Positions 1 to 64,000 of a DNA stretch of 64,000 nt are shown here, one piece after another. The stretch lies in contig NZ_FPAS01000006.1 in the NCBI RefSeq assembly GCF_900116425.1, positions 1 through 64,000 of the forward strand, read 5' to 3'. The translations under genes were made by a program, and so were the position numbers. The notes beneath the pieces were generated by a model, which made no database searches, was not told the DNA's origin, and was given only the letters and a program-made list of their open reading frames with translations. Origin of the DNA: Lishizhenia tianjinensis (lineage in GTDB: Bacteria; Bacteroidota; Bacteroidia; Flavobacteriales_D; Crocinitomicaceae). Within the stretch, counting starts at the first letter, position 1. Each line of letters begins with the position of its first letter.

Positions 1-1232
1 GAAGCCGAATAAGAGAAACTTGCATCATCTAAAGCATTAATTGTAACACTTGCTGTTGATGAATTCGGACACGTTCCTGCTGTAGTATAAGTAACAGTGT
101 ACGTTCCCGGTGTTGATGCCGAAACATCTATTTGACCAGTTGTTGAATTGATACTTAAACCTGCAGTACTTGAGAATGTACCTCCAGTAACACCTGTAAT
201 TGTCGGTGATGGATCTGCTGCATTTGCACAATAAGACAAAGCTGAATAAGAGAATCCTGCATTATCCTGAGCCGTTACACCTACGGTAACAGAGCCACAA
301 GAACCTGGTGTAACACAACCTCCTTCTCCTCTTACATAATAGGTAGTAGCAGAAGTTGGGTTTACAATAACACTAGAACCATTTGTTGTTGCAACTAAGG
401 TACCTCCACATGAGCCTTCATAAACCGCCCACTGTGTAGCATCATTTAAACTTCCTGTAATTGTTAATGTAGATTGAGCTCCAGAACAAACGCTCGTTGG
501 TGAAGCTGTTACTGTTGGCACATCTGGATCTGTACAAGAGGAAGATCCTTTTAACACAATATTATCAAAAGCAAACTCTTCGTGAGAATCTGGCATTGAA
601 AATCGAACTCTAATCTCTATGGTACTACCGGTAACGGTGCTTCCGGTAATGGAATTTAAATCTAAATTGAAAGTAGTCATTGCCTGGTTTACATGCGTAA
701 CCTCTCCAGCATCAGTGACTCCATTTAAATTATCATCACGTGTACATCCAAATGTTCCATAATTTCCATTAAAAGCCAAAACACTCGTATAACTTCCTGT
801 ACCGTCAATTCGATAGTCAACAATGAGAAAATCATTATCTTCATATCTGATATCTAAAGTATTAGGAAAGGCTACATCTATATCTATAGTAAGATTTGAT
901 TTTCCACTTATAGAAATGGGGTCTAATTCAATATAAGAATGACCGTTGTAAAATGTATTAATATCCTCTCCTCCAATCATGTTGGTACTATTTCCAGTAA
1001 GAGCTTGAGAAAAAGAGAAATTTGTAGGAACATCTCTTAAGATATAATCTACACCACTTGTTTGGAAAGACTGAGATGGATAATCTGTACCTGTGTCAGC
1101 ATTTCCTATGGCGTAACCTGAAAAGTCCGCACCTTCGAAATCTTCTTGATGAATAATGGTTTGTGAATTAACGATGGGTACGAAGGCTACCATCGTAAAT
1201 ACAATTAAAAACCAAAAGGTAATTTTTTTCAT
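1..1232 (-). CDS. Secreted multi-repeat surface protein, N-terminal part (3' end outside window)
   Basis: The frame is open from an ATG at 1232 to the window edge, so about 410 residues are visible and the C-terminus is missing. It opens with a signal peptide (MKKITFWFLIVF..., probable cleavage after VNSQ). Residues about 25-180 resemble a jelly-roll or choice-of-anchor type domain (HQEDFEGADFSGYAIG, then FAFDNIVLKG). An Ig-like segment of about 75 residues follows (TVTASPTSVCSGAQSTLTI). Then comes one full copy, and the start of another, of an ~80-aa repeat with the signature GGTFSSTAGLSIN...GTYTVTYTT. That repeat also occurs in the large adhesin gene upstream. This architecture is typical of T9SS-exported Bacteroidota surface proteins; the sorting tail is expected beyond the window but not seen. 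It starts 32 bp after the tail-collar gene, so the two probably share a transcript. Ligand unknown. Confidence 0.8.
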   Translation of the reverse strand, partial: MKKITFWFLIVFTMVAFVPIVNSQTIIHQEDFEGADFSGYAIGNADTGTDYPSQSFQTSGVDYILRDVPTNFSFSQALTGNSTNMIGGEDINTFYNGHSYIELDPISISGKSNLTIDIDVAFPNTLDIRYEDNDFLIVDYRIDGTGSYTSVLAFNGNYGTFGCTRDDNLNGVTDAGEVTHVNQAMTTFNLDLNSITGSTVTGSTIEIRVRFSMPDSHEEFAFDNIVLKGSSSCTDPDVPTVTASPTSVCSGAQSTLTITGSLNDATQWAVYEGSCGGTLVATTNGSSVIVNPTSATTYYVRGEGGCVTPGSCGSVTVGVTAQDNAGFSYSALSYCANAADPSPTITGVTGGTFSSTAGLSINSTTGQIDVSASTPGTYTVTYTTAGTCPNSSTASVTINALDDASFSYSA

Positions 1233-1264
1233 GTTCAATGTAGTTTATAGTTAGAAATAATTTT

Positions 1265-1822
1265 TTAGCTTCTAATTGGATATTCCCCATCAATGGCAAT
1301 TATGTAGTTTACCGCTAAATATGGTTGCATATTTTCATGAGATTGTGACCCACCACTATTAGCCAAGGTGGTTGTAGCACTAATTGAGTTTCCCATTTTA
1401 GTGTTTGCTGGACTACTTGAATAAATTTCAGAGCTTGTACCAGACCCACTAGCTAAAACAACTTCCGGACTTAGGACATCCTCATCACCTGGAGTACTTT
1501 GTCCATTCAGGTCGGCTGTTGTTTGTGCCATATGTGAATGAGATGGCATTTGTTGAATATTTAGAGTTACATCTTCAACTCCTCCTTTTTCTCCTATGCA
1601 ATAAGTGGATAGCCCCGGACCTGTTCTAGGACCGATTGGTGCCCTTCCTCTTAAATCAGGCAAAGCGAAAGTAGTCCTCCCGTCACCACCAAATTCGTTT
1701 CCTAAAATTGAATATAAGACTTGATTAGTAGCAATTGGCAAAATTTGCCCATCGCAAAATGCCCAACCACGTGGAGCAAAATTTCCTCCAAACATGATGA
1801 TTTGACCAATAAATGGTTCCAT
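1265..1822 (-). CDS. Phage tail collar domain protein (microcystin-dependent protein-like)
   Basis: 185 aa. The N-terminal ~60 residues carry the phage tail collar domain signature: GQIIMFGGNFAPRGWAFCDG, then ILGNEFGGDGRTTFALPDLRGR. The C-terminus (QSHENMQPYLAVNYIIA) is also typical of this family, known as microcystin-dependent protein or MdpB-like. Family members are found free in bacterial genomes and their role is not firmly established; in phages the domain lies in tail or fibre proteins. No signal peptide is visible, although both flanking genes encode secreted surface proteins. The middle (residues ~95-160) is Ser/Thr-rich low complexity. There are no other phage genes here, so a prophage remnant is unlikely. 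It lies 32 bp upstream of the partial surface-protein gene, probably in one operon. Confidence 0.85.
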   Translation of the reverse strand: MEPFIGQIIMFGGNFAPRGWAFCDGQILPIATNQVLYSILGNEFGGDGRTTFALPDLRGRAPIGPRTGPGLSTYCIGEKGGVEDVTLNIQQMPSHSHMAQTTADLNGQSTPGDEDVLSPEVVLASGSGTSSEIYSSSPANTKMGNSISATTTLANSGGSQSHENMQPYLAVNYIIAIDGEYPIRS

Positions 1823-2018
1823 AATGATTAAGTTTTTAGTGTGTTTTCATTAAATATTTAGTTGAAGATATTTCAGGGAATTGGTCCCACCAACTTTCAG
1901 AAATTGACAATTATCAATAAAGGGGTTAATCCTGTAAAACTAGTAGGGTATCACCTTACAAAAACTTCTAACAAACTAAAAAACAACAGTTTTCTTAACA
2001 AAAAGAAAAGTTTAAACA

Positions 2019-2051
2019 CAAAAAAAGCAAGCTCCTTTCGAAGCTTGCTTT
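2019..2051 (-). terminator. Rho-independent terminator of the SprB-like adhesin gene
   Basis: A 10-bp perfect stem (2024-2033 with 2042-2051) and 8-nt loop are followed on the minus strand by a T run (complement of the A run at 2021-2026). It lies 23 bp past the stop of the adhesin gene and separates it from the tail-collar gene. Confidence 0.85.
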
Positions 2052-2073
2052 CACTAAATTTTAAGTGTATCTA

Positions 2074-5000
2074 CTATTGCTTGATAATTCTTACAACAGC
2101 TTTTTGATCTTGTTTATCTGTTACTTCTAACAAGTAAACTCCTTTTGGAAGATCTATATTCATCGTCATCTGATTTGAAAAATCCATCTCAGCTACTTGA
2201 ATTAATTCTCCTGCAAGGTTAAAGATTCTGAAATCTATGTGATCTTGAACCTTATCGAATTGTACATTAAATGTTCCTTGTGTTGGGTTAGGGTAAACTG
2301 TAAAGGCCTCTGCCAATTCAACTTTCTCCACACCTACTGTAGTTATAGCAATACAATCTGATGTATCTACACATCCGTTTAAGGTTACTATCACTCCGTA
2401 ATTTCCATTAGCAGTTGCTGTAAAGCTTTGCCCAGTTTCTCCGGCGATGAAAGAATCATCTGCACAATCAAACCACTGGTAAGTAGCTCCCGCTTGATCT
2501 GCTGTTATCGTAATTTCATTTACAGTAACAGATGGGTTAACGTTTGTAATTGTAATTTGAGTTGTTTGTGTTGCAGCACAAACTCCTGTTGTAGTGTAAG
2601 TAACTGCATAAGTACCTGGTGTACTTGTCGCCAAGTCAATCTCACCCGTTGTTGCATCTATCGTTAACTCTGGTGAAGGACAAGTAAACGAACCACCTAC
2701 TGTACCATCAATGGTTGCTACTGGGTTTGCGTCATACTGACAGAAATCAGTTTGTCCGTATGTAAAATCAGCAGTATCTGGCGCTACTAAAGCCATCAAA
2801 TAAGTAGATGATGCTGAACAAGCTCCATTCGTTGTATACGTAATTGTATAGGTACCAGCCACAGAGTTTTGTAAATCTATCTCACCTGTTGCCGCATCAA
2901 TTGCTATACCTGTAGTTGAAGTAAATGTACCTCCAGCATTACCTTTAACTGTTGGCAATGGATTAACATCATCTAAACACGTTAAAGGAAGAGCGTAACT
3001 AAATGTTGCGTCATCGATTGGGCTAATTGTAACAGTAACTGTTGACGAATTAGGACAAGGTCCGTTCGTTGTGTACGTCACATCATAAGTACCCGCTGGA
3101 GAAGCATTCGCATCTATAGTTCCAGAAATTGAGTTTATCACCAATCCTGAAGTTGCTGTAAACGTACCTCCCGCTAATCCTGAGATTGTTGGAGAAACGT
3201 TACCTGCATCCGTACAGTAAGAGCTAGAAGCAAAGCTAAATGAAGCATCATCTGTAGGGTTAACTGCATTGATGGTTACTGTTGCCGTAGCTGTACAACC
3301 ATTTGCATCTGTTACCGTTACGGTGTTACTTCCTGCTGCTGCCATTGTAGTTACATCTGTTGTTGCTCCACTATCCCAAGAGAAAGTATAAGGTGCAACT
3401 CCTCCTGCTGCTGTAGCTGTAGCACCACCATCAAGGGCAGATGGACAACTTGCATCAGCATCTACAACTGCCGTTACAGTTAAAGCTGTTGGTTCTGTTA
3501 ATGAAATTGAAGCATTAGAAGTACATCCATTTGCATCCGTTACCACTACAGAGTGAATTCCTGCTGTTAAAGCAACTGCCGTAGCTGTTGTTTCATTGTT
3601 ATCCCATAAATAAGTAAACGGTGCTGTTCCTCCTGTTGCTGAAACCGTAGCTGATCCATTCGCTGCTCCGTTACAAGAAACGTTAGCATCCAAGGTTGTT
3701 TGTGCAATTAAAAGTGAAGGCTGAGCAATTGTTACAGAGCTCGACGCTGAACATCCGTTTGCATCTGTAATGATAACATTGTAAGTACCTGCCGCGAACA
3801 CAGAAACTGTTTCTGTATTTGCTCCGTTGTCCCACGCATACGTATAAGGAGCTGTTCCTCCTGTTGCAACTGCTGTTGCAGATCCATTTGCTGCTCCGAA
3901 ACACAATACGTCATTATTAACCGTAACTGAAGCTGTCAATACTGCTGGCTCTGTTACTGTTACAGAAGATGTAGTAGTACATCCATTTGCATCGGTAATG
4001 TCAACATTGTAAGTACCTGCTGCCACCCCTGTGATAGATGGTGCTGTTACACCGTTATCCCACAAGTAATTATACGGTGCCGTTCCACCTGTTACTACAA
4101 CACTTGCAGCTCCGTCAACAGCTCCGTTACAACTGATACTCGCATCTTCTGTTGTTGTTCCAACTAAAGCTGCAGGTTCTGTAATAGTAACTGTTGCATT
4201 CACTACACACGCATTTGCATCTGTAACATCCACACTGTAAGTTCCAGCAACCACACCTGTGATTGATGCTGTTGTAGCACCATTGTCCCACAAGTAAGTA
4301 TAAGGTCCTACCCCACCTGTAGCTGATACTGTAGCTCCACCGTCTGCAGCTCCATTACAAGTAACTGTTGCATCTACAACTGTTGTAGCAACGATAGCTG
4401 TTGGTTCTGTAATCGTTACTGAAGCAGTAGACGTACATCCATTTGCATCGGTAATTGTTACAGTATATGTTCCAGCTGTTAATCCAGTAATCGCTGCTGT
4501 TGTTTCACCATTGTCCCATGCATAAGTGTAAGGTGCTGTACCTCCTACTTCAGAAGCTGTCGCAGAACCATCTGCTCCGCCATTACACGTTACGTTTCCA
4601 TCCACTACTGCAGATGCTACTAATACTGCTGGCTCTGTAATTGTTACTGAAGTAGTAACTACACAGGCATTCGCATCTGTAACTGTAACATTGTAGGTAC
4701 CTGCTGCTAAACCAGTAACAGTAGCTGTCGTTTCATTGTTATCCCACAAATACGTGTAAGGTGCAGTACCTCCTGTTGCTGTAACTGTTGCAGCTCCATC
4801 AGCAACTCCATTACAACTTACCGTTGCATCAACTGCTGTTGTTGCATCAAGAATTGTAGGTTCAGAAATCGTTACCGAAGATGAAGAAATACATCCATTC
4901 GCATCTGTAACATCTACGTTGTAGGTTCCTGCCGCTACACCTGTGATAGTGGCTGTTACAGCCCCGTTATCCCAAGCATAAGTGTAAGGAGCTGTTCCTC

Positions 5001-7749
5001 CCGTTGCTGAAGCAGTTGCCCCACCATCAGTTCCTCCATTACAAGAAACGTTGTTATCTACTACTGATGCTGCAACAAGAACTGTTGGTTCTGTAATGGT
5101 TACTGATCCTGCAACGATACATCCATTTGCATCAGTTACACCCACATTGTATGTACCTGCAGTTAAACCACTAATTGTAGCTGTTGTTGCTCCGTTGTCC
5201 CACACGTAAGTAAAAGGTGCTGTTCCTCCTGTTACTGAAGCCGTAGCTCCACCATCAGCTCCACCGTTACATGAAACATTTGCATCAACAGTAGTTGTTA
5301 CCGCCAAAATAGCTGGTTCAGTAACTGTAGCTGTTTCTGTATCTGTACATCCATTCGCATCTGTAATTGTTACGGTATACGTTCCTGCTGCCAAACCTGT
5401 AATGGCTGCAGTTGTTTCTCCGTTATCCCAAGCATAAGTGTAAGGAGCCGTTCCTCCTGTTGCTGAAGCTGTTGCTGCTCCATCTGAAGCACCATTACAA
5501 CTTACCGTCATATCTATAGTCGTAGCAGCTACAAGAACTGTTGGTTCTACGATTGTTATTGTCTCTGTTGCTGTACAAGCGTTTGCATCGGTTACAGTAA
5601 CTGTATAAGTACCTGCTGCTACATTGGTAATTGAAGCTGTAATATCTCCATTATCCCAAGCGTAAGTATAAGGTGCTGTTCCTCCTGTTGCTGAAGCTGT
5701 TGCTCCACCATCTGTACCACCATTACAAGAAACGTCACTATCTAACGTAGTTGATGCTACTAATAAAGTAGGTTCTGTAATTGTAATATTTGCTGAAGAA
5801 ACACATCCGTTTGCATCCGTTACATCTACGCTGTAGGTACCTGCTGCTAGTCCAGTGATAGAAGCTGAAGTTGCCCCATTGTCCCACAAGTAAGCGTAAG
5901 GAGCCGTACCTCCAGTTGCTGAAGCCGTTGCAGCACCATCTGCACCTGCATTACAACTTACATTTGCATCTACGGTTGCTGCTGCAACCAATACAGCTGG
6001 TTCTGTAATAACCACTGAAGTTGTAGCGATACATCCATTTGCATCCGTAATTCCAACATTGTAAGTTCCTGCAATCAATCCTGTAATAGAAGCTGTATTT
6101 GCTCCAGTATCCCAAGTATAAGAATAAGGTGCTGTTCCTCCTGTTACGTTTACTGTTGCTGCTCCATCTGATAAACCGTTACATGAAACGTTTGCATCTA
6201 CTACTGTTGTTCCTACCAAAGCAGCTGGCTCTGTAATTGTAGCAGTACTTGTAGATGTACATCCATTCGCATCTGTAACGGTAACCGTATATGTTCCTGC
6301 AGTCAACGTTGTAATTGTAGCTGTAGCGTCTCCATTATCCCAAGCATAAGTATAAGGTGCTGTACCTCCTGTTGCTGTTACTGTTGCAGCTCCATCTGAA
6401 GCACCATTACAAGTAACGTAAGTTTCTGAAGAAATTGCTGATGTTAATTCTGTAGGCTCTGTAATAGTTGCAGTAGTTGTTGCCACACATCCATTGGCAT
6501 CTAAAACACCAACATTGTATGTACCTGCTGCAACATTGGTAATTGAAGCTGAGTTAGCTCCATTACTCCAAGTATAATTGTAAGGTGCTGTTCCTCCAAC
6601 CGGTGTAGCTGTTGCCCCACCATCAGTTCCTCCGAAACAACTAACGTTTGCATCTACTGCTGTTAACACACCTAATAATGTAGGTTCTACAAGCGTAACT
6701 GTTGCTGTAGTTGTACAAGCATTGGCATCTGTTACGGTTACGTTGTAAGTTCCCGCTCCTAATGATGTAATTGTTGCTGTTGATCCACCATTGTCCCATG
6801 CATAATTATAAGGTGCAGTTCCTCCTGTTACAGAAACCGTTGCACTACCATCGGTAGCTCCATTACATGTTGGATTGGTAGAAGACGAAATCGTTGAATT
6901 TAATACAGCAGGTTCTGTAATCGTTACTGTATTCGTTTCTGAACATCCGTTGTCGTCTGTTACTGTGAAACTGTAAGTACCTACGTCTAATCCTGATTTA
7001 GTTGCCGATGTAGTTCCATCAGCCCATAAATAAGTATATGGTGCTGTTCCACCTGTCGGGGTAATGGTTGCTTGACCATCAGCTGCACCGTTACAAGTTA
7101 CATGATTATCTACATTAACTCCTGCTACTAAAGCAGTTGGCTCACTAATTAATACAGCTGTGTTTGAAGTACAACCAGCATTATCTGTTACACTAACACT
7201 GTAAATTCCTGCAGTTAAGTTTGTTGCTGTTCCTACTGAAGATCCGTTACTCCAAGAATAATCATAAGGAGCTGTTCCTCCATATCCAGAAACTGTTGCT
7301 GCTCCATCAGTACCTCCAAAACAACTTACATTGGTTACTGAAGATAACAATGGAAATAACATTGCTGGATTAGAAAGTGTAACTGATTGTGAAGAAATAG
7401 CACCTAAAGCGTCTTCAACATCAACCGTATAAGTTCCAGCTGCCAATCCTGAGATTGATGCTGTGTTTGCACCAGTACTCCACAAGTAAGTATAAGGTGC
7501 CGTACCTCCAGAAGGAACAGCTGTTAACTGACCATCTGCTGAGCCAAAACACGAGATCTCGCTGTCTACAGTAATTGTTACGGCTACAGCTAATGCTGCA
7601 GAAAGATTATTCGCAGAAGTAATTCCGCTGTTTAAGGGTGACTCCACATTTAACTTCTCCACATCCCTAGGGGAATCGGAAGCTAAGGAAGTCTTGCTAT
7701 ACCCCATCGTTGTGAGAAGGAGTAGTAGGAAAACAAAGATTTTTTTCAT
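2074..7749 (-). CDS. Giant SprB-repeat adhesin with T9SS type A sorting domain
   Basis: 1891 aa from ATG 7749; a longer TTG-initiated frame to 7803 is less likely because the signal peptide (MKKIFVFLLLLL) starts at 7749. Residues ~58-1490 are 19 tandem ~76-aa repeats of the SprB family, each with the pattern VSCNGxxDG, TGGTAPYTYxWDNG, GTYxVxVTDANGC, ITEP. Three ~80-aa repeats of a second type follow (~1495-1730, GGTFTxTxG...TYTVTYTTxG), then an Ig-like segment ending in CVDTSDC, then a type A T9SS C-terminal domain (VYPNPTQGTFNVQF to the end). SprB in Flavobacterium johnsoniae is the mobile surface adhesin of gliding motility; whether this protein works in gliding, attachment or aggregation cannot be told from sequence. 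Most repeats hold two cysteines, so a disulfide per repeat is plausible. A terminator lies just downstream. I see no convincing promoter. Confidence 0.93.
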   Translation of the reverse strand: MKKIFVFLLLLLTTMGYSKTSLASDSPRDVEKLNVESPLNSGITSANNLSAALAVAVTITVDSEISCFGSADGQLTAVPSGGTAPYTYLWSTGANTASISGLAAGTYTVDVEDALGAISSQSVTLSNPAMLFPLLSSVTNVSCFGGTDGAATVSGYGGTAPYDYSWSNGSSVGTATNLTAGIYSVSVTDNAGCTSNTAVLISEPTALVAGVNVDNHVTCNGAADGQATITPTGGTAPYTYLWADGTTSATKSGLDVGTYSFTVTDDNGCSETNTVTITEPAVLNSTISSSTNPTCNGATDGSATVSVTGGTAPYNYAWDNGGSTATITSLGAGTYNVTVTDANACTTTATVTLVEPTLLGVLTAVDANVSCFGGTDGGATATPVGGTAPYNYTWSNGANSASITNVAAGTYNVGVLDANGCVATTTATITEPTELTSAISSETYVTCNGASDGAATVTATGGTAPYTYAWDNGDATATITTLTAGTYTVTVTDANGCTSTSTATITEPAALVGTTVVDANVSCNGLSDGAATVNVTGGTAPYSYTWDTGANTASITGLIAGTYNVGITDANGCIATTSVVITEPAVLVAAATVDANVSCNAGADGAATASATGGTAPYAYLWDNGATSASITGLAAGTYSVDVTDANGCVSSANITITEPTLLVASTTLDSDVSCNGGTDGGATASATGGTAPYTYAWDNGDITASITNVAAGTYTVTVTDANACTATETITIVEPTVLVAATTIDMTVSCNGASDGAATASATGGTAPYTYAWDNGETTAAITGLAAGTYTVTITDANGCTDTETATVTEPAILAVTTTVDANVSCNGGADGGATASVTGGTAPFTYVWDNGATTATISGLTAGTYNVGVTDANGCIVAGSVTITEPTVLVAASVVDNNVSCNGGTDGGATASATGGTAPYTYAWDNGAVTATITGVAAGTYNVDVTDANGCISSSSVTISEPTILDATTAVDATVSCNGVADGAATVTATGGTAPYTYLWDNNETTATVTGLAAGTYNVTVTDANACVVTTSVTITEPAVLVASAVVDGNVTCNGGADGSATASEVGGTAPYTYAWDNGETTAAITGLTAGTYTVTITDANGCTSTASVTITEPTAIVATTVVDATVTCNGAADGGATVSATGGVGPYTYLWDNGATTASITGVVAGTYSVDVTDANACVVNATVTITEPAALVGTTTEDASISCNGAVDGAASVVVTGGTAPYNYLWDNGVTAPSITGVAAGTYNVDITDANGCTTTSSVTVTEPAVLTASVTVNNDVLCFGAANGSATAVATGGTAPYTYAWDNGANTETVSVFAAGTYNVIITDANGCSASSSVTIAQPSLLIAQTTLDANVSCNGAANGSATVSATGGTAPFTYLWDNNETTATAVALTAGIHSVVVTDANGCTSNASISLTEPTALTVTAVVDADASCPSALDGGATATAAGGVAPYTFSWDSGATTDVTTMAAAGSNTVTVTDANGCTATATVTINAVNPTDDASFSFASSSYCTDAGNVSPTISGLAGGTFTATSGLVINSISGTIDANASPAGTYDVTYTTNGPCPNSSTVTVTISPIDDATFSYALPLTCLDDVNPLPTVKGNAGGTFTSTTGIAIDAATGEIDLQNSVAGTYTITYTTNGACSASSTYLMALVAPDTADFTYGQTDFCQYDANPVATIDGTVGGSFTCPSPELTIDATTGEIDLATSTPGTYAVTYTTTGVCAATQTTQITITNVNPSVTVNEITITADQAGATYQWFDCADDSFIAGETGQSFTATANGNYGVIVTLNGCVDTSDCIAITTVGVEKVELAEAFTVYPNPTQGTFNVQFDKVQDHIDFRIFNLAGELIQVAEMDFSNQMTMNIDLPKGVYLLEVTDKQDQKAVVRIIKQ

Positions 7750-8251
7750 TGCCTGTACTTTAAAATTTAGTTTTTTAATTACAGGTTTCGATGTAAAGTT
7801 CAACGCATTACAACGTTGAAAAGTAGGTTTTGGGGTGATAAATATTTTTTACATTTTTTTAAATATTCATCGGTTTGATGTAGTTATTGTTTCGTTTTTA
7901 GTTCATTTTGTTTGATAAAGGTTTTTAAGAGTTAATAATTATTTTCTATTGGTTGTTAGCGTTGAAATCATTTAACACTTCTTATATATTACTGAATGAC
8001 AATGATTTGAGCAGTAGCAGAGCATATTTTTCAAATCGATTAGTTCGTATATATGAAGTGAAAAACCGGTATTTCAACACAGTTTCACCGCATTTCGTCA
8101 CGAAAAGTAAGCATATTTCTGGAAAGACAAGCGTTTAACGCTGTATAAAAAAAATGATTTCATGTGGTTATTGGAATGCAAAGTAACTACTTCACAAATC
8201 GATTTTAGGTGGAATAAATATTAAAGGGTGAATAACTAATTTTTCAGTTTT
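7750..8251. other. Gene-free AT-rich interval
   Basis: About 500 bp upstream of the adhesin gene. No convincing coding frame: the 61-codon plus-strand frame at 7953-8138 has no recognisable features. There is a perfect 13-nt palindrome at 8130-8142 (AGCGTTTAACGCT) and a 10-bp direct repeat CAAATCGATT at about 8032 and 8195. Either could be an operator, but nothing shows function. The interval presumably holds the adhesin promoter; only a weak -7-like TACTTTTC about 70 bp upstream of the ATG is visible. Confidence 0.5.
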
Positions 8252-9328
8252 TTATTTAGGGGCTTTATGATACATGTATATTCCGATAAAGGTAAAAATA
8301 ATATTCGGGGTCCATACCGCCAACAAGCTAGGAAACCCAACATTGGTTGCAGCCACGGAGGTAACCTGCATACAAAAGATATAAACAAAGGTTAGTCCTA
8401 AACCTATGGCTATACTCACACCTATCCCCCCTCTTTTCTTTTCTGTAGACACAGCCAAACCTAAAAGTGTTAGTACATAGGTTGCAAAGGGCAAACTTGT
8501 TCGTTTATAAAAGTCTATTTCATACGCTACGATATTGGGTGATCCCTTATCTTTTTCACTTTGTATAAAATCCTGAATTTCATTGTACCCCATGGTCATA
8601 ACCACACTTTCTCGTTGCGCCATTTCAGACAGAAAAAAAGGTAAAACTGTATCTAGTTTTGCTCCCTCTTCAATGTAATCATTGGGTGACCCCACCTTTC
8701 TGATAAAATAGTCTCTGAACACCCACAAATTGGAAGTATCTGAGTTGGTAGCTTTTTTTGCTCTTAAAATCGATACCACCTCATTGTTCTCATCACGCTG
8801 TTCAAGAGTGAATCCATTGGCACTATTTTGTTCACCGTAATAACTTTTAAAATAGACAATTTTGTTCCCGGGAAACTGAGCATGATAATCACTTACATAA
8901 CGTGCATTTCTATAATACCCTTCTTCAAAAGCAAGTCGTTTTTCATTGGCAAAAGGCAACACTAAATGATTCAAAACCAAAGAAAAAAGCATCAACACAG
9001 TAGCACTTATCATGTAAGGCCTAAGTAGTCGTCTAAAGGGTCTTCCACTGTTTATAATGGGAATAATTTCAGAGTCCTGTGCCATTCTGGCCGTAAACCA
9101 AATAACACTTAAAAAAATGATCAGGGGAGAAAATAAATTTCCGTAATACAGGACAAAGTTTAGATAGTAATCAAAGAGGATTTCAGACACCGGCGCCTTG
9201 TTAGAAATAAATTCACTCAAGCGTTCAGACAAGTCAAAAACAACCGACAAAATCATGATTACCCCCAACATAAAGAAGAAGGTAACCAAGTATTTTTTAA
9301 TGATATATCTATCTATTTTTTTAAGCAT
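8252..9328 (-). CDS. LptF/LptG-family permease
   Basis: 358 aa, YjgP/YjgQ (LptF/LptG) family. These inner-membrane proteins work with LptB and LptC to extract lipopolysaccharide and pass it to the periplasmic bridge. Visible features: N-terminal amphipathic start and TM1 (MLKKIDRYIIKKYLVTFFFM), TM2-3 within residues ~50-120 with the family segment NSGRPFRRLLRPY between them, a periplasmic domain (~130-265), and three C-terminal membrane segments (~270-352) containing TSLPFATYVLTLLGLAVS. Length matches the family. LptF and LptG cannot be told apart here. It starts 1 bp after the tgt stop, so the two are surely co-transcribed. Confidence 0.88.
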   Translation of the reverse strand: MLKKIDRYIIKKYLVTFFFMLGVIMILSVVFDLSERLSEFISNKAPVSEILFDYYLNFVLYYGNLFSPLIIFLSVIWFTARMAQDSEIIPIINSGRPFRRLLRPYMISATVLMLFSLVLNHLVLPFANEKRLAFEEGYYRNARYVSDYHAQFPGNKIVYFKSYYGEQNSANGFTLEQRDENNEVVSILRAKKATNSDTSNLWVFRDYFIRKVGSPNDYIEEGAKLDTVLPFFLSEMAQRESVVMTMGYNEIQDFIQSEKDKGSPNIVAYEIDFYKRTSLPFATYVLTLLGLAVSTEKKRGGIGVSIAIGLGLTFVYIFCMQVTSVAATNVGFPSLLAVWTPNIIFTFIGIYMYHKAPK

Positions 9329-9329
9329 A

Positions 9330-10460
9330 TTACAAGCGGTTGGCCAATTTCACCACCATTTTGTCCTTCCATTCACTGAAGGTACCATCCAATATTCTTG
9401 TTCTGGCTTCGGTAACCAACGCCAAATAAAATGCTAAATTGTGTATAGATGCAATTTGGAATCCTAAAAATTCATTCGAACGAATTAAGTGACGTACGTA
9501 AGATTTAGAATATACCTGATCTACAGTTGCTGTTCCGTTGGGATCGAGTGGAGAAAAGTCCATTTCCCACTTTTTGTTTTTGATATTAATGATTCCTTCT
9601 GAAGTAAATAACATACCATGACGTGCATTACGTGTAGGCATTACACAGTCAAACATATCCACTCCTAAAGCAATACACTCTAAAATATTCACGGGTGTTC
9701 CTACCCCCATCAAATATCTTGGTTTTTCTTCTGGCAAAATACCACAAACCAAATCTGTAGCCTTGTATAATTCCTCATCAGGCTCTCCAACACTTAGCCC
9801 TCCAATAGCATTTCCTACCGCATCAAAAGAGGCAATTTTTTCTGCACTTCGCTCTCTTAAATCTTCGTAAACACTTCCTTGAACAATAGGGAACAACGCC
9901 TGCTCATAACCGTACTTCGGTGCTGTTCTGTCCATCTGGTCAAAACAACGCTTCAACCAACGGTGGGTCATGTGCATACTTTTCTTGGCATAAGCATAAT
10001 CACACGGGTAAGGTGTACATTCATCAAACGCCATAATGATGTCTGCCCCTATCGTACGTTGAATATCTATCGCTCTTTCTGGCGTAAAGAAATGGTAACT
10101 TCCATCGTGGTGCGATTGAAATTTCACCCCGGCCTCTTTAATTTTTCGCTGACCAGACAATGAATACACTTGATATCCTCCTGAATCCGTCAAAATCGGT
10201 TTATTCCAACCGTTAAACTTATGCAATCCTCCTGCACCTTCTATAACTTCAAGACCTGGTTTCAAGTACAAGTGGTAGGTATTTCCCAAAATAATTTGAG
10301 CATTAATTTCCTTGTCCAATTCATGTTGGTGAACTCCTTTTACCGTACCTGCCGTACCCACTGGCATAAAGATGGGCGTCTGTATAGTACCGTGATCTGT
10401 TTTGAGTTCTCCAGCCCTTGCTTTGGTTTTCTCGTCTTTCTTTTGAAGTGTAAAGTGCAT
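9330..10460 (-). CDS. tgt: Queuine tRNA-ribosyltransferase
   Basis: 376 aa. Exchanges the wobble guanine of GUN-anticodon tRNAs (Asp, Asn, His, Tyr) for a queuosine precursor. Core motifs are present: LTDSGGYQVYSLS (catalytic Asp, ~residue 92) and FDCVMPTRNARHG (nucleophile Asp, ~residue 273). I chose ATG 10460; the upstream TTG at 10487 overlaps a perfect -7 promoter box. Odd point: the usual zinc site near the C-terminus (CxCxxC plus a distal His) is altered. At the equivalent place the sequence is DPNGTATVDQVYSKSYVRHL, with all three Cys replaced and only the downstream His (IHNLAFY) kept. The fold and catalytic motifs otherwise look intact, so this is probably a lineage-specific zinc-free variant rather than a dead enzyme. 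Confidence 0.95.
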   Translation of the reverse strand: MHFTLQKKDEKTKARAGELKTDHGTIQTPIFMPVGTAGTVKGVHQHELDKEINAQIILGNTYHLYLKPGLEVIEGAGGLHKFNGWNKPILTDSGGYQVYSLSGQRKIKEAGVKFQSHHDGSYHFFTPERAIDIQRTIGADIIMAFDECTPYPCDYAYAKKSMHMTHRWLKRCFDQMDRTAPKYGYEQALFPIVQGSVYEDLRERSAEKIASFDAVGNAIGGLSVGEPDEELYKATDLVCGILPEEKPRYLMGVGTPVNILECIALGVDMFDCVMPTRNARHGMLFTSEGIINIKNKKWEMDFSPLDPNGTATVDQVYSKSYVRHLIRSNEFLGFQIASIHNLAFYLALVTEARTRILDGTFSEWKDKMVVKLANRL

Positions 10461-10484
10461 AAATATGTTGAAAAATATTCGGCA

Positions 10485-10492
10485 CAAAGATA
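10485..10492 (-). promoter_or_regulatory. -7 promoter element of tgt-lptF/G
   Basis: On the minus strand this reads TATCTTTG, a perfect match to the Bacteroidota -7 consensus TAnnTTTG, 24 nt before the chosen tgt ATG. No clear -33 TTG at the normal spacing. Confidence 0.6.
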
Positions 10493-10493
10493 A

Positions 10494-10521
10494 TTGTATT
10501 TAAACATCTGTCTCATCTTTG
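10494..10521 (+). promoter_or_regulatory. Promoter of the glycosyltransferase-sigma factor operon
   Basis: TTG (10494-10496), 17-nt spacer, CATCTTTG (10514-10521; 7 of 8 to TAnnTTTG), 18 nt before the ATG at 10540. It is arranged back to back with the tgt -7 box, giving an inverted CAAAGAT/ATCTTTG pair. Confidence 0.5.
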
Positions 10522-10539
10522 TTGTAAACAAACTACTGT

Positions 10540-11673
10540 ATGAAGTTAATGCCCCAATTAGGTTATGATCTGGGGAGTTACATTTTTCTGTTCTTTTGCG
10601 CCATGGCCTTCATCCAAATTATTTGGGTGTTGTTCATCTATTTGCGCGTACTACTACATAAAGATAAAACTCCTTCTGATGCCTATCAGCCTCTTAGTAT
10701 TATTATTGCTGCCCGCAATGAAGAGGATAACCTATTCAACAACCTGCCACATATACTTGCACAAGATTACCCCGAATTTGAGGTGATTATTGTGAACCAT
10801 CAAAGTAAAGACAATTCGAAATTCATCCTGAGGGCTTTTCAAGAGGAATTCGAAAATTTACGCGTTATTGAATTGGAACCCAACAAACACTTTAACATAG
10901 GGAAGAAATTGCCCTTAACTATAGGCGTGAAAGGTGCCAAATACGAACATCTATTATTTACAGATGCCGATTGTAAACCTGCGTCTAATCAATGGTTAAA
11001 AAATATTTCTGCGCAATTCAGTGAGAAAGAAAATATGATTTTGGGGTACGGACCTTACCACAAAGAAAAAGGTCTCCTCAACCGTATCATACGTTTAGAT
11101 ACTTCCATGATAGCCATGAATTACCTCGGTTTTGCGAAGGCACGAGTTCCTTACATGGGGGTTGGAAGAAATCTAGCGTATACAAAATCACTGTTCGAAA
11201 CCAACAAAGGATTTAAAAGTCATTACCAATTGCCTTCTGGAGATGATGACCTCTTTGTTCAAAGTGCGGCGAAAAAGAAAAACTACACCATTTGCATCAA
11301 TAAAGAAGCTTTTGCCTATTCAACGGCAGAAAATTCATGGCAAAATTGGTTCCGACAAAAGTCCAGACACTTCACAACTACGGCACATTATGGAGTTTTC
11401 AAAAAACTAATGTTGGGAATCTATCCCACAACCCTCCTTTTGCTATACACTTCTTTCCTTATCTTGTGCTTAAGTTTTAAACTAAATTGGCTTGTATTAA
11501 TCATATTCGGTGCACTCATTGCACTTAAATGGATAATACAAGGCGCTATTTTAAGTAAGTTAGACGAGCGTTCTTTTGCGTGGGCCTTCCCTTTTTGGGA
11601 TGTCTTTTACGCCATCCTCGCTCCGGTAATTTACTACACGAGTGAAAAATCGAACGCTAGAACATGGAAGTAG
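10540..11673 (+). CDS. Membrane-bound family 2 glycosyltransferase
   Basis: 377 aa. A GT2 (GT-A fold) catalytic domain lies between an N-terminal membrane segment (residues ~12-37) and C-terminal membrane segments (~285-370). Motifs: PLSIIIAARNEEDNL at the start of the domain, the metal-binding DxD-like FTDADCKP (~142-149), SGDDDLFVQ (~230) and WFRQKSRH (~268), corresponding to the QxxRW-type acceptor motif of processive GT2 enzymes. It presumably adds sugars to a lipid carrier or polysaccharide at the inner membrane; donor and acceptor cannot be deduced. Its last 10 bp overlap the sigma factor gene, indicating translational coupling. Confidence 0.87.
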   Translation: MKLMPQLGYDLGSYIFLFFCAMAFIQIIWVLFIYLRVLLHKDKTPSDAYQPLSIIIAARNEEDNLFNNLPHILAQDYPEFEVIIVNHQSKDNSKFILRAFQEEFENLRVIELEPNKHFNIGKKLPLTIGVKGAKYEHLLFTDADCKPASNQWLKNISAQFSEKENMILGYGPYHKEKGLLNRIIRLDTSMIAMNYLGFAKARVPYMGVGRNLAYTKSLFETNKGFKSHYQLPSGDDDLFVQSAAKKKNYTICINKEAFAYSTAENSWQNWFRQKSRHFTTTAHYGVFKKLMLGIYPTTLLLLYTSFLILCLSFKLNWLVLIIFGALIALKWIIQGAILSKLDERSFAWAFPFWDVFYAILAPVIYYTSEKSNARTWK

Positions 11674-12269
11674 GAAATAATCTGTCAGAAAAAGGTCAAG
11701 TTGACCTACAATTGGTTGAGATGGCCAAGAAGGGAAACCAGAACGCCTATGCTCAACTCATGGACAGATACAGAGAGCCTGTATATTACATGTTGTTGAA
11801 AATGATTAAGAACAGCGACGATGCTGAAGATTTGACTATAGAAGCCTTCGGTAAAGCTTTTAATCGCTTAGAACAATACTCTCCAAGCTACGCCTTTTCT
11901 ACGTGGCTTTTTAAAATTGCTTCTAATAATTGTATCGACTTCATTCGAAAAAAGCGTGTCAAGGTAACCTCAATGGATCATGCCTACAGTAACCAAGACG
12001 GGGAAAGTGTAGGGATGGATTTTGAATCGGAAGGACTAGATCCTGAAGAGGAAATCATGCGTAAACAAAAGGTAAAAATGATGCGTCAGGTTGTACGTAA
12101 ATTAAAACCTCGCTACCGTGATTTAATTGAAAAGCGCTACTTCCAAGAATTGTCTTACGACGAAATTGCCACAGAAATGGACCTACCTTTGGGTACAGTT
12201 AAAGCCCAACTTTTTAGAGCGCGCGAGTTCTTGGCCAACTTAATGGAAGAGAAAAAGGACCACATATAA
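11664..12269 (+). CDS. RNA polymerase sigma factor, sigma-70/ECF type
   Basis: 201 aa. Sigma region 2 is at ~25-95 (YMLLKMIKNSDDAEDLTIEAF and FSTWLFKIASNNCIDFIRKK). Region 4 is at ~140-195 with a helix-turn-helix (YDEIATEMDLPLGTVKAQLF). The linker is acidic and there is no region 1.1 or 3, as in ECF sigma factors. No anti-sigma gene is adjacent; the neighbour is a glycosyltransferase with a 10-bp overlap. The regulon cannot be deduced, but the coupling hints at envelope or polysaccharide control. A terminator lies ~100 bp downstream. Confidence 0.92.
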   Translation: MEVGNNLSEKGQVDLQLVEMAKKGNQNAYAQLMDRYREPVYYMLLKMIKNSDDAEDLTIEAFGKAFNRLEQYSPSYAFSTWLFKIASNNCIDFIRKKRVKVTSMDHAYSNQDGESVGMDFESEGLDPEEEIMRKQKVKMMRQVVRKLKPRYRDLIEKRYFQELSYDEIATEMDLPLGTVKAQLFRAREFLANLMEEKKDHI

Positions 12270-12312
12270 ATTAAGAATTAAGAATGCAGAATTAAGAGTT
12301 AAGAATTCAGTA
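12268..12312. repeat. Short tandem ATTAAGA-type repeats
   Basis: Four to five imperfect copies of (A)ATTAAGA (or GTTAAGA) directly after the sigma factor stop codon. Simple AT-rich intergenic repeat with no visible function. Confidence 0.6.
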
Positions 12313-12365
12313 TTATTTTCAGGAGCAGATATGAATTAACGATTTTCCAAACATAGATTTACAAA

Positions 12366-12394
12366 AGAGGTTGGCCACGTGCCGACCTTTTTTT
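12366..12394 (+). terminator. Rho-independent terminator of the glycosyltransferase-sigma operon
   Basis: Stem 12368-12375 with 12381-12388 (8 bp including one G-T wobble), 5-nt loop CACGT, then seven T residues. Confidence 0.85.
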
Positions 12395-12480
12395 ATGCCC
12401 TACCATCATTAATATTATCATCCCTACTTAACGAGGGTCAAATTCCCCATTTAGCTTCCTCAGTGATAATTGAAGGAGCT

Positions 12481-12527
12481 ATTTCGAATTTCAAATCTCC
12501 AATTTCAAATTTCTACTCTCCAATCTA
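12481..12527. repeat. Imperfect AATTTCAAAT direct repeats
   Basis: Related segments ATTTCAAAT-C/T-TC recur two to three times just before the REP-like element. No coding potential. Confidence 0.5.
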
Positions 12528-12530
12528 ACC

Positions 12531-12672
12531 AGGCAAACAGCCGGGCTATACGCTATAGTCTTTGGGGTATTTTGCAGTTCTCACTTCCTTTTCAGTTTAG
12601 CTTCTAGGGTCGCTAACCTAAAAAGGGTGTTCACTACAAACTTCTCCAAAGCGCTGCCGCTTCTATCCCTGT
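12531..12672. repeat. REP-like intergenic element, candidate
   Basis: A block richer in GC than its surroundings. It contains the imperfect dyad CTATAGCGTATAG (minus strand, within 12545-12558) next to AGCCCGGCT, and a perfect hairpin AAGCG-CTGC-CGCTT (12649-12662) followed by CTATCCCT. It resembles dispersed non-coding repeats that I associate with Flavobacteriia intergenic regions, but only one copy is in this window, so its repeated nature is inferred. Confidence 0.4.
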
Positions 12673-12862
12673 TTGATTAAACACTCCTTACTCCTGCTCA
12701 AACTCTTGCTAATAAAAACTCCTCCCTCCCCACTGTTTTAATTCTCGAAGCTTAGTCGGTTTAGCCAATAAGTAGTATTCAAAAAAAGTTTAATTCAATT
12801 AATATTGATTTTCAAAGAGTTAAATTAAAAATGAAAATTTCTTTAAAAAATCTTCAAAAAAA

Positions 12863-12896
12863 TTTGCTTTCAATTCGTATTCTTTACTTATATTTA
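12863..12896 (+). promoter_or_regulatory. Probable promoter of tRNA-Thr
   Basis: TTTG (12863-12866), 22-nt spacer, TATATTTA (12889-12896; 7 of 8 to TAnnTTTG). This would start transcription about 50 nt upstream of the tRNA. Confidence 0.45.
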
Positions 12897-12950
12897 CCGC
12901 TCGAAAATCACATATCCAATCGGAGAAAGATTTTGAAATATTGATTAGAT

Positions 12951-13024
12951 GCCGATGTAGCTCAGCTGGCTAGAGCAGCTGATTTGTAATCAGCAGGTCG
13001 GGGGTTCGAGTCCCTCCATCGGCT
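12951..13024 (+). tRNA. tRNA-Thr (anticodon TGT)
   Basis: A complete 74-nt cloverleaf: acceptor GCCGATG/CATCGGC, D arm GCTCAGCTGGCTAGAGC, anticodon stem GCTGA/TCAGC with loop TTTGTAA (anticodon TGT, reads ACA), T arm GGGGG-TTCGAGT-CCCTC, discriminator T. CCA is not encoded. Confidence 0.96.
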
Positions 13025-13096
13025 CTCTTTTCTTTCCAAACAAACAATCCTTACTTTCTTTAAAAAATTAAAATCAAGCACATCACTTGGTGTATT

Positions 13097-13130
13097 TTTG
13101 CGTGGGTACAAATTGTATTGACTATCTTTG
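13097..13130 (+). promoter_or_regulatory. Promoter of rsmG
   Basis: TTTG (13097-13100), 22-nt spacer, perfect -7 box TATCTTTG (13123-13130), 20 nt before ATG 13151. It lies downstream of the alternative TTG at 13118 and so excludes that start. Confidence 0.7.
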
Positions 13131-13150
13131 TCGTCTCAAACAATCAAAGC

Positions 13151-13783
13151 ATGAACAACGAGCAATTAATCTTATCGTATTTCCCAGATTTAACACAAAA
13201 ACAAATCGAGCAGTTTGCTGCTTTGGGTGACTTGTACCAAGAATGGAACGAAAAGATTAATGTGATTTCGAGAAAAGACGTAGACAACTTTTACGAAAGA
13301 CACGTTTTGCACTCTTTAGGAATTGCCAAGGTTATACAATTTAAAAAGGGAACACGCTTACTCGACGTAGGGTGTGGAGGTGGATTTCCAGGAATTCCTT
13401 TAGCCATTCTTTTCCCTGAATGCGAATTTCATTTGGTAGACTCTATCGGTAAGAAAATTAAAGTTGTGCAAGAAGTAGCAGAAGCCATTGGGTTAACGAA
13501 CCTACAAGCAACACATGCAAGAGCTGAACAAATTAAAGACAAGTACGACTTTGTAATCTCAAGAGCCGTTACAGCTATGCCCAAGTTCTTACAATGGATT
13601 ACCAATAAATTCGACAAGCAAGATAAAAACGCCTACCCCAACGGTGTTTTCTACCTTAAAGGAGGTGATTTAAAAGAAGAAATGAAACCCGTTAAGCGTC
13701 ATACTGAATATTTCGATTTAGCCGATTACTTTGAAGGAGAATTCTTTGAAACAAAAAAAGTGGTGTACGTTCGTATGAACTAA
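13151..13783 (+). CDS. rsmG: 16S rRNA (guanine527-N7)-methyltransferase
   Basis: 210 aa, typical length for RsmG (GidB). It methylates G527 of 16S rRNA in the 530 loop with S-adenosylmethionine. The SAM-binding glycine motif LLDVGCGGGFPGIPLA is at ~68-83. The N-terminal helical part contains LYQEWNEKINVISRKD and FYERHVLHSLG, both family signatures, and FVISRAVTAMPKFLQW corresponds to the later conserved motif. The start is fixed by the promoter just upstream. It appears monocistronic and converges on the small membrane protein gene. Confidence 0.96.
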   Translation: MNNEQLILSYFPDLTQKQIEQFAALGDLYQEWNEKINVISRKDVDNFYERHVLHSLGIAKVIQFKKGTRLLDVGCGGGFPGIPLAILFPECEFHLVDSIGKKIKVVQEVAEAIGLTNLQATHARAEQIKDKYDFVISRAVTAMPKFLQWITNKFDKQDKNAYPNGVFYLKGGDLKEEMKPVKRHTEYFDLADYFEGEFFETKKVVYVRMN

Positions 13784-13800
13784 TACACCACCCTAATTTT
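13760..13800 (+). terminator. Probable terminator between convergent rsmG and membrane-protein genes
   Basis: An 8-bp perfect stem (13760-13767 GTGGTGTA with 13784-13791) and 16-nt loop, flanked by A7 on the left and a T-rich tract on the right. It overlaps the rsmG 3' end. Could act in both directions. Confidence 0.5.
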
Positions 13801-13817
13801 TATTTTAGTACTCCTTA

Positions 13818-14144
13818 TTACACCTCATCTAAAAGTGTAACATCGGTACTTCTGGTTTGATTTTTTCCCCAAAGGTACTTCAACAACTGATAGAAACCAA
13901 CCGTTGTTCCTATTCCAAATACAAGACTAATAATCGTGTATTGAATTTCACCTAGTCCATTCAAGTCATCTAAAGAACCTGAAGCCATGAAGATAAGGGC
14001 GATAAATATTCCACCTATAAAAGAACCCACGTAATAGCTAAGGGCACCTAATATTGCAAAGAGCCATTTGTTCTTCTGGTGATCTTCTGCCAAGGTGGCA
14101 AAACGTTTTCCAATAAAGTAAAGTAGGAGTAATCCTAGAATCAT
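13818..14144 (-). CDS. Small membrane protein of unknown function
   Basis: 108 aa. At least three hydrophobic membrane segments are visible: ~1-12, 28-53 (LFAILGALSYYVGSFIGGIF) and 68-90 (YTIISLVFGIGTTVGFYQLL). A charged loop (KRFATLAEDHQKNK) follows the first and the C-terminal tail is polar. I do not recognise a named family. It begins 24 bp after the stop of the secreted SGNH protein gene and is probably co-transcribed with it, but nothing shows a functional link. Confidence 0.75.
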   Translation of the reverse strand: MILGLLLLYFIGKRFATLAEDHQKNKWLFAILGALSYYVGSFIGGIFIALIFMASGSLDDLNGLGEIQYTIISLVFGIGTTVGFYQLLKYLWGKNQTRSTDVTLLDEV

Positions 14145-14168
14145 AGTAAGTAGTTTTTTGGTTTCCCT

Positions 14169-15977
14169 CTAATATAGGCGAACAATAGGAAAAGTCCTTA
14201 AAAATTTTTCATTTTCTTTCTCACCGAATACTTTAAGATACATCCAAGCTCTATATTCCAATCCAGATAAATCTATCTTATAGACCCCATCCGCTATTTT
14301 ACAAGCTCCGGTTTTCCACAGTTCTCTTCCCGTTTCATCCATGAAAACAAAACTCTCTACACTACCACCTTCTATAACTACACTCAACTCATTCCCGCAA
14401 GGGTTTGGGTATAGCTTAAGTTCGATAGAAACATCGTCGTAAGTCAAACCAACATAATCAATGGCACAAACTTCATCTACCTCTGCATTCATCACGATAT
14501 CATACAACACCTTATGTCCAGCATCATTTAAATGTACACCATCTCCAGAATTGTACTGCGGTAAAATATAATGGTTAACGTCAGCTGTGGCTGTCCAAAA
14601 ATCCAAAGCATAATTTCCATACACTTCTAAAATAGAATCACGTGTATCCAATTGAATTTGAATTTTTGCTGGATCTGAAAAATTGCGTGGTTGCGTAGTA
14701 CACACATATAATGACACCCCTTGTTGAACAGAGGCTTGATGCATTAAGTCAAAATTATACATCTGCATATCTACCCCATAGTTGTTCGCTGCGTCATTAG
14801 AAGGAAGATTTACGATTACCGCAGAAGGATGTAAAGCCAGTGCTGCAGTAATATTCCTATTTACATCTATGGTTTGATTTACACCACTCGGTATAGGCGT
14901 TCCCGTGGGTATTAATTTAAATGTATTGTAACCTCCAACGGCTAAATTCAACACTTCATAACGTGTATCCCTTCGGTACAACTCATGTTTATACCTGTAC
15001 ACCCAAGCACTGTCTTGCGTAGAAGCTCCAGCTCCTGCGGCAGTTGAAGACCCTATCACCACTATTCTACAAGTATCTTGTGTATCTGCTATTTCAAACA
15101 AATGATCAGATTCATCATTCATAGACACACTTTCAGCTTTTACAACACATTGCTGAGAAGGTGTATTTGGAACCATCCAAGCATATTCAGCTGTAAAAGG
15201 AGCCACGGTATCTATAGTACTCCAATTTACCCCTCCATCATAACTATAAGACAAAACAACATTTTCTTGCAGGGTATTTCTCATGGTTATATCAACCGTT
15301 CTACCCACCTGCCAATATTCACCTCCATTCGGACTTAAAACCTCTAATTCTTGCGGGTAAACACTATCCGATGCATACTCCATTTGCAACGCTCCCAGAT
15401 AATAAAACCCATTAGCATTATCGTTATTCGGTCCTGCAGTTAAGGATAAATTCAACACACCATTGGCATCTGGATACATAGTAAATGAAACCATATTAAC
15501 CGTATTATTAGTCGGATTTAAATAAGCAGTATCAACACTAACACCCGATAATACATACTCCGTTTCTCTATTATCTGTAGCCAAACGAGAAGCAAAAATG
15601 GTAAGTGTATACTCCTTAGCCACATCTAGATTATCAAACTCTATTGTTGCTGTTGGTTGAAGTTGACCATTAAAGTCTACCATATTCCCAAAGAAGCTGT
15701 CGCCCGAAGCATTAGAGGGAATTCCTAGAGAACTATTAGGCGTTTGGGTCCCTGAAGTATTCACTCCAGTAAACGCATTGGTAATGGAGAGATTAATGGT
15801 AGTGGCAAAGCCGAAATTATTCATCAAACCATTTACAGATCCCGATGAAGCATCATTTATATTGTTCCATGGAAAAGGTGAGTGAGCACCTCCAAAATCA
15901 ATAGATATGCGTTCAGTTTGCGCCATCAACCAACAAGCACTAATTAGACTCACAAAAAAGGCAATAACTTTATACAT
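14169..15977 (-). CDS. Secreted SGNH/GDSL esterase with T9SS sorting tail
   Basis: 602 aa. Signal peptide 1-20 (ends WLMAQ). Residues ~22-205 form a carbohydrate-binding-like domain (RISIDFGGAHSPFPWNNI; TATIEFDNLDVAKEYTL) of unknown specificity. An Ig-like domain follows at ~210-298 (EVLSPNGGEYWQVGRTVDIT). Residues ~303-505 are an SGNH hydrolase: block I VIGSSTAAGAG with the nucleophile Ser (~309), a block III-like NLPSNDAANNYG, and block V DGVHLNDAGH giving the Asp and His of the triad (~477). The C-terminus (~525-602, LKLYPNPCGNELSVVI) is a somewhat divergent type A T9SS domain. Likely an extracellular or surface esterase, perhaps on acylated polysaccharide; the substrate is inferred only from the domain mix. 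Confidence 0.88.
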   Translation of the reverse strand: MYKVIAFFVSLISACWLMAQTERISIDFGGAHSPFPWNNINDASSGSVNGLMNNFGFATTINLSITNAFTGVNTSGTQTPNSSLGIPSNASGDSFFGNMVDFNGQLQPTATIEFDNLDVAKEYTLTIFASRLATDNRETEYVLSGVSVDTAYLNPTNNTVNMVSFTMYPDANGVLNLSLTAGPNNDNANGFYYLGALQMEYASDSVYPQELEVLSPNGGEYWQVGRTVDITMRNTLQENVVLSYSYDGGVNWSTIDTVAPFTAEYAWMVPNTPSQQCVVKAESVSMNDESDHLFEIADTQDTCRIVVIGSSTAAGAGASTQDSAWVYRYKHELYRRDTRYEVLNLAVGGYNTFKLIPTGTPIPSGVNQTIDVNRNITAALALHPSAVIVNLPSNDAANNYGVDMQMYNFDLMHQASVQQGVSLYVCTTQPRNFSDPAKIQIQLDTRDSILEVYGNYALDFWTATADVNHYILPQYNSGDGVHLNDAGHKVLYDIVMNAEVDEVCAIDYVGLTYDDVSIELKLYPNPCGNELSVVIEGGSVESFVFMDETGRELWKTGACKIADGVYKIDLSGLEYRAWMYLKVFGEKENEKFLRTFPIVRLY

Positions 15978-16064
15978 AGCGTAGTAGTTTAATACCTCCT
16001 CAATTTAGAGCTTTTCTTTGGATGGAAAAATAAAGTTGAGCAAGATCAATGGTACTATACTCCA

Positions 16065-16103
16065 AAACAAAAAAGGTCTCGCTGACAATCAACGAGACCT
16101 TTT
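16065..16103 (-). terminator. Rho-independent terminator of the fbaA-accD operon
   Basis: An 11-bp perfect stem (16071-16081 with 16093-16103) and 11-nt loop. The minus strand reads into TTTTTTG. The T tract on the plus side is shorter, so it mainly serves accD. Confidence 0.85.
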
Positions 16104-16123
16104 AATATATTCTAAAAATCTTC

Positions 16124-16969
16124 TTAGCTCATGAATAAGCGAATAGATTTTGAAACTTCTGCTTTTAAGTTTTGTCTTTCAACAATGTAATCCAAGAAAC
16201 CGTGCTCTAAAACGAACTCTGATGTTTGGAAACCATCTGGTAAATCTCTACCTATTGTTTCCTTCACAACTCTTGGTCCAGCAAACCCGATTAAAGCTCC
16301 TGGCTCAGCAATGTTGATATCTCCTAACATTGCAAAAGAAGCAGTAACACCACCTGTTGTTGGATCCGTTAGGAAAGAAATGTAAGGTAATCCTGCATCT
16401 GCCAATTGCGTTAACTTACCAGAAGTTTTCGCCAACTGCATTAGAGATAAACCTGCTTCCATCATACGTGCACCACCTGATTTAGAAATAATCATAAAGG
16501 CACATTTCGCTTTGATAGCTTGATCAATTGCTCTTGCAATTTTCTCCCCTACTACAGATCCCATAGATCCACCAATAAAGGCAAAATCCATAGCTGCAAT
16601 AACGGTAGGTTGACCATCAATATCACCTTTCGCGCAACGAATAGCATCTGTTAAACCAGTTTTTGCCTGTGTTGCTTTAATTCTATCTGTGTATTTCTTT
16701 GTATCTGTAAATTTCAACGGGTCACCAGAACTCAATTTCGCATCAAACTCTTTGTATTTCCCTTCGTCGAAAAAGATTTGGAAGTACTCTTCAGAACCAA
16801 TTCTATCGTGGTTAGAACAACGGTCACACACGTAAAAGTTCTTCGCATGATCTTCTGCTGTAACTACGGTCTTACATTTTGGACACTTGTGCCAAAGACC
16901 TTCTGGAGTTTCCTTCTTATCTTTAGTAGAGGTAGTAATCCCCTCTTTTTCTCTTTTAAACCAAACCAT
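16124..16969 (-). CDS. accD: Acetyl-CoA carboxylase carboxyltransferase subunit beta
   Basis: 281 aa. Transfers the carboxyl group from carboxybiotin to acetyl-CoA, together with AccA, in the first step of fatty acid synthesis. The N-terminal zinc ribbon has Cys29, Cys32, Cys48 and Cys51 (CPKC...CDRC). The crotonase-like carboxyltransferase core includes [39 protein letters not shown] and [13 protein letters not shown]. Length is normal. It starts 14 bp after the fbaA stop on the same strand, forming an fbaA-accD operon ended by the terminator downstream. Confidence 0.97.
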
Positions 16970-16983
16970 AAATGCTTTTTTAC

Positions 16984-18057
16984 TTATTTAGAAAGTGAAT
17001 CCACGTTGTTTAAATCTCTAAAAGATCTTTCTAAACGTGCACCGAAAGTAAGTTCACCTTCTCTCATCCATTTTCTTGGATCGTAATATTTCTTATTTGG
17101 CAATTCTTCCCCTTCTGGGTTACCGATTTGAGTTCTAAGGTACTCAATATTTTCAGAAATGTAATCTCTTACCCCTTCTGTAAATGCGAATTGTAAATCC
17201 GTGTCAATGTTCATTTTAACAACACCGTACCCGATCGCTTCTCTGATTTCTTCTAAAGTAGATCCTGATCCTCCGTGGAATACGAAATCAACTGGGTTAG
17301 CACCTGTGTTGTATTTCTCTTGAATAAACTCTTGAGAATTCTTTAAGATAACTGGCGTTAAAACAACGTTACCTGGCTTGTAAACTCCGTGAACATTTCC
17401 GAATGCTGCAGCAATAGTAAAACGATCAGAAATTTTAGAAAGCTCTTCGTAAGCGAACGCTACTTCTTCTGGTTGTGTGTACAATAATGCGTTGTCAACG
17501 TTCGTGTTATCAACTCCATCTTCTTCACCACCTGTAATTCCTAATTCAATTTCTAAAGTCATGCCCATTTTAGACATACGCTCTAAATATTGCTTACAAA
17601 TTTCAATGTTTTCCTCCAATGGCTCTTCTGATAAATCTATCATGTGCGAGCTATACAAAGGCTTACCAGTTGCTGCAAAGTGTTTCTCACTCGCATCTAA
17701 TAAACCGTCTATCCAAGGCAATAATTTCTTTGCTGCGTGATCTGTGTGTAAGATAACAGTAGCTCCGTATAATTCTGCTAATTCGTGAATGTGTAAAGCT
17801 CCAGCAACACCACCTGCGATAGCCGCTTTGTGATCGTCATTGTTTAAACCTTTACCTGCATTGTATAAAGCTCCTCCGTTAGAGAACTGAATAATTACAG
17901 GTGAGTTTAATCTTGCTGCTGTTTCCATAACCGCATTTACTGATGCAGAACCAACAACGTTTACTGCTGGCAAGGCATATCCATGCTCCTTTGCGTGCGC
18001 AAAAATCGCTTGAACCTCATCTCCTGTAGCTACTCCTGGTTTTATATTGTGTGCCAT
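16984..18057 (-). CDS. fbaA: Class II fructose-bisphosphate aldolase
   Basis: 357 aa. Zinc-dependent cleavage of fructose-1,6-bisphosphate to dihydroxyacetone phosphate and glyceraldehyde-3-phosphate in glycolysis, or the reverse in gluconeogenesis. The class IIa signature [15 protein letters not shown] holds catalytic Asp106 and zinc ligand His107. [29 protein letters not shown] and [13 protein letters not shown] are the remaining active-site segments, and [11 protein letters not shown] is also typical. First gene of an operon with accD. Confidence 0.97.
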
Positions 18058-18079
18058 GTTTTCAAATTTTGTTAGGTTG

Positions 18080-18087
18080 CAAAAATA
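18080..18087 (-). promoter_or_regulatory. -7 promoter element of fbaA-accD
   Basis: Minus strand TATTTTTG, a perfect TAnnTTTG match, 22 nt before the fbaA ATG. No obvious -33 element. Confidence 0.55.
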
Positions 18088-18324
18088 AAGGAATTTATAA
18101 AAAAGCGATGGGCTTAGGCTTTAAATTTAAAGGTCGATTACTTGGGCGGAACTAGAAACCTTCAAAGTTCTTATGCATGCCCCTATTGAATCCTTTTTAA
18201 AGTCACGGGAAATTTCAAAAACATGCGTCACCTACATCACCTTTCTTCGTTTATCCTTTTTATTCTTCTCCCTTCTAAACACAATCTTTATTTTAGTCAA
18301 AAAACAAACTTTAAAGCAATCTCA

Positions 18325-19719
18325 ATGAAGCTATTCATCTTGTTTTCTCTCCTACTTTTCTCCCTGCAACTTAGCGCTCAAAAGGGATATGACATTGCCA
18401 TAAACATGAATCTAGACGGAGAACAAACCTTGTATTTGGCCTATCATTACGGTGATAAACAATATATAGCTGCTGAAGACACATCGACGATAGGTCAGTT
18501 TAATTTCAAAGGAGAGGAAAAACTAGCACCTGGTGTTTATAAATTGGTACTGAAAGAAAACACTCAAGTTTTAGAGATAGTTGTAATTAACCAAGATCAG
18601 CATTTCACAATTACAAGTACAAGGCCTCCCTACTTTGTGCGCGATGCTCAGGTGACGGGTTCCCTTGAAAATGAAGCTTATTATAATTTAGCCAAAGAAA
18701 AGTTCCGTTTATTACTCAACTATAGAGCCTTACAAGAAAAGTCTAAATACACCCAAGGAAAACAAAAAGAAGAGGCCGAAAAAGATTTAAAAGCCATCAC
18801 CGATTCCGCCCAACATTTACAAAGTGAGTTTATACTAAATCATCCCACTTTTCTGGTTTCTAAAGCTCTTAAAGCGAACATTCCTATTCGCATCCCTACT
18901 GCTGATGAATTAGGTTTGAGTCAGGAAAAATATGAGCAACAACGAATAGAACTCTACAAAAAACACTATTTCGACAACCTAGATTTAAAGGAGGCTGGAT
19001 TGATACGAACAGATGTATTTTACCCCTTGATTACAGGATATTTAAACACGCTTTACCTCCAAGATTCTATCCAGCAAAAAGAAGGACTTACCCGTTTGCT
19101 AGATACTTTGAAAGTAAACCCTGAGATGTACAAATTCACCTTAATAGAGATGGTGAATAACTACGCCAAAGTAAATTCATTTCACGGCGCTGCTATTTAT
19201 GCTTTTTTGGTTGAAGAATATTACCTCAAAGGAAAAGCAGACTGGGTTGATGCCATTACGCTACAAAACATGCGTAAAAGCGTGGAGAAAATTAGACGAA
19301 CTGAATTGGGCAAGATAGCTCCTCCTATTACTTTACCTGACCATACAGGAAAAGAAGTGAATCGTCAGGACATAAAAAGCAAATATAAAATCCTTGTGTT
19401 TTGGAGCTCTTTAGAAGAAGAAAGTCTGGGCAAACTCCAAGAGCTTAAACTTGCTACAGAGACGCTACCAAAAACAGAACTTCAAGTTTATGCTGTTGAT
19501 AAAGGAGGAAATCACAAAAGTCATTTCCAAAAACTAAACGACCACCAATTAACCAATGCTGAGAACTGGGTTTTCACCCTAGGAGCGGGTGATTTGTTTA
19601 AAGAAGATTACACAGAGGTTTATAGAAATTATGGTGATTTTTATTATTTACTCTTAGATGCTGATAATAAAATCATCATGCGAGGAAATTCACTTCAACC
19701 CCTGTTAAATGCGCTTTAA
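18325..19719 (+). CDS. Exported DUF4369-like/thioredoxin-fold protein lacking the CxxC motif
   Basis: 464 aa from ATG 18325, where a clear signal peptide begins (MKLFILFSLLLFSLQLSAQ); an upstream in-frame ATG at 18223 would bury it. Residues ~20-120 resemble the N-terminal beta domain (DUF4369-like) of Bacteroidota envelope thioredoxins. A helical middle part follows (~125-325, DUF5106-like). The C-terminal ~130 residues are thioredoxin-like (GKIAPPITLPDHTGKEVN, then KILVFWSSLEEESLGKLQEL). The position of the usual WCxxC is WSSLEEES, so no redox cysteines are present. This argues against disulfide exchange; a binding or structural role is more likely. The family assignment is by pattern. Confidence 0.78.
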   Translation: MKLFILFSLLLFSLQLSAQKGYDIAINMNLDGEQTLYLAYHYGDKQYIAAEDTSTIGQFNFKGEEKLAPGVYKLVLKENTQVLEIVVINQDQHFTITSTRPPYFVRDAQVTGSLENEAYYNLAKEKFRLLLNYRALQEKSKYTQGKQKEEAEKDLKAITDSAQHLQSEFILNHPTFLVSKALKANIPIRIPTADELGLSQEKYEQQRIELYKKHYFDNLDLKEAGLIRTDVFYPLITGYLNTLYLQDSIQQKEGLTRLLDTLKVNPEMYKFTLIEMVNNYAKVNSFHGAAIYAFLVEEYYLKGKADWVDAITLQNMRKSVEKIRRTELGKIAPPITLPDHTGKEVNRQDIKSKYKILVFWSSLEEESLGKLQELKLATETLPKTELQVYAVDKGGNHKSHFQKLNDHQLTNAENWVFTLGAGDLFKEDYTEVYRNYGDFYYLLLDADNKIIMRGNSLQPLLNAL

Positions 19720-19814
19720 ACTTTGAAAAAAAAGCAGAATCAACCTTTATTCCTCGCCCGTTTTTCATTCCAATTATCCGAGCTTTTCCTTACCTTCGTC
19801 CCAAAGTAGGTCGC

Positions 19815-21647
19815 ATGAATAGGGAGGAAAAAGCAGAACATTTAATTACCTTAATTAAGCAGGAACAAAAAGCACAACAAGACAAGTGGAACTTCTCCGA
19901 GAACGTAAGTTTAAAGAGCTTGAAAGCACAAGGTTTGGTATTGCATCCTTTAAAAATTAAGCGCAGAAAATATGGTTTTGCCGACTACCCCATCATAGAA
20001 TTCGAATTGCCTTTCGAAACTGATACGAGCAACTTCAAATCAGGTGTGGCCTTGGAGTTTTTTGCCCATCATGAAGAACAACAAAGCTGTAATGCACAGT
20101 TGGTATTTTTAAACAACAGAAGCGGTGAAATTCGCCTGTTTGCCCCTGATTTCCCAGAATGGATAGAAGAAAGAAATTTGGGAATAAAACTCGTTCCAGA
20201 CGACAAGAGTTTTAAATTCATGCTACATGCCTTAAAGGCTATTAAAAAAGGAGAAGACAAGCATACAGCTCAACTCTTTGATATTGTTCACGGCATCAAA
20301 GCAAGTAAAAACATTGCTGTTGAAGAAGCGAATGAAATCAAAGGTTTAAATATTTCTCAAGCCATAGCGGCTAAAGCCGTGGTTGACAATGAAGATGTTT
20401 GCATTTTGCACGGACCTCCGGGTACGGGAAAAACCACAACGCTTGTTGCTGCCGTTCTAGAACTCCTGAAAAAAGGAGAAAAAGTTGCTGTAACCGCTCC
20501 AAGTAATGCAGCGGTAGATCATTTTACGCGTTGTCTGATTCATCAAAACATAGATGTGCTGCGCATGGGGAATGCAGCCAAAATAGATGAAGAACTTTTC
20601 GTTCATACTACAGAAGGAGTTGCGCAAAACGCCGAAGAACAAAAACGCATTAAACGCTTAAAAATCCAAGCCAATGAATTGCGCAAAATGGCCCAACAAT
20701 ACAAACGTAATTTCGGAAAATCGGAAAGAGAACAACGCAAACTCTTATACCAAGAGGTTAAATCTATACGTCAAGAAATAAAACAATTGGAAGCCTTTTC
20801 TGTAGAAAAAGCGGTAGAAAAAGCACAAGTAATTACAGGAACACCCGTTGGTTTACAAGATGAATTATTAAAGGAATTAAGGTTTGATACTTTAGTTATA
20901 GATGAAGCAGGACAATGTTTAGAACCCATGGCTTGGGTAGCTATAGAAAAAGCGGACAAACTAGTATTAGCCGGAGACCCTTTCCAGCTCCCTCCTACTG
21001 TAATTTCTGATGCTGCAGCCAGAGATGGTCTAACACTTTCTATATTGGAACAGAGTTTCCAACACAAGATTCCTACTTATTTATTGAATACGCAGTACAG
21101 GATGCAAGAGAAAATCGCTAGTTTCTCAAGCGAATACTTCTATAAAGGAGAATTACTCACGGATGAACCGCTAAAAGCCAATAGCGAAAATGCGCTTCAA
21201 TTTTACGACACAGCAGGTTATGAAGCTCCAGAAAAACAAGGAGAAGATGGATACAGCTTGAGTAATTTGGAGGAAATACGCATCGTTGAAAAATTGATAG
21301 ACGACCTAAAATTAAAGCGTAAAGACATTGCTTTTATAAGTCCATACGCCGCCCAAGTGAGTTTAGCTAAAAAACTCTTAGACGGTATAAAGTGCTCTAC
21401 CATAGACGCCTTCCAAGGTCAAGAAAAACCTATCATTTTCATTTCCTTAGTAAGAAGTAATACAGAAGGAAACATAGGTTTTTTAAAAGATTACAGACGT
21501 ATGAATGTTGCCCTAACCAGAGCACAAAAACAACTCTTTGTAATTGGTGATAGCGCCACTTTTGGAAACGATGATTTCTACAGTAAATTCTTGAACTATG
21601 TAGAAAGTCATGAAGCGTACAAAAGCGTGTTTGAGGTGATGTATTAG
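19815..21647 (+). CDS. Superfamily 1 DNA/RNA helicase, UPF1/IGHMBP2 (DNA2/NAM7)-like
   Basis: 610 aa. Walker A HGPPGTGKTTTL at ~199-210. Walker B/motif II VIDEAGQCLEP at ~360-370, motif III LAGDPFQLPPTV, motif IV/V region DIAFISPYAAQVSLAKKL and STIDAFQGQEKPIIFISLVR, motif VI DYRRMNVALTRAQKQLFV. The N-terminal ~190 residues include a 1B-like beta domain and a basic stretch, as in IGHMBP2-type helicases. A helical insertion (~275-330) rich in Lys/Gln/Glu may be coiled coil. ATP-driven unwinding of nucleic acid is expected; the cellular role in bacteria is not established. Single gene, 73 bp before the amidohydrolase. Confidence 0.92.
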   Translation: MNREEKAEHLITLIKQEQKAQQDKWNFSENVSLKSLKAQGLVLHPLKIKRRKYGFADYPIIEFELPFETDTSNFKSGVALEFFAHHEEQQSCNAQLVFLNNRSGEIRLFAPDFPEWIEERNLGIKLVPDDKSFKFMLHALKAIKKGEDKHTAQLFDIVHGIKASKNIAVEEANEIKGLNISQAIAAKAVVDNEDVCILHGPPGTGKTTTLVAAVLELLKKGEKVAVTAPSNAAVDHFTRCLIHQNIDVLRMGNAAKIDEELFVHTTEGVAQNAEEQKRIKRLKIQANELRKMAQQYKRNFGKSEREQRKLLYQEVKSIRQEIKQLEAFSVEKAVEKAQVITGTPVGLQDELLKELRFDTLVIDEAGQCLEPMAWVAIEKADKLVLAGDPFQLPPTVISDAAARDGLTLSILEQSFQHKIPTYLLNTQYRMQEKIASFSSEYFYKGELLTDEPLKANSENALQFYDTAGYEAPEKQGEDGYSLSNLEEIRIVEKLIDDLKLKRKDIAFISPYAAQVSLAKKLLDGIKCSTIDAFQGQEKPIIFISLVRSNTEGNIGFLKDYRRMNVALTRAQKQLFVIGDSATFGNDDFYSKFLNYVESHEAYKSVFEVMY

Positions 21648-21687
21648 CAAAAATCTCTTGCCCATTATTTATGTGGTAAAGCGCGTT

Positions 21688-21695
21688 TAGATTTG
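21688..21695 (+). promoter_or_regulatory. -7 promoter element of the amidohydrolase gene
   Basis: TAGATTTG matches TAnnTTTG perfectly, 25 nt before ATG 21721. No clear -33 TTG. Confidence 0.5.
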
Positions 21696-21720
21696 TATTT
21701 TCGTAACTCAAATTAAAGCT

Positions 21721-23352
21721 ATGAAAAACATTTTCTATTTCCTTACCTTAAGCTTACTCCTTACCTCTTGTTTCAAAGGAGAGAACGCAGATTTAGTAAT
21801 TTACAACGCACGCATTCACACCTTGGACAAAGAGGGTGAAGTACATAATGCCATAGCCATTAAGGATGGTAAAATTTTGGAAACCGGTCCGGAAAGAGAA
21901 ATAAGAAACAAATACAGCGCTAGCGAGGAAATTAACGCGGAACAAAAGGAAATCTACCCTGGTTTTCATGATGCACATGGACATATTTCTATACTCGCTT
22001 TAAACAATCTAAAATGTGATTTGAGAGGGAGTACTTCCTACGCTCAAATGATTACACGCATAGAAAAACACCTTAATAAAAAAGAGCAGCTGGTAGTTGT
22101 TGCCCATGGTTGGGACCAGAATGTATGGGGAGAAACCCAATTACCAAATTTCGAACAACTCAACAAAGCCTTTCCCAATCAGCCCGTTGTGTGTACGCGA
22201 GTAGATGAACACGCCATGCTTATCAACCAAGCTGCCGTAGAATACTTTCAACTTAATGTAGATACGCTGATAGAAGGCGGTGAATTACTAAAAGAAAACG
22301 GTGTTTTTACAGGGATTCTAATGGATAATGCCATGAGTTTAATCAACGACCGTTTACCCCAACCGTCGGACCAAGAAATTAAAGAAAGTATAAAAGATAT
22401 TCAACGTCAACTTTTAGGATATGGAATAACCAATGTACACGAGGCTGGACTTTACATGGAAGAATTCAGAATATTGGATGAAATGGCCACTTCTGGTGAA
22501 TTAAAAATCGGAGTATACGGCATGCTTTTGCCTACTCAAGAGGCCTTTGATTTCGTACTTAAAAATGGGCACTACACCAACGGTCCTTTAAAAGTTAGAA
22601 GCTTTAAGATAATTGGAGATGGAGCGTTAGGCAGTAGAGGAGCCTGTTTAATTCATCCTTATCACGATCATGCAGGCAATGGTTTTTTAACTACGAGTAT
22701 GAAAGACGTTGCGAGCATTGCACTATTTGCAAAAGAGAACAATTACCAAGTTAACACGCATTGCATAGGCGATTCTACCAATAGAAATTTATTACACCTC
22801 ATCGATACCTTAATGAGTGACGTTGAAGATCACAGGTGGAGAATTGAGCATGCTCAAATTGTACACCCTAACGATTTAAAACTCTTTCAACATGCCGGGG
22901 TAATACCTTCTGTGCAGCCAACTCACGCAGTATCTGACATGCCTTGGGCTGCCAATAGATTGGGCGAAGAAAGATTAAAGAATTCAGGCTACCTCTATAA
23001 AAGTTTAATGCTTCAAAACAACATTATTGCCTTTGGAACAGACTTCCCTGTTGAGCACATGAATCCATTTTTAACGCTACATGCTGCCATTAACAGACAA
23101 AACGCCGAAAATATGCCAGAGGGTGGATTTCAAAAAGAAGAAGCCATAGGTTTTCATGAAAGTTTAAAAGCCATGACTATTTGGCCGGCAATAGCCTCTT
23201 TCCAAGAAGGAAAGGTAGGAACTCTTGAGAAAAATAAACAAGCTACTTTCGTCATTTTAGATCACCCATTATCAACATCAGGAGATTACCAACCCAATTA
23301 TGCTTGGATGACTTTCATAGACGGAAAAGCCGTTTTCTCCATGGGGTTATAA
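21721..23352 (+). CDS. YtcJ-like amidohydrolase lipoprotein
   Basis: 543 aa. The signal peptide ends in a lipobox (LLLTSC, lipidated Cys17), so the enzyme is probably membrane-anchored in the periplasm or outer membrane. Amidohydrolase superfamily features: N-terminal composite domain (ADLVIYNARIHTLD), metal-binding GFHDAHGHI (His83, His86, His88 region), VNTHCIGDSTNR, RIEHAQIVHPND (His), and GTDFPVEHMNPFLTLHAA with the final metal Asp. The order fits the YtcJ/exoenzyme-regulatory amidohydrolase group (Amidohydro_3). The substrate is unknown. Length is normal. Confidence 0.9.
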   Translation: MKNIFYFLTLSLLLTSCFKGENADLVIYNARIHTLDKEGEVHNAIAIKDGKILETGPEREIRNKYSASEEINAEQKEIYPGFHDAHGHISILALNNLKCDLRGSTSYAQMITRIEKHLNKKEQLVVVAHGWDQNVWGETQLPNFEQLNKAFPNQPVVCTRVDEHAMLINQAAVEYFQLNVDTLIEGGELLKENGVFTGILMDNAMSLINDRLPQPSDQEIKESIKDIQRQLLGYGITNVHEAGLYMEEFRILDEMATSGELKIGVYGMLLPTQEAFDFVLKNGHYTNGPLKVRSFKIIGDGALGSRGACLIHPYHDHAGNGFLTTSMKDVASIALFAKENNYQVNTHCIGDSTNRNLLHLIDTLMSDVEDHRWRIEHAQIVHPNDLKLFQHAGVIPSVQPTHAVSDMPWAANRLGEERLKNSGYLYKSLMLQNNIIAFGTDFPVEHMNPFLTLHAAINRQNAENMPEGGFQKEEAIGFHESLKAMTIWPAIASFQEGKVGTLEKNKQATFVILDHPLSTSGDYQPNYAWMTFIDGKAVFSMGL

Positions 23353-23452
23353 GCTGAGAAGAGTGCACCTGTGGTGGATGTTTCTGCCAAAAACAGCAGT
23401 GGCACCCCGTCACCAAAATACTTGGGAAGAGTAGAACATATTATGGATTAGA

Positions 23453-23488
23453 ACCGCTAAGCAAGATTTATTCTTCTTGCTTAGCGGT
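23453..23488. other. Long perfect hairpin in the amidohydrolase-natA interval
   Basis: A 14-bp perfect inverted repeat (23453-23466 with 23475-23488) with an 8-nt loop. It lacks a following T tract, so it is not a standard intrinsic terminator. The rest of 23353-23604 shows no gene or other signal I recognise. Confidence 0.6.
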
Positions 23489-23604
23489 AGGCAGTCGTAT
23501 AAAACTTCTCTTCCTAACATCCATCCCAGAAAAGAACCGCACCTGTAAATAGTTCAACCTAAACTTTTAATTTTTCTACTTTTAATTGAAGCAAAAAACA
23601 CACT

Positions 23605-24384
23605 ATGATAAAAGTTGAACAACTTAGCAAGGAGTTTGTGTTGACCCGAAAATTAAAGAAAGAACTCAACACTACGGAAGATAAAGCCGTGGCTGTTAAG
23701 AACGTGAGTTTTACCTGCGAACCAGGAAAGATTTTTTCTTTATTAGGGCCAAATGGAGCGGGGAAAACCACTACCATGCGCATGCTCTCTACAATATACA
23801 AACCCAGTTCTGGTAGCATAGAAATCGGCGGTGTTGACGCCGTGGCTCACCCACAAGAAGCACGTAAAAAGATTGGTTTTTTAACAGGTTCTACGGGACT
23901 ATACGCTCGATTAACACCGAATGAACTCATCAAGTACTTCGCAGATTTATACCAAGTAGAAAAGCACGATTTTGAAAAACGTAAGAAATATCTGTACGAC
24001 TTAATGGACATGCACGAATTCCAAAACAAACGCATTGGTAAGTTGAGTACGGGGATGAAGCAAAAGGTCTCTATAGCCAGAACCATGATACACGATCCTG
24101 AAATTGTTGTGTTTGATGAGCCTACAAGTGGTTTGGACGTGATAACTGCAGAAAACATCATTACCCTTATTCGCAATTGTAAGGAGGAAGGGAAAACAGT
24201 GATTTTCTCGAGTCATATTATGAGTGAAGTAGATCTTTTGTGTGATGATTTAGCCATTATCCACAAAGGAGGATTGTTGTACCAAGGAAGTATGGCAGAT
24301 TTTAAGGCGAATATGGAAGCTCCAAATATTACGGCAGAATTTATTCGCATTGTTAATCAAACTAAAACGCAGCACAATGATTAA
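23605..24384 (+). CDS. ABC transporter ATP-binding protein, NatA-like
   Basis: 259 aa. Complete nucleotide-binding domain: Walker A GPNGAGKTTT (48-57), signature LSTGMKQKVSIA (147-158), Walker B VVFDEPTSGLD (168-178), H-loop SSHIMSEVD. The N-terminal insertion KLKKELNTTEDKAVAVKNVS and overall pattern match NatA-type subunits of sodium or drug exporters. The stop overlaps the start of the permease gene, so the two form one transporter. The substrate cannot be deduced. Confidence 0.93.
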   Translation: MIKVEQLSKEFVLTRKLKKELNTTEDKAVAVKNVSFTCEPGKIFSLLGPNGAGKTTTMRMLSTIYKPSSGSIEIGGVDAVAHPQEARKKIGFLTGSTGLYARLTPNELIKYFADLYQVEKHDFEKRKKYLYDLMDMHEFQNKRIGKLSTGMKQKVSIARTMIHDPEIVVFDEPTSGLDVITAENIITLIRNCKEEGKTVIFSSHIMSEVDLLCDDLAIIHKGGLLYQGSMADFKANMEAPNITAEFIRIVNQTKTQHND

Positions 24385-25570
24385 TAAGATATTTCTTAAA
24401 GAATTGAAGGATACGCTTAGGGATAGAAGAACCCTGATGACGATGATTGTTATTCCCTTGCTGATTTTTCCGATTATTCTTAATGTTTTCACGGGAGTTT
24501 CTGAAAGTTTTCAGCAAGAGGCGGCAAGTAAAACCTTGAATATTGCCGTTATAGGAAATGGTTCTGATAGCTACTTTGCAAAGCAACTGGAGAAAGTACC
24601 CAATGTGCAAGGAGACAAACAATTGGTCTATATGGCCGATACTGTTGGCTTGAAGAATTTGATCAAAAAAGACTCTATTCAGTTAGCCGTTGAAGCACCT
24701 TTGGATTTTGAAAAAGCGCCTAAAAATGGCGAAATGAAAACCATTAAACTTTACTTTAACGCTACAGATTTGGGCTACAAAGAAAGAGCAGAATACTACA
24801 TGGAAGCAATTAAAGCCGAAGTGAAAGGAGAACGTTTAGACGACCTGCAAATTTCTGCAACATCTGTAGACCCAGTAAATATTGACTATGTGAACATCGC
24901 TTCTACCAAAGAGGTTTTGGGTAAATTAGTAGGAGGTGTTTTACCTTACCTGTTTATCGCCTTTGGTTTTATAGGATGTATGTACCCGGCCATAGATTTA
25001 TTTACCGGAGAAAAAGAAAGAGGTACCATAGAAACTTTATTAACTACACCTGTTGCTCGTTACAAAATATTAATTGGTAAAATGGGAGTAGTTGTACTTT
25101 CAGGGTTGGCAGCATCTACTTTTGCTTTGGTTGGACTTTACCTATCTTTTGAAGTATTTGACATGGCAGAAGATCCGAGAATTATAGAAGTAGTACACAG
25201 CATACTTTCTCCAGGATTTATCGCCATGCTTTATGTCTTACTTATTCCGTTAACCATTTTCTTTGCGGGAGTAATGATACCGATTTGTGTATATGCCAAA
25301 TCATTTAAAGAAGCGCAAAGTATTATTACACCATTGAACATCGTAATAGTACTACCTGCTATGGTAGGATTTTTCCCAGGGATAGAATTGGATTATACAA
25401 CAGCTATGATACCTGTAGTGAATGTGGTATTGGCCACTAAAGAATTAATTGCAGGAACTTTAGACCCTGTATTGTTAGCCCTTAGTTTTGGCGTAATGTT
25501 AACCCTTGCAGCAATAGCTGTAGGAGTTTCTTACAAGCAATTCGACAAGGAAGGAAATGTAGTGTTGTAA
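24377..25570 (+). CDS. ABC transporter permease, NatB-like
   Basis: 397 aa from ATG 24377, which overlaps the last 8 bp of the ATPase gene. An upstream alternative at 24350 would overlap further and add LIKLKRST, unlike the family N-terminus INKIFLKELKDTLRDRRTLM. One membrane segment at ~20-38 is followed by a large extracytoplasmic domain (~40-185) and five to six C-terminal segments. The family motif FTGEKERGTIETLLTTPV lies in the first cytoplasmic loop of the C-terminal half (ABC-2 type). Partner of the adjacent NatA-like ATPase. A strong terminator follows directly. Confidence 0.9.
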   Translation: MINKIFLKELKDTLRDRRTLMTMIVIPLLIFPIILNVFTGVSESFQQEAASKTLNIAVIGNGSDSYFAKQLEKVPNVQGDKQLVYMADTVGLKNLIKKDSIQLAVEAPLDFEKAPKNGEMKTIKLYFNATDLGYKERAEYYMEAIKAEVKGERLDDLQISATSVDPVNIDYVNIASTKEVLGKLVGGVLPYLFIAFGFIGCMYPAIDLFTGEKERGTIETLLTTPVARYKILIGKMGVVVLSGLAASTFALVGLYLSFEVFDMAEDPRIIEVVHSILSPGFIAMLYVLLIPLTIFFAGVMIPICVYAKSFKEAQSIITPLNIVIVLPAMVGFFPGIELDYTTAMIPVVNVVLATKELIAGTLDPVLLALSFGVMLTLAAIAVGVSYKQFDKEGNVVL

Positions 25571-25594
25571 GGCCTTAATTGAGAATAAAACCGG

Positions 25595-25630
25595 AAAGGA
25601 GCGATAGGTAACTATTGCTCCTTTTTTTTT
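25595..25630 (+). terminator. Rho-independent terminator of the natAB-like operon
   Basis: A 10-bp stem GGAGCGATAG/CTATTGCTCC (one wobble), loop GTAA, then T9. Confidence 0.92.
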
Positions 25631-25646
25631 CAAAAACATAGAAGCA

Positions 25647-25795
25647 CAAAAAAGGAGCAACAAATTAATGCTGCTCCCCTTGTTTTAACCAATAAAACCA
25701 GTAGGAAATAGGGTTCCCTACAACCCGAAAAATTAACCTGTAGTCCGCTGAGTCCTCACTCAACGTCCTACTAAACTCACTGCTATTAAGTTCTC
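25647..25795 (-). ncRNA. Candidate structured small RNA
   Basis: On the minus strand a -7-like CATCTTTG (25805-25798) precedes a compact fold. Closing stem P1 pairs 25766-25772 with 25700-25706 (AGTAGGA/TCCTACT). Hairpin P2, directly abutting P1, pairs 25758-25765 with 25746-25753 (8 bp, loop GAGG). Hairpin P3 pairs 25739-25743 with 25718-25722. A terminator hairpin (GGAGCA, 25654-25659 with 25672-25677) then runs into T6. An alternative hairpin (25701-25708 with 25714-25721) competes with P1 and P3. No reading frame is present. It could be a stand-alone sRNA, a 6S-like RNA of Bacteroidota, or a structured 3' UTR of the barrel-protein gene that ends at 25881. The fold was derived by eye. Confidence 0.5.
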
Positions 25796-25797
25796 TA

Positions 25798-25805
25798 CAA
25801 AGATG
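25798..25805 (-). promoter_or_regulatory. -7-like element for the candidate small RNA
   Basis: Minus strand CATCTTTG, one mismatch to TAnnTTTG. The same octamer precedes the glycosyltransferase gene at 10514 and occurs upstream of the ankyrin gene at 43783. No good -33 element. Confidence 0.35.
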
Positions 25806-25880
25806 AATTAAAAAATTCGTTTTCTCTGCATTGAATAATAAGTAGATCGCAACGAATAATAAATGACGAAATACAGGTTT

Positions 25881-27386
25881 TTAGTGATGGTTGAACAACA
25901 AAGATAGTTCATACCCTATACCCAAATTCACAAACCACGTGTTTAAATTACCTCCTAAAGCATTGATATAGCCTCCGTTAGCCTTTACACTCAAGCTAGA
26001 ATTAAGGTGATAATTAAGTCCGAGACTTGGTTTAACAATCAACCCTTGTCCTGTACTAATACCTCCACCTCCTGCGGCCCCTCCAAGCACTTGAATATGA
26101 CCGTGCATTTTATCCTTAAAAAAGTTGGGAGTTCTATAACCAATACCGGCTATCCCTTCAGCATAAGCTCCTGCATCACCGAAGTTGGCGAAAGAAGTTT
26201 GACCTCCAACATAAATGCTTGGATGCACATAAAAATTCAATTGAAATCCAATTTGTTGCATATCTACCATTTTGCCCGTTACACGCTGCGCTCGGTAATA
26301 ATATTCTTGCGTGAGTGCTCCTTCAAAACCTTTAAAGCTGGATGATTGCGAAAAGTTTCTTGATGAATGCGGATAATAGTTTCCATTCTGAAAGACGTTA
26401 TAAGCTAAGCCAAAACCGTAGTTCGTGCTCAAGAAATCAACACCTGGAGTGCTTAAAATTCCTACATCTCCAAAAAGACGTAAAGCAGAAGAAACGCGTA
26501 CAGACAGTTCCGTACTTCCATAAAAGAACAAGCCACCAAAAGTATTGAGGCCGCCACCTCCGCCCCCACCTATACCGAGTTTGGGTGTTAAACGCATTCT
26601 ATTCTTTAGGAAATCTAACTTTTTACCTACTCCAAATAAAATATCCATATACCCCGCTTTGATACCTCTATAGGCACCGTCGGCTTTAAAAAAGACACTA
26701 ATACTCTTCCCATGTCGGAGTACTTCCAGCCCCACCAAGTGTATCGTTTTCCCTACTAAATTCCCTCTTTGGTTATACAGATTATTAAGGTGGAGTTTGT
26801 ATTCTAGTTCGGTAGCGCTATGATTCCAAGTGGCATAATCCTTATTAGAATCAGTTAAAAACGTAGCTCTTCGGTTAAAGTCTGAATGTAAAAATGAAAT
26901 GGGTAAAGAGAGTCCAACATTCCATTGATGACTTTCTATATTTCCGTGATCAAAGAAATTGACATAACTATAACCTGCAGATAATTTCATCAATTCTAAA
27001 TCTAAACCCAAATTGACATGTGGTAAAATAAAAGCTCCTCCTCCATCAGGTGCTGAAGCCCCTCCTCCTCCACCGAAATGAAAACCTAAATCATAATAGA
27101 TTTTTTTGGTGAGGTAATTCTGATACGCCAAATCAAACCCAAGGGTAAAAAAACCGCCTCTTTCTCCGTGTACAGAACCATAAATCCCGAGTCCCCCATA
27201 CCAATGTTCTTTCAATTCTAAATTCAAATGAACACCAGAAAAGCCCATGTCAACTTCCCCATTCGGCATACTAACAGGATGATAATCTAAAAAGACATTT
27301 CCTTTTTGCAACTTACTGGTATATTGCTTTTGGGCAATTAAAGCCTGACTCAACAAGAGAAAACAAAGTATAAAGATGGATTTCAT
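25881..27386 (-). CDS. Predicted outer-membrane beta-barrel protein, unknown function
   Basis: 501 aa from ATG 27386, where the signal peptide starts (MKSIFILCFLLLSQALIAQ); a TTG at 27395 is less likely. The mature part is a succession of alternating amphipathic strands (GVHLNLELKEHWYGGLGIYG, GLGIYGSV, KLSAGYSYVNF) with four or more glycine-rich turns such as HFGGGGGASAPDGGG and GIGGGGGGGLN. The C-terminus ends with strands such as TWFVNLGIGYELSLLF, as in outer-membrane barrels. No named family recognised. It has its own -7 box and lies 41 bp downstream of comM. Confidence 0.7.
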   Translation of the reverse strand: MKSIFILCFLLLSQALIAQKQYTSKLQKGNVFLDYHPVSMPNGEVDMGFSGVHLNLELKEHWYGGLGIYGSVHGERGGFFTLGFDLAYQNYLTKKIYYDLGFHFGGGGGASAPDGGGAFILPHVNLGLDLELMKLSAGYSYVNFFDHGNIESHQWNVGLSLPISFLHSDFNRRATFLTDSNKDYATWNHSATELEYKLHLNNLYNQRGNLVGKTIHLVGLEVLRHGKSISVFFKADGAYRGIKAGYMDILFGVGKKLDFLKNRMRLTPKLGIGGGGGGGLNTFGGLFFYGSTELSVRVSSALRLFGDVGILSTPGVDFLSTNYGFGLAYNVFQNGNYYPHSSRNFSQSSSFKGFEGALTQEYYYRAQRVTGKMVDMQQIGFQLNFYVHPSIYVGGQTSFANFGDAGAYAEGIAGIGYRTPNFFKDKMHGHIQVLGGAAGGGGISTGQGLIVKPSLGLNYHLNSSLSVKANGGYINALGGNLNTWFVNLGIGYELSLLFNHH

Positions 27387-27402
27387 GGATATCAATTTCC
27401 GC

Positions 27403-27410
27403 CAAAAATA
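27403..27410 (-). promoter_or_regulatory. -7 promoter element of the barrel-protein gene
   Basis: Minus strand TATTTTTG, a perfect TAnnTTTG match, 16 nt before the ATG at 27386. Confidence 0.5.
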
Positions 27411-27426
27411 CTAAGAATACTTTTGT

Positions 27427-28965
27427 TTAACCGGCCCAATTCTCTCTATCCAAACTTCTAAATTGAATAGCCTCTGCAATGTGTTGGGTTAATATCTTAG
27501 GAGCCTTTTCTAAATCTGCTATAGTCCTGGCTACTTTTAAAATTCTATCATAAGCTCTAGCTGAAAGTCCTAGCGTATCCATGGCTTTTTTTAGAATTGC
27601 ATTCCCCGCTTCATCAATGGCACAATGCGACCTTAAATCTTTACTACTCATTTGAGCATTACAATGTATTCCAACCTCGCCAGCAAACCGCTCTTCTTGA
27701 ATCAAGCGCGCAACAATTACACGCTCACGAATTTCTTTACTCCCCTCTTTGGGTTGATGATGCGCCAATTCATCAAAACTTACAGGTGTAACTTCAACGT
27801 GCAAATCTATTCTATCCAATAAGGGACCTGAGATCTTATTTAGGTAATTCTGTACCATACCCGGCGGACACATACAGTCCTTTTCTGGATGATTGTAATA
27901 ACCGCAAGGACAAGGGTTCATGGCCGCTATCAACATAAATCCTGCAGGGTATTCTACCGTAAACTTGGCTCTGGAAATAGTGACTTGTCTATCTTCCAAG
28001 GGTTGTCGCATCACTTCCAAAACCGATCTTTTATACTCTGGTAATTCATCTAAAAACAACACCCCGTTGTGGGCCAAAGAAATTTCTCCCGGCTGTGGAT
28101 AACCTCCTCCTCCAACGAGTGCTACATCACTTATGGTATGGTGAGGCTTTCTGAAAGGTCGTTGTGTAATTAAACCTAACTGTGCATCCATTTTACCGGC
28201 TACCGAATGGATTTTAGTGGTTTCCAAGGCTTCTGAAATATTCATGGGAGGAAGTATAGTTGAAAGGCGTTTGGCCAACATGGATTTTCCGGCACCTGGA
28301 GGACCAATCAAGAGCACATTATGTCCACCCGAAGCAGCAATTTCAAAGGCACGTTTAATGTTATCTTGCCCTTTTACATCCCGAAAGTCCACTCCAAACT
28401 CATCTAATTTCTGATAAAACTCTTGCGTGATATCGACTTTAACAGGATCACAAATCTTATCCCCATTAAAAAAATCAACCACTTCTGTTAGGTGCAGCAT
28501 TCCGTACACATCCAATTCATCTACAATGGCTGCCTCTTTCGCATTTTCATAGGGTAAGATAATACCTTTAAAACCTTCCTTCTTTGCATTTATGGCGATG
28601 GGTAAAACACCCTTCATGGGTTTGAGATCGCCATCTAATGATAACTCTCCAAGGATTAAAAAATCAGAAAATTTATCGGTCAATACTTGTTCCGAAGCCC
28701 CCATAATTCCGAGAGCAATGGGAAGATCAAAATTACTTCCTTCTTTACGCACATCGGCTGGAGCCATGTTAATAGTTATTTCTTTTCCGGGAAATCTAAA
28801 GCCATTATTCCCCAAGGCGGCTTTAATTCTTTGCTGACTTTCTTTTACCGCACTATCTGGCAATCCTACCAAAAAAAAGTTTAAGCCATTACCAATATTT
28901 ACTTCAATTGTGATGGTCAGTGCATCAATTCCGAACACGGAACTTCCATAGGTTTTTACTAACAT
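27427..28965 (-). CDS. comM: YifB/ComM-family AAA+ ATPase (magnesium chelatase-like)
   Basis: 512 aa from ATG 28965 ([14 protein letters not shown]...), the normal family start; the frame extends upstream to a GTG but that part is not conserved in kind. An N-terminal ChlI-like domain ([18 protein letters not shown]) precedes the Mg-chelatase AAA+ module with Walker [17 protein letters not shown] (~212-227), Walker [12 protein letters not shown], and sensor region [18 protein letters not shown] with clustered cysteines. The C-terminus is the Mg_chelatase_C helical domain. ComM in naturally transformable bacteria is a hexameric helicase promoting branch migration during integration of foreign DNA. 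The family is also widespread in species with no shown competence, so the role here is inferred. Confidence 0.92.
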
Positions 28966-29015
28966 AATACTTAGGTTAAGGTTGAGGTAGAAGTTAAGCA
29001 TTTTTTTGTTCAATA

Positions 29016-29045
29016 AAAAATTAAAAAGTTCGTTCACTTTACAAA
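29016..29045 (-). promoter_or_regulatory. Promoter of comM
   Basis: Minus strand TTTG (29045-29042), 18-nt spacer, TAATTTTT (29023-29016; 7 of 8). The predicted start of transcription is about 45 nt upstream of ATG 28965, which argues against the longer GTG-initiated frame. Confidence 0.5.
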
Positions 29046-29093
29046 CAACCCTCTGAGGTTCAAATACGTTAGTCCTAATACCAATCACACCCT

Positions 29094-32000
29094 ATGAAAA
29101 AACTGCGCTTACTACTTAGTTTTCTAATACTGTTTATTTCTCAGCCTTTTAACGCTCAAAACTTACTTACAAAAGCAAGCAGCTCTGCCATAGATGAGGC
29201 CTTGGATGTAGAAACAGATAATGCTGGTAATAGCTACCTGACAGGTTTTGTTGGTGGTCAATCCAATTTTGGTGGACTTACTACAAACGCTTACGGCGGT
29301 CAAGACATTTTTGTGGCCAAGATGAACAATGCGGGGAATTTTCTCTGGGTAAAAACCTTTGGTGGAAGTGGAGCAGAACGAGGGTTGGATCTAGACATAG
29401 ACAATAACGGTAATGTCTATATCACCGGTTACTTTTTTGGAACTGCTAATTTTGGAACCATTAGTTTAAGCTCTACAAGTGGATCAAGAGATTTATTTGT
29501 TGCCAAGTTAAATGGCACTAACGGTAATGTGGTTTGGGCGAATAAAGTAGGTGGAACGGATGCAGAAACAGGACATAGTGTAACCTGCGACAATTTGGGT
29601 AATGTAATCGTTGCCGGACAATTTGAGGGTAGTTTAACCTTAGGAAGCAACACCTACACCACACCCACCAATACCTCAACGGGGAGTCCAGCCTCGGCTA
29701 TACTCCTTATTAAATACAACAGTTCTGGAGCCCTGGTTTGGTCGAAAGCAGGAATTTCTAACTTCAACAACAAAGCAGTTGCAGTAGATCATGATGCATC
29801 CAACAACTTATATATTACTGGAAATTTTTCTGACAATTTGACCATAGATGGTGTTACCATTTCTAACCAACAATTGAATGCCGGATACACTGCAAAATTT
29901 TCTGCAGCTGGAACACTGGATTGGTTTCGAAAAATAGTAGGTAATCCAATTTCTCCTATAGATCTCAAAATTAACGGCAGCGATCTTTTGGTAACGGGTG
30001 ATTTTCAAGGTGACCTCATCTATTATGGAGCGAGTAGTAATGAAACACTCACCACCTATTATTCTAACAATTTCTTCCTACTTAAAACAAGTACAGCAGG
30101 GAATTACGTCTGGGGAGAAACTATTGGATCTAACAACCCTTTATCCGTTCGAGCACTTGCCTTAAGTGGCAACAGCGAAAGTTACCTCACAGGAACTTTT
30201 GAATGTAATTTAGAAGAAATAAGACCCAATTATGGAACAGCGCTTTGGACTTCAATTGGCGGGAATGACATTTTTGTGATGAAATTCAATGCAGCTGGAA
30301 CCCAACAGTGGGATAGACATCAAGGAGGTTTAGATGACGACATGACGCACGGAATTTCCTTAAACGGGACAAACAATCCTGTGGTGTGTGGAAGTTTTAA
30401 AAACAACTTTTACATGGCCTTTGGTGGTGTTACAGGGTTTCCTACCTACATCAATAATGCGGATAAACTAACTCTAAACGGTTGTGGAGTTAATACAGGT
30501 TTGGGTACAGGCGGAAATTTGGACATACTCATATTCGAACCCTATGAAGGCACTACTCAACCTCCTTACAATTACTACCAAGATAACACCGGCGCTTGCC
30601 TTGATTCTGTAGCCGTAGCATTTGACCCTGACGTAGACTCATTAATTGGTTGCAATGGATTTTCTACAAATTATACCAGTGCATACATGACAAATGGCCC
30701 CTCTGTTTCTGTGACCTTAAATAACAGTGTACCAGGTTTACCTCCCTATTCACTCTCTAGCACTCAAACTTATTACTTAGAAGAATTTAGATTAGATGGT
30801 TGTGGATCTAGTATAGACTCTCTTTACGTTGAAATTCTTCCATCCCCTCCTACTTTATGGTTAACCGATGATGAAGGTATTAACGTTCAGAACGATCCTT
30901 ACTTGGATGTTTACTTATGTGATCCTGATACTATAGACATACAATTAGAAACTGTCCCTCCCAATATGGACGTGAGTATAATTTATGGAGGAAGCGTTAT
31001 TTCCGACACCAATTGGGCAAATGATTTATATCAAGACGGTCAATACCAAATACTTTTAGAGAACGAATACGGTTGTATTTCCAATTCAACCTTTAACTTT
31101 TACCTAGAAGATATAGATTACGACACCATCTCTCCCTACTTAAAATTAATAGGTGCTGTAAATGATAGTATCGCCTTTTGTGAGGGTGAATACATTAATA
31201 TTTATGCCCTAGATGCAATAACCAACCCAACAGGAAACAATATTTTTTGGGATGGAGAATACATGGAAATAAGTTGGAATGGTGCGCCCTATGATTCCAT
31301 CAGCGCCGGGGTAGATTTTGTAAATTCCTTCTTGATAGATTCAACGGGTTGGCACGACTTCAGTTTCAGCATAGTTATTGGCTATGACAATACCTGTGGA
31401 ACTTACTTGGATACCCTTACCGTTATTGACTCCTTTTACATTGATGTTTTAGAGGTTCCTTCGATAAATTTTGATGTAGATTCACTTGTATTCATTTGTC
31501 CTGGTGGAACCGGGGTTATAGTAGCAGACACCTCACTTCCGAATTTCGTTTGGAGTGGCCCCGGGATAGTGAGTACCTCTGCAGATAATACAACTATAGT
31601 CGTGGATGAACCTGGAGGATATGTCTTTCAAGGCATCCTAACACATCCTACCAGTGGGTGTTCTACCAATGTATTTTTGGCGGAATTCATCAACTATAAA
31701 CCCATTCCTTCTGTAACAAGTTCATCATCTCCGGCGGTAATTTGTCCGGGAGATTCCATCCTTATTTCCGTACCCGACATACCCTCCAACATTTCATACA
31801 ATTGGATAGGTCCGAATGGAAACTCTGTTGGAAATTCCTCTTCCATTTATGTATTTGACCAAGGAGATTACTATTGTATTATCATGGATGAAGACTCTTG
31901 TCAAATCACGACGGATGACTTTAGTGTGAATGAATATACTACTCCTAATATCGATATTAGTGGAAGTCTAGTTCTTTGCGGAAATGATAGTTTAGAACTC

Positions 32001-33794
32001 GAAGTAGAATACTATGGAAACCCAATCTTTTATTGGGATCCAACGGGAGATACTACCGCCAGTATTTTTGTCAGCGACTCTGGTTACTACTACTGTACCA
32101 TAGAATTATGTGGTATCACAACTACAGACTCAGTGTACATACAAGATATGTCGCTTGCCTTAGATTTAAATGTTGGAGACACCTTATTTTGTATAGGAGA
32201 TTCCATATATGTTGAAACATCTCCCGGCCTTGCTACTTATACTTGGTCGCCCAATGGAGAAAACACCAACGGTATTTGGGTAAGCTCACCAGGAGATTAT
32301 TCTGTCACCGCCACCTCTACTGACGGCTGTGTAGCCTCAACGGATACAGTAAGCATAGGTTATTTCTTTGGCAATGAAAACATGGATTTTCCGGATACCA
32401 CACTTTGTATTGGCGATTCTGCCGCTTTCACCTATACAGGAAACGGAAGCATAGAATGGTTTATCAATAACAACTTGGTATCTACACAGAATACCTATGT
32501 CATCCAAACTCTAACAGATCCTTTTACCTTAGTTTATACCATAGACAGGCCTTATTGTGGACCTTACACCGATAGTTTTACGGTTGCACTCAGTAACCTA
32601 CCCAGTGATATTACTTTCTTAATGGACGAATTTTATTGTCATAATGATAGTCTTATTTTAGCCACTCAAGACCCTGCAGACAATTATGAATGGACCAACA
32701 GCAACAATGAAAATTATACTGGAAACAATGTTGTAATTTACCCTATAGATGAAAACAACAGTGGCATGTATTACCTAACTGCTAGCAACCAATATTGTAG
32801 TACGGAAGATTCCATGTACATCACTGTTTTTCCATCCTTTACCCTTCAATTAAATACAGATACAAGTTTCATTTGTAAAAATTCTACAGATGAGGTCTAT
32901 GATACCCTCAACAGTTACAACTCCCTCTACTGGGAATTTGAAAACAGTTTTTTCACAGATGATGAAACGCTATATGTAGATCAAAGCTTTGAAGATGGTT
33001 ACTATGTTTTACAAGGACTAGATGTAAACAATTGTCCCTTCATCCCAGACTCTGTACAAGTATACAATACCAATAACCACAACTTTTTCATTCAATTAGA
33101 CACAGCGGCATGTATTCATACTCAATTAAACCTCTATGCAGACGAAATTCCAAATACCAATTTTATTTGGACCCTTCCTGATGGTAGTAATCAATATACT
33201 TCAACGGTAAGTATAAATGATTTAGATTCGGTAAACATAGGTTGGTACAATGTTGAGATTGAAGTTTTCGGTAACTGCAACTTCTCTGATTCACTTTATT
33301 TGGATCTTTACCTACCCTTTGAATTCTCTTTGGGTAACGATACTTTAATTTGTAGAAAGGAATTTTATGGAATTTATCCTCCCGATGGCTTGAATACGCT
33401 TTATTGGGAAAACGGCAGTAATGAAGTTCCTCATTATGTCTTCAATGATTTCAATTCCATAATACTTACCAACATAGATGAAAATGGGTGTTATTTTTCG
33501 GATACCCTTGAACTCGAATTGAGCTCATGTACGCCTGTGGTTCCGAATGTTATAACTGTGAATGGAGATGGGATGAACGATTACTTCATCATTAAAAACT
33601 CAGAAAAACATCCGCGTAACCGTTTAGAAATAGTCAACCGATGGGGGAATCCAATTTATGAGAAAGACCATTACGACAATACTTTTAATGGTGTTGGACT
33701 CTCCGATGGAACCTATTTCTTTATCTATTATGAAGACACAGATGACAAGGAAGCGAAACCTTATACAGGCTTTCTAACCATCATTAGCGAATAA
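29094..33794 (+). CDS. Giant secreted SBBP-repeat protein with T9SS type B (gliding-associated) C-terminal domain
   Basis: 1566 aa. Signal peptide 1-22 (ends QPFNAQ). Residues ~25-470 hold beta-propeller-like SBBP repeats with the signature DNxGNxYxTGxFxGxxxFG...DIFVAKxNxxGNxxW. The long central region (~490-1460) is a series of Ig-like/PKD-like segments of ~75-95 residues, each with paired Cys and motifs such as CIGDSIYVETSPGLATYTW and ICPGDSILIS. The C-terminus (~1475-1566: VPNVITVNGDGMNDYFII, EIVNRWGNPIYEKD, DGTYFFIYYED) is the CHU_C/gliding motility-associated domain used as a type B T9SS signal. Likely exported and surface-attached or released; binding partner unknown. Confidence 0.9.
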   Translation: MKKLRLLLSFLILFISQPFNAQNLLTKASSSAIDEALDVETDNAGNSYLTGFVGGQSNFGGLTTNAYGGQDIFVAKMNNAGNFLWVKTFGGSGAERGLDLDIDNNGNVYITGYFFGTANFGTISLSSTSGSRDLFVAKLNGTNGNVVWANKVGGTDAETGHSVTCDNLGNVIVAGQFEGSLTLGSNTYTTPTNTSTGSPASAILLIKYNSSGALVWSKAGISNFNNKAVAVDHDASNNLYITGNFSDNLTIDGVTISNQQLNAGYTAKFSAAGTLDWFRKIVGNPISPIDLKINGSDLLVTGDFQGDLIYYGASSNETLTTYYSNNFFLLKTSTAGNYVWGETIGSNNPLSVRALALSGNSESYLTGTFECNLEEIRPNYGTALWTSIGGNDIFVMKFNAAGTQQWDRHQGGLDDDMTHGISLNGTNNPVVCGSFKNNFYMAFGGVTGFPTYINNADKLTLNGCGVNTGLGTGGNLDILIFEPYEGTTQPPYNYYQDNTGACLDSVAVAFDPDVDSLIGCNGFSTNYTSAYMTNGPSVSVTLNNSVPGLPPYSLSSTQTYYLEEFRLDGCGSSIDSLYVEILPSPPTLWLTDDEGINVQNDPYLDVYLCDPDTIDIQLETVPPNMDVSIIYGGSVISDTNWANDLYQDGQYQILLENEYGCISNSTFNFYLEDIDYDTISPYLKLIGAVNDSIAFCEGEYINIYALDAITNPTGNNIFWDGEYMEISWNGAPYDSISAGVDFVNSFLIDSTGWHDFSFSIVIGYDNTCGTYLDTLTVIDSFYIDVLEVPSINFDVDSLVFICPGGTGVIVADTSLPNFVWSGPGIVSTSADNTTIVVDEPGGYVFQGILTHPTSGCSTNVFLAEFINYKPIPSVTSSSSPAVICPGDSILISVPDIPSNISYNWIGPNGNSVGNSSSIYVFDQGDYYCIIMDEDSCQITTDDFSVNEYTTPNIDISGSLVLCGNDSLELEVEYYGNPIFYWDPTGDTTASIFVSDSGYYYCTIELCGITTTDSVYIQDMSLALDLNVGDTLFCIGDSIYVETSPGLATYTWSPNGENTNGIWVSSPGDYSVTATSTDGCVASTDTVSIGYFFGNENMDFPDTTLCIGDSAAFTYTGNGSIEWFINNNLVSTQNTYVIQTLTDPFTLVYTIDRPYCGPYTDSFTVALSNLPSDITFLMDEFYCHNDSLILATQDPADNYEWTNSNNENYTGNNVVIYPIDENNSGMYYLTASNQYCSTEDSMYITVFPSFTLQLNTDTSFICKNSTDEVYDTLNSYNSLYWEFENSFFTDDETLYVDQSFEDGYYVLQGLDVNNCPFIPDSVQVYNTNNHNFFIQLDTAACIHTQLNLYADEIPNTNFIWTLPDGSNQYTSTVSINDLDSVNIGWYNVEIEVFGNCNFSDSLYLDLYLPFEFSLGNDTLICRKEFYGIYPPDGLNTLYWENGSNEVPHYVFNDFNSIILTNIDENGCYFSDTLELELSSCTPVVPNVITVNGDGMNDYFIIKNSEKHPRNRLEIVNRWGNPIYEKDHYDNTFNGVGLSDGTYFFIYYEDTDDKEAKPYTGFLTIISE

Positions 33795-33850
33795 GTTTCA
33801 TCCGTAAAGAGATACTCCCTTGAATCTAGATTAATATCTAAATAAAAACT

Positions 33851-33858
33851 TAATTTTG
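33851..33858 (+). promoter_or_regulatory. -7 element abutting the SDR start codon
   Basis: TAATTTTG is a perfect TAnnTTTG match only 6 nt before ATG 33865. If used, the transcript would have almost no leader. The nearest TTG is 28 nt upstream, longer than the usual spacing. Confidence 0.45.
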
Positions 33859-33864
33859 CGACCT

Positions 33865-34659
33865 ATGAGTTGGTTAGCAAACAAAGTGATTTGGGTAACA
33901 GGAGCTAGTTCTGGAATAGGTGCAGAAATGGCCAAACAATGTGCAGAATTAGGTGCGAAAATTGTGTTATCTGCGCGTAACGAAACAAAGTTGAAGGCCG
34001 TTAAAGAAAGTTTACCTCGTCCGGATGATCACCTAGTACTTCCCTTGGATTTGGAGGACAATGCAGACTTCTCTCCTAAGGTTAAAGCTGTATTGGACCA
34101 TTATGGAAAAATAGATGTGTTGATGAACAACGGAGGCCTCTCTCAACGTTCTGAAGCTCATGAAACACCACTAGAAGTGGACCGTAGACTTATGGAAATC
34201 AATTACTTTGGAAATATTGCTATGACCAAAGCCGTTTTACCCGTTTTCCAACAACAAAAACACGGTAAAATCATCGTAATTTCTAGTATAGCTGGAAAAT
34301 TTGGCTTCTTCTTACGCTCCGCTTATGCCGCATCTAAACATGCTTTACAAGGTTTTTATGAAGCCCTACGTTTAGAGGAGGAGAAGAATAACATAGATGT
34401 ATTGTTGGTATTTCCCGGAAAGATAAATACAGAAATTTCTAAGCATGCACTCAACAAAGATGGCGGTGCACACGGGGTAATGGATCACAACCAAGCAACG
34501 GGAATGCCTGTGGAAGAATGCATAGAGAAATTACTCAAAGCATTCAAACAAAATAAAAAAGAGGTTTTAATCGGAAACAAAGAAATCATGGCAGTAACCG
34601 TGAAGCGTTTCTTTCCAAAACTCTTTTATAAAATCATAAAAAAACAAAGCGCAACCTAA
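33865..34659 (+). CDS. Short-chain dehydrogenase/reductase
   Basis: 264 aa from ATG 33865; the TTG at 33856 is part of a -7 box. Classical SDR: NAD(P)-binding TGASSGIG (12-19), NNGG in place of NNAG, catalytic Ser in VISSIAGKFG (~140), and Tyr154/Lys158 in YAASK. A C-terminal hydrophobic/basic tail (VKRFFPKLFYKIIKK) may touch membrane. The general pattern resembles the DHRS7-like SDR group. Substrate unknown. It sits 5 bp upstream of the phosphatase gene, in a three-gene operon. Confidence 0.92.
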   Translation: MSWLANKVIWVTGASSGIGAEMAKQCAELGAKIVLSARNETKLKAVKESLPRPDDHLVLPLDLEDNADFSPKVKAVLDHYGKIDVLMNNGGLSQRSEAHETPLEVDRRLMEINYFGNIAMTKAVLPVFQQQKHGKIIVISSIAGKFGFFLRSAYAASKHALQGFYEALRLEEEKNNIDVLLVFPGKINTEISKHALNKDGGAHGVMDHNQATGMPVEECIEKLLKAFKQNKKEVLIGNKEIMAVTVKRFFPKLFYKIIKKQSAT

Positions 34660-34664
34660 AAGAT

Positions 34665-35123
34665 ATGAGAATATTAATGGTTTGTTTGGGTAACATTTGT
34701 CGATCTCCCATCGCTGATGGTTTACTCAGAAGAAAAGTTGAAGAGAACAATTTAGATACCGTTGTAGATTCTGCAGGAACAGCTGCCTATCACGTAGGTG
34801 AAGCTCCAGATCCAAGAATGCGAGCAACAGGAAAACAATTTGGTACGCCTATAGACTTTTTAAGGGCAAGACAATTTGAAGTAGCAGATTTTGATGCATT
34901 CGACATCATTTACGCTATGGATAAAAGTAACTACAATAACATCTTAAAATTAGCGCGCAATGCTGCGGATGAAGCCAAGGTAAAGATGATATTGAATGAA
35001 TCTAATCCAGGCATGGACCTGGAAGTCCCAGATCCATACTATGGCGGTGACCAAGGCTTTGTAGATGTTTACAATATGCTAGATATAGCAACAGATAAAA
35101 TCGTAGAAAAATATTTAAAATAA
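34665..35123 (+). CDS. Low-molecular-weight protein-tyrosine phosphatase
   Basis: 152 aa. The P-loop VCLGNICRSP near the N-terminus supplies Cys7 (nucleophile) and Arg13. The catalytic acid lies in VPDPYYGG (~122-129), the standard DPY motif. Dephosphorylates phosphotyrosine proteins, often tyrosine kinases of polysaccharide export, though no such kinase is in this window. Its stop overlaps the start of the methylase by 1 bp (TAATG), indicating tight coupling. Confidence 0.95.
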   Translation: MRILMVCLGNICRSPIADGLLRRKVEENNLDTVVDSAGTAAYHVGEAPDPRMRATGKQFGTPIDFLRARQFEVADFDAFDIIYAMDKSNYNNILKLARNAADEAKVKMILNESNPGMDLEVPDPYYGGDQGFVDVYNMLDIATDKIVEKYLK

Positions 35124-35830
35124 TGGCAAAAGGAAAACTCTATTTACTCCCTACAACTTTAGGTTCTGAAGGGTACAAACACGTCATTCCTGAAGAAGTG
35201 AGTGAATTGGCAAAAGCAACAAGGTTCTTTGCTGTTGAAGATATTAAATCAGCAAGAAGATATTTGCGTAAAATGGACAGAAGCTTTCCTATTGATGAAA
35301 GCACGTTTTTCATCCTCAATAAAAAAACGGATCCTGCTGAACTTTACAAAATGTTAAAGCCTTTGAGTAACGGTGACAACGTCGCTATTATTTCAGAAGC
35401 AGGTTGTCCGGGTATTGCAGACCCTGGTGCAGAGTTGGTAGCTTTAGCCCACGAGAAAGGACATTTCATCTCTCCATTAACAGGACCATCGTCTATTCTT
35501 CTCGCCTTAATGGGAAGTGGATTTAATGGACAAAACTTTTCTTTCCACGGTTACTTACCTAAGGTTAGAAAAGAGCGTATCAAAGCCTTGAAAGACTTTG
35601 AAGGAGATGCCAGAAGAAATGGAAATACTCACCTTTTCATGGATACACCTTTTAGAAACATGAACGTTCTGGAAGATTTATTGAATGATTTGATGGACGA
35701 TACGAAAGTTTGTATTGCTTGTGATTTAACACTTCCAACAGAACGCATTCAAACCATGACGGTTAAGGATTGGCGCGACAATGCATTTGATCTGCACAAG
35801 CGACCAACTATATTTGCCATTGGTAGATAA
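35123..35830 (+). CDS. RsmI-like SAM-dependent methyltransferase (tetrapyrrole methylase family)
   Basis: 235 aa. Tetrapyrrole-methylase fold with GKLYLLPTTLG at the start, the central VAIISEAGCPGIADPGAELV motif, and ISPLTGPSSILLALMGSGFNGQNFSFHGYLP, which are the SAM-binding segments of RsmI (16S rRNA C1402 2'-O-methyltransferase). The N-terminus differs from standard RsmI (VATPIGNLxD is LLPTTLGSE here), and the protein is shorter than the ~280-aa canonical enzyme. It may therefore be the shorter RsmI-like paralogue group with uncertain substrate. Last gene of the operon; a strong terminator follows. Confidence 0.85.
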   Translation: MAKGKLYLLPTTLGSEGYKHVIPEEVSELAKATRFFAVEDIKSARRYLRKMDRSFPIDESTFFILNKKTDPAELYKMLKPLSNGDNVAIISEAGCPGIADPGAELVALAHEKGHFISPLTGPSSILLALMGSGFNGQNFSFHGYLPKVRKERIKALKDFEGDARRNGNTHLFMDTPFRNMNVLEDLLNDLMDDTKVCIACDLTLPTERIQTMTVKDWRDNAFDLHKRPTIFAIGR

Positions 35831-35864
35831 TTATTTGTAACTTTTCGAGATGAAAGTCTTATGG

Positions 35865-35902
35865 AAATAAAGATGCCTTCTTTGTGAGCGCATCTTTATT
35901 TT
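35865..35902 (+). terminator. Rho-independent terminator of the SDR-phosphatase-methylase operon
   Basis: A 12-bp perfect stem (35865-35876 with 35890-35901), 13-nt loop, T-rich 3' side. Confidence 0.8.
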
Positions 35903-35923
35903 CTTAGCTTAAAAACAAATCTC

Positions 35924-36778
35924 ATGAAAAGTTTAATCGTTTTACTCACTGCCCTCACTTTCGGTTACTTCAACACCGACAACCACTCAATTTCTCTACA
36001 AGAAGCCATAGATAAAGGTATGGTAGAGGCCAAATTCCTTTCAACAGGAGATTATTCTGGCACCTCCATCAATATAAAAATCAAATGGCTAAAGGGAAGA
36101 AAAGTACCTTTAACCATAACCCACGGAACGCAGTTTTTATCCGAAGATGAAGGAGATCAAGATATTTTCATCTTAGAAGACCAAGACATTTTTGTTAAAA
36201 GTAATGAAGAGGAAACATTTCCTTTAATCGGTTACTGTTGCCAAGCCTCTAACTCCGCTCCTTCAGAAAACTCAAGTTTTAAAATGTCTAAGGCAAGCTC
36301 TAAAGACCTTCTAAGTTTAGCAGATTTCTGCAATGGTAAAAGGCTAGACAATCATTCTAAGCAAGCTGCCATTTGGGCAATTTCTGACGACCACAGTTTA
36401 AGCGATATACACGATATAGATAACCCTATCGTTAAAAATCTTCGTAAAAAAGTTGCTGAAATTAAACACGTAGAAGATAACTGGTACAGCACGGTAACGG
36501 AATATGAAATGGACGAAAATCGCAACATATCACGTCAACCTGTAGAGGTAAAAGGAGATTTAGAGTACGAATTTAAACGAGCAGGAAAATTGAGTTATGC
36601 CGTGTACGATGCAGATGACAAATTAATTAAACATTTGGGAGATGGCCTGCCTATTACAAGGCCAGGAAGTTACAGTTTTGGTTTCAACTTAAAAGTAGAA
36701 GGATGGACACCTGGAAAATACAGTGTGAAATTAAGTATGAACGGAAACATTATTCACGCTCAAGCGTTTGAAGTATAA
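35924..36778 (+). CDS. Exported protein of unknown function
   Basis: 284 aa. A short hydrophobic N-terminus (KSLIVLLTALTFGYF) suggests export. The first ~100 residues are beta-rich (SINIKIKWLKGRKVPLTI). A central segment has a Cys pair (YCCQAS) and a further Cys (ADFCNGKRL) followed by QAAIWAISDDHSLSDI. Pairs of Cys followed by a Q-A-x-W segment recall domains of some secreted proteins, but I cannot name the family. The C-terminal ~90 residues look like an Ig-like or chaperone-like beta domain (PGSYSFGFNLKVEGWTPGKY). It is bounded by terminators on both sides, so is probably monocistronic. Confidence 0.7.
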   Translation: MKSLIVLLTALTFGYFNTDNHSISLQEAIDKGMVEAKFLSTGDYSGTSINIKIKWLKGRKVPLTITHGTQFLSEDEGDQDIFILEDQDIFVKSNEEETFPLIGYCCQASNSAPSENSSFKMSKASSKDLLSLADFCNGKRLDNHSKQAAIWAISDDHSLSDIHDIDNPIVKNLRKKVAEIKHVEDNWYSTVTEYEMDENRNISRQPVEVKGDLEYEFKRAGKLSYAVYDADDKLIKHLGDGLPITRPGSYSFGFNLKVEGWTPGKYSVKLSMNGNIIHAQAFEV

Positions 36779-36814
36779 AACAGGGATTTAAACTAATAAA
36801 TATGTTACTCATCG

Positions 36815-36851
36815 AAAAGCTCTTTACAACTTGTGAAGGGCTTTTATTTTT
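36815..36851 (+). terminator. Rho-independent terminator, overlapping the next promoter
   Basis: A 10-bp stem (36815-36824 with 36836-36845, one wobble), 11-nt loop, then ATTTTT. The T tract is shared with the -7 box of the following sensor gene. Confidence 0.75.
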
Positions 36852-36852
36852 G
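36845..36852 (+). promoter_or_regulatory. -7 promoter element of the first sensor-phosphatase gene
   Basis: TATTTTTG is a perfect TAnnTTTG match, 15 nt before ATG 36868, embedded in the 3' flank of the preceding terminator. No good -33 at normal spacing. Confidence 0.5.
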
Positions 36853-36867
36853 TTTGATAATTAGAAA

Positions 36868-38898
36868 ATGAAACAACTAAACTTCATCATTTTCATCTTC
36901 GTGATGTTGCTTCCGCTAGAGGGAAAGTCTATACAAGTAGACAGAAACCTAACGGTGGTTGAATTGACCTCTTCTAATGTAGAGGTGATTATGGATCCTG
37001 ACAGAGCCTTTAACATCGATAATTTACCCCAAGAAAAATTCAATTATTTAAATCAGAACACTCTAAATTTTGGTTTTTATGATGGTGCTGTTTGGCTAAA
37101 GCTATACATAGGTGCTCCGCAACGTTTCAATTATATTTTAGAACTCAAAAACCCATATCTAGATAACGTCACCCTATTCGTTAAGAATGAAAAAAATTAT
37201 TTTCAAGAATACGAGGTTGGCGATAAATTTCCTTTTTCTAAAAGAGTTGATGAACACAGATATTTCCACTTTCCTTTAACAGGTTCTCAAACCATCATTA
37301 TGCGTTTTGACAATGCTGGTGATCAGTTTGCAATACCGGCGTATCTTTTCTCTAATAAAGCCTTAAACAAAAGGGATTATGAGGAGCAGTTTATCTTGGG
37401 TATTTATTATGGAATTATACTCTTTGTACTGCTTTTTAACTTTTTCATCTACTTTAGAATTCAACTCACACCGAATTTCTATTATGTCCTTTATTTGATA
37501 GGACTCATGTTGTTACAGTTAGGTTTGGGTGGACATGGCTTTCAATATTTATGGCCTTCGAGTCCGTATTTAGCCAACCACATGTTACCCATAATGGCAA
37601 GTTTGGGAGTTTTCTTCTTGTTACTTTTTGTACGCTCCTTTTTGCAACTTAAAACACTTATGCCTAGGGTAAATAAAGCCTTAACCCTCACTAGTTTCTT
37701 ATTGCTTGGGGTCTTTATTCTCTCCTGCATTCCAGTGCCTATGTGCTATAAAATTTCGGTAGTTGCAGTAAATGTTATCACCTTCATACTCAACATCGCT
37801 ATCATTCCTATTTCTCTTTATGCGGTTAAAAAGAAATTCAGACCTGCCCGCTTTTTTTTCTTGGCTTTTGTCTTGTTGTTCATCTCCGTTTTTATCTTCT
37901 TACTCAAAAATTTTGGATGGGTTGCCAGCAATTTCTTAACCCAGTACAGTTTGCAAATAGGTTCTTCTATAGAAGTTATTCTCCTTTCTTTTGCGATAGT
38001 AGATAGGTTTAAGATGTACAAGGAAGAGGCTTTACTTCAGCTGGAAGAAAAAAATCAACTTATTAAAGAACAAGCTACCTTATTGGAGGAAAAGGTTAAT
38101 ATCCGAACTGCACAGCTTTCAGAAAAATCGGATCAATTGCTGTACAAAAACAAGGAGATTTTAGACTCCATTAATTACGCTCAAAGGATACAAGACTCGG
38201 TGATGCCTTTGAAAAGTGAAATTGAAGATCACCTCAATGCCTTTGTATTTTTCCAACCTAAAGACATTGTGAGTGGTGATTTTTATTGGATCAATGAAAT
38301 GGGGAAATACAAAATTCTTGCTTTGGCCGATTGTACGGGACATGGCGTACCGGGTGCCATGCTCAGCATACTTGGTATCAACACCCTGAACAATGCACTC
38401 AAACAAGCTCAACTCTCAGAACCAGCAGAAATTTTAAAATACACCAACAAGCAATTCAACATCGCGCTGGCTAAGGAAAATAAAAAAACCATACGAGATG
38501 GGATGGACATTTCTATTTGTCGCTTGGATTTGGAAGAAAACATACTTTATTTCTCTGGAGCAAATGCCAACATCTACGTCGTTCGCGACCAAGAAATAAT
38601 TCAACTTAAAGGAGACAGAAACCCTATAGGATCTTTAAACATTGAGTACGATTACAGCCAACAGGAGCTTAAGCTTCAAAAAAATGATGTTATTTATTTG
38701 TTTACAGATGGTTATCCCGATCAATTTGGTGGCTTAAAAAACAAGAAGCTCAAACACAAGGAATTTAAAAACTTACTTCTCAAAATCAACACGTTAACAC
38801 CTGTAGAGCAACATGCTCGTTTGGATGGCTTTATGAGAAACTGGAAGGGCAATTTTGAACAAATAGATGACATGAGTATTATCGGGTTAAAAATTTAG
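36868..38898 (+). CDS. 7TMR-DISM sensor with SpoIIE/PP2C phosphatase domain (first of three)
   Basis: 676 aa. Signal peptide ~1-21. The periplasmic 7TMR-DISM ectodomain is at ~25-165 (WLKLYIGAPQRFNYILELKNPYLDNV). Seven membrane helices lie at ~175-385, starting with FILGIYYGIILFVLLFNFFI, and a coiled coil at ~385-440 (QLEEKNQLIKEQATLLEEKV). The SpoIIE-type phosphatase domain is at ~455-676. The metal-binding acidic residues are present: SGDFYW (Asp471), ALADCTGHGVPGA (Asp488), RDGMDIS, LFTDGYPDQFG, and IDDMSIIGL near the C-terminus. Expected to sense a ligand outside the inner membrane and dephosphorylate a Ser/Thr-phosphorylated protein inside, by analogy with RsbU. No anti-sigma-antagonist partner is encoded nearby. 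First of three tandem paralogues. Confidence 0.92.
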   Translation: MKQLNFIIFIFVMLLPLEGKSIQVDRNLTVVELTSSNVEVIMDPDRAFNIDNLPQEKFNYLNQNTLNFGFYDGAVWLKLYIGAPQRFNYILELKNPYLDNVTLFVKNEKNYFQEYEVGDKFPFSKRVDEHRYFHFPLTGSQTIIMRFDNAGDQFAIPAYLFSNKALNKRDYEEQFILGIYYGIILFVLLFNFFIYFRIQLTPNFYYVLYLIGLMLLQLGLGGHGFQYLWPSSPYLANHMLPIMASLGVFFLLLFVRSFLQLKTLMPRVNKALTLTSFLLLGVFILSCIPVPMCYKISVVAVNVITFILNIAIIPISLYAVKKKFRPARFFFLAFVLLFISVFIFLLKNFGWVASNFLTQYSLQIGSSIEVILLSFAIVDRFKMYKEEALLQLEEKNQLIKEQATLLEEKVNIRTAQLSEKSDQLLYKNKEILDSINYAQRIQDSVMPLKSEIEDHLNAFVFFQPKDIVSGDFYWINEMGKYKILALADCTGHGVPGAMLSILGINTLNNALKQAQLSEPAEILKYTNKQFNIALAKENKKTIRDGMDISICRLDLEENILYFSGANANIYVVRDQEIIQLKGDRNPIGSLNIEYDYSQQELKLQKNDVIYLFTDGYPDQFGGLKNKKLKHKEFKNLLLKINTLTPVEQHARLDGFMRNWKGNFEQIDDMSIIGLKI

Positions 38899-38907
38899 AT
38901 GAAGCAG

Positions 38908-38937
38908 TTTGAAATCATTGAAATTGCTTTAACTTTA
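38908..38937 (+). promoter_or_regulatory. Internal promoter before the second sensor gene
   Basis: TTTG (38908-38911), 18-nt spacer, TAACTTTA (38930-38937; 7 of 8 to TAnnTTTG), 34 nt before ATG 38972. It would let the second and third genes be expressed apart from the first. Confidence 0.5.
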
Positions 38938-38971
38938 GGTATCCAACTCGCGCAACTAGGCTGTTTTCAAA

Positions 38972-40969
38972 ATGAAGATAAGTCGCTCCATACTACTCCT
39001 ACTTCTACCTATTTTGGTGGTACTTGTTTTTTCATCTTCGAAAGAACCAACTAGTCATGATTTAAGTTCAATAGAATATTTCACCACCAATTCAGATGAA
39101 ATTTCACAGCTCATAGAGCAAGAGCAACTCTATATTTCTTATGCAAAAAATGACCACATCAATTTAGACGATGATTTCATTTGGTTAAAGATTGATGGAA
39201 GACTCTTCAAAAACAATAAATACATCAAAATCTTAAACAAATTAACTCCGCGTATAGAACAGTACAAAAAGATAGATAAAGGCTATATATTAATCGATAG
39301 TTCTGGTTACAACATTCCCTGTAAACAAAGGAGTTTATGTCACCAACATTTCATCTTAAACATATATCCAGAAATCAATTATTACCGCATATACAACCCG
39401 GATATCATAACCAATTTGAGATTGAATTTGCTCAATAAAAGCAGTTTAATATCTGACAATTTAAAAGAGCAAATGGGCTTTGGTATTTACTACGGCGTAT
39501 TTCTCTTCTTTATTACACTGAATACATTTTTATTCATACAGCTCAAAGACAACGCCTATTTATTCAATATCAGTTTTACGTTTTTATTAGCACTCAGTTT
39601 TGCACTTTATGATGGAAACTTCTCGAGTTCTATCTTCTCGTCTATCTCTATAAACACCTATGTAATAAGTCGTGTACTTTTTCACATCCTCCTACTCAAT
39701 CACCTCATCTTTGCATATTCATTCTTTGGAATAGTAAAACGAAAAAGCTATTGGAAAAAGACCTTTATTGCTTTATTTGTGCTTCAGGGGCTACTCATAC
39801 TTCTCTCAACTTCCCCTTGGAGAAACCTGGATTTAGTACTTAATTACGTAAGTATTTACAACTTCTTTATACAGGTGATAATTGTATCTGTGCTCATTAT
39901 TCAGGCATTGATAAAACCTAGAAATGTTAATCAAAAATACCTGATTGCCTATTTCCCCGTGATAACTCTGGTAATTGCCTACCTCTTAAAAATTTCGGGT
40001 TTAAGTTTTTTGAAGTTCAATTTTAATGACATACTCTACACCTGTCTTTCTACCCTTGTAGTATTGCTTGCCATTTACATCATTGATGCTTTTTCATCTT
40101 ACAGAGAGGATGCAGAAAAGAGGTTAAAAGAAATGACCAAAATTAAAAACCACAATAACCTCAACTTAGAAAATAAGATCAATCAGGAGACTTTGTACCT
40201 GCAAGAGCAACAGAAACAACTCGAAATTAAAAACAAAGAATTGCTTGATTCGTTTCACTATGCCAAGCGTATACAAAACTCCCTGCTCACCAATGAAGCG
40301 ACTATTCAAAGTGTGTTTCCGGATAGTTTTTTAATTTTTCAACCCAAAGAAATTTTAAGCACAGACTTTTATTGGGTTACCCAGGTTAGCACCAAAAACA
40401 ACCCAAACTTAGTTTTGTTTTGCATAGGGAAACCCGACCAAACAGGTATACCTGGAACCTTGATAAATGCCATCATATTAAAGACCATTAGAAACTCCAT
40501 TCACTCTCAAAAATTGAGTAATACAGCAAGAGTTATCAATTACATTCAACACCGCTTGGATGTTGTATTGGCTAAAAACGGGGTAAATGCAAAAAACTCT
40601 TTGATGGTTGGGGTTTACAACAAAACTAATCATCATTTATCTTTCTCTGGGAATATAGAGATGTTGGAAATTATGCGCAATGGAAAACCTTTGGACAAGC
40701 ATAAATACATACACCAAACAGAGGAATACAAAGGCAGTTATATTAGTCAAGAACATGGTATAGATTTAGAGGAAAATGATGAGATTTACTTGTTTACCGA
40801 AGGAATAGAGTCCGCCCTAAACACTAAGGGGAAACATTATTTCTTACAACTACTTATGAGTTTAAGTACTGCTCCCATCTCTTTTCAAAAAGATGAAATG
40901 CTTCGGGAAGTAGCGGCTTTAAAAATTGATCAACATAAAGACCTTACCTTAATTGGATTTAAAATTTAA
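38972..40969 (+). CDS. 7TMR-DISM sensor with degenerate SpoIIE domain (pseudophosphatase; second of three)
   Basis: 665 aa with the same order of parts as its neighbours: signal peptide (KISRSILLLLLPILVVLVF), divergent ectodomain (~25-155), seven membrane helices (~165-380, GFGIYYGVFLFFITLNTFLF), coiled coil (~385-435), SpoIIE-like domain (~450-665). Key catalytic positions are changed. ADCTGHG is replaced by a segment reading GKPDQTG (Lys487 where Asp is expected). LFTDGYPDQFG is LFTEGIESALN. IDDMSIIG is HKDLTLIG. RDGMDIS is KNSLMVG. Only the first Asp (STDFYW) remains. Phosphatase activity is therefore unlikely. The frame is intact over its whole length, so it is not a decaying pseudogene. 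It may be a regulatory partner of its neighbours. The third gene starts 4 bp after its stop. Confidence 0.9.
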   Translation: MKISRSILLLLLPILVVLVFSSSKEPTSHDLSSIEYFTTNSDEISQLIEQEQLYISYAKNDHINLDDDFIWLKIDGRLFKNNKYIKILNKLTPRIEQYKKIDKGYILIDSSGYNIPCKQRSLCHQHFILNIYPEINYYRIYNPDIITNLRLNLLNKSSLISDNLKEQMGFGIYYGVFLFFITLNTFLFIQLKDNAYLFNISFTFLLALSFALYDGNFSSSIFSSISINTYVISRVLFHILLLNHLIFAYSFFGIVKRKSYWKKTFIALFVLQGLLILLSTSPWRNLDLVLNYVSIYNFFIQVIIVSVLIIQALIKPRNVNQKYLIAYFPVITLVIAYLLKISGLSFLKFNFNDILYTCLSTLVVLLAIYIIDAFSSYREDAEKRLKEMTKIKNHNNLNLENKINQETLYLQEQQKQLEIKNKELLDSFHYAKRIQNSLLTNEATIQSVFPDSFLIFQPKEILSTDFYWVTQVSTKNNPNLVLFCIGKPDQTGIPGTLINAIILKTIRNSIHSQKLSNTARVINYIQHRLDVVLAKNGVNAKNSLMVGVYNKTNHHLSFSGNIEMLEIMRNGKPLDKHKYIHQTEEYKGSYISQEHGIDLEENDEIYLFTEGIESALNTKGKHYFLQLLMSLSTAPISFQKDEMLREVAALKIDQHKDLTLIGFKI

Positions 40970-40973
40970 CCCC

Positions 40974-43004
40974 ATGGAAAAACTACGCATATATCTCATC
41001 GTAATATGTTCCTTGTGCATACACTCATGGGCGTATTCCAATTGCAACCCTCCCTATGCGATGGCCTACACGAAACTTGATCTTGAGATTTTTGACAAGA
41101 ATGAATTAGAAAATTACTCCTATACAAGTTCCTCGTCGTGCAAGGTAGAAAGCTTTGGTTTTTACAAAGGAGATATCGTATTAAAGTTTGATTTGCTCGA
41201 TCCGCAGTTGATTACCACTTTTCTTTCTTTAGACAATCCCCTACTTGACAGCATAGAGGTTTACTACAAGAACAGTAGAAACCAAATGCAGATGTTTTAT
41301 GTGACGGGGGATTTGATGCATTTCGGAAAAAGATTAAATAAGGATTTTCTCCTTCCTTTAAAAGGACAGCAAGAATTCTACGTCAGAATCATCAATTATG
41401 GAACTCCCCTTTACCTCCCGATGTCTTATGTCAATGAAGAGGAATTAATAACCAAAAATTCAAGTCTTAACTTTTACAATGGCCTACTCTACGGAATTAT
41501 CATTTTATCCATACTCTTCAACCTTTATTTATGGGTGAAAAATAGGTCGAGCATACACTACTCCTTGTACTTAAGTGCATTTTTCTTATTGGTTTTTACC
41601 CTTCAGGGATACTCCTATCAACTCCTTTGGCCTAATTCACCTTACCTTCAACAGGTTGCTATCCCTGTGGTTGTAATCTTGATAAATATTTACCTTACGC
41701 GCTTTTATCAGTTCTTTTACAGCACGCAAAAGAACTTACCATCACTCAACCGAATTTTCAATAAAATCAATACATTTTTACCTATAGGCTTACTTCTCTG
41801 TTTAATTCCAAGCTTAGAGATAGAGTTTTACAAATACCTTTTCATTAATCTACTTTCGTTAGCACTCTTTGTGTTGTACGTTGTAGGTTTTGTTAAAATA
41901 TGGAAGCAATTGAACAATGAATTGTGGTTAATAAGCATATCACTTTCGGCTTTTTTCGTGAGCGCAATCATTTACATTGGAACTAATTTTCAACTTTTCC
42001 CCTACACAACAATTACCCATCACAGTTTAGAGCTCGGTGCACTTGTACAAATTTTCTTATTGACTTTTGCAATCTCTATAAGGTTTAAGAAATTCAGACA
42101 ATTTAAAATTGAACAACTCATTAGAACCAATCGTTTTAAACAGCACGAAAATTTAAAGCTCTCTCAGAAGGTAGAGGACAGGAAAAAAGAAATATCTCTC
42201 CAAAGCAAAGTTTTTGAAGAACACAACTCCAACATTTTAAAATCAATTACCTATTCCTACAATGTTCAAAAAGCTTTACTTCCAGAAAGGCAGGAGATGG
42301 AAAATAATTTTAGAGAACATTTTCTTTACTACCAACCTAAAGATATTGTAAGTGGTGATTTCTATTGGGCAAAGAACATTAACGTATATGAGAATGGAGA
42401 AAAAAACAACTATACACTTGCTGCCGTTGGAGATTGCACAGGACATGGTATACCAGGAGCATTGATTAGTGTATTAGCTATCAATACCCTTAATCAAGCT
42501 ATTCGATTGTCAGAAAATAAAACCACCGAAGACTTACTAAATTTCCTCAACAAAGAGATCAATACAATTTTTAACAGCAATATAGATGGCGAAAACATAA
42601 GGGATGGATTAGATATTGCGCTAATTGCAATAAATAATAGTACCAAGGTTCTGCATTACAGTACAGCCAAAAGTCAAATTTTACACCTTAGGCAAGGAAA
42701 ACTCACGCGATTAAAAACGAGTAACAATCCTATAGGTATTCAGGATACTACACCTTTCTTCAGTAAAGGAGAATTACAATTAGAAACCAACGACCAATTG
42801 TATTTACTCACAGATGGATATGCCGATCAATTTGGTGGACCTTACGGCAAAAAGTATAAGATTAACATGCTTAAGTCTCAACTCGAAAGCATAGGTAATT
42901 TAGACATGGACGTACAGAAGTCCACACTGGAAGATGGTTTAAATAATTGGAAAGGAAAATTGGAACAAACCGATGATATCACCCTATTGGGAATACGTAT
43001 TTAG
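40974..43004 (+). CDS. 7TMR-DISM sensor with SpoIIE/PP2C phosphatase domain (third of three)
   Basis: 676 aa from ATG 40974 (an upstream TTG at 40953 lies inside the previous gene). Signal peptide ~1-23, ectodomain with Cys pair (NCNPPYAMAY; SSSCKVESFG), seven membrane helices (~170-385), coiled coil (~390-440), SpoIIE domain (~455-676). All expected catalytic segments are present: SGDFYW, AVGDCTGHGIPGA (Asp487), RDGLDIALI, LLTDGYADQFGG and TDDITLLGI. Predicted active Ser/Thr phosphatase. It follows the degenerate paralogue by 4 bp and so is co-transcribed with it. Its stop codon overlaps the stop of the convergent ankyrin gene. Confidence 0.92.
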   Translation: MEKLRIYLIVICSLCIHSWAYSNCNPPYAMAYTKLDLEIFDKNELENYSYTSSSSCKVESFGFYKGDIVLKFDLLDPQLITTFLSLDNPLLDSIEVYYKNSRNQMQMFYVTGDLMHFGKRLNKDFLLPLKGQQEFYVRIINYGTPLYLPMSYVNEEELITKNSSLNFYNGLLYGIIILSILFNLYLWVKNRSSIHYSLYLSAFFLLVFTLQGYSYQLLWPNSPYLQQVAIPVVVILINIYLTRFYQFFYSTQKNLPSLNRIFNKINTFLPIGLLLCLIPSLEIEFYKYLFINLLSLALFVLYVVGFVKIWKQLNNELWLISISLSAFFVSAIIYIGTNFQLFPYTTITHHSLELGALVQIFLLTFAISIRFKKFRQFKIEQLIRTNRFKQHENLKLSQKVEDRKKEISLQSKVFEEHNSNILKSITYSYNVQKALLPERQEMENNFREHFLYYQPKDIVSGDFYWAKNINVYENGEKNNYTLAAVGDCTGHGIPGALISVLAINTLNQAIRLSENKTTEDLLNFLNKEINTIFNSNIDGENIRDGLDIALIAINNSTKVLHYSTAKSQILHLRQGKLTRLKTSNNPIGIQDTTPFFSKGELQLETNDQLYLLTDGYADQFGGPYGKKYKINMLKSQLESIGNLDMDVQKSTLEDGLNNWKGKLEQTDDITLLGIRI

Positions 43005-43597
43005 AAATTAAAAATACGTTTCCAAACTGGCTTTTTACCATTTACATTTGTTGTCACCTTTACCGGTGTTGCTCCGGCACTCAACAACATGTGCATTGCT
43101 TGCTGGTGTTTTTGAGCCGTTGCATAATACAAAGCAGTTTTTCCTTTTTTATCTTTTATGTCTATGTCTGCTCCCTTGGCAATTAACAATTCAACGATAG
43201 CAAGACAATTGTATAATGACGCAGTAATCAAAGGGGGAACCATAGCCTCCTTTACACCGTTAACGTTTGCTCCTTTCTCTAATAATCTTTCAGCAATAAC
43301 ACTGTTGTTTTTCATTGCAGCATAGTGCATAGCATTGTTGCCAGTAAGATCTAACCTGTCTGGTTCTGCTCCAACACTGAGTAAGTAAAGAGATAGTTCA
43401 TCATTTCCTGAACGAATAGCACTGTGCAAGGCCAATTCACCGCTGTCATCAGCGATGTTAACATCTGCTCCAAGCGCTATAATCTCTTTAACCTGTAAAA
43501 GGTTTCCTTGATGAGCATATTGAATTAAATCAGAAGCAAATTGCTTCATATCCTTGTCGATCACGTCGATAGTATTATTGGTTCGTATATCTAACAT
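43001..43597 (-). CDS. Ankyrin-repeat protein
   Basis: 198 aa from ATG 43597; the longer frame to a TTG at 43654 lacks support. Four to five ankyrin repeats of ~33 residues occupy ~30-185, e.g. GADVNIADDSGELALHSAI, GNNAMHYAAMKNNSVIAERL, GKTALYYATAQKHQQAMHML. No signal peptide or membrane segment, so probably cytoplasmic and protein-binding. It is convergent with the sensor-phosphatase cluster, sharing the bases TTAG as both stop codons (43001-43004). Proximity to the cluster hints at, but does not show, a connection. Confidence 0.87.
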   Translation of the reverse strand: MLDIRTNNTIDVIDKDMKQFASDLIQYAHQGNLLQVKEIIALGADVNIADDSGELALHSAIRSGNDELSLYLLSVGAEPDRLDLTGNNAMHYAAMKNNSVIAERLLEKGANVNGVKEAMVPPLITASLYNCLAIVELLIAKGADIDIKDKKGKTALYYATAQKHQQAMHMLLSAGATPVKVTTNVNGKKPVWKRIFNF

Positions 43598-43995
43598 ATT
43601 ACAAGTTATATACGGTCTCGTGAAAAAGGTATTTTGTGTAGTAGTTGTACACAAAAAAACTCTTTTAATCCATCTCTCAAAACTTAATTGACGAAACGAA
43701 AGAAATAAGGGGTAATTAACCTACCCAATTAAGGAAGCTTACCTAAAACCTCTCACTAATTTCTATACCGAATAATTCCATACAAAGATGACAAACTTAA
43801 CTCACATAAAAAGAGAGTGTTAGGTTTAATAACAAAAAGTTTATTTTAAGTAACAAATGAGAAATAATTCGTTCACACCCAATAAAAATACACCGCATGA
43901 AAAGTGAATTTCTAGGAGAACACTACCCATGTCTTCAGTCCCAAAAAAAGCCCCTCCAAAAGTATAGGAGGAGCTCAAAATAGGTATAAATATTT
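43598..43995. other. Gene-free interval between ankyrin and T9SS-protein genes
   Basis: Holds a minus-strand CATCTTTG (43790-43783) that may serve the ankyrin gene with a long leader, and the terminator of the T9SS protein gene at its right end. Otherwise AT-rich with no frame I would call coding. Confidence 0.55.
43943..43975 (-). terminator. Rho-independent terminator of the T9SS cargo gene
   Basis: A 9-bp stem (43967-43975 with 43949-43957, one wobble) and 9-nt loop; the minus strand reads into T7. Confidence 0.88.
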
Positions 43996-45150
43996 CTATT
44001 TTTTAATGACTTTTTTCCTTGCTTGGTTTCCTTCAGCTGTACTTACTTCAAGTAAATATACGCCCGGGATCCCTGCAAATTGAACTTGGAATTCTTGGGT
44101 ACATTCAAAAGATGAATGATACACCATCTTTCCTGAGACATCAAATATTTTAACCTCGCCATTGTAATACCTCTCCCCTAAATCCAGCGTAAAAACACCA
44201 TTACTAGGGTTGGGAAACACTTGTAGCTCCATCTGATTACTAAATGCATCAATAGAAAGATTATCTGCATCCTTAGAATACTCAGCTCTATTGATAGAAA
44301 GACTACCAACTGGCTCTAGGATGTACAACAATTTTGAAGACAAATCTGGCGTGTAAAAAGAATAAGAAGTAGTTACGGTAACCGTACCTTGAACCAATCC
44401 GAAGGCAGACAATAAAGTTGTAGGTGCCGGCGAACCATTTAGAAAAACACTATCTATTTCTGTAATGATTTCCTTAACGAGTATTACATCTCTAGCCGGA
44501 GCTGGTCCACCAGTACTTAAGGGGATAAACAACGTTCCATCACCTACTACCTCTGAACTAACAGATCGAAATTCTCTAACCTCTCCTGGCGCATTTACAA
44601 CCCCAGAACCTACCACAGTTAAACGGTAAGGTGTACTTCTCTCATAATTACTCGACCAAGTATTTCCGAAAGATGCAGGAAACTCAAGTTGAACATGTGG
44701 TGAAGTGTACAGGTCATCATAATCTAAAAATACGAGAGAATCATCCGCTCCACCTGTTACGGCAGTAATCGAATACCCTTCCCCAAATATTTTCCTACCT
44801 TCTACCGTCCATGCACTTGCATTAAGTCCTTCGTAATGGTTGGCGGAATAAGACATCCCTTGGAAGGTGTAATACCACACACTACTATTATTTGCGTTGG
44901 TAAAAACAGGATCTCCGGATACGGCGGTGTGATCATGGGTTACAGAAGTTTCTTCCGCCAAACTTGTATAATCCCAGGATTGGTTAGAACCCGTAGCGGG
45001 TAAAACTACAGCACTTTGGTCTCTACCAAAAGTATGGGAAAAAGTTCCGGTGCGTTGGTAGTTAGCTTCTGTAATGGTAGTTTGTGCAGTTAACGTTAAC
45101 GAACTCATCGCAAAGATTACTGCATTACTGAATAGTAATGTTGTTTTCAT
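43996..45150 (-). CDS. Secreted protein with T9SS type A sorting domain
   Basis: 384 aa. Signal peptide 1-22 (ends LTLTAQ). The body (~25-300) is beta-rich with no recognised domain (TGSNQSWDYTSLAEETSVTH; FPASFGNTWSSNYERSTPYR), a pattern common among small T9SS cargo of Flavobacteriales. The C-terminal ~75 residues are a clear type A sorting domain: LQVFPNPSNGVFTLDLGERY, VKIFDVSGKMVYH, PGVYLLEVSTAEGNQARKKV. Terminator directly downstream. Function unknown. Confidence 0.9.
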   Translation of the reverse strand: MKTTLLFSNAVIFAMSSLTLTAQTTITEANYQRTGTFSHTFGRDQSAVVLPATGSNQSWDYTSLAEETSVTHDHTAVSGDPVFTNANNSSVWYYTFQGMSYSANHYEGLNASAWTVEGRKIFGEGYSITAVTGGADDSLVFLDYDDLYTSPHVQLEFPASFGNTWSSNYERSTPYRLTVVGSGVVNAPGEVREFRSVSSEVVGDGTLFIPLSTGGPAPARDVILVKEIITEIDSVFLNGSPAPTTLLSAFGLVQGTVTVTTSYSFYTPDLSSKLLYILEPVGSLSINRAEYSKDADNLSIDAFSNQMELQVFPNPSNGVFTLDLGERYYNGEVKIFDVSGKMVYHSSFECTQEFQVQFAGIPGVYLLEVSTAEGNQARKKVIKK

Positions 45151-45260
45151 AATAATAGGTTTAATTGTTTTTCAACAAGTTAAGCCTAATTAAGGTCATA
45201 AAAAATAATTTCTATCACCCCCTAACATTATCACCTATTCATTCCTATAAATCAACGCAT

Positions 45261-45293
45261 AAAAAAACCCTCAAACACCGAAGTGAATGAGGG
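45261..45293 (-). terminator. Second terminator downstream of the tRNA genes, TTCG-capped
   Basis: Minus strand stem CCCTCA/TGAGGG (45293-45288 with 45273-45268), two T-T mismatches, then CAC-TTCG-GTG, followed by T7 (45267-45261). It insulates the T9SS gene from the tRNA operon. An upstream hairpin ATTCAGA/TCTGAAT lies at 45301-45327. Confidence 0.85.
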
Positions 45294-45341
45294 CCATGTT
45301 ATTCAGAAAGTGGAAGCCAATCTGAATGCTTTAGTATTTTG

Positions 45342-45377
45342 AAAAAAAAAAGAGACCTCTAGAAGAGATCTCTTTTT
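45342..45377 (-). terminator. Terminator of the tRNA-Gly/tRNA-Leu operon
   Basis: Minus strand stem AAAAGAGATC with GGTCTCTTTT (one wobble) and T10 tract, starting 3 nt after tRNA-Leu. Confidence 0.85.
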
Positions 45378-45380
45378 AAG

Positions 45381-45465
45381 TACTCGAGGCGGGACTTGAA
45401 CCCGCACGCCCAAAAAGAGCACAGGATTTTAAGTCCGGCGTGTCTACCAATTCCACCACTCGAGC
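45381..45465 (-). tRNA. tRNA-Leu (anticodon TAA)
   Basis: An 85-nt class II tRNA with a long variable arm: acceptor GCTCGAG/CTCGAGT (terminal G-T pair), anticodon stem CCGGA/TCCTG with loop CTTAAAA (anticodon TAA, reads TTA), T arm GCGGG-TTCAAGT-CCCGC, discriminator A. No encoded CCA. Confidence 0.95.
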
Positions 45466-45506
45466 ATCGGACTATCTTATAATTAAACGCGCTAATATAA
45501 ACTCTG

Positions 45507-45579
45507 AGCGGGAGACGGGATTCGAACCCGCGACCCCAACCTTGGCAAGGTTGTGCTCTACCAGCTGAGCTACTCTCGC
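45507..45579 (-). tRNA. tRNA-Gly (anticodon GCC)
   Basis: 73 nt: acceptor GCGAGAG/CTCCCGC with an A-C mismatch at the fourth pair, D arm GCTCAGCTGGTAGAGC, anticodon stem CAACC/GGTTG with loop TTGCCAA (GCC), T arm GCGGG-TTCGAAT-CCCGT. It lies 41 nt upstream of tRNA-Leu on the same strand. Confidence 0.94.
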
Positions 45580-45648
45580 TTATAATGTTTGTAGCTAACG
45601 TTTGTTATTCTTTCAATTTTTGACTGCGTTACCGTTGTAATTCGGGTG

Positions 45649-45679
45649 CAAATATAGGCAAACAATTCTTATCCGCAAG
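45649..45679 (-). promoter_or_regulatory. Promoter of the tRNA-Gly/tRNA-Leu operon
   Basis: Minus strand TTG (45679-45677), 20-nt spacer, TATATTTG (45656-45649), a perfect -7 box. Predicted transcript start ~65 nt before tRNA-Gly. Confidence 0.75.
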
Positions 45680-45763
45680 CATGTTTTGTAAGTTTTTTTT
45701 AAAGTTTTTTTAATCTTTTTCATATCTAATTGATAATCAAAAACATTAAGCTAAAACTTTTTT

Positions 45764-46495
45764 TCACCAAATAAACATATTTTGCAAAGAAGCCTTCATA
45801 TAAGGATCTCGGCCAAAATTCTCCAATAAGAAATTCAGTAACTCCTCTTCTGTTTTTACCTCCTTCTTTTTATACTCAGGTATCTTTTCTTCTATTTGAA
45901 CTTTCTTAAACTCAACTTCGCGGGCAAAATAAACTACACCTCCATCTTCTGTAGCCAAACCAAGAATTAATCCAGGTAAACCATTGAAAGATTCTGGTCC
46001 TGAAGAAACAGGTATTTCTTCGGCATACCAAGCATAGATACGCAAAGAATCATTCGCTTGCCAAAATACCTTTCTACAATCGTATCCTGCTATCTTACGT
46101 TCGCTCGTGGTCATTTTCCACTCCCTTACTTTGATTGAATCTTCTATGGGTAAATCTCCACTCCAAAAAGACATCAACATGATGCGTTCTCCTGTACTGA
46201 AGTTTTGGTATACCTTATTCTTACTTGTTGCCCAACTTAAATCATCTGGAACATCGCTTTCTATGGGACGAAAAATAGACGTAGAATCGGTAAAAAACAG
46301 TTCAAACTGATCGATTTTATTTTTCTCCTTTATACGTCGTGCCCAAGGGGAGTCGCTTCCTTTGAACTTTTTCTCCAAATTGGTTTTACGCTCGAAGTAA
46401 ACGCGCCCTTCTGTTTTAAAGCTTTGAGCCATCGTTCCAAAAGCGCAAAGCGTCAATGCTATGATTAAGCCCTTTCTAAAAATGCCATTGCTCAT
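45764..46495 (-). CDS. GLPGLI-family exported protein
   Basis: 243 aa. Signal peptide 1-23 (ends GTMAQ). It carries the family-defining motif NGLPGLILGL (~171-180), preceded by the typical AGYDCRKVFW and YAWYAEEIPVSSGPESF. This Bacteroidota family has no proven function. It overlaps the 3' end of the TonB-receptor-like barrel gene by 20 bp, a pairing seen elsewhere in the phylum, which suggests a role with that outer-membrane protein. Confidence 0.92.
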   Translation of the reverse strand: MSNGIFRKGLIIALTLCAFGTMAQSFKTEGRVYFERKTNLEKKFKGSDSPWARRIKEKNKIDQFELFFTDSTSIFRPIESDVPDDLSWATSKNKVYQNFSTGERIMLMSFWSGDLPIEDSIKVREWKMTTSERKIAGYDCRKVFWQANDSLRIYAWYAEEIPVSSGPESFNGLPGLILGLATEDGGVVYFAREVEFKKVQIEEKIPEYKKKEVKTEEELLNFLLENFGRDPYMKASLQNMFIW

Positions 46496-49220
46496 CTTTC
46501 TCTGATGTTTTAGTGTTATTAAATCTTAAGGTTGCTTTCAACAAGAAATAGCGCGCTATCACCTGTGTGGTTTGATCGGTAATGATGTTACTTTGAATAT
46601 CCCTCATGATGTTGATATTCTGATTGAAAATATCATTGGCCTTCAACTCTACTATTAAATTTTCTGTTTTCAAGAAACGTCTTCCTAAACTTGCGTTTAA
46701 GATAAAAGGCTTCACGTTGTACCCTGCAGATCTATTCGTGTTCACTGTATAATCTATACGCGTTTCAAACTCCATTTTCCAAGGTAATTGATGGTAGTAT
46801 CTCAAGGTGTACTCATATCTAAAATAAGGTTGATTTGCATTTCCGAAGGTACTCTTTGGAATGTTGTACCCTACCTCAGAACCCAAGGTTAACCTTATGC
46901 TGTCAAAATCAAAGGTAACTTCCATACCCCCAGAGAAGTTTGCATTCTTTGTAAGGTTCTCTAAATTTTCTATGCCAGAGGCTGGAACATTAATGATGTT
47001 TTTGGTCTCTGAATAACTAATGTTTACGTTTGGTTTTAACTCCAATTGTCTCTTCCAAAAGTTAATTCCAGCACCCGCGTAAACACCCGCATACATGTTT
47101 CCATCAACATTGATGGTTTTAGAACGGGTTCTACCATCACTTAAGTAGGTAACCTCACTAGAAAAAGCGATAGGGTTGTATTGTGCATAGGCACCCGACC
47201 AAATGTAACGACCAGTTACTGCATTCCAATTGTTAAAATTGATATTCAAGTTGTGACTATAATCAGGAATTAAATCAGGGTTACCCTCGTAAATTCTGTT
47301 TGGATTAGAGTTATCTGGAATGGGCTGTAACTGATTCAAACTGGGTTGCGAAGAACGCGTGTTATAATTCACCCTTAAACGCATAGATTTACTAAACTTA
47401 TGGGTATACCTCATAGAGGGTAAAATGTTGTATACAGATTGACGGTAAGTAGTATCTCTCCATATATCGTGGTTGTCTATCTCAACATTTCTAAAGTCTG
47501 CCCCCACCATAATGTAGTCCTTGTTGGTCTCATAAGTAGCTGCTACCCCTATTCTATTTTCAAATCTTTTGTTCGAGAAATTGTTCGAGAAAGTAGAATC
47601 CAACACCTCATTACTTCCATTAATGTTAAAGGCTTCTCTACTTTGATCACCGAAGAAGTAATCAAATTTATAATCAAACTGTAGTTTCATTTTTTTACTC
47701 AAGGGCTCCACAAACTCCAAATATGCTCTGTGACCTTGAGTATTTGAGCTTCCAATTTTGTTTTGATCCGTGATAGAATCAGGAATCCCTAAACCAGGTT
47801 CGTAGGTGATGTTCGATAATAAACGTGTTGAATTATCATCCAAAGAATATCCGTATTGATATTCAAATTCTAAACTTCTATCCTTTTTCTTAAAACCTCT
47901 TCTCAAACGCAACATAGAGTTTACATCAACGCTCTCACTCGTTAAGAAATTACTTACGTAGGTTCCTGAAGTTCTAGTATTTGATGAAGTGAAATAATCT
48001 GAACTGTCTATTTGATCTCTTGAAGATGCTGTAAAGTTTACACTCGGTTCAAATTCTAAGGTCGTTAAAGAATCTATCTTCCACTCCATGTTGAAATTCA
48101 AACTGTGCGACTCCTGTGCTTGGAAACCGTAGTTATCTTCTGTATTCGTGAAGCTCGTATCTGCAAACAAATATTGAGAATTTCTACTTGTATTTTCAGT
48201 AATTGTATTGTTGTTGAAGGTATAATTCAACCCTAATTTAAGATCCTTTCCTAATTTATCGGTGTAGTAAAACCCACCTTTTAAATTTTGAGGCAGTCCT
48301 GTTCTACTGTTTCCACTTGAAAACATAACTCCATCTCGATAGCCCATATCCATCTCATTGGTTAATCCAAATCGACGAACATCACTCCAACCAAATCCTG
48401 TATTTGGTGTATTCGAAGCAAATCCGAAAACAGAAACTTTTAAATCATTCTTAAAACGATTCAACAATATTTCACCTTCATAGAAATTTTGAAAATCAGA
48501 ACCTCCAGCTATTTTACCGAAGTAACCATTTTTGGCACCTTCTTTTAGTCGCACATCCATCACTTGTATGGTTTCTTCTCCGTCTCCAGTGTCTTCAACG
48601 GTTTCATAGACTTCTACCGTTTGCACTCCCTCTGCACTCAAATTCTTGGTTGCAACCGTTGGATCATCTCCAAAGAATTCATCTCCATCTACCAATACTT
48701 TGGCAACTTCTTGACCTTGCGATTTGATATTTCCTTCCTCATCAACTTCAATTCCGGGTAAGCGTTTCAAAAGATCTTCCACAACCGCATTGGGTTTCAC
48801 ATTGAAAGAATCTGCCTGATAGACAAGGGTGTCACCTTTAAAAAATATAGGTTCCTTGTTGGCATAAATCACCACCTCTTGCAGTTCCGTTGCTATATTC
48901 GGAAGAATCACATTGGGGATGTGTATATCTCTATTTAATTCACTCCCTATGATGAAATAACTTTTGTCGGCAAATCTCGGGTGAGTGAAAAGAAGTTCCA
49001 TCTCTCCGAAAGGAATGTTATCCAATAAAAATTCTCCCGCTGCATTGGTTCTTGTAAAACCTAACAAAACAGAATCGGAAAGATTGATGGCCATAACCAC
49101 AACGTTTTCGAGTGGTTTTTGATTCGTGGTATCATTCACTACCCCTGTAAATTTCATGGTTTGAGCATACACTCCCCATCCCAATAAAATACAAGTAAGG
49201 CTAAATAATAATTTGGTCAT
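46476..49220 (-). CDS. TonB-dependent receptor-like outer-membrane protein
   Basis: 914 aa. Signal peptide 1-19. A CarboxypepD regulatory-like domain is at ~22-105 (FTGVVNDTTNQKPLENVVVM). The plug-like domain is at ~115-225 (VVEDLLKRLPGIEVDEEGNI; VLVDGDEFFGDDPTVATKNL). A C-terminal barrel of the OMP_b-brl_3 type fills ~230-914, with strands such as LKLGLNYTFNNNTITENTSR. No clear TonB box, so TonB coupling is uncertain. Probably takes up or binds a peptide or metal complex; the ligand is unknown. Upstream and co-transcribed with the GLPGLI gene. Confidence 0.9.
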   Translation of the reverse strand: MTKLLFSLTCILLGWGVYAQTMKFTGVVNDTTNQKPLENVVVMAINLSDSVLLGFTRTNAAGEFLLDNIPFGEMELLFTHPRFADKSYFIIGSELNRDIHIPNVILPNIATELQEVVIYANKEPIFFKGDTLVYQADSFNVKPNAVVEDLLKRLPGIEVDEEGNIKSQGQEVAKVLVDGDEFFGDDPTVATKNLSAEGVQTVEVYETVEDTGDGEETIQVMDVRLKEGAKNGYFGKIAGGSDFQNFYEGEILLNRFKNDLKVSVFGFASNTPNTGFGWSDVRRFGLTNEMDMGYRDGVMFSSGNSRTGLPQNLKGGFYYTDKLGKDLKLGLNYTFNNNTITENTSRNSQYLFADTSFTNTEDNYGFQAQESHSLNFNMEWKIDSLTTLEFEPSVNFTASSRDQIDSSDYFTSSNTRTSGTYVSNFLTSESVDVNSMLRLRRGFKKKDRSLEFEYQYGYSLDDNSTRLLSNITYEPGLGIPDSITDQNKIGSSNTQGHRAYLEFVEPLSKKMKLQFDYKFDYFFGDQSREAFNINGSNEVLDSTFSNNFSNKRFENRIGVAATYETNKDYIMVGADFRNVEIDNHDIWRDTTYRQSVYNILPSMRYTHKFSKSMRLRVNYNTRSSQPSLNQLQPIPDNSNPNRIYEGNPDLIPDYSHNLNINFNNWNAVTGRYIWSGAYAQYNPIAFSSEVTYLSDGRTRSKTINVDGNMYAGVYAGAGINFWKRQLELKPNVNISYSETKNIINVPASGIENLENLTKNANFSGGMEVTFDFDSIRLTLGSEVGYNIPKSTFGNANQPYFRYEYTLRYYHQLPWKMEFETRIDYTVNTNRSAGYNVKPFILNASLGRRFLKTENLIVELKANDIFNQNINIMRDIQSNIITDQTTQVIARYFLLKATLRFNNTKTSEKDEQWHF

Positions 49221-49348
49221 AATGCGTGTTAAAATACTTAGGTATTATTCACAACGAAAATACTTCAATATGGTACACACCTATTCATTATAATTACAAA
49301 AGTTCTTAAACCATGTTAAATGGACATATACTTTGTTCTAAGAAAAAT

Positions 49349-49891
49349 TTAGATCATTTTTTTGTAGTACTTAATATAATCTAACTGAGATTTCAAACCC
49401 AATTTACGTTTTACATTTTTACGATGCGTCTTCACTGTTTCTATACTTATATTCAGTAATTCAGCGATTTCCTTGTTGAGTTTACCCTCCGCCATTAGTC
49501 CCAGCACCTCCTTTTCCCTTTGTGTGGGGTAGAGTATTTTGACCTTTTGTAAAACATGAACACTTGCATTGACCTCCTTTATTAAGGGTACCAAAATACC
49601 GTCGATTAATTCTGGATATATAGGACCTAACCCTATGAACTCTTCCTCCTCTTTCGGTTTAAAATAAGCTCCTCTAATAAGGGCTAATACATCCACATTG
49701 AATTGAAGTTTGTTTAAATCAAGGTTGAGGTCTTGATCCTCTCGCCGACCACAGTAGATCATCAAATCGGTTTCAATGGCCCTTTCATGTATATCATCCA
49801 CCACCTTGGGGAGTATTTGATATTGATCAAAAACATAAGAGGCCACTCCCCTACAGAGTAGTTCATTTTTATTGATTAGGGTAATTCGCAT
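49349..49891 (-). CDS. LuxR-type transcriptional regulator without a recognisable receiver site
   Basis: 180 aa from ATG 49891; 17 more upstream residues in the frame lack support. The C-terminal ~65 residues form a LuxR/FixJ helix-turn-helix: PTQREKEVLGLMAEGKLNKE, then ISIETVKTHRKNVKRKLG. The N-terminal ~110 residues are of response-regulator length and start with a beta strand (MRITLINKNELL). At the acceptor position the strand LMIYCGRRED has no Asp as expected, so phosphorylation is doubtful. It is divergent from the envelope-protein pair at 49999-51476 and may regulate it; this is inference from position. Confidence 0.85.
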   Translation of the reverse strand: MRITLINKNELLCRGVASYVFDQYQILPKVVDDIHERAIETDLMIYCGRREDQDLNLDLNKLQFNVDVLALIRGAYFKPKEEEEFIGLGPIYPELIDGILVPLIKEVNASVHVLQKVKILYPTQREKEVLGLMAEGKLNKEIAELLNISIETVKTHRKNVKRKLGLKSQLDYIKYYKKMI

Positions 49892-49974
49892 AGCAGTAGT
49901 ATTGGCTAGACAAGATAAGATATCTACACCACATTTACCCACTTTTGGGTATTTAATTAAAAACTATGTAGACC

Positions 49975-49982
49975 TAGATTTG
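49975..49982 (+). promoter_or_regulatory. -7 promoter element of the paralogous envelope-protein pair
   Basis: TAGATTTG is a perfect TAnnTTTG match, 16 nt before ATG 49999. The nearest TTTG (49944-49947) is 27 nt upstream, longer than usual. Confidence 0.5.
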
Positions 49983-49998
49983 TATAAAAACAAAAATT

Positions 49999-50502
49999 AT
50001 GAAAAGATTAACTCTACTGCTTGGACTAATCGCCGTATTAGCCTCATGTGCTAGCGTAAGCTACAAAACATCTAAAGTTCTTCCGTACTACACAGAACCC
50101 GCTAAAATCGTAAAACTGCAAAATGGGATGACCCTAACCCAAATTAATTCAGTTTTAGGTATTGAACCCTACGACGTATACCATATGCAAGATGATGGAA
50201 GTACAGTATTGGTTTACAAATACCGTTTGAAAGAAAGAAAAATTGAAGTGACAACAAGTGATGATTTAACCAATCAAGCTTCTCAAACTTCTGGAACGGT
50301 TTACTTCACCGAAGAATACAAGGTTTACATCTTATTACAAGATGGTAAATTACAATCTTTAATTACAGATGCAGGTAGAAAGGATAGCAAATACATCCTT
50401 ATTACAAACAATACCATTCAATTGGTGAGCAAGAAAACATTAATTGAGAAAAAAGATTCTGAGGACTTGAGGGAAGGTCAATGGAAAGAAACTACGAAGT
50501 AA
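49999..50502 (+). CDS. Small lipoprotein, BamE/SmpA-like pattern (first of a pair)
   Basis: 167 aa. Signal peptide with lipobox VLASC (Cys17). Residues ~30-140 read like a small alpha/beta domain: LQNGMTLTQINSVLGIEPYD, then VYKYRLKERKIEV, then YILLQDGKLQSLITDAGRKD. The order recalls the BamE/SmpA fold (MTxxxVxxxLGxP..., followed by a strand pair and G-K-hydrophobic), but I cannot confirm homology. The same ~110-residue domain is repeated in the next gene, so the two arose by duplication. Stop and next start overlap (TAATG). Confidence 0.75.
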   Translation: MKRLTLLLGLIAVLASCASVSYKTSKVLPYYTEPAKIVKLQNGMTLTQINSVLGIEPYDVYHMQDDGSTVLVYKYRLKERKIEVTTSDDLTNQASQTSGTVYFTEEYKVYILLQDGKLQSLITDAGRKDSKYILITNNTIQLVSKKTLIEKKDSEDLREGQWKETTK

Positions 50503-51476
50503 TGAGAGGTTTAAAATTACTTCTATTTACATGTAGTGTTATTCTAAGTTTTGGCGTTTGGGGACAAATATTTGTGGACAACACACTTCCCTATTACACA
50601 GATCCCTCAAAAATTTCTACGATTAAAGTGGGTGACTCGTTTGATGCACTCACCTCAAAACTTGGAATACAACCCTACGACGTTTTTCACATCAACGGTG
50701 AAGGTTCAACTTTAATTTCTTACAAATACAGGTTGAAACTTCGTAAAGTGGATGTTGAACAAAACTTGAATGATCAAGCGAGTCAAACCAACGGACAGGT
50801 CTACTATAACGAGGAAAAAACTGCCTTTGTATTAATGGTTAACGGCAAAGTAAGTTCTGTTTTAACCAGTAGTGGTATAGCAGATAGTAAAGCAATTTTG
50901 GTTGAAAATAACACCATACGTTATATCACTCAAGCTGAATTGGTGAATCAAGAAATGATGGATACTTACATCACAGAAGGTTTACTTTTTTACTACATGA
51001 ACAACCACATCGAAAAAGCAGATAATGCTGAAGGAATGACCTTGGTTGAGGAAGAAACGCAACCCACTTCGGATGAATTTAAATTGCAAACCGATGAAGT
51101 GGAATCACTTTCTCCGAAATCGGACAGAGATTTCTACAGTCAATTACCAGCTGGAAGAGCCGAATTTCATCCTGAAAACATAGACAGTAAGGCTTTGATT
51201 AACTCAAACCTCCCTGGTAAGAATATAAATGGTGGTAAAGTTTTAATTGGTGTTCTTGTATTACCTACCCTGTTTTTTATGGGAAAAGAATTCACAAGAA
51301 CAGACTTAAGATCTTTTGAAAGACAGCGTCGTATGTATTTGTACAGAATACAAAACAAAAACTTGTCGAAGCGTAAACAAGATATGCTTTGGTTACAAGT
51401 CGCAAGATGCGAACAAGTGATACTTAGCAAATACGCAAAACTTCAACGTAAAGGTTGGTCACCTGAAAAGAGATAA
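50502..51476 (+). CDS. Exported paralogue with extra C-terminal region (second of a pair)
   Basis: 324 aa from ATG 50502, which overlaps the previous stop. The signal peptide ends near VWGQ; no lipobox Cys. Residues ~25-145 are clearly related to the preceding protein (PYYTDPSKISTIKVGDSFDA, LGIQPYDVFHINGEGSTLIS, KYRLKLRKVDVE, NDQASQTNGQVYYNEE). An acidic linker follows (~175-215), then a membrane segment (~240-258, GKVLIGVLVLPTLFFMGKEF) and a basic C-terminal tail (~260-324) rich in Arg/Lys. Topology would place the paralogous domain in the periplasm and the basic tail in the cytoplasm. Function unknown. Confidence 0.78.
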   Translation: MRGLKLLLFTCSVILSFGVWGQIFVDNTLPYYTDPSKISTIKVGDSFDALTSKLGIQPYDVFHINGEGSTLISYKYRLKLRKVDVEQNLNDQASQTNGQVYYNEEKTAFVLMVNGKVSSVLTSSGIADSKAILVENNTIRYITQAELVNQEMMDTYITEGLLFYYMNNHIEKADNAEGMTLVEEETQPTSDEFKLQTDEVESLSPKSDRDFYSQLPAGRAEFHPENIDSKALINSNLPGKNINGGKVLIGVLVLPTLFFMGKEFTRTDLRSFERQRRMYLYRIQNKNLSKRKQDMLWLQVARCEQVILSKYAKLQRKGWSPEKR

Positions 51477-51479
51477 CGC

Positions 51480-51515
51480 AAAAAGGCCGCGCCAGAGATG
51501 GGGCGGTTTTTTATT
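51480..51515. terminator. Terminator between convergent genes
   Basis: CCGC (51487-51490) pairs with GCGG (51503-51506), flanked by A tract and T6, with extra partial pairing inside. Serves the plus-strand pair and perhaps the minus-strand methyltransferase. Confidence 0.6.
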
Positions 51516-52041
51516 TTCTACCTCTTACAAACTCCCACAAACAAACCCCTGCACAAACGCTAACATTCAAACTGTGCTTGGTACCAAACTGTGGAATTTC
51601 TATCACGTAATCCGCTACATCAATAATCGATTGTTGTACACCATCTACTTCATTTCCAAACACCAAAGCGTAGGCTTGGTTGAGGTCTATATCCATTTGA
51701 TTTAAGAAATGAGTTTCTTCGGTTTGCTCTATGGCACAAACTTTTACTCCTTTGGCTTGAAGCGCAGCAACTGCTTCGTTTACATCTTCAACATAGGTCC
51801 ATTTTACAGACTCAGTTGCGCCAATTGCAGTTTTATTAATTTCTCTATGCGGAGGTGTTCCTGTAATTCCACAAAGAATAATTTCTTCAACATTAAACGC
51901 ATCAGAAGTTCGAAAGAAGGTTCCTACATTGTTGAGGCTACGAATGTTATCTAACACTACAGTAATAGGGAATTTCTCTTGTGCTTTAAACTCTTCTTCG
52001 GTCACTCTTCCAAGCTCCCATAATTTCAATTTTCTGTTCAT
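51511..52041 (-). CDS. SpoU/TrmH-family RNA 2'-O-methyltransferase
   Basis: 176 aa. SPOUT fold motifs: motif 1 LDNIRSLNNVGTFFRTSDAF (~31-50), motif 2 YALVFGNEVDGV (~130), motif 3 IPQFGTKHSLNVSVCAGVCL (~150-169), which form the SAM-binding knot. Near-minimal length, lacking the N-terminal extension of rRNA enzymes such as RlmB. It could methylate tRNA or rRNA ribose; the exact target is not clear. Divergent from mutS. Confidence 0.9.
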   Translation of the reverse strand: MNRKLKLWELGRVTEEEFKAQEKFPITVVLDNIRSLNNVGTFFRTSDAFNVEEIILCGITGTPPHREINKTAIGATESVKWTYVEDVNEAVAALQAKGVKVCAIEQTEETHFLNQMDIDLNQAYALVFGNEVDGVQQSIIDVADYVIEIPQFGTKHSLNVSVCAGVCLWEFVRGRK

Positions 52042-52098
52042 AAAATTTAATAACTGTTGAATGCAAAAGTTGAATCTACCCCGCGAAGCTACTACCTT

Positions 52099-52106
52099 TA
52101 TCTTTG
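52099..52106 (+). promoter_or_regulatory. -7 promoter element of mutS
   Basis: TATCTTTG is a perfect TAnnTTTG match. The TTG at 52104 that could be read as a start is part of this box. The chosen start at 52131 lies 24 nt downstream. Confidence 0.65.
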
Positions 52107-52130
52107 GAAAAGAAATCTAAAGAAACAATT

Positions 52131-54758
52131 TTGGCTACAAAAAAGAAAGAAAAGAAATCGAGCGAAACTCCTTTAATGAAGCAATACAACCAAATTAAAG
52201 CGAAACATCCACAAGCGATGTTACTCTTTAGGGTGGGAGATTTTTACGAAACCTTTGGTGAGGATGCCGTGAAAGCTTCAAAAATATTGGGGATAGTATT
52301 GACCAAACGTAAAAATGGATCTGCTTCCCACATCGAGTTGGCTGGTTTTCCCCATCATTCTTTAAACACGTATTTACCCAAGTTGGTAAGAGCCGGTGAA
52401 CGCGTAGCCATTTGTGATCAGTTAGAAGATCCTAAAACGACCAAAACCATCGTTAAAAGAGGGGTAACAGAATTGGTTACGCCAGGGGTTGCCATTAACG
52501 ACCAGGTATTGGAGCAAAAGAAAAACAACTTCTTATGTGCCCTTCACTTTGATAAAAAACAAGTGGGAGTTGCCTTTTTAGACATCTCAACAGGTGAGTT
52601 TTTCGTAGCCCAAGGAAACCTAGAATATGTACACAAGCTGGTACAAGGTTTTGCGCCGAGTGAGATCATTTTCCAAAAAAATAAAAACAAAGAATTTACA
52701 GAGGCTTTTAGCTCTAACTTCTACACCTACAAGTTAGAAGATTGGGTTTTTACAGAAGATTTCGCCCTTGATACTTTAACCAAACAGTTCAACACCCAAG
52801 GCTTAAAAGGATTTGGTATAGATAATTTAACGCAGGGTATCATTGCGGGAGGAGCCGCACTTCAATATTTATCGGTTACTGAAAACACCAAACTCGAACA
52901 CATTTCAAACATTTCAAGAATTGAGGAAGAGAAATATGTTTGGTTGGATAGATTTACCGTGAGAAACCTTGAGCTTATTCACTCCCACAATGAAAATGCT
53001 ACTACGCTCATTGATATCATAGACGATACCCTCACGCCTATGGGTTCGCGTTTATTGAAGCGTTGGTTGGTATTACCTTTAAAGGATGAAGAAGATATCA
53101 ATGAAAGGTTGAATGCCGTAGAGTCTTTGCTTCTTCCTGAGAACAATCAACTGCGTTTTGAATTAGGTGAAATTTTGAACGATATCGGCGATTTAGAACG
53201 TTTGGTTTCTAAAGCTGCCGTGGGTAAAATCAATCCTAAAGAAGTGATTCAGTTGAAGAAAACACTGGAGCAGATAGAGCCTATACAGAAAATATTAAAA
53301 GCCACCAACGCACCAGACATCATTAAAATAGCGGATCGTTTAGAGGCATGTAGTGAACTTATTGTTAAAGTGAATCATCAACTTCATCCTGAACCGGCTA
53401 TACAAATTGGGAAGGGAAGTGTAATTGCTGATGGCTTTAATGAAGAGCTCGATGAGTTGCGTAAAATTGCTTTTTCTGGGAAGGATTATTTGCAACAGCT
53501 TCAAGAAAGAGAAATTGAAAAAACGGGGATTCCAAGTTTAAAAGTAGCCTTTAACAATGTATTCGGTTACTATTTAGAAGTTAGAAATACACACAAAGAC
53601 AAAGTTCCCGAGGAATGGATTAGAAAGCAAACTTTGGTAAATGCTGAGAGATACATCACCCAAGAATTGAAAGAATATGAATCTAAAATTCTAGGTGCTG
53701 AAGATAAAATCCAGGTGTTGGAATCTAGATTGTATAACGACTTGGTACTTTCACTTTCAAAGTTCATTCGTCCGGTACAACGCAACGCGCATTACATTGG
53801 ACAAATTGACTGCTTACTTTCTTTTGCAAACATTTCTGAAAAGAACAATTACAACAAACCAGAACTGAACGATGGCTTTGCTTTAAATATAAAAGAAGGG
53901 AGACACCCAGTTATTGAAAAACAATTGAAATCTGGTGAAGAATATGTTGCCAATGATGTATACTTAGACAACGACACGCAGCAAATCATCATGATTACCG
54001 GACCGAACATGTCGGGTAAAAGTGCCATTTTGCGTCAAACTGCTTTGATTTCTTTAATGGCGCAAATCGGGTGTTTTGTACCTGCAAAATCTGCAAAGCT
54101 TGGTATAGTAGATAAAATATTTACCCGTGTTGGGGCTTCGGATAATATCTCATCAGGTGAATCTACTTTCATGGTAGAAATGAACGAAACCTCTTCTATT
54201 TTGAATAACCTTTCTCCTAGAAGTTTGGTTTTACTCGATGAAATTGGTCGTGGAACAAGTACCTACGACGGTATTTCTATTGCATGGGCCATTGCAGAAT
54301 ATTTGCATGAGAATCCTAAAGCGAAGTGTAAAACTTTATTTGCAACCCATTACCACGAATTGAATGAGATGTACAAGAAGTTTCCTCGCATCAAAAACTT
54401 TAATGTTTCGGTGAAGGAAATGGGTACCAAAATTCTTTTCATTAGAAAATTGGTAGAAGGTGGTAGTGAACACTCTTTTGGTATACACGTTGCAAAATTA
54501 GCAGGTATGCCGAGTCAGGTTGTACAAAGAGCCACAAAAATGTTGGCACACTTAGAACAATCGCATGGAAGTTCAGACAAAGAAAAAGTACAAGAAGCGG
54601 TGAACCAACCCGACATGCAACTGAGCTTTTTCCAATTGGATGATCCCGTTCTGGAAAATATAAAAGAAGAATTGGTTTCCATAGACATAGACACATTAAC
54701 ACCTGTGGAAGCTTTGATGAAACTCAACGAAATAAAGAAAATGGTAGGAGGAAATTAA
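52131..54758 (+). CDS. mutS: DNA mismatch repair protein MutS
   Basis: 875 aa from a TTG at 52131 ([20 protein letters not shown]). The alternatives are TTG 52104, inside the -7 box, and ATG 52176, which would trim the basic N-terminus. Recognises mismatches and short loops and recruits MutL. The mismatch-binding FYE motif is in [15 protein letters not shown] (~32-46). Core and lever domains follow, then the ABC ATPase with Walker [15 protein letters not shown] (~623), [13 protein letters not shown] signature, Walker [17 protein letters not shown] (~699) and FATHYHEL. C-terminal dimerisation region (~800-875). Length matches bacterial MutS1. Confidence 0.96.
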
Positions 54759-54779
54759 ATCCTACTTTCACCTCTTTAA

Positions 54780-54811
54780 ATGTCTGCTCCTTGGGCAGAC
54801 GTTTTTATTTT
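54780..54811 (+). terminator. Rho-independent terminator of mutS
   Basis: Stem TGTCTGC/GCAGACG (54781-54787 with 54795-54801), 7-nt loop, then TTTTTATTTT. Confidence 0.88.
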
Positions 54812-54872
54812 CATCAACTTTTTACTTTTAATAAATCCAAACTTCTTATGGTGCCTTCCTTCTGAATAAAAG

Positions 54873-54880
54873 TAACTTTG
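54873..54880 (+). promoter_or_regulatory. -7 element abutting the M23 peptidase start codon
   Basis: TAACTTTG is a perfect TAnnTTTG match ending 4 nt before ATG 54885, so transcription would begin at or next to the start codon. No -33 TTTG at the usual place. Confidence 0.5.
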
Positions 54881-54884
54881 TAAC

Positions 54885-56591
54885 ATGCAAAAAATCCTTT
54901 ACATACTTCTAACCCTATGGCTTGGTGCGAGTGCAGTTTTTGGTCAATACGACCCCAACAAAACCTATGATTTCCACCCACCTTTAAAAACGCCACTCAT
55001 TCTTGCTGCCAATTTTGGTGAATTAAGAACCAATCATTTTCATACAGGTTTAGATTTTAAAACAGACAGACAAATCGGGTATCCACTATATTCCATTGAG
55101 GAAGGTTATGTTTCTCGTGTTAAAGTATCCCCTTGGGGCTATGGTCATGTGGTCTACATCAATCATCCAGGTGGGTTAACTTCGGTTTACGCACATTGCT
55201 CTGCTTTTTTAGGTAAACTAGATAGTTTGGTAAAGGCCGAACAATTTAAGCAGGAAAATTTTGCCATAGAAATATATCCAGATTCGAATGCAGTTCGTGT
55301 TGGTCGCGGTGAAAAAATAGCACTATCAGGAAACACAGGTGGAAGCACAGCGCCTCACCTACATTTCGAAATTAGAGATACGAAAACTGAATATGCTTTA
55401 AACCCCTTATTGTTTGGGTTCGATATAGCCGATTCTCGTAAACCGAGTATACGTGGTGTGAAAGTTTATGCTTTGACCAAAGAAGGCTACCGCGTACTGA
55501 AAAAAGAGGTAGAATATAGGACCTCTAACCAAAATTCAAACCCGAGCATCGTTGGAAATCAAATTACCTTGCCTGCTTATTACACATCCAAAACAGGTGG
55601 TATAGGTTTTTCTTTTGACGCTGTAGACCAATTGGATGGTGCCGATAACATCTGTGGTATTTTTAAATCCTATTTAATTGTGGATGGAGACACTGTCTTT
55701 TCCCAAGATATGACAGCCATAGATTTTGCAGCCAATCGTCAAATTAATAGTCACAAAGACTACGAAGCTTTTCATAAACAACGCAGACATTACCAGAAAT
55801 CCTTTAAGACGATACACAACCCTTTAAACATCTACAATGAAGCCTTGAGCGATGGTATACTCAACTTTCAGCCGGGATCTAGTCATAAAATTAAATACAC
55901 CTGTGTAGATACAAAAGGAAATACAACTAGTCTTGATTTTATCCTTAACATAGAAAATGGTCAACCCGCAGATTTGAGTAAACTCTACACGCCATCCAAA
56001 GATTATCTATTTCCAGATTCTTCTTTCATGGATATAGATGATGAACATTTTGTTCTTTTTGGAATAGATTTGTTGTATGAACCCACACCAAAAATCATTA
56101 CAGCGGAGGCTCCTTTTACTTTTGGAAATCCTGAAATTCCATTAGAATCTTACTACAAGATAATGATGAAAGTGGATAGCCTATTACACCCTGCAGAACG
56201 CTACGTAATCACAGTAACAGACGAAAGAGGTAGAGTTAAGTCTATAGGCGGAACATACAAAGACGGGTGGTTAACGGCCAAAACCAAAGAGTTTGGATAT
56301 TTTGAGGTACAAGCCGACTTAACAGCTCCTACCTTGATCGCAAGAAATGTGAGAAATAACATCAATGTTAGAGGCAGTAGACTTGCCTGGAAAATTGGAG
56401 ATGATTTATCCGGTTTAAAAGAATATGATGTTTACGTTGATGGCGTTTGGCAACACGTTTTATACGAGCCCAAAAACGGAAGTATCTACTACAGTCCATC
56501 ACCGGCTTTAAGCGGCACACACACCCTTAGAATAGTCGTTGAAGATGCTGCGGGCAACATCAGTTCAGAGCAATATACTTTGTCCTTTTAA
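54885..56591 (+). CDS. Secreted M23-family metallopeptidase
   Basis: 568 aa. Signal peptide 1-20 (ends AVFGQ). The LytM/peptidase M23 domain is at ~35-175 with zinc ligands His53 and Asp57 in FHTGLDFKT and His160 in HLHFE (His158/His160), all needed for activity, and the typical GGSTAPHLHFE context. The long C-terminal part (~185-568) is beta-rich and includes a PKD/Ig-like final segment (KIGDDLSGLKEYDVYVDGVW). No T9SS tail, so probably periplasmic. Expected to cut peptidoglycan cross-links; some M23 proteins instead process other substrates. Confidence 0.93.
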   Translation: MQKILYILLTLWLGASAVFGQYDPNKTYDFHPPLKTPLILAANFGELRTNHFHTGLDFKTDRQIGYPLYSIEEGYVSRVKVSPWGYGHVVYINHPGGLTSVYAHCSAFLGKLDSLVKAEQFKQENFAIEIYPDSNAVRVGRGEKIALSGNTGGSTAPHLHFEIRDTKTEYALNPLLFGFDIADSRKPSIRGVKVYALTKEGYRVLKKEVEYRTSNQNSNPSIVGNQITLPAYYTSKTGGIGFSFDAVDQLDGADNICGIFKSYLIVDGDTVFSQDMTAIDFAANRQINSHKDYEAFHKQRRHYQKSFKTIHNPLNIYNEALSDGILNFQPGSSHKIKYTCVDTKGNTTSLDFILNIENGQPADLSKLYTPSKDYLFPDSSFMDIDDEHFVLFGIDLLYEPTPKIITAEAPFTFGNPEIPLESYYKIMMKVDSLLHPAERYVITVTDERGRVKSIGGTYKDGWLTAKTKEFGYFEVQADLTAPTLIARNVRNNINVRGSRLAWKIGDDLSGLKEYDVYVDGVWQHVLYEPKNGSIYYSPSPALSGTHTLRIVVEDAAGNISSEQYTLSF

Positions 56592-56597
56592 AGGCAT

Positions 56598-56633
56598 AAA
56601 AAAAGCGGATGAGTCAATCAACCCTCCGCTTTT
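56598..56633. terminator. Bidirectional terminator between M23 peptidase and DUF3467 genes
   Basis: Stem AAAAGCGGA/TCCGCTTTT (56601-56609 with 56625-56633), 15-nt loop, with an A run on the left and T run on the right, so it can stop transcripts from both sides. Confidence 0.82.
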
Positions 56634-56664
56634 CTAACATAACAAATAAAACACTCTCGCTTAC

Positions 56665-56979
56665 TTAAGCTTGAGCTGGTGGTGTACCAAAATTAATTGG
56701 CGGAACACCTGGATTATTATCTTCTGCGATAGGCCCAAATTGAGCTTCGTAATTCTTTACATTTTCTGCTAATGCACGCATTAATCGTTTAGCATTTTGC
56801 GGTGTCATGATCACACGAGATCTTACCTTAGCCTTAGGAACTCCTGGCATCATCTGAATAAAATCTGCAACAAATTCAGTACTTGAATGCGTAATTACGC
56901 TTAAGTTACTGTATACACCTGTAGCTACATCTTCTGTAAGCTCTATATTGATTTGATTGTCTTTATTTTGATTTTCCAT
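56665..56979 (-). CDS. DUF3467 protein
   Basis: 104 aa, matching DUF3467 by length and pattern: INIELTEDVATGVYSNLSVI, EFVADFIQMMPGVPKAKVRS, RVIMTPQNAKRLMRALAENV. The end is Pro/Ala-rich. Function unknown. It lies downstream of rpoC on the same strand but beyond the rpoC terminator. No clear promoter of its own is visible, so readthrough from rpoBC is possible. Confidence 0.9.
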   Translation of the reverse strand: MENQNKDNQINIELTEDVATGVYSNLSVITHSSTEFVADFIQMMPGVPKAKVRSRVIMTPQNAKRLMRALAENVKNYEAQFGPIAEDNNPGVPPINFGTPPAQA

Positions 56980-56994
56980 CTTTAGCGGTTTAGA

Positions 56995-57026
56995 TAAAAA
57001 AACCCCGACAACTTAATGCCGGGGTT
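56995..57026 (-). terminator. Rho-independent terminator of rpoBC
   Basis: Minus strand stem AACCCCG/CGGGGTT (57026-57020 with 57007-57001), 12-nt loop, then T6, 18 bp after the rpoC stop. Confidence 0.9.
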
Positions 57027-57043
57027 ATAATGAATATAATATT

Positions 57044-60000
57044 CTAGTTGTTATCAGTTAATTCATCATAAACTTCCTGAGATCCAACGATCATATTTTG
57101 GAACTGACGAGTACCTGTACCTGCTGGTATTAAGTGTCCAACAATTACGTTCTCTTTCAATCCTAATAAGTGATCTTCTTTTCCTGAAATTGCAGCTTCG
57201 TTCAATACTTTCGTAGTTTCCTGGAAAGATGCAGCTGAGATGAACGACTGAGTTTGAAGAGAAGCTCTAGTAATACCTTGTAACATCGGTTTAGATGTTG
57301 CTGCAATAGCATCTCTAGATTCTACCAACTTCTTATCCTGTCTTCTCAATTGAGAGTTCTCATCTCTTAACTTACGTGCAGTAACGATCTGACCCGCTTT
57401 CAACTCTGTAGAGTCTCCTGGATCAACAACAACCTTTTTACCGAACATTCTATCGTTCTCTTCCATGAAGTCCGCTTTGTGAACGGCTTGGTTTTCTAAG
57501 AATTTAGTATCTCCTGCGTCTGTAATTTCAACTTTCAACATCATCTGACGAACGATAACCTCAAAGTGCTTATCGTTAATCTTCACACCCTGTAAACGGT
57601 ATACATCTTGGATTTCGTTTACTAAGTACTCTTGTACTTTCGTTGGTCCTTCGATGTTCAAGATATCTTTCGGAGTAATTGCTCCATCAGATAACGGTTT
57701 ACCAGCACGAACGAAATCGTTCTCTTGTGTTAAGATGTGCTTAGATAATGGTACTAAGTACTTACGTTTCTCACCTGTCTTAGACTCGATGATTACCTCA
57801 CGGTTACCACGTTTGATTTTACCGTAAGAAGCAATACCGTCGATTTCAGAAACCACAGCTGGGTTAGATGGATTACGTGCTTCGAAAAGCTCAGTTACAC
57901 GAGGAAGACCCCCTGTAATATCCCCTGTCTTACCACCTGTTCTTGGTATCTTAACTAAGAAGTCACCCGCTTCTACTTTGTCACCCTCGTTTACAGAGAT
58001 GTGAGCGTTAACTGGGATAGAGTATGATTTCAATACTTCTCCTTTGCTGTCAACGATTTCAATAGTAGGGTTTTTCTTCTTATCCTTCGTTTCAGTAATT
58101 ACCTTCTCCGTAAATCCTGTTTGCTCATCGACTTCTTCACGGTAAGTAATCCCCTCGATAATGTTATCGAATTGGATTTTACCTTTCACCTCAGATAAGA
58201 TAACGGCGTTATAAGGGTCCCACTTACAGATAACGTCACCTTTCTTCAAGTCTGCGTTGTTATCTGCGATCATGATAGCACCGTAAGGGATGTTACCCGT
58301 CATTGCTAACGAACCATCTCTCTTGTCTACCAATTTCATTTCAGCTGAACGACCAATAACGATTTCTTGTTTGTTACCGTCTTTATCTGTTTTCGTAATT
58401 GTTCTAAGCTCGTCGATTTCTAATTTACCATCTGCTTTCGCTTTGATATCATTTTCATCGGCAATGTTAGAGGCAGTACCCCCAACGTGGAACGTACGAA
58501 GTGTAAGCTGTGTACCAGGTTCACCAATAGACTGTGCTGCTACTACTCCAACAGAATCACCATTTTGTGCCATTCTGTGTGTAGACAAGTTTCTACCGTA
58601 ACATTTCGCACAAACTCCTCTTCTTAACTCACATGTTAATACTGAACGAATTTCTACTTCTTCAATGTCTGCAGCATCAATTGCCTTAGCAACTTTTTCA
58701 TCTATCAATCCACCAGCTTCAACGATTAAGTTGTCTTCATCATCGTAGATATCATTTACTGAACATCTACCGATAATTCTGTCTGCTAATGGTTCAAAAA
58801 TTTCATCATTTTTCTTCAATGCAGTTGTTGCTAAACCTCTTAAAGTTCCACAATCTTCTGCATTAATAACCACGTCTTGTGCAACGTCTACCAATCTACG
58901 TGTCAAGTAACCTGCATCGGCTGTTTTTAAGGCTGTATCGGCCAAACCTTTACGGGCACCGTGAGTAGAGATAAAGTACTCAAGGATAGAAAGACCTTCT
59001 TTAAAGTTCGATAAAATCGGGTTTTCAATAATCTCTTGAGCTGAAGCTCCAGACTTCTGTGGTTTCGCCATCAATCCACGCATTCCAGATAACTGACGAA
59101 TCTGCTCTTTAGATCCACGTGCTCCTGAGTCGAACATCATGTAAATTGAGTTAAATCCTTGGTTATCGTTTTTCAACTGCTCCATTAACGTGTGCGTTAA
59201 TCTTGAGTTGGTACGTGTCCAGATGTCAATAATTTGGTTATAACGTTCGTTGTTTGTAATAAGACCCATGTTATAGTTCTCCATTACTTCACGTACGTTT
59301 TCATCCGCTTTAGCAACTAATTCATCTTTTTCTTTCGGAATGATGATATCGTCAAGGTTGAATGATAATCCACCTCTAAATGCCATCTCGTATCCTAAAG
59401 ATTTGATATCATCCAAGAACTGAGCAGTTCTTGCTGTACCAGAAATCTTCAATACGTGTCCAATGATATCTCTTAACGCTTTCTTCGTTAATACTTCATT
59501 GATGTATCCTACTTCTCTTGGAACTCTTTCGTTGAATAAAACTCTACCTGCAGTAGTTTCTACCAACATTAATTCTGGTTCTCCTTGCTCATTTAAATCG
59601 TAAGTTTTCACTTTGATATGTGCGTGAAGATCCAATGCTCCCTCGTTGTAAGCAATAGTTACCTCTTGTGGAGAGTAGAAAATTCCACCTTCTCCTTTTA
59701 CAATTCTTTCTGGTGTTGACTTTCTACCTTTTGTAATGTAGTAAAGACCCAAGACCATATCCTGAGATGGTACGGCAATAGGTGCACCATTCGCAGGGTT
59801 CAAGATATTGTGTGATGCCAACATCAACAACTGTGCTTCCAAAATTGCAGCGTTACCTAATGGTAAGTGAACCGCCATCTGGTCACCGTCGAAATCGGCG
59901 TTAAATGCTGTACAAACCAATGGGTGAAGACGAATTGCTTTTCCTTCGATCAATTTCGGTTGGAAAGCCTGGATACCCAATCTGTGCAACGTAGGTGCAC

Positions 60001-61327
60001 GGTTTAATAATACTGGGTGACCTTTCAATACGTTTTCAAGAATATCCCATACAACTGGTTCTTTTCTATCAACAATTTTCTTAGCAGATTTAACTGTCTT
60101 TACGATACCTCTTTCTATCATCTTACGGATGATAAATGGCTTGTAAAGCTCAGCCGCCATGTTTTTAGGTAAACCACACTCGTGTAACTTCAATGTTGGT
60201 CCAACAACAATTACCGAACGTGCTGAGTAATCCACACGCTTACCTAATAAGTTTTGACGGAAACGACCTTGCTTACCTTTTAACGAGTCAGATAAAGACT
60301 TTAATGGTCTGTTAGACTCTGTCTTTACTGCACTTGCCTTACGAGAGTTGTCGAACAATGAGTCAACAGACTCTTGCAACATACGCTTCTCGTTACGTAA
60401 GATTACCTCAGGAGCTTTAATCTCGATCAAACGCTTCAAACGGTTGTTACGGATAATTACTCTACGGTAAAGGTCATTTAAATCTGAAGTAGCAAATCTA
60501 CCTCCATCTAAAGGAACTAACGGACGTAATTCTGGTGGAATAACCGGAACCACTTTAATGATAGTCCACTCTGGACGGTTATCAATACGCGTTTGAGAAT
60601 CACGCATCGCCTCAACTACTTGTAGTCTCTTCAATGCTTCATTCTTACGCTGTACTGATGTCTCAGTGTTTGCTTTGTGTCTTAATTCATAAGATAATGA
60701 ATCCAAGTCCAAACGTTGTAATAAATCGTACAACGCCTCCGCACCCATCTTAGCTACGAATTTGTTTGGATCAGTATCTTCTAAATATTGGTTCTCTTTT
60801 GGTTGAACATCCAAAATATCCAAGTACTCTTCCTCTGTTAAGAAATCGTACTTCTGTAATGGATCTCCTTCTGCATTTACTGCATTACCTGCTTGAATAA
60901 CAACGTAACGCTCGTAGTAAATGATTTGATCTAATTTCTTAGTCGGTAAACCTAATAAGTAACCAATTTTATTTGGTAAAGATCTAAAGTACCAGATGTG
61001 AGCTACAGGAACAACTAACGAGATGTGTCCCATACGCTCTCTACGTACTTTCTTCTCAGTTACCTCAACACCACAACGGTCACAAACGATACCCTTATAA
61101 CGGATACGCTTGTATTTACCACAGTGACATTCGTAATCTTTTACAGGACCGAAGATACGCTCACAAAATAGACCGTCTCTTTCTGGCTTGTAAGTTCTAT
61201 AGTTAATCGTTTCAGGCTTAAGCACTTCACCACTAGACTGCTCCAAAATCTCCTCTGGCGATGCCAAAGAGATGGTAATCTTGTTAAAGCTACTCTGCTT
61301 TTTTGCTGTTTCTTTTCTATAAGCCAT
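57044..61327 (-). CDS. rpoC: DNA-directed RNA polymerase subunit beta'
   Basis: 1427 aa, full length. Catalytic [15 protein letters not shown] (~475-490) binds the active-site magnesium. The N-terminal zinc finger is at ~66-90 ([20 protein letters not shown]). A second zinc site lies near ~826 and ~895-910 ([22 protein letters not shown]). The bridge-helix region ([20 protein letters not shown]) and trigger-loop sequences ([21 protein letters not shown]) are intact. Forms the core polymerase with RpoB, encoded 37 bp upstream on the same strand; together they form the rpoBC operon, ended by the terminator just downstream. Confidence 0.99.
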
Positions 61328-61364
61328 TTTAAACTCCTTCTTTTATCAAATTAAACACCGACAA

Positions 61365-64000
61365 TTAGTCCATTGTAACACTTAAACCAAGTCCTCTCAA
61401 TTCATGTAATAATACATTGAATGATTCTGGAATACCTGGAGTTGGAAGGTTATCTCCCTTAACAATCGCTTCGTAAGCTTTTGCTCTACCTGTTACGTCA
61501 TCCGACTTAACTGTCAAGATTTCCTGTAGGATGTTCGCTGCACCAAACGCTTCAAGTGCCCAAACCTCCATCTCACCAAAACGCTGACCTCCGAATTGAG
61601 CTTTACCACCCAATGGCTGTTGTGTAATTAATGAGTAAGGTCCGATAGAACGTGCGTGCATCTTATCATCTACCATGTGAGAAAGTTTCAACATGTAGAT
61701 AATACCTACCGTTGCCGTTTGGTGGAATCTTTCACCAGTACCTCCGTCGTATAGGTAAGTCTTACCTGAACGTGGAATACCCGCTTTATCACAGTATTCA
61801 TCTATCTCTGATGGGTGTGCCCCGTCGAAGATAGGCGTTGCGAATTTCACACCTAATTTCTCACCTGCCCAACCTAAAACAGTTTCGTAAATCTGTCCAA
61901 GGTTCATACGAGAAGGTACCCCTAATGGGTTTAACACGATATCTACAGGAGTTCCGTCTTCTAGGAATGGCATGTCTTCGGCTCTAACGATATTTGCAAC
62001 AATACCTTTGTTACCGTGACGACCCGCCATCTTATCTCCTACTTTCAGTTTTCTCTTCTTAGCTACGTATACTTTTGCCAATTTCACAATTCCTGATGGA
62101 AGTTCATCTCCAACTGAAATGTGGAATTTCTTACGCTTGTAGTTACCCAATAAATCGTTCGCCTTGATGTTGAAGTTGTGGATAACACGTTGTATCAATG
62201 AGTTCACGTGAGTATCCGCAGTCCATTTCGCTGGGTTCACGATAGTGTAATCAATGATAGACAAATTCTTTTGTGTGAACTTAGAACCTTTCTTGATGAT
62301 TTCTTCACGGAAGTTGTTAGTTACACCGTCAGACTTGTGTCCTTCTAATACAACCAATAACTTGTCAACTAATCTATCTTTTAAAGCTGCTAAATCCTTT
62401 TCGTATTCCGTATCTAATTGCTCTAAGATTGGTTTATCTTGAGCTTTAGTTTTTCTGTCTTTAATTGCTCTAGAGAACAATTTCTTACCGATAACTACAC
62501 CTCTCAATGATGGGCTAGCTTTTAACGATGCATCTTTCACATCACCTGCCTTATCACCGAAGATAGCTCTCAATAATTTTTCTTCTGGAGATGGATCAGT
62601 TTCTCCTTTTGGTGTAATCTTACCAATAAGGATATCACCTTCTTTAATCTCAGCACCAACTCTGATTAATCCGTTTTCATCTAAGTCTTTTGTAGCCTCT
62701 TCAGAAACGTTAGGAATATCAGCAGTTAATTCTTCCATACCTCTTTTCGTATCTCTTACTTCTAGAGAGTACTCATCGATGTGGATAGATGTAAAGATAT
62801 CATCTCTTACTACTTTCTCAGAAATTACAATCGCATCCTCGAAGTTGTACCCTTTCCAAGGCATGAAGGCAACCTTCATGTTTTGTCCAAGTGCCAACTC
62901 ACCAGCTTGCGTTGCATAACCTTCACAAAGAACCTGACCTTTTTCAACTCTATCACCTTTCTTAACGATAGGCTTCAAGTTCATTGTAGATCCTTGGTTA
63001 GTTTTCTGGAACTTCGTTAATTTATACGTTTTAGTTTCACCGTCGAAGCTTACTAACTTATCTTCTTCCGTTAAATCGTAACGGATAGAAATTTCATTAG
63101 AGTCAACGTATTCCACTACTCCATCTCCCTCTGCGTTGATTAATACACGAGAATCTCTAGCTACAAGTCTTTCGATTCCTGTACCAACGATAGGAGAATT
63201 TGGTTTCAATAAAGGAACTGCCTGACGCTGCATGTTCGATCCCATCAATGCACGGTTGGCATCATCGTGTTCCAAGAAAGGAATAGATGAAGCGGCAATA
63301 GATGCAATCTGGTTAGCTCCAACGTCCATAAGGTCGATCTTCTGTGGTTCAACCACTGGGAAATCACCTTCCAAACGCGCTTTAACAACTTCAGTCTGGA
63401 ATTCACCTTTGTCGTTAATGTTTGCGTTAGCCTGAGCAATCATTTTTTCATCTTCCTCTTCCGCTGACAAGTAAATAGGTGGTGTGTTTAAATCAACTAC
63501 ACCATTATCTACCTTACGGTAAGGAGTTTCAATGAAACCTAATTTGTTCACTTTCGCGAATACACATAAAGAAGAAATCAAACCAATGTTTGGTCCCTCC
63601 GGTGTTTCAATCGTACACAAACGTCCATAGTGAGTGTAGTGAACGTCACGTACCTCGAATCCTGCTCTCTCACGAGAAAGACCACCAGGCCCTAATGCAG
63701 ATAAACGACGCTTGTGCGTTACCTCAGAAAGTGGATTGGTTTGATCCATGAACTGAGACAACTGGTTGGTTCCAAAGAAAGAATTAATTACAGACGATAA
63801 TGTTTTTGCATTGATAAGGTCAATTGGTGTAAAGACCTCATTATCTCTTACGTTCATACGCTCACGAATCGTACGCGCCATACGTGCAAGACCAACTCCG
63901 AACTGAGAGTACAACTGTTCACCAACTGTACGTACACGTCTGTTAGACAAGTGGTCGATATCATCCACCTCTGCCTTAGAGTTAATTAATTCAATTAAGT
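61365..64000 (-). CDS. rpoB: DNA-directed RNA polymerase subunit beta, C-terminal part (5' end outside window)
   Basis: 878 codons are visible; the frame stays open to the window edge (codons for [19 protein letters not shown] at the right end), so an apparent start at 63968 is an internal Val. It spans from the rifampicin region ([40 protein letters not shown]) to the C-terminus ([15 protein letters not shown]). Other core segments: [30 protein letters not shown]-type ([19 protein letters not shown]), and [20 protein letters not shown]. First gene of rpoBC. About 390-400 N-terminal residues are missing by comparison with typical length. Confidence 0.99.

Follow-up and report, generated by a model that had tools for sequence, protein, structure and literature searches.

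A tandem trio of 7TMR-DISM/SpoIIE receptors in Lishizhenia tianjinensis with a putative pseudophosphatase in the middle

A 64,000-nucleotide stretch of Lishizhenia tianjinensis DNA (the window) encodes three paralogous membrane receptors in a row, and the middle one has lost most of the metal site of its PP2C phosphatase domain. A second, independent tandem of an active and a dead receptor occurs in another genus of the same family (G150), which favors a selected role for the dead copy. The sequence-only reading had proposed a selected non-catalytic role; the kept frame, the predicted fold, the linker and the G150 pair favor such a role, whichever form it takes. The three genes are the following.

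36868..38898, + strand: P1, 676 aa, with 7TMR-DISMED2, 7TM, coiled-coil and SiaA-type PP2C parts and an intact active site; the copy nearest to relatives.
38972..40969, + strand: P2, 665 aa, with a P1-like architecture and a PP2C domain lacking three of the four metal-site Asp; a pseudophosphatase by sequence.
40974..43004, + strand: P3, 676 aa counted from the ATG; a paralogue with an intact active site.

The genes lie head to tail with gaps of 73 bp (P1-P2) and 4 bp (P2-P3), and the Pfam 7TMR-DISM_7TM family (PF07695, cut-off 29) is matched in all three (159.6, 45.9 and 84.4 bits for P1, P2 and P3), so that the earlier description of three tandem 7TMR-DISM/SpoIIE genes was borne out. The SpoIIE family (PF07228, cut-off 25) is matched by P1 (67.3 bits) and P3 (71.6 bits), and P2 falls short at 13.7 bits. 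DISMED2 (PF07696) was matched in P1 and P3, not in P2. Foldseek aligned P2 with the periplasmic domain of RetS (3jyb; rank 49, E 2e-4, TMt 0.67, 142 columns), a match given with no residue range that presumably falls on the sensor domain. P1 and P2 are identical at 24% of residues overall, with 17% in the sensor and 24% in the 7TM part. Searched by sequence against the PDB, P3 has a single match at E <= 0.01, the PP2C domain of SiaA (1.4e-24).

Two candidate signals flank P1.

36815..36845, + strand: hairpin resembling a terminator, upstream of P1; the region has 2 sites of this kind, shuffled sequence 3.7.
38908..38937, + strand: possible Bacteroidota-type promoter motif in the P1-P2 gap, scored with what we take to be the consensus; not above chance across the window.

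The proposed internal promoter ahead of P2 did not rise above chance level: the Bacteroidota-type motif has 7 matches in the window against 6.85 expected, and a sigma-70-type scan found 22 sites where 21.7 were expected, with the 73-bp gap free of them.

The metal site of SiaA is formed by D457, D474, D600 and D653. P1 and P3 hold all four equivalents, and P2 holds only that of D457, with Lys, Glu and Lys at the other three, confirming that the outer copies keep the catalytic segments and that P2 is degenerate. The substitutions in P2 (P1 numbering) are D488K, T490D, G491Q, H492T, D614E, D618S and D667K; D471, G615 and D668 are retained. Two further motifs are lost, NPIG becoming HQTE and DQFGG becoming SALNT. 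The metal loop itself is replaced:

40424..40456, + strand: P2 segment IGKPDQTGIPG, standing where the metal loop xxDCTGHGxPG would be.

We surveyed SpoIIE domains in regions chosen from match lists and not at random, joining domain pieces since an insertion splits the domain in many family members. The survey gave 156 hits, 112 of them unique; leaving out a partial one that a contig end truncates (L126), 111 are near full. All four Asp are kept in 108 of the 111, the rest being P2, one G150 gene and one frame ending early. D471, D488 and D614 are also present in 43/43 comparison domains; the metal-site loss in P2 is thus more than chance, and its residues suggest that P2 is inactive. The two dead domains (2/111) each stand in tandem with an active copy, the G150 dead gene lying 33 bp behind its active neighbor; judged by sequence, active-plus-dead tandem receptors thus arose at least twice. 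Tandem copies need not go dead, as a tandem pair in another family (G116) has all four Asp in both copies. Common to P2 and the G150 dead copy are H492T and D614E, the loss of D488, G491, D547 and D618, and the retention of D471 and G615; position 547 also differs in two live survey rows (Glu, Thr).

Retained acidic residues could mean that P2 is alive, binding metal in another way through Asp 490, Glu 614, D471 and D668, or carrying a new activity. D471, G615 and D668 are kept, both dead copies have Glu at 614, and P2 has an Asp two residues past the lost one. However, two of the metal-site Asp are Lys in P2, the equivalents of SiaA G477 and D604 are gone, and the lost Asp hold metal in SiaA and SpoIIE (PMC7647112; PMC8080068). 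We regard an active P2 as highly improbable.

The PP2C fold of P2 is predicted to be intact. Its model (pLDDT 76.0) matches SiaA (6k4e_B) with Z 24.6 and an rmsd of 2.5 over 230; the P1 model matches 6k4e with Z 31.6 and an rmsd of 1.8 over 242, and SiaA is the top VIA-align match of both models. RssB is also among the nearest solved folds of P2 (3f7a_B, Z 21.0; 3f79_D, Z 20.7). SpoIIE is switched on by dimerization that moves switch helices, and RssB, named with TAB1 as a pseudo-PP2C protein, uses the switch with no need for phosphatase activity (PMC5468089). Like these two proteins, which share its fold, P2 could have a role that needs no phosphatase activity: it might act alone as a homodimer, an RssB-type adaptor that binds a target protein through its dead PP2C domain, depending on the signal, and it keeps the alpha0 helix and the predicted fold. 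We consider this unlikely. The resemblance to RssB is one of fold, since the P1 model shows it too (Z 22.2), and the matched structures are of P. aeruginosa RssB, whose full-length domain is described as active; the E. coli protein is truncated at its C-terminus (PMC12143880). Since the NPIG and DQFGG motifs are lost too, P2 is unlikely still to bind the original substrate at the original site. RssB is an adaptor with a receiver domain, whereas P2 is a full-length 7TM receptor whose two neighboring paralogues have intact sites, and the adaptor explanation leaves the position of both dead copies beside an active one unexplained.

The P2 frame was kept. It runs clean through 665 codons without a stop, whereas in neutral simulations (n=400) 0.03 substitutions per site broke the frame in 96% of cases, and at 0.05 substitutions per site a stop-free frame survived in 0.5%. 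P2 is nonetheless the fastest-evolving copy, with an end branch of 6.14 in the tree versus 2.52 and 1.06 for the other two. Its fast evolution, including the sensor and 7TM parts, fits relaxed constraint too. In the best tree P1-P3 form no clade and the gene from the nearest relative listed (G067) groups with P1 (support 91/75); a single P1-P3 clade is not rejected (p-AU 0.15), and the branches of P2 and P3 are long. For dN/dS, synonymous sites proved saturated (pS 0.77 for P1-P2 and 0.75 for the active and dead G150 genes), which leaves pN as the informative measure. For the G150 pair, pN is 0.335 overall, 0.26 in the linker and 0.42 in the core.

We compared retention region by region at conserved positions (shared by at least 90% of a set of 41 other proteins), a test set on P2 before the G150 gene came up. 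P2 retains 14/19 linker positions versus 14/45 in the catalytic core (Fisher p 0.002). The G150 dead copy retains 6/6 sensor, 19/19 7TM, 16/19 linker and 10/10 alpha0 positions and 23/45 in the core, with a linker-over-core excess at p 0.02; its active neighbor retains 43/45 core positions. P1, P3 and the G150 active copy have no such excess. The linker of P2 is the following.

40091..40276, + strand: P2 linker of 62 codons, running from the Phe that closes TM7 to the conserved alpha0 Gln (F381-Q442 in P1).

Linker lengths in 55/55 proteins differ by whole heptads, at 62 (n=27), 69 (n=21) or 55 (n=7) residues. The P2 linker equals those of P1 and P3, and with the clean frame this upholds the claim that the frame and coiled coil of P2 are intact; the G150 dead-copy linker (55) equals that of its active neighbor. 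Equal length in neighbors may also be plain inheritance. The P3 linker region is likewise free of indels. The linker and alpha0 helix are the stretch of P2 most like P1, with P1-P2 identity peaking at 423-445 in alpha0; P1-P3 identity peaks in the catalytic loop, at 488-510. Third bases of identical codons in 425-447, a window picked after inspection of P2, agree in only 4/13, so recent gene conversion in the linker is unlikely. Two other proteins match the P2 alpha0 at 65%, versus 57% for P1; since it resembles the family consensus and not P1 in particular, the P2 alpha0 might also serve a homodimer.

We searched 149 relatives and 240 family genomes, scoring few candidates per genome, and among the matches listed found no P2 counterpart in another species and no triplet. 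The lists included no genome of the same genus, the nearest being G067, at 45% identity to P1; its P1 orthologue is also the best P2 match listed outside the own genome (28%, 166.5 bits). A P2-derived pattern scan of genome contigs gave 79 matches, none a relative. Around P1-like genes, 42 of 44 family stretches have a single 7TM gene, one has a pair (G150) and one has none (G060); many contigs are short, with no more than 1 base and 1.4 kb visible on the two sides in G067. Of seven window neighbors, none was found in the 59 loci compared.

The missing counterpart among the matches listed, the longest branch and a sensor and 7TM part that diverged as much as the core would suit a weakly constrained duplicate on its way to loss, whose retained parts are the needs of any folded membrane protein. 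The stop-free frame argues against this, as do the P2 linker, better kept than the core, and the independent G150 dead copy, which fully or nearly keeps the conserved sensor, 7TM and linker positions. We hold such decay to be quite unlikely, and a selected role for P2 remains our preferred interpretation.

No substrate had been seen near the trio, which holds for its contig (C9): no STAS, HATPase_c_2, SiaC or SiaB is among the matches listed there. For the genome it does not hold, as two SiaC (PF09345) matches, two PF19788 matches and, besides these, small STAS proteins lie elsewhere, with one adjacent SiaB-SiaC pair on C2, away from the trio. We compared 22 siaBC loci, from the own genome, G072 and 20 genomes taken from near the top of a list in which 180 of 240 genomes had a match. 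ZIP, methyltransferase, SiaB, SiaC and CoaE genes occur together in 22/22, and a SpoIIE gene is near siaBC in 2/22, a 7TMR-SpoIIE in one (G072) and another SpoIIE in the other. The siaBC neighborhood does not establish the substrate of the trio.

We propose that the trio derived, perhaps by duplication on the spot, from one receptor that relatives as a rule carry as a single gene, a 7TMR-DISM protein with SiaA-type PP2C output. P1 would have stayed nearest to the relatives, P3 would have diverged with its active site kept, and P2 would have lost the metal site. P2 would then be a membrane-seated non-catalytic subunit, sensing through its own divergent periplasmic domain and pairing with P1 and/or P3 through the coiled-coil linker and alpha0, so that dimer geometry switches the PP2C domain of the active partner. 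The G150 pair would represent a second and younger case, and because it repeats the pattern independently, the dead copy probably tunes its active neighbors. That dead copies pair with active siblings via the coiled coil and gate them is a step whose chances we judge evenly balanced. The phosphatases probably act on phospho-proteins of the SiaC or STAS type whose genes lie elsewhere.

Known systems offer partial parallels. The SiaA pathway (SiaABCD) of Pseudomonas aeruginosa has SiaB and SiaC homologues in the trio's genome, and SiaA-PP2C dimerizes through alpha1-alpha3 (PMC7647112); SiaA is a HAMP receptor, whereas the trio has a 7TMR-DISM sensor, is not beside siaBC and includes P2, which lacks the metal site. 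RsbU is likewise a PPM phosphatase switched by a linker that dimerizes the phosphatase domains, and coiled-coil linkers are proposed to control the PPM phosphatases of many sensors (PMC12143880). Unlike the trio, RsbU has another sensor domain, is activated by RsbT and is an active homodimer. RetS, a DISMED2-type receptor that acts on GacS via heterodimers, is a precedent for working by pairing (PMC11330419), but it belongs to the histidine kinases, and GacS is a different sensor rather than a paralogue encoded in tandem.

Our literature search found no paper combining 7TMR-DISM with SpoIIE and otherwise gave RssB-related, eukaryotic or unrelated papers, as far as their excerpts go; this does not prove absence in print. 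Among kinases, inactive members that gate active partners are well known. In the papers examined, the bacterial PP2C case is RssB, an adaptor. The whole-heptad linker variation gives sequence-level support, in a membrane-receptor family, to the coiled-coil transmission model of RsbU. More tentatively, the tandem dead paralogue may be a recurrent design, a sensing subunit that joins active siblings in mixed dimers held in heptad register, for combinatorial sensing in a SiaC/STAS phosphorylation pathway; this would be the logic of RetS and GacS applied to Ser/Thr phosphatases, with at least two origins within one family. The two independent active/dead 7TMR-DISM sets are a natural test of mixed PP2C-receptor dimers, and of the effect, inhibition or activation, that a dead protomer would have on its partner.

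The tandem 7TMR-DISM/SpoIIE (SiaA-type PP2C) receptor phosphatases of Lishizhenia tianjinensis, here P1 to P3, lie on contig C9 (267 kb; the genome comprises 3.56 Mb in 13 contigs) in the following setting. Residue numbers follow P1 unless another protein is named.

35924-36778, + strand: 284-aa protein with no Pfam match, directly upstream of P1
36868-38898, + strand: P1, intact active site
38972-40969, + strand: P2, metal-site Asp lost
40974-43004, + strand: P3, intact active site
43001-43654, - strand: ankyrin-repeat gene, convergent to P3, with a 4-bp overlap with the P3 end

Published work on SiaA lists D457, D474, G477, D600, G601, and D653 as conserved active-site residues, with a third metal assisted by D604 and D534 (PMC7647112). 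These align to P1 D471, D488, G491, D614, G615, D667, D618, and D547, respectively. The alignment places D, K, Q, E, G, K, and S in P2 at 471, 488, 491, 614, 615, 667, and 618, and a non-acidic residue at 547, the identity of which varies with the alignment. The metal residues named for SpoIIE, D628, D746, and D795 (PMC8080068), are taken to be the three Asp lost in P2. D471, D488, and D614 are present in 43/43 comparison domains and D667 in 42, the remaining one having a gap. With split domain pieces joined, all four Asp are kept in 108 of 111 near-full SpoIIE domains; the other three are P2, a similarly dead gene of G150 (a genome of another genus of Crocinitomicaceae), and a domain in genome G133 whose frame ends early. 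Judged by sequence, P2 is a real pseudophosphatase within a tandem set: three of four metal-site Asp are gone.

Profile searches of the genome matched PF07695 to P1, P2, and P3 only. The SpoIIE profile recovered P1, P3, and four further genes (on C8, at C9:112281, on C3, and on C2 as two pieces), and did not recover P2. The C2 protein (686 aa, L067:3653-5710, + strand) has a PP2C domain with an insertion, and the Pfam profile matches it in two pieces.

Predicted models of P1 and P2 share one architecture, in which a helix at the N terminus is followed by a beta domain in the periplasm, transmembrane helices, a long helix, and the PP2C domain. A single long helix joins TM7 to the PP2C domain (361-445 in P1, 351-438 in P2). 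The P2 model (mean pLDDT 76.0, pTM 0.47, 24 sequences) is less certain than that of P1 (85.4, 0.57, 23 sequences). Compared with SiaA structure 6k4e, the PP2C domain gave Z 31.6 and rmsd 1.8 over 242 aligned residues for P1, and Z 24.6 and rmsd 2.5 over 230 for P2.

In 400 neutral simulations of P2, which counted substitutions and left out indels, the frame stayed stop-free in 3.75% of runs at 0.03 substitutions per site and in 0.5% at 0.05. The stop-free frame thus bounds recent drift and is no proof of present function. P1-P2 identity is 13/23 in 425-447, a segment picked post hoc, versus 139/603 elsewhere (Fisher p 7e-4). In a 21-protein comparison, P2 retained 13/20 linker and 16/51 core positions, and P3 retained 14/20 and 43/51.

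A second dead copy was found in G150.

L141:5812-10152, - strand: G150 7TMR-DISM/SpoIIE pair (gene 1, intact site; gene 2, dead by sequence)

The two genes lie on one strand, 33 bp apart, with the active copy first. The dead copy has N, R, and T at D488, G491, and H492, E at D614, and N at D547; D618 is missing, and D471, D667, and D668 are retained. It is 49% identical to its active neighbor and 44-47% identical to the single copies of four same-genus genomes. This gene and P2 are not orthologues, and the G150 pair is an independent parallel within the same family. A tandem pair in G116, a genome of another family (L068:5157-9567, - strand), keeps the four Asp in both copies.

We scored retention by region, using the positions that are conserved across 90% or more of a set of 41 other proteins. 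The G150 dead copy retained 6/6 sensor, 19/19 7TM, 16/19 linker, 10/10 alpha0 (the helix at 423-445), and 23/45 core positions, the core count of its active neighbor being 43/45. The corresponding counts are 1/6, 6/19, 14/19, 8/10, and 14/45 for P2, and 4/6, 12/19, 13/19, 7/10, and 40/45 for P3. Thus, both dead copies show erosion of the core but not of the linker, while the sensor and membrane part is untouched in the G150 dead copy and diverged in P2.

The linker, from residue 381 at the TM7 end to Gln 442, is 62 residues long in 27 proteins, 69 in 21, and 55 in 7, so that all 55 differ by whole-heptad steps. In a 40-protein alignment, the length differences are 7-residue gaps at three sites, and two proteins reach 62 via one gain and one loss. 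Such variation would be expected of a phase-locked coiled coil. The length is 62 in each of P1 to P3 and 55 in both G150 copies. Relative to P1, none of the 22 indel events in P2 falls between 318 and 456, and none of the 12 in P3 between 196 and 456.

P1 is the copy nearest to relatives, with 45% identity to a G067 gene and 37-41% to the next nine genomes; the same gene is the best match elsewhere of P3 (37%) and P2 (28%). P1 has matches at E <= 1e-50 in 114/240 family genomes, its own included, many to the PP2C part alone. No same-genus genome is among the relatives listed. Where loci with related genes are named, most belong to Crocinitomicaceae, Fluviicola, and other Flavobacteriales. Among 44 family stretches around P1-like genes, several on short contigs, 42 hold one 7TM gene, one holds a pair, and one holds none. 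In the tree, end branches are 1.06 for P1, 2.52 for P3, and 6.14 for P2 (median, 0.31), and the test does not reject monophyly of the three copies (p-AU 0.15).

The sequence-only reading that none of the known targets of such phosphatases (anti-sigma-factor antagonists) is encoded here fits C9, where no match to STAS, HATPase_c_2, SiaC, or SiaB/PF19788 is listed, but not the genome. The rest of the genome has three matches to STAS, two of them in short frames (142 and 126 aa), and eight to HATPase_c_2, one of them strong (138-aa frame), along with two SiaC genes and two PF19788 genes. A SiaB-SiaC pair on C2 sits between a ZIP/methyltransferase pair and CoaE, and the ZIP transporter, methyltransferase, SiaB, SiaC, and CoaE genes occur together in 22/22 loci examined (L151:11096-14259 and 21 others). 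Of these loci, the one in G072 has a 7TMR-SpoIIE gene beside the group, and the one in G033 has a different SpoIIE gene there. SiaC-like genes match in 180/240 family genomes, and SiaC is a reasonable, if unproven, putative substrate of the phosphatases.

Dimerization is described as moving the switch helices and completing the metal site of SpoIIE (PMC5468089), and SiaA-PP2C as a dimer via alpha1-alpha3 (PMC7647112). A similar action has been proposed for linkers of diverse sensors (PMC12143880), and RetS offers a receptor precedent for pairing (PMC11330419). By analogy, we infer that P1 to P3 and the G150 proteins may pair and switch likewise. A dead copy paired with a live one would let its own sensor act on the partner's switch, with no chemistry of its own needed. 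Such gating through mixed dimers accounts most economically for what the dead copies retain, and this reading carries moderate confidence.
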